DNA of 64,000 bases, taken from assembly GCF_010015585.1 (NCBI RefSeq), contig NW_022985068.1, positions 1,247,406 through 1,311,405 of the forward strand, read 5' to 3'. Positions 1-64,000 of the stretch are shown in pieces (position 1 is the stretch's first letter; each line of letters opens with the position of its first letter). Made by a program: the position numbers and the translations under genes. Origin of the DNA: Eremomyces bilateralis CBS 781.70 (Eukaryota > Ascomycota > Dothideomycetes > Eremomycetales > Eremomycetaceae). The notes beneath the pieces are model-generated. The model was not told the DNA's origin, did not search any database, and worked only from the letters and a program-made list of their open reading frames with translations.

Positions 1-599
1 TCTTCCAGCACTACGTGGCCAAGTTCCACGACGTGCAGACCGCGGTGCTGGTGATGGCACACACGATCCCGCGATACCTCAGCGACATGCGCTTCGACTC
101 TTGGAAATCCACCTACCTGAACCAGATGCAGGCATGGCAGGCGTACGTCCCCCGCACCAAGTTCAACATCCTCCACACCCGCAAGTCCATCGGCCCCGAC
201 GGCAAACCCGTCATGAAGCCTCCACCCGCCCCGATCCGCGTCCGCTGCACGCACTGCCACGCCTTCCTTGGCGTCGACGCGCCCACCAAGACCAAAGAAA
301 CCCCCACGCCCGCCCCGAACACCCGCCGCAATCCCGCCATGAACTCCGGCATCATGTGCCAGCAGTGCGGCAAGGCGATGCCGCGCTGCGGGATCTGCAT
401 GCATTACCTGGGCAGCCCGGACCCGTCACGCAAGGGGGGCGTGGAGGCGCTGAAGGGGGAGGAGCTGATGTCGAGGCAGATTGTCTTCTGTGCGAAGTGT
501 AAGCATGGGAATCATGATGGGCATGCGAAGTTGTGGTTCGCGAAACATCAGGTCTGTCCGGTGCCGGATTGTCAGTGTATGTGTGGGCTACTTCACTAG
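1..599 (+). CDS. SEA4: SEA4/MIOS-like SEA (GATOR2) complex subunit, C-terminal part
   Basis: The reading frame is open at the left window edge and ends with TAG at 597-599, so only the last ~199 residues are present. They carry the Cys/His-rich C-terminal zinc-binding module of Mio/Sea4: CTHC, then CQQC, CGIC, CAKC followed by HGNHDGH, and a final CPVPDC-x-CMC cluster. In the family this module sits behind an N-terminal WD40 propeller and an alpha-solenoid. It lets the protein act as a scaffold of the SEACAT/GATOR2 complex, which controls TORC1 at the vacuole. The order and spacing of the cysteine pairs and the WF-x-x-H-x-x-CPV ending fit Sea4/Mio better than the related WDR24/WDR59 subunits. 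The 5' part, including the WD40 repeats, lies outside the window. Assignment is from memory of the family pattern. Confidence 0.85.
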   Translation, partial: FQHYVAKFHDVQTAVLVMAHTIPRYLSDMRFDSWKSTYLNQMQAWQAYVPRTKFNILHTRKSIGPDGKPVMKPPPAPIRVRCTHCHAFLGVDAPTKTKETPTPAPNTRRNPAMNSGIMCQQCGKAMPRCGICMHYLGSPDPSRKGGVEALKGEELMSRQIVFCAKCKHGNHDGHAKLWFAKHQVCPVPDCQCMCGLLH

Positions 600-2517
600 G
601 GCTGTGGTTGGACGTTGAACGGGTGGATTTTCAATATTGACTATCATAGAATATCGAGCCATATTGGTAGTCGATAAAAGCCACGATTAGACCTTGCATC
701 AAAGCAGACATGGAGTGAATATTCCCCACCATAGGTTCAGTTGGAACGTGGAGGTCTGGTCTCTGGAGGACATCAAGAATTCAAGATGTCTTCCAAGTTC
801 CATCATGAATTCATCATGTTGTTGAATTGATAGTGGCAGCCTGGCTCAGGCCCCGAGGCAACCATGTTGAGTGGGTCTCATCCTGTTTCATCTTCGCGAA
901 GCCCAAACATCATCTGAACCTCAACTGTCACAACCTTGCCCTCCAACTGGCTCTCCTTCACCAACTACTGTATCATCAGTCTCATACAACATCAAATACC
1001 CGCTGAGACCTTTATCCTGGTTCACTCTCGTTTCGCTTCGCAAGCCCTGTCCGCCGAAGTCTCGACTATCCTAACCTTCGACTTATGCCATTCGTGGACG
1101 GGATATCTCATACACCACGACTGCCGTGGCTTTGGAACCAGCCTCTATATTCCAACCATTTCTCGCTCGCGGGGTACGAGAATGTCAATGGTAGGTACCA
1201 ACACGCGCTCCAGTGAGATGCCGGACGCGAGGGACACGGTTGTAGGGCGTCCATAGGATCACCTCCGGGTTGGTATAGGGGTAGGCGTGAATTATGTACC
1301 TGATCCCGTTCAGTCACGAACCCGAGGCAGGGAGGGCATAGTCAGCAATTCTCCGGCGCGGTATGAAGGAGAAATCAAGGTAGTTCCATCCGAGTGTCGA
1401 GAACCACACAATTTACCCTAAAGAGATGAGATATGAATCGCTTCCCCATGTCATCCCTTGCTGTCGTTCGTCTCCTTCCTACAGTTTCGGGCAGCATCTC
1501 CACCCAGACTGTCCCAGATTCGTTCGGCCAAGCTTCCGTTCGATACTTAGTTTGGGCTTATACCCGCTGCATCGAAGCGGGACGGTCCATGTCTGATGGA
1601 GTGGTGGTGGTTTGTGCACATTTTTCCTGGCTCAAGGCTCGGTCTAGGAATCGCCAACATCCCCCGAGATCCGCTTCGTCTAGAGCCTAGCGTTCACGAT
1701 CCCCCATTCCTACTCATTCCTAGAAGTACAAGTCTCCTCTGTTGCCCATTCCATCCAAATTGTTCTCACTTTGGCTTCGTCGCTCCTTAATTCTTACGCC
1801 CGACTCTCTTTGGCTTCCCGACATTCATTTTCGACAGCATAGTGTTTGTTTCCTTTCCGCTCTGGCAGCAAAAGGTTCCCAACTAATGCTGCCAATCATT
1901 GGAATCGACTTTGATATACACCGCTTCGTCCCTCTCCCCTTCATTCCTATGCCCAACCACTTTCCTTGACCTGTTGACCCTAACCATCATATGTCATGAG
2001 GCCAATTTCGGAGTCTCATACGCAATATTGAAACATTCCATATCTTAATATTGAAGCGAATTCTTGACTTCTTGTCTTCCTCTCCGGTTAGTTTCATTCT
2101 CCCTTGCGTCCATGTCCGATACCTTGATGCTGGTGAATCCATTCCAACGCGCAGGTCGTCACGTTGTGCAGAATGCAAATCCGTGCAATCTTGCCTTATC
2201 CGCGATGAAGCACCGCAACGGGCCGCTAACAAAGTCAGTGTCGATTTCCGAATCCTCTTTCCCGTACCATTACATCGGTTCAACGGGAACCCAGACATGT
2301 AGCAGCGCATATGCAAGGTTAAAATGGAGCGTAATATGGTCCAACAGTAGGTAGACTCCTTACCACCTTGCTTGGTCCGTATTCCAGGATCGTTGAGGTG
2401 GTTGTGCGAGGCATGAATAGCAATGCTAATCAGATGCAATATTAATGAGACAGATATCCTCTTCCTTTGAACGGTGGCTTTTCTATCGCTCAAGACAAAA
2501 ACCGCCATGGCGCCCAT
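600..2517. other. Long intergenic stretch or 5' leader upstream of the Rua1-type gene
   Basis: No convincing gene. Pyrimidine-rich tracts (about 880-1080 and 1680-1950) resemble fungal 5' leader sequence. An ATG at 1085 opens a 43-codon frame ending with TGA at 1214-1216. It contains a GT immediately after a plausible exon end near 1190, so it could be an upstream ORF or a first exon. A branch-like GCTAAT at 2424-2429 followed by a CAG acceptor at 2451-2453 suggests that the downstream gene may have a spliced upstream exon. I could not phase the two together. Confidence 0.3.
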
Positions 2518-4651
2518 ATGATTTACCCGAACGGGACATTCTCTGCTCATTCATCGCCGCAACCCGCAGTTCATCCTTCCCCACGTCCTACGCCTCCTCT
2601 CTTCTACTCCTGGTCGAACCTTGGTACAAATCAAGGGCCGTGTCCATCCAAAGTGCCGCGAGCCGCTGTCGGCCCCTTTCACACACGGCGTCACCATTCA
2701 CGAATAAACGGACGTGCTCTTAGGGAAAATGCACGAGATTTATACTCACGCCCGAACAGCATGAACGGGCAGAATCATACACCAATTGCAAATAGAGCGA
2801 ACGGACTTATGGATTATGTGCAAATCCCCAAAATCAGTTTAGGGGCATCCGCTGCGGATACGACCTTCCCAGAGCATTGTACCGACCACTCGCTCGACAC
2901 ATGGAACCAGAAAGCGTTCAACGATGTCGAGTTCGCCGCGTTGGACCAAAACTTACCGGAGCTCGCACCCAGTGCCATGGCCAACGATGATGATGATGCC
3001 ATCGTCGACCTAAGGCGATACCCTAATATTGAAAATGAGTATGCGCATGCAGACCTCTACTCGGGGGATGTTTCGCGACGCGTTTCAGACTCCTCCTTCT
3101 CCTTATCCAGCGCTGGTCCAATACCCGAGGTGTCTTCTCATGAGGACTTCCCGACATCAGAAGCACCATCCTATGTATCGGACCGTGATGGGTGGAGCAA
3201 CCTTGAACAGGCTCAACATCTTCTCTCGCCAATGCCGTCACCTAGACACTCATTCCCTGGACCGATACGCGACTCTTCCCGCTCCTGGGCATCACCTACC
3301 TCTCACTCTAGCATTAGAACTTCCCCTTATAATATGGACAGCGGTCGAAATAAAAGATGGTCTACTGGCATGTACCCCTCCACGCCTTCTCCAGTAACTC
3401 AGGGCAATAATTTCAATAATCGCCTTTCCTTCTATGGTGGATCGCCACATTACCCCCGGCACTCGGCAACCTCGTTCCTCACGCCCGTGAATACGACTTC
3501 GGCACCGATGCTTCCGTCTTGGTCAAAAAACATGCTCTCTCCCCAACCGAATTCAATCCCCGCTGCTCAACATACCCTTTTCTCCTCCCCAGACACGGCT
3601 TTCCCGCCTAATCCTTCTCGGCAATACCTCCCTTCTCAAGGATTCTTCCGATCACTTCAGTCGAATGGCGATCACAGCACTCCAGGTTTTGAATCCTCTC
3701 ACTTCGCCGCTCCCTCGGACCCACCTGATCTGTATTCTTCTCTCAATGATCCTCCATCCGACCCGCCCGAGTCAGACATGAAATCCTCTGACCCAGATCT
3801 CGTCCCGCATGAGCAAGACCTTCGTTTTTCCGGCGATCTGTATACCCCACGCTGGGTACGGGGCCACGGCAACAAACGTGAGGGATGGTGTGGGCTCTGC
3901 AAACCCGGTCGATGGCTCGTCCTGAAGAACTCCGCCTTCTGGTACGACAAAAGCTTCACCCATGGCGTCAGCGCGGCAACGGGGGCAGCATTCCGAGGGC
4001 CCGGGGAGACGCGCCGTACCGAGCCAAATATGGACACCTGGGAGGGGCTCTGTAGCAGTTGCGGCGACTGGGTGAACCTAGTGAGCAACAAGAAGAAGGG
4101 CACAACGTGGTTTCGGCACGCATACAAGGTATGAACCCACTCTCAGAACCTTTTCCCTCAAAACTAGTCCCAACCACCGTCCCTGTTAGTGTCATCCCCA
4201 CCCGAAAGTTAAAGACGGCCCGAAGCGCCGTCGCGAGTCCGCCAACCACACCCAACCATCCCAAGCTCATCCGAAACTGCGTCTCCACACTTTCTCCAAC
4301 GCATCGAACGCCACCCCCTCCTCTACGCCCACCAGCTCCTCGACGAACACCGTCATCTTCGGTTCTCCCTCCACATCTCGCAACCCCCAGGATGACCTTC
4401 CTTTCGCCAGCGCTCGTACCGACGACCCGGGTGACGAAAGCGGCGGTGCCTTGCTATCGGCACCGTCGGGCACGAGGGGGACCAACGTCGTCGCAGGTGT
4501 GAAGCGCGAGCGAGAAGTCACACCGCAGTTTCGGACGGAGACCGAAACGCGGGCGTCGGCGTCGGATCGGGCGTATGCGCGGAGCTATGCTGTGGATCTT
4601 CCGGATCAAAAGACGGCGACGGCGTTGGGAAGCTTTGTAGGGATTCTTTAA
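2518..4651 (+). CDS. Rua1 C-terminal-domain transcription regulator
   Basis: Two exons are seen: 2518-4128 and 4190-4651, joined across a 61-nt GT-AG intron that restores HAYK|C, the conserved end of the domain. The last ~100 residues of exon 1 are the Rua1 C-terminal domain (Pfam Rua1_C): YTPRWVRG, WCGLC, KNSAFWYDKSFTHGVSAATG, then CSSCGDWV and FRHAYKC, with cysteine and histidine pairs likely to bind zinc. In Ustilago maydis, Rua1 regulates ustilagic acid biosynthesis; ascomycete members are mostly uncharacterised nuclear proteins. The first ~430 residues are Ser/Pro-rich and probably disordered, and the tail after the domain is Thr/Ser-rich with a basic KRRR patch. The start at 2518 is the first in-frame ATG after a stop at 2446. 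A splice acceptor at 2453 leaves open an extra upstream exon. No metabolite cluster is evident here, so the target is unknown. Confidence 0.8.
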
Positions 4652-4832
4652 TATGTTGTTTGGTGCTGTTGATGGCTTGCTTTAACGGTTGTGGTTTCAT
4701 TGAGTACGGGACGTCGGATTTCCTGTTGGGGGTTTCGATGCGTGCGTAAGTTTTGGGAATGGTTATACCATTTGTTTCAATCACGATAACGAGCGGATGG
4801 GTATGGGATTGTGGGTGGCGTCAAGAGCTCTC

Positions 4833-5028
4833 GGTCGGCCATCTCGCCTGTTGGCTCATACCGACTCTCTAGCTTGTTTCTAAGGTTATTCGAATCCTGA
4901 TCGTTCTGGATGATCCTCTGGAGTCTAGTGAACGCCCTGCTGCGCTGCTCCGAACGCCTTCTATAGGTCGGCCATCGCGACCAACAAGCTAGAGAGTCGG
5001 TATGAGCGAACAGGCGAGATGGCTGACC
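4833..5028. repeat. 196-bp inverted-repeat (hairpin) element
   Basis: The left arm 4833-4878 and right arm 4983-5028 are 46-nt inverted copies with only two mismatches, separated by about 104 nt. A third partial copy of the outer ten bases of the left arm (GGTCGGCCAT) lies inside the loop at 4966-4975. There is no obvious target-site duplication next to the arms and no coding content. This fits a short MITE-like element or a remnant of one. Confidence 0.75.
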
Positions 5029-6557
5029 TACAGAAGGCGAGGGCTATGTGCACGGAACGTTCAGACGAGACATGCCGTCGTTCACGTTCGGTTGTCTTCG
5101 TGATTTCATTGCATTTAATCGTATTGTCTTATGTCTACATCGGGGAGAGAACTCAGCCATGCCATCTCGATGTCTCATATGGACTTGCGAGCTGTCAGGA
5201 GCTGCCTTGTTGGCTAGCATTTCGAGTGCTTTCAGGGGCAGGCATGACGGCGATGCCATCAATATTTACAACATTTTCTATGGTTGTCTATCGCTCTCGA
5301 TATAACCTGGCCAGCCGGATGGAGCATTTTGAAGCCCTAGTGCCTAAACTGTTCGGTAGCAGGAGATACAATCAACATGTTAGCATATCCAAAGGCATAT
5401 CCAAAGGCATAGGTATATAGGTAACCATTGATACATGTCAAGGTTTGGGGGATCTAATCACCCAATCTAGAATGCCGGCATATGCCCACAGCCGTCAGGA
5501 TTGGATTCTGTTCGTGTGCGATGTGAACAAAAATCGCAACTGCCGAAGGCCACATGTTGACAACGAGATTCTACAGGATGACCGTTTCACACAGAGTCGT
5601 GCAGTAGCTCGGTCCTTCAAGGACTTATCTTAAACCACATCCCGTACTTGCCTCTGCGTACAATCCTCAACTGCCGAAGGGTTAGGTCTTGGTTTGCTCC
5701 ACCGTTGTGCAGTTCTAACCAGGGGAGCACCTTCAGGGAACATCTCTACTTCGGAAGCATGATTGGTTGAAAAGGGCATCTAATATTGCAACTCAGAACA
5801 GCCATAATTGTATTGCTGTTAATTGTCGACCACATCATTTAAGACTTCAACTCGACTCGCTATTTTTGCACAAATCCAACCCTGGGGCTACAGCGGACGA
5901 AGTATTCTGGAGTTTGGCACTCGTTGTAGAACTGGCACTAACCGCCGTTGAATTCGGCCAAAATCCACGGATATGTTGGCTCCACGTCGCCAGGGTCTAC
6001 GGAATTCATGTCCCGCAATGCCGCAACCGCGCGCACCCCACATTGAGATTCTCTCGTGCCCGCTCCGAACCAAGCTTCAGATGGTTATTCCGCGGCTCAG
6101 TGAATCGCCCTGGCAGGCACCGGTTTGTTTAGATTAATTCCGGCCGCCTTGTAACTGGAACAGTATGGAAAGGCTCAACTGCCGGGAGTCAGATACAGGG
6201 AACGAGGGATTCGATTCACCCTAAATACACTCCAGCAGCACTACAGCAGCGGGCTGCGCTGGTATAGACTCGACTTGCCGAACATGACAAACCTGTCGAA
6301 CTGATTATTGACTGCTAATGACCATGATTTCAAGTGTACTCTTGCTAGGGTCCGTTGGCCTAGGTTCAAGGATCCGACGCTTCTGTTCCTTCGAGAATGA
6401 CTATTTCAAGAGCCGCAGACGGCATCCATAATCGTTCGTGAACGTCTTCCGTTGTCAGCATCTTTTGCAAGTCTCGTTTCTGTGTGTTAAGCTGCCACGC
6501 TCTGTATGCCAATCACCTTATGTCCCAAACCTATTTCGAGCCGAAAGCGGGTAGAAG
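5029..6557. other. Intergenic region without a recognisable gene
   Basis: Scattered short frames with no conserved motif. The longest, 5019-5420 (+), begins inside the right arm of the hairpin element and shows nothing typical of a protein family. The last few hundred bases presumably hold the promoter of the P450 gene. Confidence 0.4.
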
Positions 6558-8323
6558 ATGATATTGGGGATATCTAGTATTTGCTATGAGTGGTGGCCGG
6601 TGATTCTCGTCACTTGCATAGCCGCACGACTGCTTCACAACAAGTATGGCAGAGGCTTGCACCGGTATCCCGGGCCATGGCTAGCAGCATACATGACGAT
6701 CTGGAGATTTTTGGAAAACTATGGGCGACGGACAGAATGGACTCACATCAACTTACATCGTCGATATGGGGATGTTGTCCGGCTTGATCCAAATGCGCTA
6801 TCCTTCGCTGATCCCAAAGCCATTAAAGTTATCTATGGTCTGAATAAGGGAATGGTAAAGGTATGTCAGGCTTACATTGCTCAATTGGCCGAGTATATAT
6901 TGACCGAGTGGCACAGTCCCATTTCTACCCAGTCCAACAAGCTACGGCAAAAGGGACCCGCATTCAGTCACTCTTCTCGACGTTAGATGAAGATTTCCAT
7001 GCAAAATATCGAAGGTGTCTTAATAGCGCATTTGCTATGTCATCCTTAGTATCATACGAGCCGTTAGTTAACTCGACCCTCGATGTATTCTTGGAGAAGA
7101 CCGAGGAATTGTACGCTCGAACGGGCACTGTATGCGATTTTCCCAAGTGGCTTCAGTATTTTGCATTCGATGTCATCGGTGACTTGACATGGAGCAAGAG
7201 GCTCGGGTTCATGGAAAGAAACGAAGACGTGGATGGCATCATTTCTTTCATTAATGGATTCTTCGACTATGCTGGACCGGTAAGCGTATGCGAGGAATAT
7301 CCACGGCGTATCACTAATAGCAAGCCAGATAGGGCAAATGCCTTTTCTAGACCTTGTGTTTCAGAAGAACCCCCTGATCCTTCTTGCACAACGGTACGGC
7401 GTCTCGAAAAAGGTCTTCGCCGTTACCAAGTTCGCGCAATCCCAATCGATCCATCGCGCCCCTGAAATGGAGAAAATCAAGGCCAATGGCCTCGCACCCG
7501 GCACGCCGAAAGACGGAATAGATCTGTTGACGAAGTTCACTCAAGCCCAGCACGATCATCCGGAGATCATGTCCGATACCACCGTGCTCGCGTCGTCCGT
7601 GAGCATGGTGTTCGCCGGCAGCGAGACGACGGCGATCGCGCTGAGCGCCATCTTCTATCATCTCATGAAATATCCATCCGCATATCAGAAATTAATGGCG
7701 GAGTTGGACGGGGCCGTACGAACCGGCCTCATCGAAGACAGGGGGAATGGAACGGTGAGCTGGGCCGAGGCGCAGAAGCTGCCATACCTAGACGCGGTCA
7801 TTCAAGAAAGTTTCCGACTCCATCCAGCCGCGGGTCTGACGTTAGAACGGGTCGTTCCGGCGCACGGCATGGACATTCTCGGCGAGCATATCCCCGGTGG
7901 GACGATCGTGGGCTGCAATGCCTGGGTGCTCCACCGTAGACCCGAGATATTCGGGAAGGATGTTGACAACTTCCGCCCGGAAAGGTGGTTGGAGGCATCA
8001 CCCAAGCAACTGAGCGAAATGAAGGCGACGATGTTCCAGTTTGGAGCCGGTGCGAGGACGTGTATCGGAAAGAATATCAGTCTGCTGGAGATTTATAAGC
8101 TGGTACCCAGCTTTTTGAGGAGGTTTGAGGCAAGTTCCCGACGCTTATTCTTCACTCGAGGAATGTGTTCACTGACTCGGAGAATTAGATGGAATTGCAA
8201 TCCCCTGAACAAACTTGGAAGACCCATAACGCATGGTTCGTAAGGCAAATGAATTTCATGACGAGGTTTAAGACTCGACAGGTAAAGAGGGATGATGCAT
8301 TCACGCAGTCTCACGTTAGGTAG
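6558..8323 (+). CDS. Cytochrome P450 monooxygenase (pisatin demethylase-like)
   Basis: Four exons, 6558-6860, 6917-7279, 7329-8129 and 8189-8323, give a 533-residue protein; every junction keeps the frame. An N-terminal hydrophobic anchor (about residues 10-25) is followed by the Pro-rich hinge RYPGPW. Landmarks are the I-helix AGSETT (318-323), the K-helix ESFR (382-385), PERW, and the haem loop FGAGARTCIG with the axial Cys at about residue 467. Family members are ER-bound haem monooxygenases using NADPH-P450 reductase. The segments IGQMPFLD and KNPL resemble the pisatin demethylase/benzoate hydroxylase-like P450s of ascomycetes, but the substrate cannot be read from sequence. The third intron (8130-8188) has a GC donor (GAG|GCAAGT). 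The gene is intact and stands alone in an otherwise gene-poor stretch, with no neighbouring biosynthetic genes. Confidence 0.93.
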
Positions 8324-8577
8324 CACTGAATTTATTTTATTATAATACCAGTGATTCACAGTGGTTGGCTCACTTGCCCCCTAGACCGTCTGCTTCACTC
8401 AGTCGATGCTAGAGTTCGTCTAGTGCTTCTTGCTTTCAAGGCTGCAGAAATGGATTTATTGTGGGGCTATAGATCCGGCAAGCACCTTGGCATCAATAGG
8501 GATGTAGGAAAGTGTTCTGAGAGTGTGTTGTGGGAGAGTTTTCTTGGGGGAGCAGGACAGTCTTGCCCGCCCTGGCT
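8324..8577. other. Short spacer downstream of the P450 gene
   Basis: AT-rich sequence following the P450 stop codon. It holds no gene or motif that I can identify. Confidence 0.3.
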
Positions 8578-8965
8578 TTATATTACGATTAGTGAACGCC
8601 AATTTGAACACGGATATAGCTTAAGGTGCTCCATTGTGTTTCTCAATCCTCCGGCGTCTGTCGAACTAATCTGGCTAGGGATACGACCTTGGACATCAGT
8701 ACCTCGATAGTAGGGTTCGTCAGCGACTTTCTCCACATCATAAACCACGATCAACTTCCCCTGAGTGCCACCCGGTCCGAAAGATGGTACTTTGGGTGCC
8801 ACATTATTCCGTATGAATTCGAGTTGTGTATCGATTTCCAATATGCCATCATCGGATAGTTCTTCATCCGACTCTTGCTCGGAAAATGCTGCCCTTTACC
8901 GCCTCTCCGCCATCCTCAGAGCTACGAGCAGCGTCTTCAACGCGTCGTTACCAGCATTGTGCTAA
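8578..8965 (-). pseudogene. Remnant resembling a Gfd2/YDR514C-type RNase H-fold protein
   Basis: Read on the minus strand, the segment begins with HNAGNDALKTLLVALRM. This resembles the HNAGNDA-x-x-TL-x-x-LL signature at the end of Gfd2/YDR514C-like exonuclease-fold domains in fungi. An acidic linker (EESDDG-like) and about 85 open residues follow. No upstream catalytic part is readable, because stops interrupt the frame within a few codons of the motif. It is therefore probably a fragment of a decayed gene. It sits directly beside a decayed HNH-type fragment on the same strand (9185-9450), so the two may have been joined by rearrangement. Family assignment is tentative. Confidence 0.35.
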
Positions 8966-9184
8966 CCGATGAAGTCACATAGCCTCGGTTTAGCATTTCT
9001 TATATGTATTTTACGAGTTTGTGACAACCAGAAAAAGCGAACCAACCTTCCCAAACCCGAGATCGTGCCACTCTATACACCACAAGTCCGTCGGAATACT
9101 AGACTTGCCATTCTCTAGGTATCGAAGATTGGTGCTCGTAAAACCCTTTTAACCTAGCCAAACAAGATGCTAAGGAACTTACCA

Positions 9185-9450
9185 GTAGTATTGATATAGT
9201 ACTTCCCTAAATGAAGCGGGCTATCATTCCTCTCTATTTTAGCATCCTCTTCATCTCGCAGTTCGAAGGTACTTATAAACACGACAAAAATTTCCACCAC
9301 AGAGTGAAAGTTGGCATATGCCTGGTATTCCTATATCGTTTTCATATCTTGGATAGAGGGTGTTTGGCAATGACCGGTCGGAATGCGGATGAATTTTGGA
9401 CTTGTATGCCTCGCTGTGCTGTTGTCATACCCACGGGGCAGAGCCCCTGA
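9185..9450 (-). pseudogene. Decayed HNH-nuclease paralog fragment (N-terminal exon)
   Basis: The minus strand from about 9350 to 9190 aligns by eye with the first exon of the HNH gene at 12099-13153. The copy reads FELRDEEDAKIERND, then GKYYINTTG followed by a GTAAGT donor; the other gene reads FELRDEDDTKIERND, GKYYITAAG and a GTAAGT donor. Upstream, MTTAQRG and ANF-like segments persist but the frame is broken. The nuclease core that should follow the intron is absent; unrelated sequence lies there instead. This is an inverted, truncated relative of the HNH gene 3 kb away, evidently older or more heavily mutated. Confidence 0.7.
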
Positions 9451-9577
9451 ATAACATCTTCCCGAGAGATCATGTATGGTCTCTCTATCAACGAGATCAT
9501 ACTCAAAAAATAATTCCGCGTCACCGGCCCGTCAAAAGAAGGGGCTTATACCTGGGCATTAATATCCACAGAAATCA

Positions 9578-9621
9578 CCCAGAATGCACCCAGAATGCAC
9601 CCAGAATGCACCCAGAATGCA
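9578..9621. repeat. Tandem 11-bp repeat, four copies
   Basis: Four perfect direct copies of CCCAGAATGCA lie head to tail. It is a simple minisatellite in a non-coding stretch. The small frames around it that begin MHPECTQ are products of the repeat. Confidence 0.9.
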
Positions 9622-12098
9622 CTCAGCAGCTACTCCCAGCAGTCCGGAATTGACGTCGCCGTGCTCCATTCCCTCCGAGGTTGCGGAACAGGCAACACCC
9701 TTTCCTCTCTTGCACTGTCCTCCATCGCCGGAAGAGGACTGTCGCTGCACCTGCGTGTGGAGGACGGCGTCGGTAGGTTTATGGCTTGCTCTTGCATGGA
9801 AGCGTTGTTTGACGTCTGGCGGTTTGGTCGGTAGGATTCGGGGACCTCGCACTATTGTCCGTGGCTTCAGCGGGAGAATGGCTGGTACCATCGTCAGTCT
9901 TACATACTGCCAGCTCGAATATCCGAGGTCAGAGACGTGGCCGCCAGTACATAAAGTGTTGATAGCCTTCGCTGGAGCATTGCAGGGTCAGCCGAGGTAG
10001 TGAACGACACTCTCATAAAGCTTGGTATGGATGGTGACGTGGATTGTCCTGAAGTAGCCTCTCTAAAGTGGGACAACGCTCTAGGAGACCATGCGCGAAT
10101 GTGAGGCTAGTGGAAGTGAAAGGCTGTCCGCAGCAATACAACTCAAAAGCATTTGGGAGAATCTGGGGCGGCGTGTGACTTTTAGGGACAGTGATGTGGA
10201 TTCTGAGTGGTCAGTATGCCGCCCGATTTGCCAGGCCGAGTGATCGTTAAGGGGTTGAACCGCGAATTTGAAGACAACAGCACGGAGGCCTTTTATTTTT
10301 CCTCCTCCATATCTTCTTTTGACTTCCACTTTAGCTGCTCCATGTCCCCGGCAATCTGACCGGCAATCTGACCCTATTTATCTTCTTCAGTAAGAGAGGG
10401 CACCTCTCCACGCTCTACAATGAAATAATATACCTCACCAGGGGCATCAGGTATCGGGGACATGGATGTAACATCACAAGAGAGCCTCCAAGTTTGGTTC
10501 CCGCGGCAGAAAGAATAATGAAGCGCTGAGGTAGACGACGGCCCAGGGACGTTGCAAGCAGCAACAGGGGAAGCTATATGCAACCAACAAAGCGTACCAA
10601 AACCGCTAAAACAGATCTGGCTCAAATGTAAAAAATGGCACAGCTTGCGGATGCCTCGACGAGGTCGTCTATGTTGAAATTATAAATCAAACCAAGAGTC
10701 GCTGACAGTTCTTCGCCAGTAGAGAAAAGATCGCAGGCTCCGTTACAAACTTCGTTGCGTAGTGTCCGGTTTGCATGAACTCTTATGGAATAGTCTCCCG
10801 AAGGATTTGGCAGAGCACGAAGAAGGCCAAACAAGAACAAACAAGGATATATCCGGTAGAGTTAAGAAACATCTCCGCTACTAAGAGATAGCTCATCCAT
10901 TGCGCAGAAGCTCTTCTATACAAACCAATAAACCGCCCGACTGGAAGCAGCCCGGTCCTCGGGTCGGATGTGCCGGCAAATATGGACGTAGAACGAGCAT
11001 TTCTATTTGTTGAAACACCTGTGGAAGTCAGGCTATAAGTTGCAAATATTCACTAGAATAGCAAACAAGAAGGAAGACCACAAAGTTCTCAATATGGGAA
11101 GGGACCTGACCAACTGGCAGACCAAACTTGACCACGAGCAAGTGGAAGAATGAATGAACAACAGAAAATCCACCCATCCATGATCCAACCCATTCTCAGA
11201 TAAAAGCAAGGCCGAAAAAAGACAAAAGTTGAATCTTCATCCTGGTCGCCATTGACTGCCGTCCGAAAGTCCCACGGACGCGACGCGTCGAAGACTCGTA
11301 GAATAGATAGAACGCATCGGCGGAGTCCTGCATACCGCCCCCACGTCAACTGAGTCACTCTCGCATCGAAATGCAGCCTCATCTGCGACCATCTGCAGAG
11401 CCCCAACATGGACGTTTCATACAGATTTTGAAACACAGGCTGCATTGACGACAGCGGAGAAGGGAATCGAAATGGTCACACCAGAATAGTTGGTCCATCA
11501 GTCCAAAGACTGGCGACGAAGGATCAAAGATGTAGCCTATGTGCTATGTATCCCAACATCCCAAGTGCAGACAAGCTGCTGGCACAGGATGCGACGCATT
11601 GGCTTTGTAGTTATACTGCTGACGTTCAAAATGCCGTTCAGATCGGTCGAGCCCTAGATCAGCAATTTGGAAGACTCGCTATGCATCTAACGTATCGATC
11701 CTGGGCCGGTGCCGCAGAAACCTGAGGTTAGAACATCAAGTTGTGAGGTTCCCACTCCAGCACCAAGATACTTTTATACGTGTATTTTTGGGTTAGTAAG
11801 CTATATTCTCGCCTCTAACTCGTATTTTACCGCTTTGCAGCATGTGCTACCTCAACCTTGATCCCTGTACGGAGTAGGTGCTTGGTAATTTTGGCAAATG
11901 TTGTTCAGGCAGATTGCCTCTTTGGGATTGGTGTGGACTTGGCCGTGGTTTCTCCATTCTTTGTTCCACAATCTGCCATCGTCATACTCAATATCACTCT
12001 CGAAGACTCTTGCCATCATTTTCAATTACCGTACCTACGTCGATCCCTCTTGCAGTCTCCATGAATGTGATACGTCTACAGCGTCCACGACGTTTACA
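9622..12098. other. Gene-poor stretch with unidentified decayed coding traces
   Basis: No intact gene. On the minus strand two adjoining frames, 10622-10840 and 10374-10625, look coding-like and could be exons of one small broken gene, but neither has a motif I know. On the plus strand near 10050-10230 fragments such as IQLKSIWENLGRRVTF suggest an eroded protein. The frame at 11089-11445 (minus) shows no support. The last ~200 bases may hold the promoter of the HNH gene. Confidence 0.35.
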
Positions 12099-13153
12099 AT
12101 GTTGTCTCTATCCTCCCCGGTATCCAACTGCCCCTCCGACACCTCCAATCCGACTCAAACAGTGGCCCCAAGAGATCGCTCACGGGGGCGAGACATCCAT
12201 ATCTACGATGTCAACGATCGGGATACAGTACTTGGTGGTCTAATCCTCACAAACGGCATCACAAATGCCAACTTCTTCTCGATGGTAGAGATTCTTGTCT
12301 TGTTCACAAGTAGCTTTGAATTACGAGATGAGGACGATACCAAAATCGAAAGGAATGACAGCCAGCTTCAGCCGGGGAAGTACTATATAACTGCTGCTGG
12401 TAAGTTTCTATGTAATTGCCTTATTGTGCTTGGACAGTTAAGCTTTTTGACTAGATCCTTTCTCGGTCAACAATGAGCCGTGGCTTCTCCGTACCATATC
12501 TCACACCACTGGAACTCGTGTCAAACCCTTCTGCGCAGCTACACGTGCGCGAGATCGTCGATGCGTCATATCTGGAGTAGAGGCAATCAATTCCGACCTT
12601 GACGACTGGACGGGGTTTCACGCTGCCCATATCTTCCCACTAGCCTACCACGACCATTGAATGAAGAACGGCTACGATCGCGGGATTACAATTCCGCCGG
12701 AGAAGGGTGAAGCCATTAACTCTGTACAAAATGGATTGTTGCTTCGAACTGATATACACGAGTTGTTCGATATGTTTAACATTTCAATTAACCCCGACGT
12801 AAGGATAATTTGCATTTAATTAGAGATGAAGTGGCTGACGGTTATTTTAGGACAATTATAATATTGTTTTCTTCACCCGTGATGCGAACGGTTTGGCCGG
12901 CAAGTGTCTTGACAAAAACTTTCGAGGTAACCTTCAACGACCTGTCGATCAGGTTTTGCGATGGCACTTTAGACAGGCTGCCCTGGCAAACATGAGGGAT
13001 GCTGGCGAGCCTCGGTTCGAGCATGACTTCCCGTCTGGCTCGGATATAGTTGGTGACATTCTCCATGGTCCAAAGGCGGCCGGAAGGATGGAACTCGAGC
13101 TGTTCAACCGCCTAGTAGCACAGGTTGATGTATGGGGCGTTTCTTCTAGCTAG
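12099..13153 (+). pseudogene. HNH nuclease domain protein, broken by one internal stop
   Basis: Three exons can be placed (12099-12399, 12455-12798, 12851-13153) with GT-AG introns of 55 and 52 nt that keep phase. The product follows the common fungal HNH_2-type family. An N-terminal part reads GRDIHIYDVND, VLGGL and LTNGITNANFFSMVEIL. The HNH core has RARDRRCVISG, then FHAAHIFPL and INSVQNGLLLRTDIHELFD. A C-terminal part reads GKCLD, RPVDQVLRWHFRQA and FEHDFPSGSDI. A single in-frame stop lies inside the nuclease core, where the family usually has Trp; a TGG-to-TGA change would account for it. The rest of the frame is clean, so inactivation is recent, or the stop could be a sequencing error. 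The cellular role of these fungal HNH proteins is not established. A second, inverted and decayed copy lies at 9185-9450. Confidence 0.85.
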
Positions 13154-13388
13154 GTAGGAATATTGTATGTTATTAAGTTTTTCGCCAATAGACCATCCAC
13201 CTCTTTAGTTACACATACTCCACTCTATAGAGCTAGTTGGCTGAAATTTTACCTAGTGATGTCTTCGGTTCAAGATGCGTAAAGCAAGGGAACCCTTAAA
13301 TGCCAATGCCACAGAAAATGTCATAGTGCTATTTGGCAGGACCATTGAGATGGATCACTATAGTAAAACAGCTTGTATTCGACCAAAC

Positions 13389-13390
13389 GA

Positions 13391-13448
<58 letters not shown>
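13389..13448 (+). repeat. (GAAA)15 microsatellite
   Basis: Fifteen uninterrupted GAAA units. It lies just upstream of the readable part of the broken HET gene, and frames crossing it (KERKKERK) are artefacts of the repeat. Confidence 0.97.
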
Positions 13449-13449
<1 letters not shown>

Positions 13450-13499
13450 GGAAATCAGGAACGAAAGAGGTATCCAATCTACATGTGTATAGAATTTGC

Positions 13500-14683
13500 A
13501 TTGTACAGGATGATGGCTATGGAAGCAATCCATTACGGACAAGAGCCTGGTCACTACAAGAACGTGAGCTCTCGTCACGAACCATTCATTTCTCCCATGG
13601 GCAATTACACTAGCAATGCCGAACCATCAAGGGGTCGGCAGAACTCCATGGCATGAGATGACAAGGGAGCACGTTGACATCATACTGTTGCCACTGAAGC
13701 TCGCTGCGGACGAAGTTTTCCGCTCGGCCGGTCCGGGTTTCCAACATGACCGCTTGTATGAACTGGTGAAAGACTTCGCTACCAGGTACTCAACCAAGAA
13801 GACTGATAATTTTCCCCGTGTTGGCAGGCCTGGCGCTAAAGTCCCGCAACGAACAGGTTCAGGAACGGCACTTCGCCGGACTCTGATCCGACTACCTACC
13901 ATCGGCACTCCTATGGAGGGTGGTATTGCCACTTTACTCCCTTTACTTTGAAAACCGGAAGTCCGTGAGTCCGTTCAGTGCGTTTCAACCACGACGCTGC
14001 AGCGATACAGAGCGCCGAGTTGGTCCTGGGCAGTCATTGACGGCGAGATCAGCTACGGCAACAGACGAGTGAATAGAATGAATAGAATGTACGACCACGG
14101 AAACAATCCATTGGACACTGGATCGGGGGACTTCGAAATTCTGCCGTCGGGCTCTTTCTACGATCCGGCAGCTACACTCAGCCCTTCCGGCTCATTCTCG
14201 GACGGCCCCCTGATAGCCCAGGGCTGTATCGCTGAGGTTCGGGTTGGCGCTCGGTTCATAGACGATTTTACAGAGAGATATTGGCCCCCGGCAGGGTTGC
14301 ATGATGCCAATGTTAGGCTGTTATCTCCAGATATCCCAGATAACCTCCCCATTCGGCGGGCAGTGTTTGTTTTAAGCGTCCGACCCGAGCCATACTGGAC
14401 TCATTTTATGATGCCAAGCCCTTTTCATCGCGAACTTCTCTCCTATGAACCGACTGTCTGGGGTTGCCATGATCTGAGAGTGGGTCTCGCTCTCGTGCGG
14501 GAGCAGGCAGGCGAGGTTTATCGGCGTGTCGGTTATACGCTTGGGCTTCTGAAAGATGTCTTCGAGGGCAAGCAGCGTAGCGAGCGGAGGATTGTCTGCA
14601 GACCAAAGCGATCGGAGACAGCAAGGAAACAAGTACCGAAGAACATTTGGAATACTGATGGCACAACGCCAGGAGTCAGATGA
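13500..14683 (+). pseudogene. Broken heterokaryon-incompatibility (HET) protein gene
   Basis: Three landmark blocks of the HET family occur in order on the plus strand but in different frames and interrupted by stops. The first is RAWSLQERELSSRTIHF (about 13540-13595), matching R-x-W-T-LQER. The second is a degraded FAGL-x-SDYLPSALLW (about 13885-13930). The third is RAPSWSWAVIDGEISYG (about 14005-14060), from which a clean ~205-residue C-terminal half runs to 14683 and ends in RRVGYTLGLLKDVF, as HET proteins often do. At least two stops fall where the family has Trp, and there is at least one frame change. HET proteins trigger incompatibility reactions when unlike hyphae fuse. The N-terminal part is not recognisable. 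A microsatellite adjoins it. Confidence 0.72.
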
Positions 14684-17603
14684 CTTCAACGAAGACCGAT
14701 GCATGGATACGGAGACCTTTAAAACATGGCGTATATCCGGGCGTGGTTATAGAGAGCTGTAGTCCGAGGACACAGGTATTGGACAGATTGATAGCAGTAA
14801 GAGTTCAGGTGACCATCGCGCGTTAGACTCGTGCCAGAAATGTAGTATTGAAGCCCAATGTCTGGTTAAGAATCGCCGCCGTTGACGATCGGCTTGGATC
14901 GGATGGACCGGCTTTGATCGACGACGATGTGAAATTAGGAGCTAGATCCTGGACAAGCTGAACCGCTTTATGGACTTTATCGGCCCATGCACCTTGTTGC
15001 ATATCATTCCAAGCTTTTGCTATTATTCTTTAATCTGTACGGCATCAACCAACTTTCGTCGCCACACCGTTCTCGGAAGTTGCGCTTTGTAAATCGCATG
15101 CTAGCCCCGAGCGAGCGTTTGCGACAAAGACACGTTTCCCGAGCCGGATGACACGGGATGGTGCCCGGGTCTCAGACGCGAGGCGGAGTCATGATAAGTC
15201 AGGGTTCTTGCAGCACGCGATCACCTAACGGCGAACATGCCTCTTGGGCCACCCGACACATTGTGAGACAGAGAAACATGAAACACATCTTGCAGAGCTT
15301 CCATTTCCAATCGTCAACACCCAGTTCCAAGGAACGGGGCGTCGATGCCCGATTGCAAGGGAACGAAATCTGGGGGAGGTCAACCAACATCTGTTCCATC
15401 TGGCGGAGGGAGGAAGGGTCTGTGGCTCTTGGGTTGCCGGAGATCTGGGCGGGGAGAGACCCGAAGTACCCTAGTATCCATGACCATACAGAAGGGTCCC
15501 CTTCGATCGCATAGGAGGTTGTTGAAACGGCATCCCACGGTGCGCCACGAATGGCCTTCAACATCTTGACAAACAGAGTGGATGACATCTAGTACCCTCA
15601 ACGGGCTCAACCCGAGGTTTCATGATGTCAATAGTTTAAACGGCTCGATATTAACATTGTTCGGAGAGGCCGATTTTAGTGAGGCGTGAGGCGTCAGATC
15701 TGCGGGGAGAAGCCGAAGTTTCCATATTACGAGCGACTCTGGCTGGCTACATGTGGCTGTGAGAGTGAGCTTCTCCCTCTGCTGTAAGCACTACAGGGAG
15801 GTGTGCACAGCCTCAACGACACCCTTCCACTGCAGTTGTCACTCGTCATCCACCATCACCGTCTCGCCGGATTACGCGAATCTGCTCGGCTGTCGGGCAG
15901 AGCGCCTTGGTCTTCAACCGATTGAGAAACTTTGACGGTCATTCCCCGTATCTCGTGGTCATGCGCCGGGCACCAGCGCGTCAGTAAGCGCCAGTACAAC
16001 GCTGACAACGGTGTTGGAACGGGGAGGGGGTACGTACTACTACGGACGGGAATATCGAGATACACACAATACCTAAACCATTCCCGTAGCGTTATTTCAT
16101 TACCCGATCACATGGGGGATGGAATTTTATCTCTTGATGAAGTGACCCTTGAAGAATTGATGATCCGGGGCGGAATCGGCTTCATACGCTCATCCTGGTC
16201 ACTCTGGACTTCACGCTGCCCATTGGATCTTTGCGTTTCACACCTTTTTTTAGCCTCGATCAACCACAACCTGTCATCCAGCTTTTTCGCCTTCGACCAC
16301 GACCCTCGTCCATGAATCCATCATCCCCATCCGCCGTCAGTTGCGCAACTCCAGACCTGGGTCGAATCTTGATCCGCCTCCCCTTCGTCCTGCTACCGTC
16401 CCTCTTGCTCGACCCGTCGGTTGATCTAGTCCCACTCGGGCAACCAACGCCGCTGCAGTGGTAAGGAGGCCCTTGTGGCAGAGGGACGGGACTGATGGGC
16501 GAGTATGGAACGCTTCTGGAATGCCACTCATCTTGAATCGCAGGTCGCAATACTTCTTGGACAGCTACTAGCGACGGCTCATACATGACTCTAAGCCCGA
16601 CAGGATCATGTTATTCATGCCGGCTGAGGCCGAGCCCTCTTGTTTGGCTGCTCTGCTAATGAGGTCGAAGCCGAATGAGGCTGTGGTGGAAATGTGGAAT
16701 GGTCGGTCATCTGCGCTGCGCAGCTTGATGCTCACTCTCGCTGCAGGATGATTGCCATGGCATGGTGGCACCCTGCACAACCATCGCAACCCATCGGTTG
16801 TCCCTTTGGATTTCATGGGTGATATCACAGTACTTTGGGATGTGCAATGCCATTTTCAGCCATCAATACGGGCTGGGGTACAGCTAATGTTCCACAGCTT
16901 CCATGCGGATATGGACCGCAGGTTTGATACACCACACCTGGTCCCGCGTTTCTTCTCGCGCTTCCTGGTCGTAGTTTGACCGTTTCTATTGGGTTTAGTG
17001 TCCTTCAGCTTGACCGAAGCGGGCATGCATTTATTGCATTTTTGCTCGAGGGCAAATCGGCTGGGGGATGGGGCTGGGCTTGGGTGTGTGCAGGTCTGAC
17101 TCTTTTATGCAGCATCCGCTTCGGCGCCGCCTTCGCAGACGTGCAGAAAGATGCGCATAACCTGCATACAGAACCCACTCGACCGTCAATCCACCATCCC
17201 AGTCTCTTTTCTATTCTCCACTACGCTGGTCACCATTACGGTCGCCATGTCGCCCATGGCCGAGAGAGAGCGTCCCTATTCCAGGTAGATTGGTTCGATC
17301 CCAATCCAGGCCTTCCCTTTAGAACGATTTAAGACTCCTACTTTTCCCACCCCCCACCACGTCTATCTGCCGCTGCTGACCCTCACCCTCTTCCACCCTC
17401 CCGCCCTCTATTCTCATTCGTCCATAATCCGTATCCCCTTTGTCTCTTTTCCTCTTTCCAGCCCCAAGGCGTGCAAACCACTTCCCTCGTTGGGACTCGC
17501 CTTTGAGACACCTTCACCTCCAATATCAGTTCCTTTTTCCTTTCGTTTCCAGGTGCCCTCACCGTCCCTCTTTCTATTCGTTTTCTCATAGGTCACTGTC
17601 GCC
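14684..17603. other. Intergenic region; pyrimidine-rich leader before the next gene
   Basis: No gene that I can support. Frames at 15158-15514 (+) and 15199-15588 (-) overlap each other and show no family motif. From about 17335 to 17600 the plus strand is strongly C/T-rich, typical of a 5' untranslated leader in filamentous fungi, and it leads straight into the ATG at 17604. Confidence 0.4.
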
Positions 17604-18647
17604 ATGCCGATATCATTATTACCCAACACGGCGCAAGCCTTTGCGCCGCGGTCTGCCCCGACCATCGTCCTCAGTTCCAAGGTCGAACCATGGCTCACCC
17701 AGACGCTGAAGCGGGTCAACAAGATCAAACGTCCGCTCAATTCCATTCCACAGCACTACCGATGCCTGACGGAGACCTTGTCTGGCACGGCGGCAATATG
17801 GACGCTGTGCTCCATTATGTTACCCAAAGCGCCTGATTCCGAGCTGCGGAAGGACTCGAATCCGCTCGTGGAGGCTCTGTTCAACTACCAGCTGTTGCAC
17901 GTTGACGCATATGTTGTACACGTTGACATGGTGTCACAGCATGAGGTTGCATTCAAGCTGACTCCGGAATCCATTGACGCTTTGATCGAGTACCACAAGG
18001 ACATCTATTCCGTCGACGTGTCCGCCAACACATGGCAATGGCCCGAGAAGGAGGTTCAGCTCAAGAAGCTTCAAGAGGAATTCGTCCAAGCGGTCAACAA
18101 ATACGTCTTCCGAACTGGGGTCCGCGCGCTCGAAGGACTGGAAGAGGAGGGTGCCGGGGAACTACTGGATGGACGGAGCGAGGACGTCAAGAACGGCATC
18201 ATGGGCCTTTTCCTCCCGTTGCTGCCGCCCCCACCGAGGATCGTGGACGTTGTCCGACCCGTTCCGCAGCTTCTCCCCAGCTCCCCCAACGATGCGAACT
18301 GGTGGCACCCAGCTCAACCGATCCCTTCCCATCCCGCCCCCGTCGACTCGTGGCGAGTCCTCCCGTCCACCCCGAGTCCGACCATCGCGACCTGCAGCGA
18401 CTCCGCCCCATCCTTCTGGTCCACCTTGGGCATGGACCAAGTGCAGCTCCCGTCGCCGACCCCGTCCTTCAGCCAACCCTGCTATAGCACGAGCAGCCAG
18501 TACTGCAGCCCACCGATGACGACCGCGATGCCAGCGCTCCCGCTCCCGTCGATGCTTGCGCAGTGCGGAACGACCGCCGGCATGGGCTTCGGCGGGTTCG
18601 CGTGGAGCTACAACGACTTTGCGCCGCAGTACGCCGCGACGATGTAG
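17604..18647 (+). CDS. Uncharacterised protein with Ser/Pro-rich C-terminus
   Basis: A single open frame of 347 codons starts at an ATG after a C/T-rich leader. The first ~210 residues look folded and mostly helical, with segments such as VEPWLTQTLKRVNKIKRPL, ESIDALIEYHKDIYSVDV and VQLKKLQEEFVQAVNKYV. The remainder is rich in Pro and Ser (LPLLPPPPRIVDVVRPVPQLLPSS) and ends in a Gly/Met-rich tail. I recognise no domain, signal peptide or membrane segment. Codon choice (C/G-ending) matches the intact genes nearby, which supports a real gene. It could be a lineage-restricted regulatory protein, but that is only a guess. Confidence 0.6.
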   Translation: MPISLLPNTAQAFAPRSAPTIVLSSKVEPWLTQTLKRVNKIKRPLNSIPQHYRCLTETLSGTAAIWTLCSIMLPKAPDSELRKDSNPLVEALFNYQLLHVDAYVVHVDMVSQHEVAFKLTPESIDALIEYHKDIYSVDVSANTWQWPEKEVQLKKLQEEFVQAVNKYVFRTGVRALEGLEEEGAGELLDGRSEDVKNGIMGLFLPLLPPPPRIVDVVRPVPQLLPSSPNDANWWHPAQPIPSHPAPVDSWRVLPSTPSPTIATCSDSAPSFWSTLGMDQVQLPSPTPSFSQPCYSTSSQYCSPPMTTAMPALPLPSMLAQCGTTAGMGFGGFAWSYNDFAPQYAATM

Positions 18648-21306
18648 CAATCAACGGAAAGCGATTCAGGTCCGAGTCGTCATTTCACTTCGACTTCTGA
18701 ATTTTAATCGGCTATTTTCCTCTTCCCTCTTGGCTCCCGGACGACCGACGGACGCGCATAGACCTGCGACGACGCGACACGAGACGAGAAACGAGCATGA
18801 AAACGATAGCTTTGCAAGCATCAACCGACACATCATTGGGACGGCGTTCAACTGAATTTTTCACCACCATGGGCACTGGGTTTGAGTCATCCAGCCGTAT
18901 TTTTCCTTTGGATATCCCATTTTTCCCTTACGTTTTGATTTGATTTAGTACTTGTCATTTAGCGAAGCGTGCTTGTGTTTTGGGCTTTTAGGGAGACCAT
19001 TCGACCGACTGGTCGGATCCGGCATCTTTCCTTGCTTGCATCTTCCCGGGAGGCAGTGTGCAACGGGCATATTACAAAGATTGGGACAATCCAAAGCCGC
19101 GAGGCTGAAACATCGGGCTGGCATCCTCGGTTTCGAGGAACTGTTCTCGTTTTGTTTTTTTTAATGTTGTTGATTATTTCGTGGGACGCGGGAGAGATCA
19201 TATGGATGGTGGAATCACGACCGTTTCTGCGCCACGCAAGGCTTCGACCGGATCGAATTTCTTCGGGACGAAAACGTTTCCCCATTCCTTTCCCCTCCAC
19301 GCCGGGCCGATACTGCGTATTGACCGGGACCCCCGAGGCGACGTACCCTTGGAAGCGATGGAATACATCTGGCATCGTTCCGTCGTCTTTTCACCTCGAT
19401 CCGCATTCACGACCACACCTCCAGCCCACGCACCAGTACTCGGACGATGAGGAAGTGGAGGATGCATCTGCCTGTGGCGGGTAGCACCTCGTGGCATCGA
19501 CCCCCTGAGCGCGTCTACTGCATGCAGAGACCTCCCAGGGGGGATATGTTTACTCCTCGCGTCCCGACGGAAGTCTTGGGCTTTGAATTTGGGAACTGCA
19601 ATCGGATCACTGGGTCGTCCCTCACACCCTCTCGTCTTTCTCGGCAGCGCCGATGACGGAGGGACCTCAAGAGAAGCTGGATTATTCTCTTGTATACATA
19701 TGGCAGGAGCTGTGCTTGCTGCTCATACATCTATCTCATCGATTGGTAGTAAATCATTAATGGAAACCCATTAACGAAAGTCGTCTTGAAGTCTTCCGTA
19801 CATCGTGAATATGTGATTCCGCTTGCGTCTCTTACCCCCTGGTTCCAGACGTCTTCGATGACACAGGGACATCGTGCATCGGAATCCAGTGCACCCAACC
19901 CGACGAGCCATCAGAATCCTAAGCCCAATGCTCCATGCATCTCCATCGATGCTACTGCACGAGCAATTTTCCGCATCTAGGATCGCGGGAGAAAATGGCC
20001 CATCCCCACGGCTTGTGTCGCCGTGTGCCCGCATTGGGAACACCAAATAAATGTCCGAATCTGGCAGTGATTGCAGCGGAACACAGAGAGTTCTCGTGAA
20101 CGACCCGGGGAGCATGACGATAGGAGCACCAGAAATGATCGAGTTTTCGAGATATAAAAGTATAGCAGAGGCATGGGCATGAATCGGCATATGGGGACGG
20201 ACAGTCGTCGTCGGCCATTTCTAGGCACGCGAACCCTTCGATTATACCTTATCGATAGTGAATTTCGGTAACAAAGCGGGAAACAATCGGGGTTCTTGCC
20301 ATTTCCTGGCTCGGGACCGATACCGCTCACGACTTCAGTGACTGGAAGCTCCGAATGTCTTTGACTTGGATCTTGATATGTCATCCATTCACCATACAAA
20401 CCCAAACATCACCGTTCACCACCTCCGAATCTCGTTTGCCTCACTGATATTTGAATGCACCTGATGAACAAACTTTACATTCTACATCATCACCGTCTAT
20501 ACCGCTTACCATCGCCTGTCTCTCGACGATATATTAAAAGAAAGCAACTCCACCCGCCAGGATTCTTTGTTGACCAATCACGCCACCGAGCCTTGTCCAC
20601 CCTTCACTGGATGCATCAGCTCCGCATATCCGGCGCCGCTTTGTCTAATACCGCCGCAGTACAACATCGCAACAGAGTACTGGAGCATATTGACCGCATC
20701 GCTGGTTGAAGAACTGACTCTACGGACTTCGATACTTGCTATCCAAAGAACAACAATAGCTACCATACCTCGGAACGAATTCACCACGATTAACCCGTAC
20801 CCCGGCGCATCGTGGTGGAAGTTGTCTGTGTTTCGGGTTTCTGACACCGCTGTGGGAGGCTGCAGCGTCTCTGCAGCGTTGCGGAGCCGGTTGTGGGTGT
20901 GATACGTAGTCTACTGGTGGAGAGAAGTAGTGCAATGCCTCCGGGTGAGTGAAGTCCTTGGAGACCACTTTCATCGTGCCCTCGGCGCGAATACACGATG
21001 CAGGCGCTGTGAACTGTAATGCTAACTTGGGTGCTGCCATAGTTAATCCACGCCCGCAGTCGAGAAGTCCGACAAATGTGAGTCCCGACGTCTCTACGGC
21101 TCCTCGACCGCGACATACCTTCGTCTTTATTGTGTCCGGAAGCGATGGGGAGATTGTGGAAGTTGTGGTTCGTGGAATCCGCGAGCACATGCTACCCGGA
21201 AGCCATATCGCTGCTGCATAGAAAGCACCTTTTCATTCTATTCGGACCATCGCTGTTTTCGCCGCGCTTCCATATAGACTCAACATGCTAACCGCCGGTC
21301 TCCTAG
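18648..21306. other. Long intergenic region, possibly holding the first exon of the GID4-like gene
   Basis: No gene I can support. A minus-strand frame at 20720-21190 (156 codons, ATG start) is open but motif-free and could be a small divergent gene. Minus-strand frames at 19771-20405 overlap one another and are probably spurious. The GCTAAC at 21285-21290 followed by CCTAG at 21302-21306 looks like the branch point and acceptor of an intron in front of the next gene, so a short first exon should lie somewhere upstream. Confidence 0.35.
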
Positions 21307-23265
21307 GATCCTACCCCTACCTACTACTACCATCCTGATCACCAGGAACTCGACACCCTCCCAGACCCTGAACTTGCAGCCAGCCTCCTACCCACCAGAG
21401 TCTCTCCCGACGACGAAGTCGACGATGCCAACGTGAGCTTCCTCCGAAGCCCCATCGATCCACAGGACGAGTGGAGGGCGCAAAATGCGTTCCTCGATTC
21501 GAGCCGCCACCGCTCCTCCCCACTACCCCATCATTCTTCGACGCAAACCACCACCGGCAGTCGACCGATGGAGACCAGATCGAACGAGGACCGTCAACGA
21601 CGAGAGCGCCTTCACCGGATCTTGTCGCGGCTAAATCGAGTGTACGACACACCCACATCTGCGGAACGGGCCACGCAGCGGGCGACGGAATCGCGGAACG
21701 ACTGGGCAGCAGCCTCGCCGTGGGAGCCGTCGGAAGAAGATGAGGCAAGCTTTCAGGAGATCTATGATAGCGTGCGAAGTCAGCTGCCGGACTACCCTCC
21801 ACATAGTCTCCGGGTCATGGCGAGGGATCAATTTCTTCTGGAGCAGCGAAATCGAGGACTTGGGCGGGAAATTCGAGGGCCATCGGGCGGTGGGACCTCA
21901 TCACACTTGGCGAGCGATTCGTTAAGAGCGAGTGCGATTTTGCAGAGCGTGAGGAGACATCCGAGGTTTTCGGCGAGATCACGGGATCATATGCAACGAT
22001 ATATCCTGGAGAGGGAGCGGTTTGGGCATGATACAGATGATCGGGAAAGGCCGAGTTCGGATCGAGGAATGTCAGCGACCGATCGATATGAGGCAACCCG
22101 CCTGGCGTGGATGATGGACGAACCAGGCGCGTACCGGAGTCGATATCAGCGTGAGAGCCCGCCCGCCGTACACACCTCCGGATCATCACCCTTATTCCAA
22201 GCCGTAATCTCATACCTTGCGAAGATCCGGTATTCAGAAACAGAAGCAGACAGCTGGGACTGCGCGAGCGATATCCTTGTTAGCAAGGAATTTGCGCCCT
22301 CCATCGACGATTTCGTTGTCAATGTCGACGAGCTTCCTCCACCACCTCCGACCTCCTGGCTCGCCCCTGGCGCGGTTTTCTCTGGCTCACAGCATGCAAC
22401 ATCCACCAGCCCATCTTGCCCCGACCATTTACCTCCTGTGGGCACGACCGCACGCTACCTCCTCAACCGCGGCGGAAATTCTTCCGCCCCCTCACATCAG
22501 GCACCAATCGCCGTGGAAATGCTGTGGCAGACTGGATCGCCCTCTGATTCTGGCCACGCACCCCCCCAGCAGGACGACCACTGGCCCGTGAGAGTCACTG
22601 TCCACTCCGTCGACTACGACACCATGACCGTCGCCGCGACCATGGAAGCGTACAACGTCCCCTCCGTCTACCCCACCCCCGACCCCTCCCACGCCACCGC
22701 CCCCCGCCTCTCCAGCATCACCACCTACCTCGAAGGCGAGATCCTCGACTTCACCACCCACTCCTTCCTAACCGAGTCCTTTCACAGCGACCTTGACCAC
22801 GATGCCCTCTACTGGTCGAAGCTCGAGCCCATGAAATCTGTCGCCTCCATCACCACGAACTGCACCGACCCCAACAACCACCCGACCGACCCCTCCTCAC
22901 CCACCAACCCCCGCTCCCTCCCCCACGCGCTCACCTCCCGCGCCTGGCTCACCCAGCTTCAACGCACCCACGTCCTCATGCGCTGGAAAGAGCGCTGCTT
23001 CGTCAAAGCCACCTCCCGCTCCGCCGAGGCCGTGCCCAGCGACGCCTCCCCGAGCTCGTCGTACCACAGCTTTTCATCCGACGACGACGCCGTGCTGCAC
23101 GAAGACGGCTGCGGCCTGACCATCAACGGCTTCTATTACTGCAGCCTGCGCCGGAGCGACGGCGCCATCGAGGGACTGTACTGCGATCCGGCGAGTAGCC
23201 CGTACCAGCATCTGAGGCTAAAGGCGGTGGGGAGAGGGGTTGCGCCCGCGTGGGACTTTCGATGA
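21307..23265 (+). CDS. GID4/VID24-family protein with long N-terminal extension
   Basis: The frame is open from a likely splice acceptor at 21306 to TGA at 23263-23265 (652 codons); the first ATG in this exon is at 21568. The C-terminal half carries the VID24/GID4 beta-barrel: a LAPGAVFSGSQ strand, HWPVRVTVHSVDYDTMTVAATM, ITTYLEGEILDF and SFLTESFHSDLDHDALYWSKLEP, then RTHVLMRWKERCFVK and GFYYCSLRRSDGAIEGLYCD. In yeast, Gid4 and Gid10 are substrate receptors of the GID/CTLH ubiquitin ligase and bind N-degrons such as N-terminal Pro. The N-terminal ~270 residues here are charged, Ser/Arg-rich and probably disordered, much longer than yeast Gid4. Loops within the barrel also carry Pro/Ser insertions. 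This matches a larger Pezizomycotina paralog rather than the canonical short GID4. The true first exon, upstream of 21307, was not resolved. Confidence 0.8.
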   Translation, partial: DPTPTYYYHPDHQELDTLPDPELAASLLPTRVSPDDEVDDANVSFLRSPIDPQDEWRAQNAFLDSSRHRSSPLPHHSSTQTTTGSRPMETRSNEDRQRRERLHRILSRLNRVYDTPTSAERATQRATESRNDWAAASPWEPSEEDEASFQEIYDSVRSQLPDYPPHSLRVMARDQFLLEQRNRGLGREIRGPSGGGTSSHLASDSLRASAILQSVRRHPRFSARSRDHMQRYILERERFGHDTDDRERPSSDRGMSATDRYEATRLAWMMDEPGAYRSRYQRESPPAVHTSGSSPLFQAVISYLAKIRYSETEADSWDCASDILVSKEFAPSIDDFVVNVDELPPPPPTSWLAPGAVFSGSQHATSTSPSCPDHLPPVGTTARYLLNRGGNSSAPSHQAPIAVEMLWQTGSPSDSGHAPPQQDDHWPVRVTVHSVDYDTMTVAATMEAYNVPSVYPTPDPSHATAPRLSSITTYLEGEILDFTTHSFLTESFHSDLDHDALYWSKLEPMKSVASITTNCTDPNNHPTDPSSPTNPRSLPHALTSRAWLTQLQRTHVLMRWKERCFVKATSRSAEAVPSDASPSSSYHSFSSDDDAVLHEDGCGLTINGFYYCSLRRSDGAIEGLYCDPASSPYQHLRLKAVGRGVAPAWDFR

Positions 23266-24223
23266 TCGGAGGGATTATGCGAGCGCATTTGGATGGATGG
23301 GGCGGACGTACGGCTTGTCTCGCTCGCATGGTGGCGGCGTCACCTCGCGTTGAGGATCTTCGACGGTTTTTTCTATACATGTCCAGACGGCGTTGTTTTT
23401 GCGCGGGTTTATTGTCTGGATGCATCACACGCGTGGCGTTTTGTGCGAGTGTTCCCTGCGGGGAAATCGGGTTGTTAGCCATGATCGCATTTACATACCC
23501 GGGGTGTTGCATAGGGTTTGTTATTTCTGCTTGGATACAGTTTCGTGGCTCCCCTCGGTCACGGACATACACATTGATAGGATACGTGGGATAGGGTTAT
23601 CAATGGACGATTATGATAATGGACATGATTTGATATGAATGGTTTCTCTAGATGCTGTGATTTGCGTGCCTTGATATCATTGACCAGGAGGTCGACGACT
23701 GGGGTATAAGTGCAAGAACGTAGCAAAACCTGAGATGTATTGTCCTGGAGGTGAGAAGTCCCCAATGGATTCTGTTCAATCTGACCCTGACTCGCTATGA
23801 ACCCTCGTATCGTGGCAGCGTCCGCTACCTCGAAGTCCTTCATCTATCTGGAATTCGTCCATCGCTCTACCGCTTCCAACCATTACGCAGCATAAGCCGA
23901 TAAAAATGGGTTTGCCCCGCGCTAGGAAAAGAATGTTAGGGCCTAAAGCCGCGATACAGACACCAGGTCCCTTCTGCCCAAGTGTCTGAGGGCCATTCCG
24001 CGCTTTCCTCGCACCTTATCCCAGCATATTCCCTATCCTGACCTAAGGCTCCGGGTGGCTCCGGGTAGCTCTTTGATCAGTGACGAGCCAGAAATTATAT
24101 CGATGGTGCAGGCAAAACCCGAATGTGAAGCCCATCACACCCTAGTCGCCTCCAATCTGCCTCCAAGATTCGACGACTAGGACCCTTTCGAAATTGACTG
24201 TCCATCTTCGCTAGTCCCTCTCT
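23266..24223. other. Convergent intergenic region between the GID4-like gene and MED10
   Basis: 3' flanks of two genes that end toward each other. Short frames only, none with a motif. No repeat or RNA gene seen. Confidence 0.4.
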
Positions 24224-24770
24224 TCACCCCTCTGCCGTCCTCGTCGCACTCCAGTACCCCCCAGTACCTACAACCACCCTCCCCGCGCCCCTCTCCAACT
24301 CCGGCATCGCCCCGACGACTTCCCGCGCCAAGATATCGCGAAACCGCGCATACGCATCCGACCGTCCCTTCAGTGTCTGGTTCATCCGCTGCGCCAGCTC
24401 GACGAACTCCCGCGTGTAGATGTCCGGGTTGCGGCCGCTTTGCACGTAGTCAATCACTTCGGGAGGGAGCTGCACCGTCACGGTGGGGGCGGTGCGGGAG
24501 AGTTGGAGGAGGTGGGTAAGGAGGTGGGTGCTGGGGAGGTTAGTTGAGCCCGGGAGAGATGGACGGAAGGGAGGGGAGGGGGAACGTACATATGCCGTTG
24601 CATTGTGTCGATGGTGACTTGGCCTTCATGGGCTCCGGTGCATACTATCAGTTGGTAGAGCTCTTGAACGACGGCTCTCATTTGATCTGGAGGTGTGGTT
24701 AGCCATCACATTCTGGTAAGCATTTGTGTGGAAATTAACCATCCACTTTCCTCAACTCGGGGTCTGCCAT
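24224..24770 (-). CDS. MED10: Mediator complex subunit 10 (MED10/NUT2)
   Basis: Three exons on the minus strand (24770-24740, 24686-24590, 24530-24224) separated by introns of 53 and 59 nt give 144 residues, the usual length. The sequence follows the MED10 pattern. An N-terminal helix reads VVQELYQLIVCTGAHEG. Exons 2 and 3 join as QRHITHLLTHLLQLSRTAPTV, and the signature LPPEVIDYVQSGRNPDIYTREF is followed by FRDILAREV. MED10 is an essential part of the Mediator middle module and relays activator signals to RNA polymerase II in the nucleus. The 31-nt first exon was placed by matching the start MADPELRKVDDQ and its donor GTTAAT. Its promoter lies in a 344-bp gap shared with the divergent PXA-domain gene. 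Confidence 0.93.
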
Positions 24771-25114
24771 AGTGAGTAGATGCGAAAAAAGGCTTTAAAT
24801 CAGCTAGACTGAATGCGCTGCATTAAATAACAGAACTCTATCATAATTTAATTCTTGCTTGGAGCTTCAGTTGACTTCGATGTTGAAGTGTAGCTATATT
24901 GATGCCTTACAGTGCCTGAGGCACTAAGCTTAGTCAGCTTCGCTGATTGACCGGAATGACGACTCCCTTTGAGATGCCAATGCAATACGCTCTAATGAAG
25001 TACCGGTATTGGACAGGCATCCATTCTCTAGTTGATACATTTTGGACACTTTCTCATTATATGGCAATTCAGACGAAAAAGAGCTAGGATGTGCCATCGT
25101 GGCAAACGTGGAAG
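24771..25114. promoter_or_regulatory. Divergent promoter region of MED10 and the PXA-domain gene
   Basis: 344 bp separate the two start codons, which point away from each other. The stretch is AT-richer than its flanks. I see no unambiguous binding site. Confidence 0.45.
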
Positions 25115-28100
25115 ATGCAGCGGCCAGCCTTAACCGTTTCAGCACCTTCATTGGAAATAGGAACACCATCAAAGTCGACCGCAGACGTCTCTGACAAGGC
25201 GACTACAGCTTTCGTCCGGCGTACACTATGCTCTCAGAACAACACGGGAGATCTGGGCCGAGTGACGCCGCGCCCGGTTGAGGAGTTGCTACCGCCATTG
25301 ACCAGCTCAAACGATGTGGACCTTCAGCTTTACGGGTTCATTGCGATCATTATCAAGGAGTTCGTGTATAGTTGGTATTCGAAAATTACGCCCGATCACA
25401 CCTTTGTGGACGAGGCAATCCGAATCGTTGCACACTGCACGCGCGCATTGGAACAACGGCTTCGACAAGTCGACTTAGAATCGCTTCTCTTAGACGAGAT
25501 CCCAGATTTGATCGATGCGCATGTTACCGGTATGTGTTGCTCAGGTTGTGAAACCTCTTCCAGTTGAATTCATGGCGCTAAATAACATCGCTCCTTTACA
25601 GCCTACCGTGTCGCGCACCAATCCGCCGACTTGCATCCCTACTCTGCTGGAGCAAGGCAGGTCTATCACACCCTCAACCCGCATCCAGCACTATCGCCCG
25701 CACCGGTGCCTGCGAACCCGGAAACTGTTCGCGAACAAGAACGGAATGAGGAGGCGTGGCGTCATTTGTTGGTGCAGGGAGTATTGGCGGTACTCCTCCC
25801 AACGGAAGATCTCGAGAATCGTTGCCTTCATGCGTTAGTAACGGAAAGTTTGGCCGAAATGATCCTTGGCACAGGGGTCAGCGGAAGAGTCTGTGAGGGA
25901 TGGGTACTGTGGGAAGGCATTACGAAAGCCATCGGGGCTGCGAAGTCACGTTCAACCGACTTGAAAGAGATGAAGAGGAGCAAACGAAGGTTGGGCTCGT
26001 TGGGTCGGCTCGAACGCTTTGGGTTACTCTCCTCGCACGGCGCTGATAAGTTTCCGAGAAGAGCATCCAGCTGGACATCTCTATCCGGATCTGTTTCAGC
26101 GTGGTTTTGGATTGCTGCCCAATATGTATTTTTGGCGTTTACGGCATTACGCGGGGCGATCATTGCATTTGCAACATCATCCTCCTTACCGGCAAGAGGG
26201 GCAGCGATCGCAAAATCACCATCCGTCGAAGTCGCGCATAGCGAAATTCCCTCATTCAAATCCGAAAGTGGAAGACAGGCCCCGGAATCGCTGCGACCTA
26301 TTGTAAGCATGAAGGCATGGGCGTGCTTTGCGAACCTAATCGAGCTGGATGACTGCATGCCATGGTTAAGTGGCTTTATTGCGATTCTCTATACGGGAGT
26401 GGTGGAGGGGCCGGGTCGGTTGGGTTACACAGACGGCACATTGGACAGGTAAGTGGACATGTCTTTCATTTCTCACTCGTGTTTTACCCAGTCAATGGTC
26501 ATGATTGTCGTGATTTTCCTCTTCGTTCCGGACATATCCGTTGCGAAACCTAGCCGGACGATTAAAACTGGTCGGCAATCCTGCCACGGTTGCTCGGTGA
26601 AAAGATTGGCTTCATTCGCATCGTCGAGCCGACCCAGCGGGCACGGGCAAAGGCAACCCGCATACGGGAGGAGTCAAGTGACCTGGCGCCAGCCAGTCAT
26701 CTCACAGGATGGCTTCTCTTATCGAACCCCCCTTGCCCTCCATTTCTGGTGTCCGTGTGCAAGGGCGTTACTGATGGAGGGTGGAGGGGCCCACCCCTCC
26801 CGTCTGCAACTCGGGCGCCCAGGCGCCCACTACAGAACGTGCCAGGAATTCCCCGCTTGCCTCCAATGTCGCAGCCCAACGGGCAAGGGTCCCACTCTGG
26901 CTTTTCTTCATTACAAGCATTCTTTGCATCTTCATTTGCTGGAGTATGCCGGGCTTGAAATTGATAACGGACACCGGTCTTTTTTTCGCCTGAAAACAAG
27001 GGAAGAGCGGATATGCAACAAAAGCCAAAAAGATTGAAGCTACTCCTTGACTTTACGACCCGGACAGGGTCTGCCGGACATCATACCAATCCTTTTTGAG
27101 ATGCCGAGCTTTCCACTTGCTGCTTGTTTCACCCTCGACTCCATGATTGATCAGCAATTCTCTCACGCTTCGGTCGATGCTAGCATGGGAATATCCAATC
27201 GTCGTCTAATCATGCTATATGATGCTGAGCAAGATATACGACTCCGCACTATGTGCAAAGAGCAGTGTATTTCGTCATGGCAATCAATGGCTGATTTCAA
27301 GCTGACTGCGGACTTGCCTCGTCTCCTTCGATGCGACGTATTGGAACTCACCTGTCAAATTTCATGGATACGCGCCCGCCTGATCTGATACCAGATATTC
27401 GGGACGAGCAGCGGCCCGCCCATGTCTGCAGGATAGCGAGCGTGCTCGTTTTGTGCATTAATTCCCTGGCGACTACGACGTTGGTCATAGCTTTTGGTGG
27501 CTTTGTGAGGTTGAGTGATATCTATCATTCTCTCTCAATTACAAGGGACCTGGTCATTCCACAAAGTCGATACGCCATGAATGTCAACGCCTCGGATCGA
27601 GCTCTCTTGCGAGCTCAGCACCTCAACGGTTCTGTTTTAGCGAGATGACGACCATGCTACTTCTATGTTCCACCATTCGGTGCCTTGCGCTGGACGACAC
27701 CATTACACATCTCAACGCTAAGGATCGGCTTATTCGTCCCTTGAGGCAGGTCTTACCTCTGGATCTTTGCGGCAATGGCACTACACGACCAAATCCCCTA
27801 GCATTGTTGAGTCGCTAGTTATGAGTTCTAGACGACAAAGAATTGGTTGCGCTCGATTTTGGATGGTTTCAACATTCCGATCCCGCCATGGTCCCAAGGA
27901 TGCCAAAAAACTCTTGACCAAGGATACACACAGCCGATGCCCACATCCATCTACCAGCGTCATCGATTTGCCGTCAATCCTTCCTTCCTTACATCGTCAT
28001 CGGTCCCGTCTCTTAGTGCGCCTGGGGAGGTCTATGCTACTAGGATGGAGCGGGGAGACACTTCCCCGGGCGCCTCATTCTCTTGGTGGCGATCAAACGG

Positions 28101-29106
28101 CTAGGACCCGTACACGCTTTTGATCGTCTCAGCAAGGCGGAATACGACCTGTATATTCCATTGTTGATTTACCATGGCCTTTGTCGAAGACAAGTGACGT
28201 GTAAAACGGATATCTCAAAACGAGATAGTCGCACAGAAACGATTCCAACCAGCCGACCAACCTTCTTTCCACCAACCGTAGACAAGCCAACACCTGGCTG
28301 TCATGGCGCTCACAGGGAATTGACGCCGTCCCTGGGGTATTCGAATTCGGCACCTCCTTGCATGTTTCGCAGCATCATCGTCCTTCAGCTTCATCCAATT
28401 GCGGACCTCGTACACATCAGTGCTCTTGCCACAATCAAAAGCCATCTAATGAATCTTCTAAACATTCCGTTATTCCACGCTTGTCTCACTTTTCAACAGC
28501 AACAATTGCGCTACCCATTCTCAAATTGTCCGGACGAACCAATCATTACCTATCTTGTTCTTGGATGCAGGCTTCCCTTGCACCGCCTTTGCGGTAGCTC
28601 ATGTGCCGTTGATATCGAAAAGTCCAGTTTCATTTCTGCGCATTTACTGACCAATGCTTTCATCTATCAGAATCCTTTCTAACCACGTCCAAACGTTGCT
28701 CCGCGCTCCAACCCTTCTGCCCACACTTCTCCGCAATGCCCGCTCGGCGCTGTTTCCCAATAACAGTCCCCCCCCTACGAGAACCGTGCCATCCATCGAG
28801 GAGCAGCTCGCTATCCGCCGGAAATGCGCGGAGACGATCGCTGGCTTGATCCCACCCTTCGTATCTGCCGTGTACTTTTCCAAAGAGAAGGTTGAGGATG
28901 GTCCGAGGCGGGTCGGAAGGGCTCCTGATGAAAAGAAGACTTCGGCTGTGGATGAGATCGAGGTGATTCTGAAGGTCTTCGGAGATACGTATATGAATAA
29001 GCATCTCATCTTTGGTGTCATCGAGTTGGTTGTCATTCGACTCTTGCCGGAGATGGCAGAGTTGGGAGTTGAAGGTCTGATGGCGGAGCGGTTGGGAGAA
29101 GTATGA
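25115..29106 (+). CDS. PXA-domain (PX-associated) protein with an intron enlarged by an insertion
   Basis: Three exons, 25115-25529, 25602-26448 and 28671-29106, give 565 residues in frame. The N-terminal PXA domain (about residues 35-290) reads PRPVEELLPPLTSSNDVDLQLYG, then FVYSWYSKITPDHTFVDEAI, ALEQRL, LPTEDLENRCLHALVTE and FAEMI-like SLAEMILGTG. It is followed by hydrophobic segments (WFWIAAQYVFLAFTALRG). The C-terminal exon reads NHVQTLLRAPTLLPTLLRN and HLIFGVIELVVIRLLPEM. PXA proteins are membrane-associated relatives of sorting nexins; this subgroup is uncharacterised. Intron 1 is 72 nt. Intron 2 (26449-28670) is 2222 nt because of an insertion. Its donor GTAAGT, branch CTGAC and acceptor TATCAG are intact, and joining the exons restores LDR|ILSNHV. 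Whether the enlarged intron is still spliced is unknown. Confidence 0.85.
26464..28637. mobile_element. 2154-bp insertion with 10-bp direct repeats inside an intron
   Basis: TTTCATTTCT occurs at 26464-26473 and again at 28628-28637. Removing the 2154 bp between the copies plus one copy leaves a 58-nt intron with a normal donor, CTGAC branch point and acceptor, which is strong evidence that the repeats are a target-site duplication. The inserted DNA holds only short overlapping frames (for example 27047-27388 and 28083-28682, +) with no transposase or polymerase motif I recognise. The ends show no convincing terminal inverted repeats and no poly-A tail. A 10-bp duplication would suit a non-autonomous Mutator-like element (9-11 bp is usual for that group), but the class is not proven. 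Confidence 0.75.
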
Positions 29107-30165
29107 AGTGCAAATCGGTTCTTTTCTGTTTTGGAGTGAGCTCGTCAGTTTGAAGATACCCTTAATAGCATATTCGTAATTCAATGGAAATTTTGCACGA
29201 TACGAAATGAGCCATTCGAGTTGTTTACAAGCGCCATCAATTCCTCTAAGAAATCGTTCATTCGCAGGCTTTGAAAGGCTTTATCTGGACGCGGATGGAT
29301 CCCGAAGCCTTCCATGAGCCCTGCGAATGCAAGTCGTTACATATAAACAATGAAGCCGCCGAGACGCAACGTAAATACATATCCTTCTCCACGTCTCACG
29401 CTTCCTGATATCCTGTTAGGGCAAGGGCCACGAGTCAGCGACGTCTATGGCTCCTTAATATGGCCCTAGACTTCACCCAGTCCACGATTCCCTCGAAACC
29501 GAAATGCAAAGTCACATATAATCGCCCAAAATGACCCTGATGAAACTCCAGATAGCACATGCAATAGCCCTGAGAAACCCAATACAGATGAGGACTGAAA
29601 AAACGGAGAATGGCTCCGCGCGGGCGGATAAACCGTCTTTGGTTTGGAAGATTTGTGGTGATGATGATCGAAATGTTTTGGAGTTCCCCCAAAGGTCCCT
29701 TGCGAGACGTGCGTCCTTGACCTGTACCAGTGCCCCTTGATGTTTCCGATGCCCATGATCCCTATATCCCGTTCCCATCCCTGCCCAGAGTCTCCGATAC
29801 CGAAAGGAGATACACTCGCTGTGCAAGATAAATGACGCTAGCCTGTTAATGGCGAATAAGTGAGGAAGGTGAAAGGGTAGAAGCGCAAAAACGAAATGTA
29901 CACAAATAAATGATGGTAACTGTAGATCCAAAAACAAAAGACGCAGAATGATGACGAAAGCATGACTTCTGCGGAACTGAAGCCGGTGTCAGAATGTAAT
30001 CGTTAGAACGATGCAGGTGTGGGATTTTTCGGTACTCAAACAGAGTAATCGTTTGCGGCGTTGTTGAACCGCCGATGCCAGTGCGGATAAACAAATCGCA
30101 TGCGGGTTCAAGTGCTTGATATCGGTTTGCGTGTCCATATCCCAGTTGCACGTCAACGCCACTTT
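29107..30165. other. Convergent intergenic region
   Basis: Lies between the stop codons of the PXA gene and the CENP-B-type gene. Several overlapping minus-strand frames (29435-29937) have no family resemblance. No repeat or RNA gene found. Confidence 0.4.
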
Positions 30166-32140
30166 CTAGTCTCTCATGCCCTCGCTTATGGCAACACCAA
30201 GGCCGATACCGAGTTGCTGAACGCCTCCTGGCTGCGAAAAGGACTGGCGTCTCAACTTCAACTTCTCCATCAACTTCCCGATTGTCACGTACTCTTGCGG
30301 CTCAACCAGTCCGCTCGGTTGATGCTGGAAGAACTGCATCACCACTTCAAGTGCTCGTCGGGCATCTTCTTGGCTGGGGCTACCGGCTGCTGGCTGAGGC
30401 GTCGAGTTGAGCACCGCCCGATGTTGAATAGGGCTGAATGCGCTCTCCGTGGAGGAATTCGGTGCAGTTGTGACACTAGCTGGCGTGATTGGAGACGATT
30501 GGTGCATACGGTCGAGCCGGGTCTGGACGTGGGGCATCAGGACGGGTGACGGAGAGTGAACTGGTTGGTGCTGCGCCGTCGTAAGAGGCGGAAGAGCAGA
30601 TGATGCTGACATTGAAGGAGGCGGCATCTCAGATGCGCTGGTAGCTGCGGCTTCCAGTTGTTCCTCGGCGGATGGCAGCGGGTTCGACGAAAGCTCGCCC
30701 ATCGGCGAGTCGCGCGCTGTCGATGGTATGTACTTTGGTGTTAAGGAATCTGACGTCGGACCCGTGCTGGGAGTGAAGGCTTGTGGTTCGATGCCCAGCA
30801 TTGGGAACGTCTGGCTGCGAGGACGTTGGAAGCCGTTCGAGCCGGGTGTAGTGCTACCGCTGACCGATGTCATACGACCTTTGGTTGGAACGAAAGGACT
30901 CTGTCCGGTCGCGGATTCCGGAGAGAAAAAAGGCGAAGTCGGGCTTGTAGGACCTGGAGAGAACGAAGACGGAGCCGCGTCAGTAAATACAGAAGACAGA
31001 GACGTATTGCTTTGCGAGTGGAAAGGCCGGTGGTTTTGTTGGGCCTGGTTAAAATCGAAGAAATGATCTGGACTTTCAGCCTTCCCAGCGCCGGCTCCTT
31101 CTTCTGTTTTGGTCACCGCCATAGCCAAATCGATAGGAGAGACGGTGCCGGCTGGATCCGGCGTAGTAGGCGAAATTCCTCCGGGGGTTTGAGACTGCGA
31201 AGCAGGATTGGACTGGTCCTCCGAGTCTTCTGCTATCGAGCCTTTCCGCGACTTCGAGCCTAGCAGGTTGTTCTTCGCACGGAACTTGTTTAACCAGGAG
31301 TTGCTGTTTGCCTTAGCCTGACCCTCTGAGGTGCCCAGTGCCGTCGCAAAGTACCGGAACCGCTCTCGAATCTCTTGGTCCGAAATGGCCATTCCACGTT
31401 TGTTTTGCTGGTTTCGCGCCCAGGTAGAAACAGCACGTTCAAGATCCTGGGACTTGCCTTTGCTCTTCTTCGCAGGGGAACGACTTCCATCTTCTTGGTA
31501 GAGATACTTTTCTTTGTTCCTCAGGACTTTGGAGACCGTGCTAGGCGACATTAGAACACTGATCCACAACATCACTAGTCTCCTCAAGCATACCTTCGTT
31601 CGACACCGAACATGGCTGAGCAGCTAATCTTAGCATTGCGCATTCCTTGCAGCTAGAGAGAAACTTACCACCAATTTCCGTCTGCTTCACATTCGGATGC
31701 TCCTCATGGTACAGACACATCCTTCTCCGGTCTGTATCAGTCAGCGTCTTCCGAGGCGTCGACGTTCTTGAGCTGGTCGACGTCGCAGAGATCGGCGTTG
31801 AGGCCGGCGCAACAGGCACCGCTGGCGTTGTGCTTGGATAAATGGGAGGCACGTAGGTGGACTGGCTCGTGAGCATACTGGGCCACTGTTGCTGTTGCGG
31901 CATGACCAGCGGCTGGAGTTGGTGAGTTGGTCGCGGCGGAGGCATCGTCGACGGCATGCCATGAGTGTACATTGGCTCCATTGGCATCGGAGCAAATGCG
32001 AAACCCGGATACTCGTGCACAGGAGATTGATGCACTGAGTGCGGATAGGGATTCCCGTTGGTGTCGACCCAATTGCCACCACCATCATGATATCCCCCGG
32101 TGCTCCCTGGCTCTTGATGTTGCTGGTGATCATGATCCAT
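30166..32140 (-). CDS. CENP-B/Tc5-type helix-turn-helix DNA-binding protein
   Basis: Three exons on the minus strand: 32140-31669, a 22-nt micro-exon at 31615-31594, and 31540-30166. The two introns are both 53 nt and the product has 622 residues. A Gln/Pro-rich N-terminus leads into an N-terminal HTH (about residues 130-175: LTDTDRRRMCLYHEEHP, then TEIGAMFGVERSTVSKVLR, completed by the micro-exon). A CENP-B-type second HTH follows (about 190-255: DLERAVSTWARNQQNKRGMAI, IRERFRYFATALGTSEG, SWLNKFRAKNNL). The remaining ~360 residues are Ser/Pro/Thr-rich and probably disordered, ending in a short helical tail. No DDE transposase domain is present, so this is a host protein that shares its DNA-binding half with pogo/Tigger transposases. 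It is probably a nuclear transcription or chromatin factor. The closest characterised relatives cannot be named from sequence alone. Confidence 0.85.
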
Positions 32141-35100
32141 CGCGATTCCTGGTGTGTATGAAGCTAACCAACTTCCCGCTCAGTTGCAGAAAACAATTGG
32201 CGAAGTTCCAATTCAGAAATGGTCCGAAATATTCGTTTGACCCTTCAATCCACTTCAGGGAGCAGGCGGCCTAGGGCTGCACGGCGTTTCCTGGGGAAAG
32301 GAACCTTTGACCCGGAAGACTGCATGCAGCAAGTGGGCGGTTCCTGATGTAGTGAAGCGAAGGACGAGCGTGTTTGCCGGGTTTTGGTCTAGTACCACGG
32401 GCAAGCCGGTGCAACTGGGGCGTAGATGGCGGCCGAGGACCCAACCGAAGGGAATTGGGAAAGAGGACGGCACAAAAAATAAGGTGAATGCGGAGCTGCG
32501 AGGCACCAACACGTCAACCCTACATGTGGTGCAGCAGTATCGCAGAAGGAAATGAAGATGCAAGAGAGCTGCAGGATGAGGAGGAGGATGTATATGGTTG
32601 GATAAGTGGAGGAAGGTTGAGCATAAGCCGGCGACGGAGTGGTGGTGGGGGAGGACAAGGAGGTTAAGCCTGGCTCCAGCAAATCGACTTGCAACAACTC
32701 CTTATTACACAGTACTGCTCCCTCAGGCGGACAACACACTGGCGTTTTTAGCAGTTAGACCTAATTATCCAGTCAACGTCGACGGAGCGGAGCGACGCGA
32801 GAGCGGGAGCACTGCGGGAGGATTGCTATAAGCGCGGGTGCCTCGCCGATTTTGTTTCCTGCTTAGTGCTTAGGGCGACGGATCCCCGAGATCGACTTGG
32901 GGTTCTGATCGAATCTCTTTGAACCCACACCTGTGATTTGAGTCTAGCGTTCGGTAGAGCAGATAACTATTGACGATCCGGGCAGGGAGCACCATTTTCA
33001 CAGGCAGGCGACGGAGACGAGATCCGAATCCCTGCCAATTGCGTGCCCAAAAGAATCAATGAGGTGGAGAACTGGAGATAATGTTTTAGCCAGGAAAAGA
33101 CTGTCACCAGGTGTAAAAAAACGAAGAAGCGACTTCTTCATGGAGTATTGGGCGGTCGTAGCAACGCAGTAACTACCCGTACTGGTTGGTGAAGACGAGG
33201 TCGCATCCAAGGAGCACAGAGCGCCCGTCGTGGGCTGTCAATCGAAGGTCGACTTCAAGCCCCCAAGGACTGGGCGCCCTGTTTCGGTCTTGCTCGCTGC
33301 TGAGGGCTGCTGCATCCCTTAGGTCTGGCGCATTTTCCCAGCAGTCTCTTTTCTCAACAGTGCAAATGCCCAATAATGATCTCCCGCCAATTTGCCTGAA
33401 TATCTGGGCTTCTGCGCCCCAGATACCACCATAGACAGCCCCACTGCGTCGCCGGCCGGGGCCCCTGGGCTCTGGTGGCAGATTGGCAGCCGGACGAGGG
33501 TCCCCATGCTCCATGGCTTTCTCGTGAGCCTGGGTGGGACCATGGGGGCTGGCCATTGGGGGGACGGGGAGGAACATGCACATTGCGGACGAGGAGCCCC
33601 TGGCAAATGGGATGCTCTGGCGATAGTGTCTAGTGTGAGCGCCAAAAGGGCATCCCCACCAGTCAAGCATGCCGAGATCGCCTGCATCCTCAAAAGTTGT
33701 AACTGTGCCTCTCGTTCAGGAATAATATGCTTCAGTACCGAGTATCGTGATGGAAATCAAGAAGCGTTGAGACTGGGGGAGAGTAGGGAATATCGGGAAT
33801 CAAAGTTGTACTCGGAGCCCCAGGTAGACGCAAGAAATGGGTTGAAGAGGCACTGGGACATCAAATCACTCCCTATCCTCCTCGAACTAGGATGGATCCT
33901 TCAAGGACTGAGCTCACTGAAAGCTTTCAAATCATCTCGAATGACAACTGAAACCCTAGATACTGCTTTGTCAAGCCAATGTTATTCTCGTTCCAACAAG
34001 TGTCTCCAACCCGGACCCAATGGCGGCGTAGAGATCCAATGAAGCACTCTGTATGGAACGCTGTAGCTTTCACGTTTGTTCATGATGGCTTCCTTGGAAC
34101 GCGTCTTCCCGATGACGGAGCCTTTCTTCCCTTGTCGTGTTCTGCTCCAATTGAGACTATCGACCTCAATTTTCAGGTGCTCCTAACGGAATCGAACTGG
34201 AGGTGAGTGGGAAAGTCGATACCGAACCTTGTCAACTTTCGTTCCGGGATATCAGGGCCTCAAGGAAGTTCGTGGAGGTCGGTATCCGTCATGCTCATGC
34301 ATGCAGTGATGCCTTCTGGGCCGGTCCATCCTTGGGCCACGAGATCAACCATACCTGCGACCCGCTGCGTGCACGAACGGTCCGATAATTAAACCACTAA
34401 CCATCGGCTCAACGAGGAGATTCTTTCCTTCGAAAAACATTGTCTTGCGGCGCAGGCTGTCAGGCATCGCTCAATAATCGATGGGACTAGATTGTCCCGC
34501 TGCGGGCGCGATTTCTCCCGCAGTCCCGCTCGAAGGATGCTACGAAATCCTTGAATGAGGCGAGTGGGTTGTGGGGGGCATGTCAACCCCCCCCGATAAC
34601 CCGGCGAGAAGACCCCCCTCCTCATCAGCAATTGACAATTCGGCATGAACACGCTCGGTCCACCTGCAGCTCTGGGCCCTCTGACTGGTTGAGAAAGGCG
34701 GTGATCACCCCTGTAAATCGGTGCATTTCCCATATTCCGCGAAAACGACGGCCGTTGATTGGCGGCCCGGCGCAAAAAAAAGTCAAAGAAATGGAATTTG
34801 AGGCACAATTGTTGAGCGCGGGCATCAGGGTAGAGGAATGTGTCCCGTCCTTAACGCTCGCCCCATCTCGATAGAATGATCGTCACAGTGAAACGATTGC
34901 AGAAGCTAGAAGACCGAAGAATGAACAGTGCTCTCCGATGCGGGTGAAAATGGCCTGACCATAACACCGTTCAGCTAGGAAAGGTTCCACCCGTCAGATT
35001 CTGGGCAGACGACCAACTATTGGTTCCAGAAGAGTCCGCATCGCTATGATCGTTGGCTCTGTTTCCTTTCCTATCTGCCTCCACGAGGCCCAAAACGGTG

Positions 35101-35552
35101 AGGCTCGTGGGATCAGCGTGCGATGAAAATATCTCTGGGTGGAATAAGCATCTTCATTGGTGATGTTTCCGCGGAACACAAATGGAAGTTGGAACGGCGC
35201 GACAAGTTAGTTGAACCTTTCAGTGATGTTGGATTTTGAACGCCTCTCATTGTTCTGGCTATCGTAGCGAGCAGCGACTCGGAACCAAGGACATTTCGAT
35301 AGCTCTCGTGTCCCAGATTTTTATCCCGTGAATATTGACGAGGATTTTGATGATTCCCGCCCGTTCCGCGATGCGCGGCACAGCTGATTCTCTTACATCG
35401 TACTCGTCGGGTGCCGGTTCCAACGCTGTGGGTATTTGCAATACAATTGAAGCCTCATGATCCCTTGTTCTCACCACTCAATTTGCAGTTTCGCCGCCCA
35501 GTCTTTTGACCGGTTGCTAGTAGCCGTTTAGCCATTCCGTCGTCGTTGATAC
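32141..35552. other. Long intergenic region without a supported gene
   Basis: About 3.4 kb. The first few hundred bases are the promoter and leader of the CENP-B-type gene. Two overlapping frames on opposite strands (33173-33670 minus, 33392-34042 plus) are open but show no motif, and I do not regard either as a gene. The 34.4-35.5 kb part contains only short frames. No tRNA-like structure noticed. Confidence 0.4.
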
Positions 35553-37174
35553 TTATCGTTTGATGATGGTGACTGTCATGTGGTCAGTGGTGGGGTGCAG
35601 TCGGAGCCGACAGCCAACGATTCCTCGCTTTGCTGTCGCGGCTCAAATCCCATGATCACTTACTGATGTCTTCATCCGCTAGCTCGTGAGCCAAACCGAC
35701 ACGTTGGGGCTGATGCTTCACAGACTTCCCGTACACAATCGCCTGCTTGAATTGCTCCAGGATGCTTTTGTGAATCTGGCCGCACTGTTTCTATTGTCAA
35801 TCTCGGGCCTCTGCATTTGTGTAACCTGATGACATACGAAGTCTTCCACTGTGCAGGCGTTTGCACGCAGTACCACGGGTTCGGAGTAATCGGGCATCTT
35901 TCCCTTGGGCTTCGTGTAAACCCGGCGGAGATTGAGCATCTCCCACATCTGCTCGAGTAACTCGTCGACGTTCCATCCATGCTCGGAGCTGATGGGACAC
36001 GCGTGTGGGATCCGGTACAGGAGATCAAGCTCCTCAACGGAAATGGCATCGATCTTATTCAACGCATAAATGACGGGAATGTACGCTCTGCTCTTCGCTT
36101 CCAGGACGTCGATTAGGTCGTCAATTGTCGCATCGCACCGTATGGCAATGTCAGCGGAGTTGATCTTGTACTCCGACATCACCGCCTTGATCTCCTATTG
36201 CAAGTCAGTCATCACGAATGAGTCTAGAACGAGTAACGTACGTCATGGTCAATGTGGGTCAGCGGCACCGTGCTGGTAATTGCGAGGCCTCCCTTTTCCT
36301 TCTTTTTGAACGTGATGTTCGGCGGCTGCTTGTTGATTCGGATCCCAAAGCCCTCCAATTCGGTTTCGATGACACGTTTGTCGGTGAGCGGTTTGTTCAC
36401 ATCAAGGACGATGAAGATGAGATGGCAAGTCTTCGCAACCGCAATAACTTGACGACCTCGACCCTTACCGTCCTTCGCCCCCTGAATGATACCAGGCAGA
36501 TCCAGCATCTGAATCTTCGCACCGTTGTAGACAACTTGACCAGGTACGGTGGTAAGCTACGTTCCATCAGCAGAGTCCGGCTTGGCAATATAATTATCCA
36601 TACAGTTGTGAATTCATATGCCGCAGCTTCTGAATGTTGACCCGTCAAGCGACTCATAAGCGTACTTTTGCCCACGGACGGGAATCCGATAAATCCCCTG
36701 GAGTTCAGAGTTAACTTTTGAACTAGGTTAAGAAGACGGGGTTCCAACATACACGCTCGCCACACCAGTTCTTGCAACGTCGAATCCCACTACATGTCTA
36801 TCTTAGCTCTTGCACCCCGTTGAAGGACTTCAACATGACTTACCTCCACCTCCGCCACCTCCGCCACTAGGAGTGAGAAGTTCACGTTTTAATTTGGCAA
36901 GCTTCGCTTTGAGTTGTCCTGGAATTGATGTTAGCACGTTTGCGTTGCGGATGCAGAAGACGGTGGGCTGTCCATACCTAAATGATACGATGTCGACTTG
37001 TTCTTTTGAGTCCGAGCCATCTATTTCATTGTGAGTTCGAATGCTTCAGTTCTGTTCTCGGCAGGCGAAAATACCTCGGACTCAACATCTTTGATCTAGA
37101 TATGAGAATTAGCGATATGGATACAGGCCACAACACCAAGACTTCTCCCTTACCTTGTCCACAGTCGTCGACAT
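35553..37174 (-). CDS. RBG1: DRG1/RBG1 developmentally regulated GTP-binding protein
   Basis: Ten exons on the minus strand: 37174-37154, 37095-37075, 37020-36978, 36918-36844, 36789-36753, 36697-36604, 36556-36242, 36194-35838, 35784-35664 and 35572-35553. They join in frame to 367 residues, the family length. The OBG-HflX-type GTPase shows G1 GFPSVGKST (about 70-78), YEFTTLTTVPG, G3 DLPG, LNKIDAI (G4) and SSEHGW (G5). A C-terminal TGS domain follows, with [22 protein letters not shown] and [20 protein letters not shown]1/Rbg1 works with Tma46/DFRP1 on ribosomes to relieve stalling. The Gly run before the GTPase domain (SGGGGGGG) is typical. Nine introns of 47-91 nt make it far more intron-dense than its neighbours. 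An upstream site at 37564-37574 may link it to amino-acid control. Confidence 0.95.
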
Positions 37175-38096
37175 CTTGGCTATCTGTCTCTATCCGATAC
37201 GGAACTTTGATGAACTGGTTACAAGTTGGATCACGAATTTACTAGCAATAGCGATGGTTGTTCTGGATTTACGTGCAATATCAAAATTCGGAGGGGCAAC
37301 TTTGAGGCAATGACGATCTTTTGCGATTTCAAATCTTGTTGCCTCAGGCATAATTTATATTCATAAGGCACTAATATTTGTTGCCCGACACAACTTCACC
37401 AAGCCTTGCTCAGTTCTGCGCTACGTTTATCTGAGTGTCCATTTCTAGTGGCAAGCATTATACACATTAGAACATCTCAAGAGACATATGAACATATCAT
37501 ATAGGAGATGACGGGGACGCATCCCAAAAGTATCAAGACACATCCCACCGATGTGGAGACGTCTGACTCACGTGACGTTAACATGTGCTCTGATTGGTTC
37601 ATTTCAAAAAGAGAAAACTCATTCCCAATATACCGCCTGTTCATGTTCTAGGCACCCCATCCACTATTTTGGGCAATCCTCTCCACCTATTTTGGGCTTC
37701 TCAACGCCCGTCTTAGGCACTCCCACCGCCCTTCTGCAGTTTTTTCTAAACTGCCCCTTCCATTCCCTAACCACCAGAGCCCTAATATGAGGACAAATAC
37801 CTCTAATATTTCGGTATGTATTTTCTTAAATAGATCAATCAGAGCACCGGATTCCTATGTGACGTAAATAAGATGCACCTACCCGTTGGTGGGGTGTGTC
37901 TCGTCTATCCTGGCACTTCTTGGGATATGTCCCGATCATTTTCCTATGGTATTACACTAATAGGTCTGTATCTAGTATACATAGTATCGGTTGCCCGGTC
38001 TCTCGAATTTGTTCTATCGCCATTGATCTGCCGTCATCGATCTCTTTTGTATTGACATCGACGATACCAATATCCCTTCTCACTATGATCTATCAC
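37175..38096. other. Promoter region of DRG1 and 3' flank of the cysteine dioxygenase gene
   Basis: Both flanking genes lie on the minus strand. Only short frames are seen. A Gcn4/E-box composite is at 37564-37574 and a CCAAT box in reverse orientation (ATTGG) nearby at 37593-37597. The pyrimidine-rich 37620-37770 stretch carries a loosely repeated GGCACTCCC/ATTTTGGGC pattern. Confidence 0.4.
37564..37574 (-). promoter_or_regulatory. Overlapping Gcn4/CpcA-type and CACGTG sites
   Basis: TGACTCA (37564-37570), the consensus for the bZIP amino-acid starvation regulator Gcn4/CpcA, overlaps CACGTG (37569-37574), the E-box of Cbf1-type bHLH factors. It lies about 390 bp upstream of the DRG1 start. 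Sequence match only; no proof of use. Confidence 0.4.
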
Positions 38097-38859
38097 TTAA
38101 CGACCGCCTCCCCTCCCCGGATCCAGCTTCTGGCCAAGCTCGGAATACCAGTTACACAACATAACGTGGCTTGACTCCCCCGTATCTCGCTTGAAGATGT
38201 GACAGCCCTCTCGCTGCGCATTCGGAGGCGTGTACACTGCCGTTTGAATTAGCTCGTATTCTTCATGTCCTTTTCGCGCAACGAGGCCCGAAGAGGCATC
38301 ATGACCGTTCAAGACTTTAGGGAAGGAGAGAGGGGGAGACGCACGATGCAGTGAACAGGTGAATTCCTCCGGATCCATGTTCTGGATGCAATGAAGCCCG
38401 AGTTGATCGGACATGTACGTGACCTCGTTCTCGTGATACACGGTCTCCTGGAGGACTTGCAAGGGCTGTGGGCGCGGGTCTGGCCACGCAAATCGGGTCT
38501 CCTTCAGAGAGCCACGTAGAACTTTCATGATGCAATGGGCATTCGCGTGGTCGTGGATAGGGCTTTGCTGGCCGGGGCTCCAGACCAGGAGAAGCTAGGG
38601 GAGGTCAATATTTTGGTCATAAAATCCGAGGGGTCGGTCGGCTTACGAGATTGCTGTTCGCGTTGCCTTTGTCGACGAGATTGCGAGTGTAGGCTCTACT
38701 CTTGTCGCCGAGTGCGTACTGCTTCCATTCGGATTCATCTGAGATGTATTTCTCCATTACGCCAATTAGTTCCTTCGGGTCAACCCCTTCGGAATTGATG
38801 CCAGCATCTGGCCCAAGGACTCTATTGAGATCTGCAACCAGGGTATGGAAGTGGTCCAT
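38097..38859 (-). CDS. CDO1: Cysteine dioxygenase
   Basis: Three exons on the minus strand (38859-38647, 38594-38345, 38236-38097) with introns of 52 and 108 nt give 200 residues, the normal length. The enzyme is a cupin-fold iron protein that oxidises L-cysteine to cysteine sulfinate in the cytosol. The iron ligands are visible: His85 and His87 in SPIHDHANAHC, and His139 in LGLHCIQN. The Cys-Tyr crosslink pair is Cys92 and Tyr156 (LHLYTPPNAQREGCHIF). Tyr156 is restored only when the third exon is joined, which confirms the second intron. The N-terminus (MDHFHTLVADLNRVLGPDAG) is typical. Two CACGTG motifs lie in the shared upstream region toward the DUF1349 gene. Confidence 0.95.
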
Positions 38860-39691
38860 ATTGAATATTCGGTTCAGATGCTGTACGGCTGTCTTCAGAC
38901 GTGGCTAGATTGTTCCTGTGGGTGAGGAAATCCAGCTCAAAATGATCATACGTGGCTGCAAAGAAGATATACAATACGTCCAAAGTCGGATGGATATTTA
39001 TACCCAATTCCCAACAGAAGGCCGCCACTTCTGTCTACGGACACCGGTCAAGTGACGTATCCAACCTTTTTCGATAAAAGTCGTTCGCTGCGCCTGACAA
39101 CGAATTTGGATCATGTCGGGCTACCGTTTGTAAAGCCTTTGACGATCTTTGGATGAGTAGAACAAACCAATGTAGTACTAACAAGGCATACGTCGCGGAT
39201 TGGGTGGTCAACCATACGTTCCGGTGCCATAAATCGGCCAACGCAATCCGATGGACGATGCAACCAACGTCTCCGACAATCCAGAGTCCACATCTTTCCA
39301 AAGTCCACATGTCTGCTCCATGCTCGAACGAAAGGTGTCCTTCTAAAGGTGTCATTTTTAAGATGTCATATTTTCATGTTAGTTGCATGTACACGGGCTT
39401 TCTTAGGCCTTCTTAAGAGTCACATGAAGCTTTAGGAAGGTGAATTAAAAACAAATATGTCGATCGGGTTACATACGCATCATCACGACACGTGGAGGAT
39501 ACTTAATATTGAGAGGAGAGAAAACGAATAAGTATTTAATCGTCCTACACGTGAACCATCAGCTGTACTTTCCTTAAGGTTATCATTGAGATTGTCAAGC
39601 ATCCCGCATCACACAAGCTTTCGTTCGCCGTTGGAATCAAACCGTTGGCGACCTTCCCCTCAAACCTCAGATATCACCAACGCAAGCCACC
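38860..39691. promoter_or_regulatory. Divergent region between cysteine dioxygenase and the DUF1349 gene, with two CACGTG motifs
   Basis: The two start codons point away from each other across 832 bp. CACGTG occurs at 39489-39494 and 39548-39553, 54 bp apart between ends, 140-200 bp upstream of the DUF1349 ATG. bHLH factors of the Cbf1 type, which govern sulfur metabolism in yeast, bind this hexamer. Minus-strand frames in 39035-39355 look unsupported. Confidence 0.4.
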
Positions 39692-40288
39692 ATGCAGTTC
39701 AACCTCATCAACGGACCACCAGACGCCACGGCCCCAAAATCGCCTCTCTCCGAGCCTTTCACTCTGACTGCGCTGCCAGACACCGACGTCTGGCGCACAC
39801 CAGCCTCTGCCGGTGGTCGCGATAGCTTCGACGGCACGATCCTCGCCACTGAACTTCCCCTGAAATCCTTCCAACGAGCCCAGGTCACCGTGTCCGCCGA
39901 CTGGAAGTCGCAGTACGCGCAGGCCGGGCTGATCTTCTACGACCCGTCTTCGCACCGTCCATGGATCAAAGCTGGGATCGAATTTAAGGACGGCGCGACC
40001 TTCGCGTCGGTGGTCGCGGCGAACCCGTACTCCGACTGGAGTTTGCTGCCTTGGGGGGAGAAGAGCGTGACGATTGAGTTTGAGAAGGTGCATGGGGCGC
40101 TGTGGGTTTACGGGCGCAAAGCTGAGGGGGAGAAGATCCCGATGAGAGAGACTACTTGGGCGTTTGAAAACGAGGACGCAAACATTGCGGTGGGAGTGTT
40201 GGTGGCAATGCCAAAAGGAGAGGATGGGGTGGAGAATGGTGGACAGTTGGATGTTCGGTTTGAGAATTTCACGATCGAGACTGCGTGA
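39692..40288 (+). CDS. DUF1349 concanavalin-A-like protein
   Basis: A single exon of 198 codons from the ATG after a CCAC context to TGA at 40286-40288. The sequence follows the DUF1349 family (a beta-sandwich of the ConA-like lectin/glucanase fold): LSEPFTLTALPDTDVWRTP, then FQRAQVTVSADWKSQYAQAGLIF, IKAGIEFKDGATFASVV and SDWSLLPW, and a C-terminal VGVLVAMP and LDVRFENFTIE strand pair. Yeast YEE/regulation-of-enolase-1-like relatives belong to the same family, whose biochemical role is unsettled. There is no signal peptide, so it is probably cytosolic. C/G-ending codons match the other intact genes. Confidence 0.92.
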   Translation: MQFNLINGPPDATAPKSPLSEPFTLTALPDTDVWRTPASAGGRDSFDGTILATELPLKSFQRAQVTVSADWKSQYAQAGLIFYDPSSHRPWIKAGIEFKDGATFASVVAANPYSDWSLLPWGEKSVTIEFEKVHGALWVYGRKAEGEKIPMRETTWAFENEDANIAVGVLVAMPKGEDGVENGGQLDVRFENFTIETA

Positions 40289-40919
40289 GATGCTGAGGTT
40301 TTCTATACCAACATCTCACAAAATACGACATCTTAGCGAGCCTTAGTTTTCCAATATAAACTTGCCTTGCTCCATTGTTCGGTTCAGATCCCAAATTTGG
40401 TGGATTGCGGTCATAGTGTGCGATCTGTCTTGAGCAGTTGAGCAGCAGTTCGATATGGGACCAGCCGCCGCTTGATAGGGGAAAGATGTATCCCGTATGT
40501 TTTGACTTTTGAGAGGATGTTTCTTGGAAAAGATAGGGTTAGAATTTCGATGTAGCACGATCTAATTATACCTAATCTGTATGGCAAGGTCGAAGGCCCT
40601 TGTCGCGGTGACGCCCCTTTCGCAAGGATGCATGAGATTCTACTTGTGGAGCCATTAACTGCCATTGACTTGATATCCAAACTTCAACCTTCTCAACTGC
40701 CAACGTCAACAGCCTGCAACTTTGTCGTTTCTTTCGCTTCTTTCCACAAACTTCATACGCACCTTTTCTCCTCTTCTCGGATACAGTACAAATCTTCAAC
40801 TCCCGACGTTGATAGAAACCCTGTCCTCCAAACGAGACATGCGGCGCTTCCCCCGTCAACCGTCGATATAAACGTCATCATCCTTCCACCCCATCCTCGT
40901 CCCGCCGTCGCAAACCCCG
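40289..40919. other. Intergenic region upstream of the GT90 gene
   Basis: About 630 bp. The second half (40670-40915) is C/T-rich, as expected for a 5' leader. No other feature seen. Confidence 0.4.
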
Positions 40920-43900
40920 ATGCGCTCCACGCTCCACCGTCTCTCGCAGCATGTCTCACCGCATCGAACCCCCTTCGCCATCGCCACCCTAATCGTCCTC
41001 TCCGCCTTTTCTGCCCTCGCGACGCCGACTCGCCATTCGCTCTTCATCTCCGCCCTCTCCTGGGCCCTGGTGTGCGCAGTATACATCTCGCAGGCGGGAC
41101 TGGGGTGGCGGTCGCAGGATGGCGGTGGAAAGAGCCGGAGGTTCGCGGGAGTGGCCGGGGGTTTGTTTGCGTTGTCGGGCGTATGTGAAGCGACGTCAAG
41201 GGATGCGGAGGCTTTGTGGTGGACGAAGGTCGGTATCTCGTCGGCTCTACCGGTAGCGATACAATACTGACGGGCCGTTAGTCTCTCCTCCCCATGATTG
41301 TATATTTGGCCTACGCGCTGGACATCAAACTGGACGCTTCCCTGGCCCATGTCGATACCGGATCCAAACCAGATGGAAATATTTCGAGGACCCCTCCAGC
41401 GCTGCTGATCACCGCGACGGTTTCCGCTCTCATCGCACTGAGCGGTCGGTATACTCTCCCTTCGTCCACGGCACTGGGTTTGTGCGGCGCGTTGCTGCAA
41501 GGATGTTCATTCGTCTTGCTGGATATGGCGATCAAGAGTGCGGATATCGATTTCTATGACATGGGTGGATTCGTCATGGCGAATGGGTCCCGTCGAGCTC
41601 TGAATGCAGGCAAAGAAGGCATTTCATACAAAGGAGTCTGCCGCGATGTTGCCGGGGCGATCGCATTCATTTCTGCGCTCGCGGCCGCATCGTTTGAAAG
41701 TTTTCGGCTGGACAACGGAGTGAGCGTGTTGCGGTATTGGAAGTTCGGCTGGCGTTTATCAGAAGCGCATGAGAACTGGGACACGAGATCGGTTCCCTTT
41801 CTCGTGTTGACAGATGTTGTCCGGAATCTTCTGGTTCTATATATGGTACGTATATGTCGTTTTGGTCCTGTTCGCGACATTCATGTGTCGTGGTTTGTCT
41901 CTTTCTGTCTTTGACTTTCTTCTTTCTTCTATTTCTTTCTACGACCCGATCCCCATCCATTTAGTCATACGTAGGACATATGCACTATTACAACCATGGC
42001 ACATCTCTATCGAGGGTCACCCGTTATCCTCCTAGATTGGGAATCCCATACTGACATCCCCCCTCAGGTCCAAAGACGCGGTCCCCTATCGTTGAGCTTC
42101 TATGTCTTGTTTGCGATTGTTGTCGCATTCTTGCTCACAGGAATTACTCTCACCAGCGGTTGGTTTGCAGTCCTGTTCTCATTCACATCAATGCTCTTTT
42201 TCAAAGAGCCTCATCCGATGATGCCGTCGGTCGCCATGCCACCACACATGCGGAGCATCAAACGAGCGGTGATCCTTGTGTCCATCATTTCATTCGTGTT
42301 CTGGACAGTAAGATTTTTGCCGGACTCTCCTCACCCGGCCTACACGGGCCTGGGCCTATTTGGCCCTCCCGCTGAAATGGCACCCAGGGAGCTCGGATCA
42401 ATGACCACACATCCCATCGAGCAATTAATGGACGATGCACAGGACCAGTTCCAGGCAATTCTGGTGGGACAGTCAGAAACGCTTGAACAAGTAGTCGCAG
42501 AGTACCGGAGAAGATACAAAATGCACCCCCCTCCTAATTTCGACCGTTGGTATGAATTTGCGAAGCGACACGATGTTCAATTGGTGGACGAGTTCGACAA
42601 CATATACGACGCACTCCTTCCGTTCTGGGCCCTTCCACCGTCCGTTATCCGGAACCGAACGGCCGAGGCCCTTGGCTACGAGGGGAACGCTCTAATCCAC
42701 GTGGCGATCCGTAAGGGATACGTAGTGAAGATCACAGGCGGTGAAGCTTGGTTTCGAGGGGCACTGTTGGGCATGTTAAAGGATATCGTCGAGTTCGTTC
42801 CCGACATGGACTTGGCGTTGAACATCCACGACGAACCACGCGTGATCATCGCGCACGACGAACTCAGCCAGATGGTCGAGTTCGCGAAGTCGAAAGCTAT
42901 CCCGCAAGCCTTCCAGACCAAAGAACCGGTCAAGAGGTTTTCTCCGCGTCCCGCCAACCTGGGCGACGGTCGACGGATCAAGCCCGTCACGACCAGCCGC
43001 TTCAACCACTTCGCGCACCAAGACACCTGGACGCACAGCCGACTCTCCTGTCCGCCCGACAGCCCCGCACGCTCCTTCCACGAGACCACCGACAACCTCA
43101 CCGCCTGGGCCGTCACCCCCCTCGGCTTAATCTATAACCACACGGCATTCAGCGACATCTGTAACTCCCCCTCTTTCGCCTCCACGCACGGCTTCTTCCA
43201 GCGCCCCAACGCCTTCAACCTCATCATGGACCTCGTCCCCATCTTCTCCCAGTCCAAGGTCTCCTCCTTCAGCGATATCGTCTACCCCTCCCCCTGGTAC
43301 TGGGCCGACCACACCCCCTACAACCCCGCCGCCGACATCCCCTGGGCCCAGAAAAACCACACCCTCTACTGGCGCGGCTCCTCCACCGGCGGCTTCTCCC
43401 GCGACGGCGGCTGGCGCCGCCAACACCGCCAACGTCTCGTCCGCATCCTCAACGCCCCCTCCAACGCCACCGTCCTCCTTTCCCAACCTCAACCACCTCC
43501 TTACACCAGCCACCCCGACATCTTCCGTCCCACTAACCTCCCCCCCACCGACATCGCCCCCCACATCAACGTCCACTTCACCGGCCTCGGCCAATGCGAC
43601 GCGGGCGACTGCGCGGCACAGCGCGAGTTCTTCCACATCGACCCGCCCGCGCGGTTCGAGGAGGCATACCACGCGCGCCACCTGCTCGACATGGACGGCA
43701 ACGCGTTCAGCGGGCGGTTCTACGCGTTCCTGCGCTCGCACAGCGCGGTGCTGAAGATGGCGGTGTTTCGGGAGTGGCACGACGTGTGGGTGCGGCCGTG
43801 GGTGCATTTCGTGCCGGTGAGTTTGCGGGGGGGAGAGGTGATGGAGGTGGTGCGGTGGATGAGGGGGGAGGATGGGAAAATGAGAGAGATGGCGGAGGAA

Positions 43901-44023
43901 GGGCGGGAGTGGGCGGGGAAGGCGCTTAGGAGGAGGGATATGGAGGCGTGGTTGTTGAGATTGTTGTTGGAGTATGGGCGGTTGGTGGATGAGGAGCGGG
44001 GGAGGATTGGGTTTAGTTTGTAG
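40920..44023 (+). CDS. GT90 (CAP10-like) glycosyltransferase with multi-pass membrane N-terminus
   Basis: Three exons, 40920-41228, 41282-41845 and 41975-44023, give 973 residues in frame. The first ~380 residues contain about nine or ten hydrophobic segments (for example IATLIVLSAFSALA, LVCAVYISQAGL, FVLFAIVV-like YVLFAIVVAFLLTGITL). The C-terminal ~550 residues are the CAP10/GT90 domain: YKMHPPPNFDRWYEFAK, NLTAWAVTPLGLI, DIVYPSPWYWAD, LYWRGSSTGGF, then HLLDMDGNAFSGRFYAFLRS and VFREWHDVWVRPWVHFVPVS. GT90 includes the Cryptococcus capsule protein Cap10 and the xylosyltransferase Cxt1, which act in the Golgi lumen. Substrate here is unknown. The first intron has an unusual GTCGGT donor but a clear CTGAC branch. 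The second acceptor was placed at 41974 because the nearer TTAG leads to a stop. Confidence 0.9.
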
Positions 44024-44490
44024 ACGGGTATTGGCGTTGGGGTTGGGATTGCCTTAGAGAAGGTATTGATGAATCGGCGCGGTCATGCTTGGGTTGACCG
44101 CAGCTTGTATATTAACACCAACACAGAACACTGCCGATAGCACTTTTCATGAGTCAAAAGCAAAAGCAATATGAAGACCAAAATTCGTTCACGTGAGTGA
44201 TACATAATTTACTTTATCGTGACCGACAGACAGTGAGCGACCAATGCGCCTCCACTGCCATGCGTGCGCTATCAACATCAAACAAACCCGACGATTGAAT
44301 CTCGTATCGGTGTCCGGTCCCAGAACATAGAAGAGTGCGTCCAGTTCGTTCATAATTCTCCCCAAGGGGCGCGCGTGCGTGTACAACCGCACTTCTCCCT
44401 CCCGTCATTCATCAGGCGATCAACCGCCCCCCTTGACCTTCACGCTCAAACAAGATGGATTTATACACAACGTCAAACATCCCTCCACTC
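44024..44490. other. Convergent intergenic region
   Basis: 467 bp between the stop codons of the GT90 and Hos4-like genes. It contains an isolated palindrome TCACGTGA at 44189-44196. The C-rich 44440-44620 tract runs into the 3' end of the Hos4-like gene. Confidence 0.5.
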
Positions 44491-47400
44491 TCATCCCCCC
44501 GGCGTACCACCCCTCACCGCCTTCACCCCCACCCCCACCCCATCCCTCCGAATCCGCTCCACCAAACTCAACCCCCTCCCGCCCCCCTTAAACCGCGAAT
44601 GTCCCTGCACGAACCGCCCCCCAATACCCTCCGCCCCATCGCCCAGCAACATCCTTTTCTCCCGCTTCCCCACCCGCAGATCCCGCCACTCCGGCCGCCG
44701 ATCCAGCTCTGCGAGGAGCGGCGCGAGCGGCACCCAGGAAAGGAGGTCGCGTGAGCCCATGGCACGGAAAGCGTGTGTGGTGGCGGCGATGCGGGCGCGT
44801 TCGGCGGAGAGGGTCGAGGTCGGGGAGGAGGCGTCGGTGTGCGTGGTGGTGGAGAGGGTGTGGATCGGGTAGCCGAGGAGCCAGGTGTCGATGTGGGCGG
44901 GAGTGACGGGCCGGGTTTCCCAGCGGAGATCGCGGAGCGCGGGTTTGGTGTCGTCGTTGGTGTCCCCGTTGGTGTCCCCGTTGGTGTCTCCCTTGGTGTC
45001 TCCGTTGGTTTCTCCGTTGGTGACTCCTTTGGTAGTCGTAGACGTCCGAACCGCCGCAGCGCCCGTCCTCGTCCCATTGACCTGCACCGGCTCCTCCTCC
45101 GCCCAATTCTCCACCGCCCCCACATCCAACTCCGGCAGCCCCAACAACCCTACTACCTGCCAATTCATCACCCACCGCTCCTCCCGCCGCTCCGTCGCCA
45201 CCCCCGCGTCGATCTCCCGCAACGGCACTGTGTAGATCGGCAGGAACTGATCTGCCACCCCCAGCTCCGCCATCGTGCTGCGCACTGGCCGCTGCCGCCC
45301 GTGCCGCATCGCGTGCGCGATCGACGTCGGGAGGGACGCGAGGAGCGCCGCCCGCTCCGCGACGCGGCGCGCCGCTTCTTCGGCTTCGGCAGCGCGCTGG
45401 GCGGCCAATGCGGCGGCGGCGGCGGCGGCTTCCTCGGCTTGGCGGCGGCGTTCGCGCTCGGCAGCCGCCTCGGCCTCCTGGCGCTGGCGCTCCTGCTCGG
45501 CGAGGTATTCGGCTTCTTGGCGCTGGCGTTCCGCTTCGGCGGCTTCGGCTTCCTTGCGCTGGCGATCGAGACGCTCCTGCTCGACGCGGCGGGCTTCTTT
45601 CTCTTTCTCCTGGGCTTCGCGGACGAGACGATCGTGCTCTTCCTGCGCTTTGCGTTCTTTCTCCTTTTCGGCCTGCTTCTCCCTCTCCTTCTCTGCTTTC
45701 GCGGCGGCGTCGTCGCTGTCGTCGTCGGGTTTCGGGTCTTTCGGCGAGCGGGGTTTGTCTGTGTGTTTGCCCTTGGCTCTCTCGTCCTTTTCTCTCTGCT
45801 CAGCGGATTTTGATGACAGCTCGCGATCCCGCTCGCGGTGCTTCTTCTTCTCATCTTTTCTGTCTCGTGCGGGCGATGCCGATCGTCTCCGGGTCGACGC
45901 GGGCGAGGAGGTGCGCACGCTGTCGTCGCCGTGCGACAGCGCTCGTTCCTTCTTCACCGTTACTTTGAGGGATCCTCCCCGCTCGCGACGTCGTTCCTTG
46001 GCTTCCTTCAACCTTTCCCGGTCGGACTTCTCCGTCTTCGCCCCGCTCGCTGATCGCTGTTTGAGTTTCATGTGCGCTTTCGAATCCCCGCTCTCGTCGT
46101 CGTCATCATCTTCCACGACGCGTCGACGACGTCCCGGTAAGCTGTCGCGAGGTGATGGGAGGTCCCTTCCGAGCGTCGAGGGGCCGGTTTTGAGTTTGAC
46201 GATGTTGCGATGCGGTTCGTCGGTGGAACGGATCCGGTGCTTCTCCGACTTCTCGCCCGACAAGGACGAAGACGGATGCTTCTCCGGTTTTCGTTGCCTG
46301 GTGATGAGAAGCGGAGACGACTGCTCGTGAGTGGTTCGCGCAATCTTGGTTCTCCTCGGACTCTCAGGGGAGGATGACTGCTGCACACGTTTCTTGCCCT
46401 TGGATGGCGCCGCGTCGTCCCGTGCGGAACGAGAGCCTTTGTATTGTTCGTACCTCTCCTTCAACAATTCCACCTCCAGCGCCCATTTCGGTCCGCGCCG
46501 TTCCTCGGCCACCTCCCAGTATGTCTTCCCGGCCTTGGTGCGACGCGTCGGGTCGAATCCGTCCTGATCCAACAGCAAGCGCAAGATGTCGACGTTTCCT
46601 CGGCCGATGGCGGTCAACATGGGGGTGTCCGAATGCGTGGCGGGGTCCGGGTCCTTCTGTTTGAGGGACAACACGGCCAGGATGAGGTTCAGCACAGTTT
46701 CATGTCCGCCTCGCGCCGCAGCGACTGCACACGATGTGTCCGGGTTGACGGAGTTCATAATCTGGTTCACGGCGACGGCGTCTCCGCGACCGGCATATTT
46801 TTTCAGGTTCTCGGGGTTGGATTGAATGTATAGGAGGTCATGTCGTTTCGTGGGATCCTCGAGTGACACGGGTAACGGCGCACGAGTCGAACTGTCGGTG
46901 TCTTCGTCAACGGCGTGGTCTCGTAACGCTTTATCGAGGATGGCCTTGATCGCATCGTAGTCTTCGATGTCGTCTTTGTTGTCTTCGAGGAAATCCATCG
47001 CGCGCTGGCCATTGGAGTTGGAATGATGCGGATTCACTCCGTGTTTGAGGAGGATGCGCACCACATCCAGTTCACCGTTCGTTACGGCATCGATGAGTGG
47101 GGTGTCGCCTTGGTCGTCCTGGACGTCGGGACGACAGCCCTGCTTGATGAGATATGCGACAACGCCAGCGTGACCTTTCAATGACGCCTTTTGCAGCGGT
47201 GCGATGCCCGCGTAATCAGGTTGGTTCAACTCGTCCGGCGATTGTTCATAGGCCTGCTTGACCGCCTCGAGATCGCCCTTTTCAGCGGCCTTCCCTAGCT
47301 TTGTGGTGCCGTATCGATCGACGTTCTTCTTGACGTGTGGGGCGGTGGTGCGCGCTGGCGAAGTGAGCGAGCGCTCTTGGGTGGATCGCTTGTAACGCAT

Positions 47401-48594
47401 CTTCGGAACATCCTGCAGGACTGGAACGGGTCGTGGAGATGTCTCGGATCGTTCGGAACGAGAATCGGGACTAGAATGCTTGTGATTTCTATCGCTAGAA
47501 TATGTTCCTGCGGTAGAAATGGCGTCCGAATGTCGTTTTTTGGGGAGAGTTGCGGACTGCACAGTTGAATGAGTAGAAGTAGAACGACGATGAGGTCGTG
47601 GATTCGGTTGTGTTGTTGCTGCGGTTGTTGTCGTCGTGGGAGTCGATGTTGGTGTTGAAGATATGGCAGTTGTGGACGTTGTCGCATTTGTCGTTGCATT
47701 TGTTGCTGTTGCTGTTGCCGAGCTGGTGCCAGGTGATGATGCATGCACATCTGTGCGAGAATGGCTGCTAGCCCGCGGCGATGACGATTTCCTGTCCTCA
47801 TGGTGCTTTTCACGGTCGGATTTCACCTTTCGCGACGGCGGTTCCAGTCCTTTCAGATGGTGCTCGTCTCGAATCTTCCGCTTCTTCGACTCCGACTGGC
47901 CTGATACCGACCTGCGTACATTGGTCGTGGCGGCGACGTCGCTCCCCGCAACCGATGTCATGGACGCTCGTCGCGACCAGGTATTTCGATCCGATTCCAA
48001 TTCATCGCTCATGCTGCGTGCAGAAGGGCTCCCGGCACGCTTCGATGTGCCATTCGGTCCGTTCGGACCATTTTCCCGGTGAACGGATCGCGATCCATTC
48101 GCTTTGGGTGCTTCTGATTTGGCGCGTTCTTTGTCGGGTCGTCCCTTCTCCTTGTCCACGTCGCCATGACGCTGGTGTGATTTCGAGCGCGGTGAGACGG
48201 GATCCGTCGTCCGATCCACGTTCGGTCCCGCCATCCTCTTTTCCTTCTTTACCGGCGCGTCCTTGGATCGAGAACGACGGTGGATGGGCGTTGACTCATC
48301 GGAAGCGACGCCAGCGTCTGATAGGATGACGGTCTCGCTCTCCGAGTCATTCTCGGCATTGCGAGCGTCAACGCCGTTCGACTGCTTCTTCGCGCTGGAG
48401 GGCTGCGGTGGCGATGGCACGGCTGGCGAGGGGGTTCGAGACGAGCGACCGTTGGCGACGGGATTGGGGGTTGGTCGCGATGGGCTGGGCGAACGAGGGG
48501 TGGAGTGCTGTTCCGACACAGGGTCGTCCGGACGGGTGGCGGTGGTATCCTTTCGAGGATGAAGGTCCGAGTCGGGGTTTGCGACACGGCTCAT
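44491..48594 (-). CDS. HOS4: Hos4-like ankyrin protein, probable Set3C histone deacetylase subunit
   Basis: A single minus-strand exon of 1367 codons; the first ATG is at 48592-48594. Residues 1 to about 420 are Ser/Arg/Lys-rich and disordered. Ankyrin repeats span about 425-560 (TKLGKAAEKGDLEAVKQAYE, APLQKASLKGHAGVVAYLI, TPLIDAVTNGELDVVRILL), with further repeat-like units to about 700 (AVAAARGGHETVLNLIL, TPMLTAIGRGNVDILRLLL). A Glu/Arg/Ala-rich predicted coiled coil lies at about 930-1100, then a conserved C-terminal region starting LPIYTVPLREID. This architecture matches fungal Hos4 relatives; in yeast Hos4 is an ankyrin subunit of the Set3 complex, which represses transcription in the nucleus. 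Two low-complexity tracts occur: a Thr/Ala run and a (TNGD)-type repeat at 44938-45035. Frames that look open on the opposite strand are shadows of the GC-rich coiled coil. Confidence 0.85.
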   Translation of the reverse strand: MSRVANPDSDLHPRKDTTATRPDDPVSEQHSTPRSPSPSRPTPNPVANGRSSRTPSPAVPSPPQPSSAKKQSNGVDARNAENDSESETVILSDAGVASDESTPIHRRSRSKDAPVKKEKRMAGPNVDRTTDPVSPRSKSHQRHGDVDKEKGRPDKERAKSEAPKANGSRSVHRENGPNGPNGTSKRAGSPSARSMSDELESDRNTWSRRASMTSVAGSDVAATTNVRRSVSGQSESKKRKIRDEHHLKGLEPPSRKVKSDREKHHEDRKSSSPRASSHSRTDVHASSPGTSSATATATNATTNATTSTTAISSTPTSTPTTTTTAATTQPNPRPHRRSTSTHSTVQSATLPKKRHSDAISTAGTYSSDRNHKHSSPDSRSERSETSPRPVPVLQDVPKMRYKRSTQERSLTSPARTTAPHVKKNVDRYGTTKLGKAAEKGDLEAVKQAYEQSPDELNQPDYAGIAPLQKASLKGHAGVVAYLIKQGCRPDVQDDQGDTPLIDAVTNGELDVVRILLKHGVNPHHSNSNGQRAMDFLEDNKDDIEDYDAIKAILDKALRDHAVDEDTDSSTRAPLPVSLEDPTKRHDLLYIQSNPENLKKYAGRGDAVAVNQIMNSVNPDTSCAVAAARGGHETVLNLILAVLSLKQKDPDPATHSDTPMLTAIGRGNVDILRLLLDQDGFDPTRRTKAGKTYWEVAEERRGPKWALEVELLKERYEQYKGSRSARDDAAPSKGKKRVQQSSSPESPRRTKIARTTHEQSSPLLITRQRKPEKHPSSSLSGEKSEKHRIRSTDEPHRNIVKLKTGPSTLGRDLPSPRDSLPGRRRRVVEDDDDDESGDSKAHMKLKQRSASGAKTEKSDRERLKEAKERRRERGGSLKVTVKKERALSHGDDSVRTSSPASTRRRSASPARDRKDEKKKHRERDRELSSKSAEQREKDERAKGKHTDKPRSPKDPKPDDDSDDAAAKAEKEREKQAEKEKERKAQEEHDRLVREAQEKEKEARRVEQERLDRQRKEAEAAEAERQRQEAEYLAEQERQRQEAEAAAERERRRQAEEAAAAAAALAAQRAAEAEEAARRVAERAALLASLPTSIAHAMRHGRQRPVRSTMAELGVADQFLPIYTVPLREIDAGVATERREERWVMNWQVVGLLGLPELDVGAVENWAEEEPVQVNGTRTGAAAVRTSTTTKGVTNGETNGDTKGDTNGDTNGDTNDDTKPALRDLRWETRPVTPAHIDTWLLGYPIHTLSTTTHTDASSPTSTLSAERARIAATTHAFRAMGSRDLLSWVPLAPLLAELDRRPEWRDLRVGKREKRMLLGDGAEGIGGRFVQGHSRFKGGGRGLSLVERIRRDGVGVGVKAVRGGTPGG
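44938..45035 (-). repeat. 12-bp coding repeat (TNGD/TNGE) in the Hos4-like gene
   Basis: About seven imperfect 12-bp units based on GGTGTCCCCGTT (plus strand) encode a run of TNGD, TKGD and TNGE. Such in-frame minisatellites change copy number easily. The region is a disordered linker in the C-terminal part of the protein. Confidence 0.85.
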
Positions 48595-50268
48595 TACGAG
48601 GTCGCGAGTGGGAGAGAGAATGGACGGTGCCTCATTGCTGGTGTTTCGAGGTGGGATGACTAGGCACCGACAAGAGTGGACAGCACACGACACGACAGGA
48701 TGCAGTCGGTGCAGGAGGGGACGGAAAATCGAAGGGGAGGATGCAATATCGGGAAGACTTTTTCCGAGTTGGCAGCTGTGAGGATGGAACGGTACGGAGG
48801 ATAGAAAAGGGAGAATTGGATGGTACGGCCAACCGAATTGGAGGAGCGCAAGAAAAGTTGACGATGGGAGAAGGATTGAAGGGAAGGTTGAATAGAATAG
48901 CGCCAGCCCACAACGAGCAGGTGATTTGGACTCTTTGGAGGCTGACAATGCTTGGGTCGGAGTGGGAATTGGGACCTTTAGAGTTTAGTCCTGGGAGGTT
49001 AGTCACCGAATTAGCCACAGGGGCAGGCTAAGGCGTTAACCAAGAACAAGTTAGGGGGCGGACGGGGGGGGAGGGGGGAAGGGGGAGGGGGAGGCCGGGA
49101 GGGGGCAGATGGCGGCGAAGTTAGCGGGTCATGGCGACGGCGGAGATTTGCGACCGTGGAATCGTTGACTGTATGAAACATCCAATCAGATGCATGGAAC
49201 CCGACTTGGTAGATCTTTCCGCGATTCAGTATTCAGTACTGCAGTAAGACACGAACTAGTTAGCTAAGGCGGGATTAAATTAGTCTTGAATCCTGGTATG
49301 CAGTGCATATTGACACCTCCCACGTGACCTTTAATTTCAACATTGTCTCAACGTCTCAACGGCGGCCAACCGGAAAGTGAAAAGGCGATGCAGAATTGCA
49401 GATAAGACCGGAATTCCTGTCATTTCCTCATTTGCCTAAAGAATTTCCGTCGTGAAGGAACCCTAAACATGATTTTGTAATCCCACATGAGTCCAGTACC
49501 ATATATTTGTTGCGACTACCCACAGTACTTGCAATAATGACATCCCCAGCCACACAGCTCCCTCGACTCTGAACAGTCATCCCCTTCAGCCGCCCATTCA
49601 ACGCCAGAGCTTCCTCGGATGGGAGAGCCAAATCCGTCCCACCAACTGAGTTGAGGGCCCGAGTTGCGTGGCATGTGACCGGATTCCATCATTCATCCTG
49701 ACGAAGATCGCCCGAATCGTGGGTGATCGACGTTTAGGGTTCCAGCATGGCAGACGGACAGAACTGTAGAAACGCCACCGTCGAGACGTCGACCATTGAA
49801 TTATCGATCGTGGATTTCTTGGTTTCGTACTTTACTCTTTAGTCCCCTGGACCGCAACAGCAGCCAACAGGGAACTGGTTGGTACTTAGACCTTAGGACG
49901 GAGTACTGGACATTGGTGAACGGCTTGTTTACATCCCGCTCACCGGTAGCTCACCGGCTGCGTTAGGACCGACGCGATCGACAGTAGACATCCATGCATC
50001 TTGTGAAGTGCGTCTATGTCCAGACTTCATGAGTGACTTCTGAACCTTCAAGCTGCTGGCTTCCGAACTGACGCCCAACGCAGCTGCCATATCACTCGCT
50101 TTCAGAACAGAGAATCCTGTCCAATATGCGACATAGGGACGACGAGAGGACACCCTCGAATGAATTGACATAACAGAAACACAGGACAACGAGCATCGAC
50201 GGATGTCGCCCGAATGAGTTGCAGAACCAGAATCAGAAAAGGTTCATAGCCACATACAAAGTGTCGAC
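48595..50268. other. Divergent intergenic region between the Hos4-like and DFG10-like genes
   Basis: About 1.7 kb. It includes the Hos4-side leader (48600-49020), a G-rich tract (49054-49105) and a CACGTG at 49321-49326. It also has an open but motif-free minus frame at 49929-50189. No supported gene. Confidence 0.45.
49054..49105 (+). other. G-rich tract with G-quadruplex potential
   Basis: Within 52 bp there are at least six runs of four or more G separated by one to five bases, and almost no pyrimidines. This satisfies the usual four-run criterion for a G-quadruplex on the plus strand. It lies about 460 bp upstream of the Hos4-like start codon, on the template strand for that gene. Confidence 0.7.
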
Positions 50269-51416
50269 ATGATGGAAGAACTTCACCAATATATTGATCC
50301 GTTCATTGGGATCCTCAAAAGGACTCTCGAATCAATCGACATTCCGAGCGCCATCCAGGCGTACTACATCTACACCTCCCTCGCCGTAAGCCCAACCAAC
50401 TTCTTCAATCCACCCAACACTAACCGTTTCCTCTCCAGATCCTCATCGCAGCCAACATCCCCGCCCTACAAACCCGCTTCTTCGACTACGGCGCCCGCGC
50501 CTCCTCCCATAATCCCACCCACCACGCTTCTCGAAACCCCATAACTCACCTCCTCGACCTCCTCGCCACCTTCTCCGTCCCTCACGCCTATTTCACCCAC
50601 TTCTATCTCCTCTCCACCCTCTCCTCCCTCCTCTGGCTCTTCCAATTCCTCCACCCCACCGCTCCCCTCCTCTTCATCCAATCCCACTCCTCCCCCTCCC
50701 TTTCCTACCCTCTCCCCCCCGTCCCGCTCCTCGGCTCCCTTCTCCTCCTCCTCCAAGGCCTCCGCCGCCTCGCAGAATGCCTCACCTGGCCCGCCTCCCG
50801 CACCTCGCGCATGTGGTTCGCCCACTGGGTGGTCGGCCTGCTATTCTACGCGACCATGGGCGTCGCCGTGTGGGTGCGGGAGCTCGACGCTCTCGCTCAG
50901 GGGTTCCCGCAGACATATCTCAACAACCTCCTACGCGGTGAGCTGGACGTCCGCGCACTGCGAGCGACCGCCGTGGCGCACCCGACCCGCGTCGTCGTCC
51001 CGCTCATCGTGTTTCTTGGAGCGAGCGTCGCGCAACATCTCGCACATCGGCATCTTGCGGGGCTGCGGCGCTCGTCCTTGTCGGTCGGGGTCACTGAGTC
51101 GTCGTACCCCGAACCGGCCTCAGTCCCCAAATCGGCCTCACACTCCTCCCCTCCCCGTCCCACCTACCGTCTCCCCACCCACCCCCTCTTCACCCACACC
51201 CTCACGCCGCACTATCTGTCCGAAGTGCTGATCTACCTCTGCCTGGCGCGCATCACCGCGCGCGACGGGGAGGTTGTCAATCCGGTTGTGATGGCCGGGG
51301 CAGGGTTCGTCGCGGTCAATTTGGGGGTGACGGCGGGGCGGACGGGGCGGTGGTATCGGGAGCGGTTTGGGGAGAGGGTGAAAGGGAGGGCGAGGATGGT
51401 GCCGGGGGTTTGGTGA
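50269..51416 (+). CDS. DFG10: Polyprenol reductase, DFG10/SRD5A3-like
   Basis: Two exons, 50269-50385 and 50439-51416, joined across a 53-nt intron, give 364 residues. The start has two adjacent ATGs; the first is used here. There are about six hydrophobic segments, among them AYFTHFYLLSTLSSLLWLFQFL, MWFAHWVVGLLFYATMGVAVW and VVVPLIVFLGASVAQHLAHRHLAGL. The C-terminal steroid 5-alpha-reductase domain ends with HTLTPHYLSEVLIYLCLA, VAVNLGVTAGRTGRWYRERFGE and RARMVPGVW. Yeast Dfg10 and human SRD5A3 reduce polyprenol to dolichol in the ER, feeding N-glycosylation. The C-terminal YLSE-x-LIYL, N-x-x-x-x-A-x-x-T and W-Y motifs match. An extended acidic/Pro/Ser loop (about residues 265-295) interrupts the last third, as in other fungal members. 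Confidence 0.9.
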
Positions 51417-52449
51417 GGGGATGCTGGTGATGTTGTGGAACTTTGGAGGAAGTCGAGGGATTTGGATGGGGGTTAGGTGATGAGCGATGATGGCCATGTT
51501 GTTTGGCGACTCCCGTTTTCGGCAGTTGTGATCGATTGCTTCTGGTGGGATGATGTTCCTTCCATGTCATGGGAATCGATGAATTTGGAGACTGGCACGA
51601 GAAAATAATCTTTCGAATTCGTCGGGGAAGCGTCCAGAGAGTATCACTGTACGGATATAGATAAAGGAGAAAGCTCGCAAGAGACATGGAAAAATTTGAT
51701 TGGGACGAGAACCGAAGGAAGCGAGCCATAGCGACGATGATCCGATTGTATAGTGAGGCATGACGAGGACAGAGGAGGATCACGTCTTTTCCGTGCCCTT
51801 TGTCCACGATATTTACTGTTTCATGGACGATGGTAACAGGCCAGATCACGGCTATAGATGGAGCTGAATGTTCGCAAGAGAAGGAAGTTCTTGGGTTCGG
51901 AACAGAGACAATCCAGTCACGACCGAGGGGGGGCATTTGGTTAAATTACCTCTATCCACGGCGATCACTATTATCACGGGCGACGACGTTCCATATCACA
52001 GGCATCCCATGAAGTCAAGAGTCTCAAGATGAAAAAAATTGATTGCATAAAATAACGACCGGCCCTATGCGGTCGATTGCCGCGGATCGCTAAGAAAAGA
52101 GGTCATGAGATCATCAATACTTACCTTTACCTTTTGGTCTTGGAGAATCCCCCTCCGTCTTCCTGGGCTATCATTGCCCATAACCTGGAATACCTTCTAA
52201 GTAGCCCACCAGCCTCAAGTAGTCCTCAATACCGAGGGTCTCGTTCTATTTTCTTTCGGCCAGGTATGACGGGAGGCTCATTCCCCATTGCCCGGCGTGG
52301 AGGCCTGGCGCTGCTCTATCATGTTGCGATGCCTGGTCCCCAAGCTGCTGTGCAACCCTCACAGCCTCTCCCACCAAAAATCCCAATCGCTCACCGTACC
52401 ATACGATTTCCCGAGTTATGCCCCGCGCCTGTTACTAGGTCAGAGACCG
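51417..52449. other. Intergenic region downstream of DFG10
   Basis: Short and overlapping frames on both strands (for example 51316-51936 minus, antisense to the end of DFG10) with no motif. Nothing else seen. Confidence 0.4.
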
Positions 52450-53008
52450 CGCTGTATCACGCCTTCCGTATCAGCGCCGTATTCGCGAGCGTCTGGTGGA
52501 TCTGGATTAGGATGGTGTTGATCTCGGTGCGGAGTCCGAAGAGCCCCTGGTGGTTCTGGACGGCACCCCTCATGGACGGGGTGAACGTCTCGATCAGGAT
52601 GTCCTAGGCGCGGCGCGTCAAAGGCGGATGTTTCTAGTCCCGAACGTGAATGGGCACCAGGCAGTGGTATCGCACCCCCAATCTCGTATATTCGCGCTCC
52701 ATAGTCTCGACTACGGTGGGGACCTCCTTGAGCTACTTCTACATATGTTGCTGCATGACCTGGAATAAGTGCTCGGTGAAATTAGGAAGGTCCTTACACG
52801 CCTGGCAGATTTCCTCCTGGTGTTCCGGGATGATGTGAGGGCAGGTTAACGGTTGCTCTGCGCTCTCATTTTGGCATTGGTAAGAGCACGGGCGAGCACG
52901 CCGTTGGCCTGGGCGGTTTGGGTCCGGCTCGGTACATCCCACGTTGATAGGCTGAATATCCCACACGTTGTGTTCGCAGAGGTAGACTCTCTGAACGAAT
53001 CGACACAT
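52450..53008 (-). pseudogene. Small Cys-rich protein gene, apparently decaying
   Basis: On the minus strand the frame from ATG 53006-53008 encodes about 89 residues starting MCRFVQRVYLCEHNVWD. Regularly placed cysteines follow (VGCTEPDP, RPCSYQC, LTCPHI, ICQACKD), a pattern common to small uncharacterised fungal proteins that may bind zinc. The frame then meets stops, yet coding-like sequence continues beyond them in shifting frames: KEVPTVVETMEREYTRLG, then ILIETFTPSMRGAVQNHQG and INTILIQIHQTLANTALIRK, to about 52450. I read this as a longer gene of perhaps 180-190 codons that has lost its frame. A genuine 89-residue protein with a later unrelated tail is the alternative. It lies next to the broken NLR gene. 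Confidence 0.5.
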
Positions 53009-53501
53009 TTGAAAGAGTGGACGGTTCGGATCGGGTATGATATCAAGTTTCGATGCTGCGGACTGGTTTTCTCGTGGGATGAGTCTTCGTAGGTGTCAGA
53101 AGTCCTACTTCTTGGTTAGCTGTGTCGTGGAAGCAATAAATACCTGGTTATTGTGTATCGTGATCTCAAACGGTGCCCTTCTCCGAAGCCTTCGCTGTGA
53201 CTTGTATTGGTCTCCGTTGAAAGATGAAGGGGGAGTGGGACGAGGTGCGGATCGGCATTATTTATGTAACCGCCTTCGAAACCAAAGGATGAAAGGGCTT
53301 TGCTGGCGATATTGTCCATTGTGAGCAAAACAATTGGATTGATGAACCGGGTCCGGAAATAGATCCTTTGTCCTGAGGTTATGTTTAGATACAGGGTTGA
53401 AAGAAGTGGCGGCGGAAATAGGACAATGCAACAAAGTATCAGTAGCAATATTAATTGCTAAATGGGGTAGTTATCTCTTATCGAATCACTATCAACTGCC
53501 T

Positions 53502-55983
53502 TCATCTTACAAGTTTGCGCATAAATCTTCTCACAACTGACCGACGTCCGCTCTTTGCACCTTTCCCATCTACCACCTCAGCCACTTCCTCTGTCCCGCT
53601 CATGTCCGCGAGCTCTTCTATCAAAAAGTTAGTTGATGTTATTCTAGACTGATGATTAGAGAGTACCTTTCGAAAGATCAAGGGAGAACAGTCGATCCTC
53701 AAACTGCTGACATTGATCACAGGATGGCCCAAGAAGAACCTGGAAGCCAGTAAGAGCACGTGTGTACATGGTTTTAGCCTTATGTACCTCCCCTTTGGTT
53801 GCAAAGATATCGCCGAGATTTGATATAGTGTTGAGGGCCGGTCGGTATCTCGGAAGGGTCTCAGAGTCCAGTGCCTCCTCGTATCCTTGCAGCGCTCGTA
53901 TATACATCTCTTCTGCCTCCTTCAGTTTCCCTTGGTTGGCGTAGAGTGTGCCCAGGCAGTTGACCGTGCCGAGCGTCGATGTGTGCTTCGGTCCAAGTAT
54001 CTCCTCGTATCCTTGCAGCGCTCGCATGTACATCTCTTATGCCTCCTTCAGTTTCCCTTGGTCAGAGTAGAGGAGACCCAGGTTGTGAACCGTGTCGAGC
54101 GTCGAAGTGTGATTCGGTCCAAGTGCCTCCTCCTTTCCTTGCAGCGCTCGCATGTACATCTCTTCTGCCTCCTTCAGTTTCCCTTGGTCAGAGTAGAGGA
54201 GACCCAGGTTGTTGACCGTGTCGAGCGTTGTCGGATGCTTCGGTCCAAGTGCCTCCTCCTTTCCTTGCAGCGCTCGCATGTACATCTCTTCTGCCTCCTT
54301 TAGTTTCCCTTGGTCTTTGTAGAGGTCGCCCAGGTTGTGTAATGCCCACTCCATCCCGCCATTTGCGCCTTTCAGTATCGATGAACAACCAGCCGCATGC
54401 GCCAGAAGCCGTCGCTGCGTAATCCACCACCGATCACTTAAAGTTCCAGGAACATGTAACCCAATACATTTCAGCGCGAGTCTCACCATCTCCTTACTCC
54501 CGTCTGAATTTAGAACATGCCGAGTGCACGAGTGTACACAGCTGTGCATACTGTACCCTTGAGATTCTACCATCTCCTGCGAAGTCGAGTTTGCTTCTAC
54601 AAGCCTGTAGCTACATAATACCCTAACTGCATCGTCGAAATTTACTCGGTCTTCGGTAAGTTCGCGAACCCACTCCAGATCATCTAAATCGCCATGGCAA
54701 AGAAGTTCGAACCAGAGGTCCTGATTGTCGAAGTACGCCCACAGTTGTAGGAGCTGGGCCGAAAGTCGGTTCTGTTCTTGAACATGAAGGAGATGTCCCA
54801 TGTAGAGTAGAGTGTTCGATCTTCGTATGAGCTGAGCTCCGGACTTCTCTTTTGCAGTTTTAACCATGATTCCTGATATAGACGAAGATACTCCGCCAAA
54901 CTAGTTGTCACTTGTTCAAGATATGCCCCAGCTGTTGCAAGTGCAAGAGGGAGTCCGTCTAACTCGTTTACAAGCTTGACTGCGTCGGGATCTGTCGGTC
55001 CAGTTAGAATAATTCCTATAATTTAAGATATTTCCTACCTCTCATCAGGCCTTCGCGTCTTGATGTATCCGATAGTATTTCAAGACAATCCTGCATGTTC
55101 TCCAGCTTTCGGACTGGGATACGATGGCCAATAGTGACCCGAGACGACCGCGTAGTAATAATAACCGATCCTTGATGTGATTCAGGCAGGTACTTCCGGA
55201 TTTCCAATGTCGCGACATCCGTGTTGCCTGCTACTTTTGGATTGTCGTAGTTGTCATAGACGACCAGCCATCTTGTGTTCTTGGGGAGACTCAACCAACC
55301 TTTGACAGCCTCTACCACCTCCCCCAAGCTCCCTTTCAAATCTACACTACTAAGACGTTGAGCAGACGGATGTTCTTGTAGTATCCTCCTAGCTGCATTG
55401 CCAAAGCTCTGCCTAAGAGAATCCTCATCTTTGGCGTTAAGCCAGAGCATTGCCGAGTAGCTATCTCGATAATGCTTCGTATATGCAACCGTCAGTTGTG
55501 TCTTACCGATTCCTCCCAAACCGTAAAGGACAGCGATGCGACGGCTACCATCGCTACTAAGTGTTTGGTGTATTTTTTTAAGCTGTCTCTCGCGCAACAA
55601 AGTGCTCCGTCTCCGAGGCATCAGCGAGACTAAAGCCGGCGGAAAAGTCTTCGAAATGGTCGCCTAGTCCCGTCAACGCTATCCTAGTCCCTATATTCAC
55701 TGAAGTAATTAGAAAAGAGCTAGGAGGATGCCCTACCCGTCGATGCTTTTTCAATCTCGAAATGGAGCCGCCGGAATGCATTGTCTCCCCCTTTGTCAGG
55801 CTCAGTCCCCCGCTGCCACTGCGCTTCAATAGACGCATTCCTTTTGCTTGAGCCGGGAAATGTTCCACTGAATGAGTTTCTTGATGGAATCAAACATCGT
55901 TTCTTGTCAAGAAGCAAATGAAACATGATTGGGACGTGGTCGTAGACTGGGAAATGCGGATAAGGCTGGGGAGGGCGGTGCAT
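53502..55983 (-). pseudogene. Broken NLR/STAND gene: NB-ARC with kinesin-light-chain-type TPRs
   Basis: Minus-strand reading gives, in order, a short N-terminal part, then the linker GFSLADASETEHFVARE. The NB-ARC domain follows with Walker A GLGGIGKTQ (about 55530-55505), kinase-2-like WLVVYDNYDN, GSVIITTRSS, and after a 47-nt intron (54992-55038) NELDGLPLALATAGAYLEQV. A helical region (LSAQLLQLWAYFDN, MHSCVHSCTRHVL) leads to at least five 42-residue TPR units (LGDLYKDQGKLKEAEEMYMRALQGKEEALGPKH pattern). A last exon after a 49-nt intron (53618-53666) ends RRFMRKLVR at 53502. Two frame changes and one internal stop break it, so no full-length product is expected. Fungal NLRs of this type act in non-self recognition and incompatibility. 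Any N-terminal effector domain is missing or unrecognisable. Confidence 0.85.
53863..54366 (-). repeat. Tandem 126-bp repeats encoding TPR units
   Basis: The period is exactly 126 bp (42 codons): the hexamer CGGTCC recurs at 53989, 54115 and 54241 on the plus strand. The inner units are nearly identical in DNA, including silent positions, while the outer ones have diverged. Such high internal identity indicates recent duplication or concerted evolution within the NLR gene. Confidence 0.88.
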
Positions 55984-57351
55984 GGTTGACGCTAGCCTTG
56001 TGACAAACTCGCTCTAATACTGAATCACTGAACGCGTGAAGGTTATTCTGGTTCACGTGATGAAATGTGTAAGGCTCCGATTTGGAAAACATTTAATAGA
56101 GAGCGGCTGGAACAATACTGCGGAGTACACCGTACCGATCACTAAGAATCGATGCATACGGACTACGGAGTATGGTTTACGCCAAGATCTGCAAGGAGGC
56201 TGCGCTCTGAAAGTTCTCGGAGCTGCTAAAACCGGAAGCAAATTTCGATAGTTTCTGTGTGACTGTATCAGTGTATCTTGTTCACGCGAATTGATAAATG
56301 ACAATATTGCCAGACATTTTGATGGTTTTTGCTATGATTTTGGTGAGGGTGACTTCTATCGGACCAGCAGTTGGGTAGAATTCAGGGGGTGGCTAGATGT
56401 ACAGTCGTGCACCAGCACCAGCACGATGTAACCATGCCAGCGAGGTATTCGTTGCATGATTGCTACAGCATATGGAAACAGATGAAACAGATGAAACAGA
56501 TGAAACAGATGAAACAGATGGGCTTCGAGCAATAATGGTTTCGGGATCTTATATTGGCGGATGTGGCAGAGGAGCAAAGCAGCGATAACTGATAACAATA
56601 CAGTGGTAGTGAAGGCTAGAGATAGCGAGGAAGGTCTCATAACTTACCTGTAGAAATGGTGGAAGGCCATGCCAACGAACGATGCCCCCAAAATCAGTTG
56701 CAATCCATATACCCCAATACCCCAATCCAATCAACAGGAAAGTTTGGCTAAGTGACGTAGCGGTTATCACCGCGCGTTTCACTGTCTCTCCGGTCACTCT
56801 TGGAAAACCGGAAGTACTGTTGGAAAACTTCGTAAACAGGAGAACAATGAGTCTGGTTGGCCAAACCGCCGGTCTGGGTACGGCATGCGGGTCAAAGTGC
56901 CTTCGTAGCTGGTCTATGGTCTCTTTGGTGACCCAGCTTGGGATTGGGAGATTCCCCTATACTTGTATGAGGCTTGTCGATGATTGTTACATACATGAGG
57001 GTTTCTCAGGGCACAGCGTGCCCTATATTCTTTGTCTTTTTGATAAATGTTGTATCTTCTTCTAAGACTTTTTTCAATTGGTACCTCCATAAGAACATGA
57101 GAGTTCAACTCCGGCTAGGGGCATTATTTTTTTCCTATTATTTCACAGTAACTAGTAGGAAGTAAACTAAAACAGTAAACAGGGTAATAAAGACGCCTCA
57201 CAATTCATTAACATATATCAATAACATTAGGTCTATAGATTCTTTGGTTCATTCACATCTATTTTGGATATACGCCCTATTATCTAAAAGCCGTGAGTAG
57301 ATCATTAACTATCAGATCTAGACTTCTATCTAGTCAAACTCTAAGAGCCAG
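55984..57351. other. Intergenic region between the broken NLR gene and the lipase gene
   Basis: Contains TCACGTGA at 56053-56060, a 9-bp minisatellite at 56475-56520, and an AT-rich stretch (57160-57350) at the 3' side of the lipase gene. No supported gene. Confidence 0.45.
56475..56520. repeat. Tandem 9-bp repeat, five copies
   Basis: Five perfect copies of GAAACAGAT. It reads as a run of His-Leu-Phe on the minus strand, but there is no support for translation. Confidence 0.92.
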
Positions 57352-59045
57352 TTATTCTTCTTCCCGTCGCGGTTGGATAGTCACCTTCCGATTCTCCGTA
57401 TTCTCGCTACTTAATGGCACAGGAAGCGCATCCATCGATTCGTCCCTGCCATGGAACGGCGATTGAAACGGCGAGTTTAATGGCCCATTTCCGGCATGCT
57501 CAATGGACTCGGATACCTTGGTCGGATCATTGCTGCTCGATGACTCTCCAATCGAGTCCTCGTCTGTGCTCGTGCTCAATGGAGACTTCAAGACTCCAGC
57601 ATAGCTTTTCGGGCCCGAGAGCGCTCGGAACGTGGCCGCTGTGGACGGGTTCGTGAATCGATCAAGAGCCGCGAAGACGTGAGGAAACACGACGTCCTGA
57701 ACATCCGAGCCCCATAGGAAGTCCAAATGTTCGTAATGCGGGACCCGGGTGGCGGTGGTGTGTTTCGGCAATTCCTTCATCATGACCGAAATGTCGACCA
57801 AGCTGTCGGTTCCTCCGTATAGCAACACGATTGGAGTCTTGATGTTCCTGGTGGGGAATTTGGCGACCTTGTAGTACTGCGTGGAGTTGCTCAGGGTGAA
57901 CGGCGACTGGATTTCATCGTCGTACATTTGGAACTTGCCGTTCCGAATGATCTGGAACCAATGCACCACCGACTTGGTGCTGGTGAAGGAATAGAGGTGT
58001 GGGTACGCCGCTAGCTTCTGGTGCGTGCTGATGTTCTTCCCGGTCCAGCCGAAGAGGAACTTGAGGGAAATGTCGATGGCGCGGACGAAGATCGGAGGAT
58101 ATAGTAGCGCCTGCCACATGGTGGTCGAGCCCAAAATGGCGCGGCGTCCGAATAAGAGGAACAAGACGTCGGGCGACGCTTTCACGAAGGAATCAACAAT
58201 TCCCGCGGTAAGCCCCGGGGGAGACATCGCGGGTGCGAGGGCAATGAACACGGATACTTTACCGTTGAGGTCCGGGTGAATCGACAAGGTCGCAAACGCT
58301 TGCGCCGTCCCCTGCGAGAATCCGATATATGCGAGCTTTTCATGCCCCGTCGTCTGGAGAATGTAGTTGATGCTGTCGGGGATGTCGAAGAACGCGAATT
58401 GATCGATAGAGAACGACCAGAACCGGGGATCGGTTGGGGGGAGGCGGATGTTCTTCTTCGAATACTTGTTTCCGCGGTTGTTCCCTAGCTATAGGCCATT
58501 GAGCGCACGTCATGCCGTAGATGAATTCGAGAACTTACCCAAACGTCATATCCCTGCTCCACCAAAAGGAACGGGAGACATCGCTCGCGGTCTGTAAGGC
58601 AGATCCACACCTCGCTATTCATAAGGAGGCCGTGATGCAGGTACACGACCTTCTTCCGCACGCTCCCGGGACCGCTATTGACAGCGACATCTTCTTCCCC
58701 CCGTTTCCAACCAAGCCTGTGAAGGCCGAGCAGATATCCATCTCCGGTCTGAACGACATGCTCTTCCGCGTAATAGCCAAAATACTCGCAGAGCTCCACG
58801 AAGTCCGCGGCCTGGGCGATGGAGTTGACCACAGCCTTCTTTCGATTTCTCGAGCGCAGGCTCTGCTGCGATGATAAGGAATTGAACAATCTCCTCGAGA
58901 GCTGGTATCCGAGGGAGATGATCGGTTTCGGGAGGGCGAGAGTGATGATCCGGATGAACCCTTCGAGGGCGACGAGAAGGATAGATATGAGGAGGGATAG
59001 ATACTCTATGGGGTAGAGACGGCCTATGAACGGTACACGCGCCAT
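57352..59045 (-). CDS. Acid-lipase-type alpha/beta hydrolase (Tgl1/Yeh1-like steryl ester hydrolase)
   Basis: Two minus-strand exons, 59045-58539 and 58488-57352, with a 50-nt intron that restores YDVW|LGNNRGN, give 547 residues. An N-terminal hydrophobic segment (IEYLSLLISILLVALEGFIRIITLAL, about residues 13-38) anchors the protein. The lipase-associated region follows: FVELCEYFGYYAEEHVVQTGDGYLLGLHR, then the oxyanion region YLHHGLLMNSEVW and the nucleophile elbow GFSQGTAQ with its Ser. The acid Asp is probably in GGTDSLVD, and the His in HYEHLDFLWG. The C-terminal ~110 residues are Ser-rich and disordered. Yeast homologs Tgl1, Yeh1 and Yeh2 hydrolyse steryl esters at lipid droplets or the plasma membrane. 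Which of them this gene corresponds to, and whether it prefers triglyceride, cannot be told here. Confidence 0.92.
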
Positions 59046-59612
59046 TCTATCGGCCGGAAGTCTAGTTGGTCAGCCAATACTCTGAACATTGGGAGATAAC
59101 AGTAGGATCATGGTTGGCTTACAGATCGTTTGGGACCGCTCAGAGGGTAACCAAGGAATCATGGGTTGATTATGAGTAGGAGCCGTCCAATACAACGCTC
59201 TACAAGAAATCGCAAATTAATGGCATCGACATGGAGATTGTATCCTACAGATTCGTAGACAGCGAAGAACAATGAATTATTTATATTGTTCATGAGTAGA
59301 ACAATAGCATCCCCTGACCAACTCTCAGCAGACCAACGTCATTGGATCGACAAAGGTGGCATGTGAAAGGATGTTACATTACCTGCCTTAGGCAATAAGG
59401 CCAATATCCAAACCTTTCGACATGGACATGAACGGGATCTGCCTCCAGCGCAATTTGAGATGGAATCCTACCATTTCACGCCACTCCAATCCTTTCTATC
59501 ATCACCATCCGACGTCAGTCTACCTGGGAAAAGAAAAAGAGACAGATTTGCTTGGCTCTAGAAGAGTTAGAAAGAGCAAAGTCTGCAATGGCCCAGTAGC
59601 GATTGATACATC
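59046..59612. promoter_or_regulatory. Divergent region between the lipase gene and PET191
   Basis: 567 bp between start codons that point apart. AT-rich in the middle. No clear binding site seen. Confidence 0.4.
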
Positions 59613-60015
59613 ATGCCGCAATCCTGCACCGACATCCGTCCGTCCCGTGTCCCTCGGACGCAACTCCGCTAACATCACGATAGGCGCTGCCCTCGCCGCC
59701 TGCCTGTCCTCCTCCCCCTGCGTCCTCGAAGGCAACAAGCCCGGCGACTGCCTCCGCCCGCCGCTGTGCGACGACCTCCCGACGCAATGCCAGCAGTTGA
59801 AGAAGGGCTACGCGCAGTGCAAGCGAGGCATGATCGACATGCGGAAACGGTTCCGAGGAAACAAGCCCGTCGGCTCGGTCGGTGAGGCCAGCGAGGTCGA
59901 GGAGGGGAAGATGCTCTACGCGGGCCGGGGGATCGGTGGCGCGACATACGCGTCGGAAGGGAAGACGGGGAGCGGGGAGTCAAGTCAGTCGGGATATGAT
60001 AAGAGTGGTCGATGA
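59613..60015 (+). CDS. PET191: Cytochrome c oxidase assembly protein PET191/COA5
   Basis: Two exons, 59613-59637 (25 nt) and 59684-60015, with a 46-nt intron (GTCCGT donor, CTAAC branch, ATAG acceptor), give 118 residues. The product starts MPQSCTDI|RAALAACL, matching the family start. It contains the twin CX9C-like helices of Pet191: CLSSSPCVLEGNKPGDC, LCDDLPTQCQQLKKGYAQC, then KRGMIDMRKRFRGNKP, the most conserved stretch. Pet191 acts in the mitochondrial intermembrane space in complex IV assembly. The last ~45 residues (Gly/Ser-rich) extend beyond the yeast protein. A longer open frame beginning at 59422 is an artefact of reading through the intron. Confidence 0.95.
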
Positions 60016-60185
60016 CAGGGTGGAGTGAGATGAATACAATGGCGGACATCCGCAGCTATGGAGTCTTTGGAGTATGAGGTCAATTCAAAGCGTGTTTTGG
60101 AAACCATCAGGCAATGGATCGCGCCGTAATGACTGCTGGACTTGGATTCCTCCAATATCTCCTCTCCTTCCCTTCCCTTCCACGG

Positions 60186-62108
60186 TCAAATGTCGAATCC
60201 CGCAAATCGGGCATACCCCATGTTTCTTTTCCGCTGAACCTTGTCAATATGAATTGTGCGCCGACGCCACAGCTCCGCGATCTTCTTCTTCTGACTGTCA
60301 GACCGTTTGATCCGCTCCGCACGCGTTGTCTCGACCGCCATATCGCTCGCCGTGTCCCATCGCGCTGGGTCTCCCTGCAGCTCGTCCAGTCCATCGTTGC
60401 CTGACCTGCACACGAGACTCGATCCTTCGAGCGCGACATGCCCCGCCGATGGAACGAGCCCGTCGAGCCCCCCGTACATGCGGCCTCGCTCAGTTAGGGA
60501 GTGTAGTGACATGGCCCGATCCGCTGTGCGAATGATTGTTCGCTCTGACGTGTCACTAGGGGCCCCCGTCGTGCGACAGGTTCCTGGATCCTCGCTCTCG
60601 CCTTCATCGCTCGCTGACAATCGCCCCGAGCTGCCATTCTGACCGCCCTCCGACCAAGGAAGCGCCCCGTGCATCATCCAGGAATCCTCGGAGTGGTTCG
60701 AGAGGATGACCAGCGCCCGAGCCAGGGACGATTGGGCGGTATACCATGTCTCCGCGAGCGACGTGGATGTGGTCCGCTGGCCTTCCAGAACCCCATGCCC
60801 ACCGCTCCCAGGAACCGCACCGGTCAGATTCCCATCCGCCCGGATTGCCGCTCGAGCCAGCATGGGGGCCATCGACCTGAGTGGCGACATCACCGTGCAG
60901 CTCGAGGCCCGCGCCATAGGACTCCGTTGCGCCGCCCCGTCCAAATAAAGCTCAGGACTTTCAGGTCGGCTAGGTGGACATGCGCCCCTGCCACTGGGGT
61001 GGTGGGTTGGCTGCGGGAAAAGCACATCACTTGCGGTTCGGCTGGATGCCGTACATTGCGTTGAGCGGCTGCGTGGACGTGCCCGCGATCGGCGCACTCG
61101 GCCTTTCTTGCCGACTTTGCCCTTTGCGGATTCCTTCGACCGTGGTGTCCTGGTTCGACGGTTTCCTGGTGAGTGGTCGTGGATGGGTGGGACTCTTTGC
61201 GGAAAGCCCATGGTCAAGGAGGTGCATCGGTGAGCTTCTGGAACCATCCCAACAGCCCCAAACTGTGAATAAGCATACTGGTCGGAGGCCGCGCGTTTCT
61301 TGTGCTCGGCTCTCAGCTTTCTCGCCGCCCGGAAACCTGGAATTCTGGATGGTTGACGCTCCCTGGATGCATGATCCGCGATCCCCGAAGGCGGGTCATA
61401 ATCTAGAAGACCTCCTTTTGCTTGGTCCGCTGTGTTCTGTGCCACTCCAGACGAGACGCTGCGAGTCCAGCTGCGAAAGTCCTCGTCGTACGTTCCGTCC
61501 AGTCGGTAGCGATGTCCTGCAGGATTTCTCCTTTTGACGATGACCAAGGTCCTATCCTCGACAGTCTCGCCATCTATCGACACAGCGATTCGAACCGATT
61601 CTGCATGAGTGTCGGGAAGTGGATCCCATCCTCGCATCTCTGCAGCGAGCCACGACGGGCGTATCGTCCGGTCAAAGCCCAGCGCGGGTAAGATCTGGTC
61701 TAAAGAAAAGATGTCCGGGTCCGCCATGACACTTTCGAACCTCCTATCATCGTTGAGTGGGTCGGGTCGTCTGAGGACTGTGTACCGTATCCGTCTGCAG
61801 ATGGCATCCAGTGCATCTTTCCACGGCAGACGCTCTCTCCCGCTTTTAGACTCTGCTAAAACCCAGCCATGCCAAGTCTGCACCCAATGCTGTTCTCGAT
61901 ATGGTTTGCTTGCATCCACGGGCCGGGCGATCCGCCACTTGCCCCAATTGCGGAGCTTCAGGGCGCCAACCAGTACTAAGATCAAAACGAAAACCGTCGC
62001 AAGAATGGCCACTGCTTCCAACCCCCAATCTTTGATGTCCTGTACCGTACCTTTGCCAATATTGTGTGGAATCACGGGGAACGGAGTGTCTCCGTCTATT
62101 GGTGCCAT
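60186..62108 (-). CDS. Single-pass membrane protein of unknown function
   Basis: One minus-strand exon of 640 codons, ATG at 62106-62108. A short N-terminal part without a clear signal peptide is followed by one transmembrane segment at about residues 30-52 (AVAILATVFVLILVLVGAL). Then comes a Trp-rich stretch (WGKWRIARPVD, HWVQTWHGWVL) and a possibly folded region to about 230 that includes RYRLDGTYDEDFRSWTRS. The rest is Arg/Ser/Pro-rich and probably disordered, ending in a basic segment (KIAELWRRRTIHIDKVQRKRNMG) with IGF-like FAGFDI at the C-terminus. I do not recognise a family. Length, uninterrupted frame and codon use support a real gene; similar one-pass proteins with cytosolic tails are common lineage-restricted genes in Pezizomycotina. 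It converges on PET191. Confidence 0.75.
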   Translation of the reverse strand: MAPIDGDTPFPVIPHNIGKGTVQDIKDWGLEAVAILATVFVLILVLVGALKLRNWGKWRIARPVDASKPYREQHWVQTWHGWVLAESKSGRERLPWKDALDAICRRIRYTVLRRPDPLNDDRRFESVMADPDIFSLDQILPALGFDRTIRPSWLAAEMRGWDPLPDTHAESVRIAVSIDGETVEDRTLVIVKRRNPAGHRYRLDGTYDEDFRSWTRSVSSGVAQNTADQAKGGLLDYDPPSGIADHASRERQPSRIPGFRAARKLRAEHKKRAASDQYAYSQFGAVGMVPEAHRCTSLTMGFPQRVPPIHDHSPGNRRTRTPRSKESAKGKVGKKGRVRRSRARPRSRSTQCTASSRTASDVLFPQPTHHPSGRGACPPSRPESPELYLDGAAQRSPMARASSCTVMSPLRSMAPMLARAAIRADGNLTGAVPGSGGHGVLEGQRTTSTSLAETWYTAQSSLARALVILSNHSEDSWMMHGALPWSEGGQNGSSGRLSASDEGESEDPGTCRTTGAPSDTSERTIIRTADRAMSLHSLTERGRMYGGLDGLVPSAGHVALEGSSLVCRSGNDGLDELQGDPARWDTASDMAVETTRAERIKRSDSQKKKIAELWRRRTIHIDKVQRKRNMGYARFAGFDI

Positions 62109-64000
62109 GGTGGGTATGCCTCCCGTTGTGAGACATTTAGGTCCGTGTGATGGTCCGATTCGGGAGCCAGCGCCTCAGTCTTGGATGATCGGCGTAACCA
62201 AGTCCATGCTAAAGCCGCCAATACTATAATTCGAAGAATAATGAACAACAATGCATGTCACACCTAACCCGACAGAACGGTCCAAGTGTTGCTCACAGCG
62301 CAACGATATCCCAACCTGATCGCTCGAGGTGGTGCAGCATCTTGCTTGCGAGGGCACCTTCCCCGCATTCGATGCTGTCTTGGTCATTAAGAGACGTATT
62401 ATACGTCGAACACAGCTCAGCCGAAATGCAAATAATGGGAAACTGCATCGGATTTCATGGATGAATATGTAAGTGGTTACCGGCAGCCAACGCAGCCATC
62501 GAGGCCGATGTACGTTGCCGTGTCTCCATGCAGATTGTCCCGTCTTCTTCGCCCAGGGATAACCTGGAGACCGGATCCGCCTGCATGACATCGACCCAGA
62601 CCATCGACCCAACAGTCGGTACACAGCAAGTGAGATGACCGGATTTGCTGTACGGACGTACAGTATGCAATGATCGACGATTGGAGATCCGATCTCTGAG
62701 CAAAGACGAAGATTATTGGAATCACTGGGACGAGCCGTCGCCGGCAGCGAATAACCGCCTTCTCCAGCTCTGGAGTCCCTGGTATTTGGAATGATTGTCG
62801 TCTAGGTTGGATTCCAACCGAGTGGGATCTTTCGTGAACTAAAGAAGTGAGCTGTCACATTTTGGACGTCAAGCGGACAGCCGATGCATGACACCCAATC
62901 GGGTATGCTCCATTTCGTTGGATATCAGCCTCGTCTCCAAATTCCGGTTATGTGGATGGCCCATGGGACGCCACCTCCCACAACCTCAACATGGTGTGTA
63001 TTGTACCCCATTATCCCGGATCATCCTAGTACTGGCTGAGAACAGATGAACACCTCAATCGAACCCGAAGATGCTTCTCTACGATCTTCCCTGCATCTCC
63101 CTTGTGCACCTGTGCGTCTCCGGAAGAAGAAATCGGAGATGCTGGGTCGGTGGAACTATCGCTGGCGGGTATCGACAGTTTCTCCGCCGTGAGATACATG
63201 ATGGTATTCTCGAAAAGTGTCCGATTCGTTCAGGAGATGTGTCGTTGCATTTACCGTTTACATAAGATCGTCGTAGGCCACCTTTTGGCTCAATGGACCC
63301 TGGCGTGGCTGATCTGTTCCCGCAACCAATCCCTCATCTGATCCACAACGATCATCGTGGCGTTGGGCTGCCTGTCACACTGGCACAGAACCATAGCCTC
63401 TTCCGCTGTACATCCAATCTCTTCTGTGTACAGCCCTGGATATATCTACTCCACTTCGACCGACGGCGCCGCGTCGATCCGATCTGGAGATAATACATGC
63501 AAGCCCTGATAATACCGGCGTATCCACGGTTCTGGATGGAGGTTCGCTTGCGCCCAACCCGTCTAGGACATCATGGCCCCTCGAGGGTTCCTCCAGACAG
63601 GAAGCCGGTGACAATAGGTGGCTGCTATTCCCTTTGATATATTTGATATACCTCGCCTTGGCGCTTCCAGAGACCCTGTATCATTGGGGGTAGAAACGCC
63701 AGTTTGGTAAGCTGCTGCAGTCTTCATCAGTTTGGGAAGGATGCTACGCACTTGATGGTCAGACAAAGTGGATTGCTGGATGAGTCGTGATCCTGGTGGC
63801 GAGACTCTTCTTGCCATGTTCGATTTCCTCTATCGCTTGCCCGCCGGTATCGTGCCTCAGTATGAAAGGTTCAAAAGGAGGGAGGTCGTCGACCTTTCCT
63901 TCAAGCCATCCATTCGCTCAAAGTCCAAAAGTAAAGTTCTTCTTCTTGTTTACTACTACCCAAGTCTCCATAAGCCCAGGTATCCTTAGTACCCTTGATG
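62109..64000. other. Terminal stretch without a supported gene
   Basis: Only short frames. On the plus strand near 63110-63215 the translation ELSLAGIDSFSAVRYMM resembles the phosphopantetheine attachment motif of carrier-protein domains, but the context is broken. Minus-strand frames at 63375-63614 and 63563-63817 are open without motifs. These could be remains of a decayed gene or chance. Confidence 0.3.

Follow-up and report, generated by a model that had tools for sequence, protein, structure and literature searches.

A predicted intron of 2,222 nt, in a stretch where the other modelled introns are short, raises the question of how it came to be so long and whether the gene around it is still spliced. 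We analyzed it in a 64-kb window of a fungal genome (the whole stretch of DNA studied here, free of N). The host gene was modelled on the forward strand as three exons (25115-25529, 25602-26448 and 28671-29106), which splice to an open frame of 565 aa with its stop codon at 29104-29106; the ATG at 25115 was chosen as the putative start. Exon 1 carries an in-frame match to PXA (PF02194), and joining it to exon 2 across the 72-nt intron 1 (25530-25601, GTATGT...TTACAG) lifted the PXA score; with that junction made, the profile search returned 172.6 bits over profile positions 1-180. PXA was the sole family found in the 565-aa protein at E<=1, with neither PX nor RGS, and Nexin_C was absent from the results for the whole protein at the same threshold. 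Exon 2 appears to hold the remaining PXA, a linker and the start of a Nexin_C/PXC region and ends in ...GTLDR, while exon 3 would carry the rest of that region up to the stop codon. Exon 3 by itself scored 17.1 bits against Nexin_C (PF08628); adding exon 2 brought the score to 21.0 bits, with a match that begins upstream of the exon 2/3 junction. The joined C-terminal 210 aa thus reached E 0.00046 at a score just below the 22.3-bit cut-off, and the exon-2 tail on its own gave no Nexin_C match. Since joining the exons raised the score, the exon 2/3 splice is credible, with modest support from Nexin_C.

The gene looks like the Nvj3 type, PXA plus Nexin_C/PXC. Three PXA-PXC proteins, one of them of the short Nvj3 type, are described in C. 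thermophilum, and PXA and PXC are predicted to be intertwined, neither being likely to fold alone (PMC8864675). Since the two would hardly fold separately, the open frame of exon 3 is sensible mainly when spliced on. The genome itself had three PXA matches, and two 3.5-kb loci with PXA paralogues, L029 and L031, offered no 400-aa ORF for comparison. No relative of exon 2 was confirmed in viral and prokaryote contigs, as expected, and a search of solved structures returned three non-significant matches (best E 0.94). Next to the gene, at 30169-31623 on the minus strand, is the frame of what is probably a host protein, with a DNA-binding domain of the Tc5-transposase type (PF03221).

Intron 2 (26449-28670) has the sequence signals of a spliceosomal intron: a GTAAGT donor at 26449, a branch-like CTGAC at 28647-28651, a CAG acceptor ending at 28670, and exons that join in frame as ...GTLDR|ILSNHV.... 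Inside it the 10-bp sequence TTTCATTTCT occurs at 26464-26473 and again at 28628-28637, and a scan of both strands of the window found no further copy. Deleting the 2,154 bp between them (26474-28627) together with one copy leaves a canonical 58-nt GT-AG intron that still contains CTGAC. The earlier note had described this repeat as a target duplication and had reported the intact donor, branch site and acceptor, the LDR|ILSNHV junction and a 58-nt remnant of normal local size; our analysis confirmed the repeat, the signals, the junction and the remnant, with neighbouring introns of 56, 59 and 72 nt. We estimated how often such a repeat would arise by chance. Runs of at least 10 were shared in 8 of 3979 usable draws of random 60x60-nt pairs from the window, and in 30 of 5000 first-order resamplings of the real intron ends. 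A chance origin at 0.2-0.6% by these simple models is unlikely, yet not overwhelmingly so; because the repeat was picked post hoc, the low rate favours an insertion without proving it.

The comparison introns were one of 72 nt in the same PXA gene, one of 59 nt in Med10 and one in a P450 gene, for which 56 nt was the better of two candidates (the 107-nt alternative lacks a branch motif); for a second P450 intron the candidates were 43 or 85 nt. A motif-scan survey of intron sizes, made in two scans that proved powerless, showed no clear excess over controls. In an account of A. nidulans, the median intron measures 59 bp and 95% of the introns fall within 46-228 bp, one intron of 1.4 kb (AN4076) is confirmed, and certain introns span snoRNA loci (PMC4046813). 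Spliceosomal introns of such length are rare among filamentous ascomycetes. The AN4076 intron and intron 2 are alike in being GT-AG introns far beyond the usual 46-228 bp in genes with open frames. Intron 2 differs in its length of 2,222 nt, in the internal flanking 10-bp direct repeat, which implies an insertion, and in that its splicing is predicted. Taken together, the repeat, the 58-nt remnant, the intact signals, the short neighbouring introns and the Nexin_C match across the junction favour an insertion into an intron of normal size.

We searched the genome (26.63 Mb in 62 contigs) for a source or further copies of the segment. At E<=0.001 the 2,154-bp segment matched one place, its own; the entire intron 2 likewise had one genomic place at E<=10, and both segment ends were unique with up to 3 mismatches allowed. 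The absence of a match in such a search is by itself no proof that a sequence is rare, but the same search placed a 1,045-bp MULE body at 30 sites with 69-100% identity, copies of 69-88% among them, indicating that it works for diverged repeats. The further copies with the same ends that the earlier note had proposed to look for in this genome did not appear. The MULE family with these 30 places includes fragments and frames containing stops. Against the rest of the window the segment gave no blastn match at E<=1 and no tblastx match at E<=0.5, and a local duplication was rejected despite a 12-nt word common to the segment and exon 2. The segment has a GC content of 0.511, unremarkable beside a window mean of 0.530 (sd 0.039). 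GC and CpG were host-like and composition overall was largely so, with a (CpA+TpG)/(ApC+GpT) ratio of 1.38 near the top of the window range (mean 1.18, sd 0.10, maximum 1.43) and a TpA/ApT ratio of 0.50. Both ratios run opposite to the directions that RIP produces, and a RIP-decayed repeat was rejected.

The segment contained no coding signal that our tests detected. Its 7 ORFs gave no Pfam family above the cut-off (one weak match to SLFN-g3, E 0.041), 8 ORFs gave no PHROG match, and the period-3 signal peaked at 1.29 over 21 windows against a shuffled 95% level of 1.68. The period-3 test lacks full sensitivity, as 2 of 6 exon-2 windows fell below 1.29. Codon scores were weak too in a low-powered test where host exons reached merely ~10-20 in their own frame. 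These results led us to reject a nested gene and bear out the earlier note, which had seen no recognisable coding capacity. Stop-free runs of 194 codons (26453-27037) and 209 codons (28044-28670) were nonetheless present in intron 2, lengths at which the longest run was reached in 6.3% of 1000 resamples and the second-longest in 1.0%. Neither of these two longest frames had a family match, and in the genome they matched only themselves at E<=10. Given these somewhat long runs and the imperfect sensitivity of the period-3 test, a small unrecognised gene in the segment is possible. A structured RNA was rejected, since Rfam returned no family for the intron 2 segment at E<=1 and a tRNA search found none. 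Foreign DNA was rejected as well: plasmids and phages gave no match to the segment, and one exact 24-base pattern was missing from viral contigs. A promoter scan with a bacterial consensus did not rise above shuffles.

The earlier note had proposed that a mobile element, perhaps a Mutator-like one, had landed in the intron. The 10-bp repeat indeed falls within the 8-11 bp reported for the duplications that MULEs make, and some MULEs lack TIRs (PMC6446971). The genome holds 19 MULE transposase matches, and we examined 18 stretches around them, two of which overlap by 2.6 kb and two of which contain N runs. Twelve of the 18 loci had no inverted arms of at least 50 bp other than N runs, indicating that not every resident MULE need have long TIRs; 4 others had inverted arms of at least 50 bp and no duplication. 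The two loci with definable ends showed inverted repeats of 62 bp (3 bases trimmed) and 237 bp with a 9-bp duplication. In the second of them (L013:3364-6608, G000:C1) the duplicated sequence is ATTAAATCC, and the frame at the transposase is open over 498 aa. The segment, as the earlier note had stated, has no TIR (the best 30-bp register among 7 offsets paired 15/30); this sets it clearly apart from some MULE families only, and does not fully exclude a MULE, since non-TIR forms exist. It also showed no transposase and no sequence common to an autonomous relative: against the 18 loci there were only matches of 14-25 bp (best blastn E 0.32, best tblastx E 0.20), and five 1,200-bp MULE slices had GC of 0.458-0.475 and TpA/ApT of 0.86-1.03 versus 0.511 and 0.50 in the segment. 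The single genomic place and the unique ends also speak against a Mutator-like element, and of the features examined the length of the repeat is the one that points to it.

A tyrosine-recombinase (Crypton-type) element would account for the missing TIRs and the short terminal direct repeats, both of which are described for fungal Cryptons, though the reported repeats are mostly 6 bp rather than 10 (PMC3212892). The genome has 46 matches to DUF3435 on 17 contigs, of which 44 exceed the cut-off; several belong to a single gene in fragments, and many have open frames. DUF3435 (PF11917) is the tyrosine-recombinase family of Starship captains. No such domain was present in the 7 segment ORFs, nor was a second copy found. 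A lone non-autonomous element of a known class, TIR-less MULE or Crypton-type, is therefore improbable, the uniqueness of the segment and its lack of any transposase or recombinase trace in the searched ORFs counting against it. A LINE-type copy and a Helitron were also rejected by eye, neither end having an A- or T-run and the Helitron end rules being unmet. The segment might instead be the sole genomic copy of an undescribed non-autonomous element with no inverted repeats and a 10-bp duplication that spared the splice signals, giving a nearly forty-fold growth of the intron in one step with function retained; we regard this as doubtful. Of the earlier proposal, insertion has stood as the best reading, while mobility found no support in a second copy, a TIR or a transposase remnant.

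Whether the gene is still expressed as one protein depends on the splicing of intron 2. Since the old splice signals are intact, removal of the whole intron is most likely. A competing 43-nt mini-intron (26449-26491, plus strand) emerged as a candidate from the motif scan; it would pair the intron 2 donor with a CTCAC where repeat and insert meet and with a CAG inside the insert, and a protein made from this splice would terminate as ...LDSQWS-stop. We considered whether secondary structure could pull the donor towards the branch site. In the predicted fold the donor-branch path was 37, compared with a mean of 20.3 (sd 9.3) for 40 resampled inserts (36 shorter, 1 equal and 3 longer), so that the real insert brings the two sites no closer and this idea was rejected. 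Read unspliced, exon 2 stops as LDR-stop at the TAA inside the donor, and exon 3 can be read in frame from an ATG at 28654, which gives 150 aa. The gene could thus have been split in two, with the insert supplying a terminator and a promoter. Fungal leaders are pyrimidine-rich, and the 300 bp at 28341-28640 have a pyrimidine fraction of 0.61, in the top 8% of window stretches, which would suit such a fission although the rank is not extreme. Fission would, however, cut through the Nexin_C/PXC region, and since PXA and PXC are predicted to intertwine and would hardly fold without each other (PMC8864675), we consider it very unlikely. An assembly artefact would fit the single occurrence of the segment, but the window has no N, its contig (contig 2) is 2.1 Mb long, the segment ends are unique and an exact 10-bp repeat stands at the junctions; of all the readings we give this one the least weight.

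The reading that we prefer, with a probability of about 0.58, is that a staggered break captured host-like, non-coding DNA in a one-off event and that the gene is still spliced. DNA fragments captured at double-strand breaks form a known class; they are one-off, have no element ends and may be flanked by a short duplication from staggered ends. The 2,154 bp would have entered the 58-nt intron of the Nvj3-like PXA-PXC gene once, at a break staggered by 10 nt whose fill-in left TTTCATTTCT on either side. The old donor, branch site and acceptor would have been unharmed, the spliceosome would most likely excise the intron over its full 2,222 nt, and production of the PXA-PXC protein would continue, with some transcripts perhaps lost to the cryptic 43-nt intron. 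We infer a capture rather than a transposition, and probably a one-off accident rather than a new kind of mobile element.

This reading carries a tension of its own. The perfect repeat suggests a recent event, and a recent nuclear copy should leave a source in the assembly, as break-captured fragments usually do; none was found, which would mean that the source has moved, was foreign, lies outside the assembly or has already diverged. The same result speaks for the main rival, an old or lineage-typical long intron in which the 10-bp repeat arose by chance and which may contain regulatory sequence or give rise to a non-coding transcript. That no source or second copy was found while the MULE control worked, that composition is largely host-like, and that a post hoc repeat has some chance of arising (8/3979 and 30/5000) are all consistent with an old intron, for which the confirmed 1.4-kb intron and the introns spanning snoRNA loci of A. 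nidulans offer precedents (PMC4046813). Against it, the repeat is placed exactly where its excision yields a canonical 58-nt intron, no Rfam family was present at E<=1, and the other introns modelled in the window are short. Weighing the young repeat against the missing source, we hold insertion at the level given above and regard the old intron as a tentative alternative, unlikely but the most serious of the rivals. If relatives have an empty site and the transcript is still spliced, the locus would be a dated natural test of whether the splicing machinery of a fungus, adapted to ~60-nt introns, can remove more than 2 kb. It would then bear also on how compact genomes come to have long introns; if not, it is one isolated, unusual intron.

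Repeats of other kinds were seen elsewhere in the window. At 53866-54339 a 126-bp unit occurs 3.8 times in tandem and overlaps a TPR gene, and at 13389-13449 GAAA is repeated 15 times in perfect copies.
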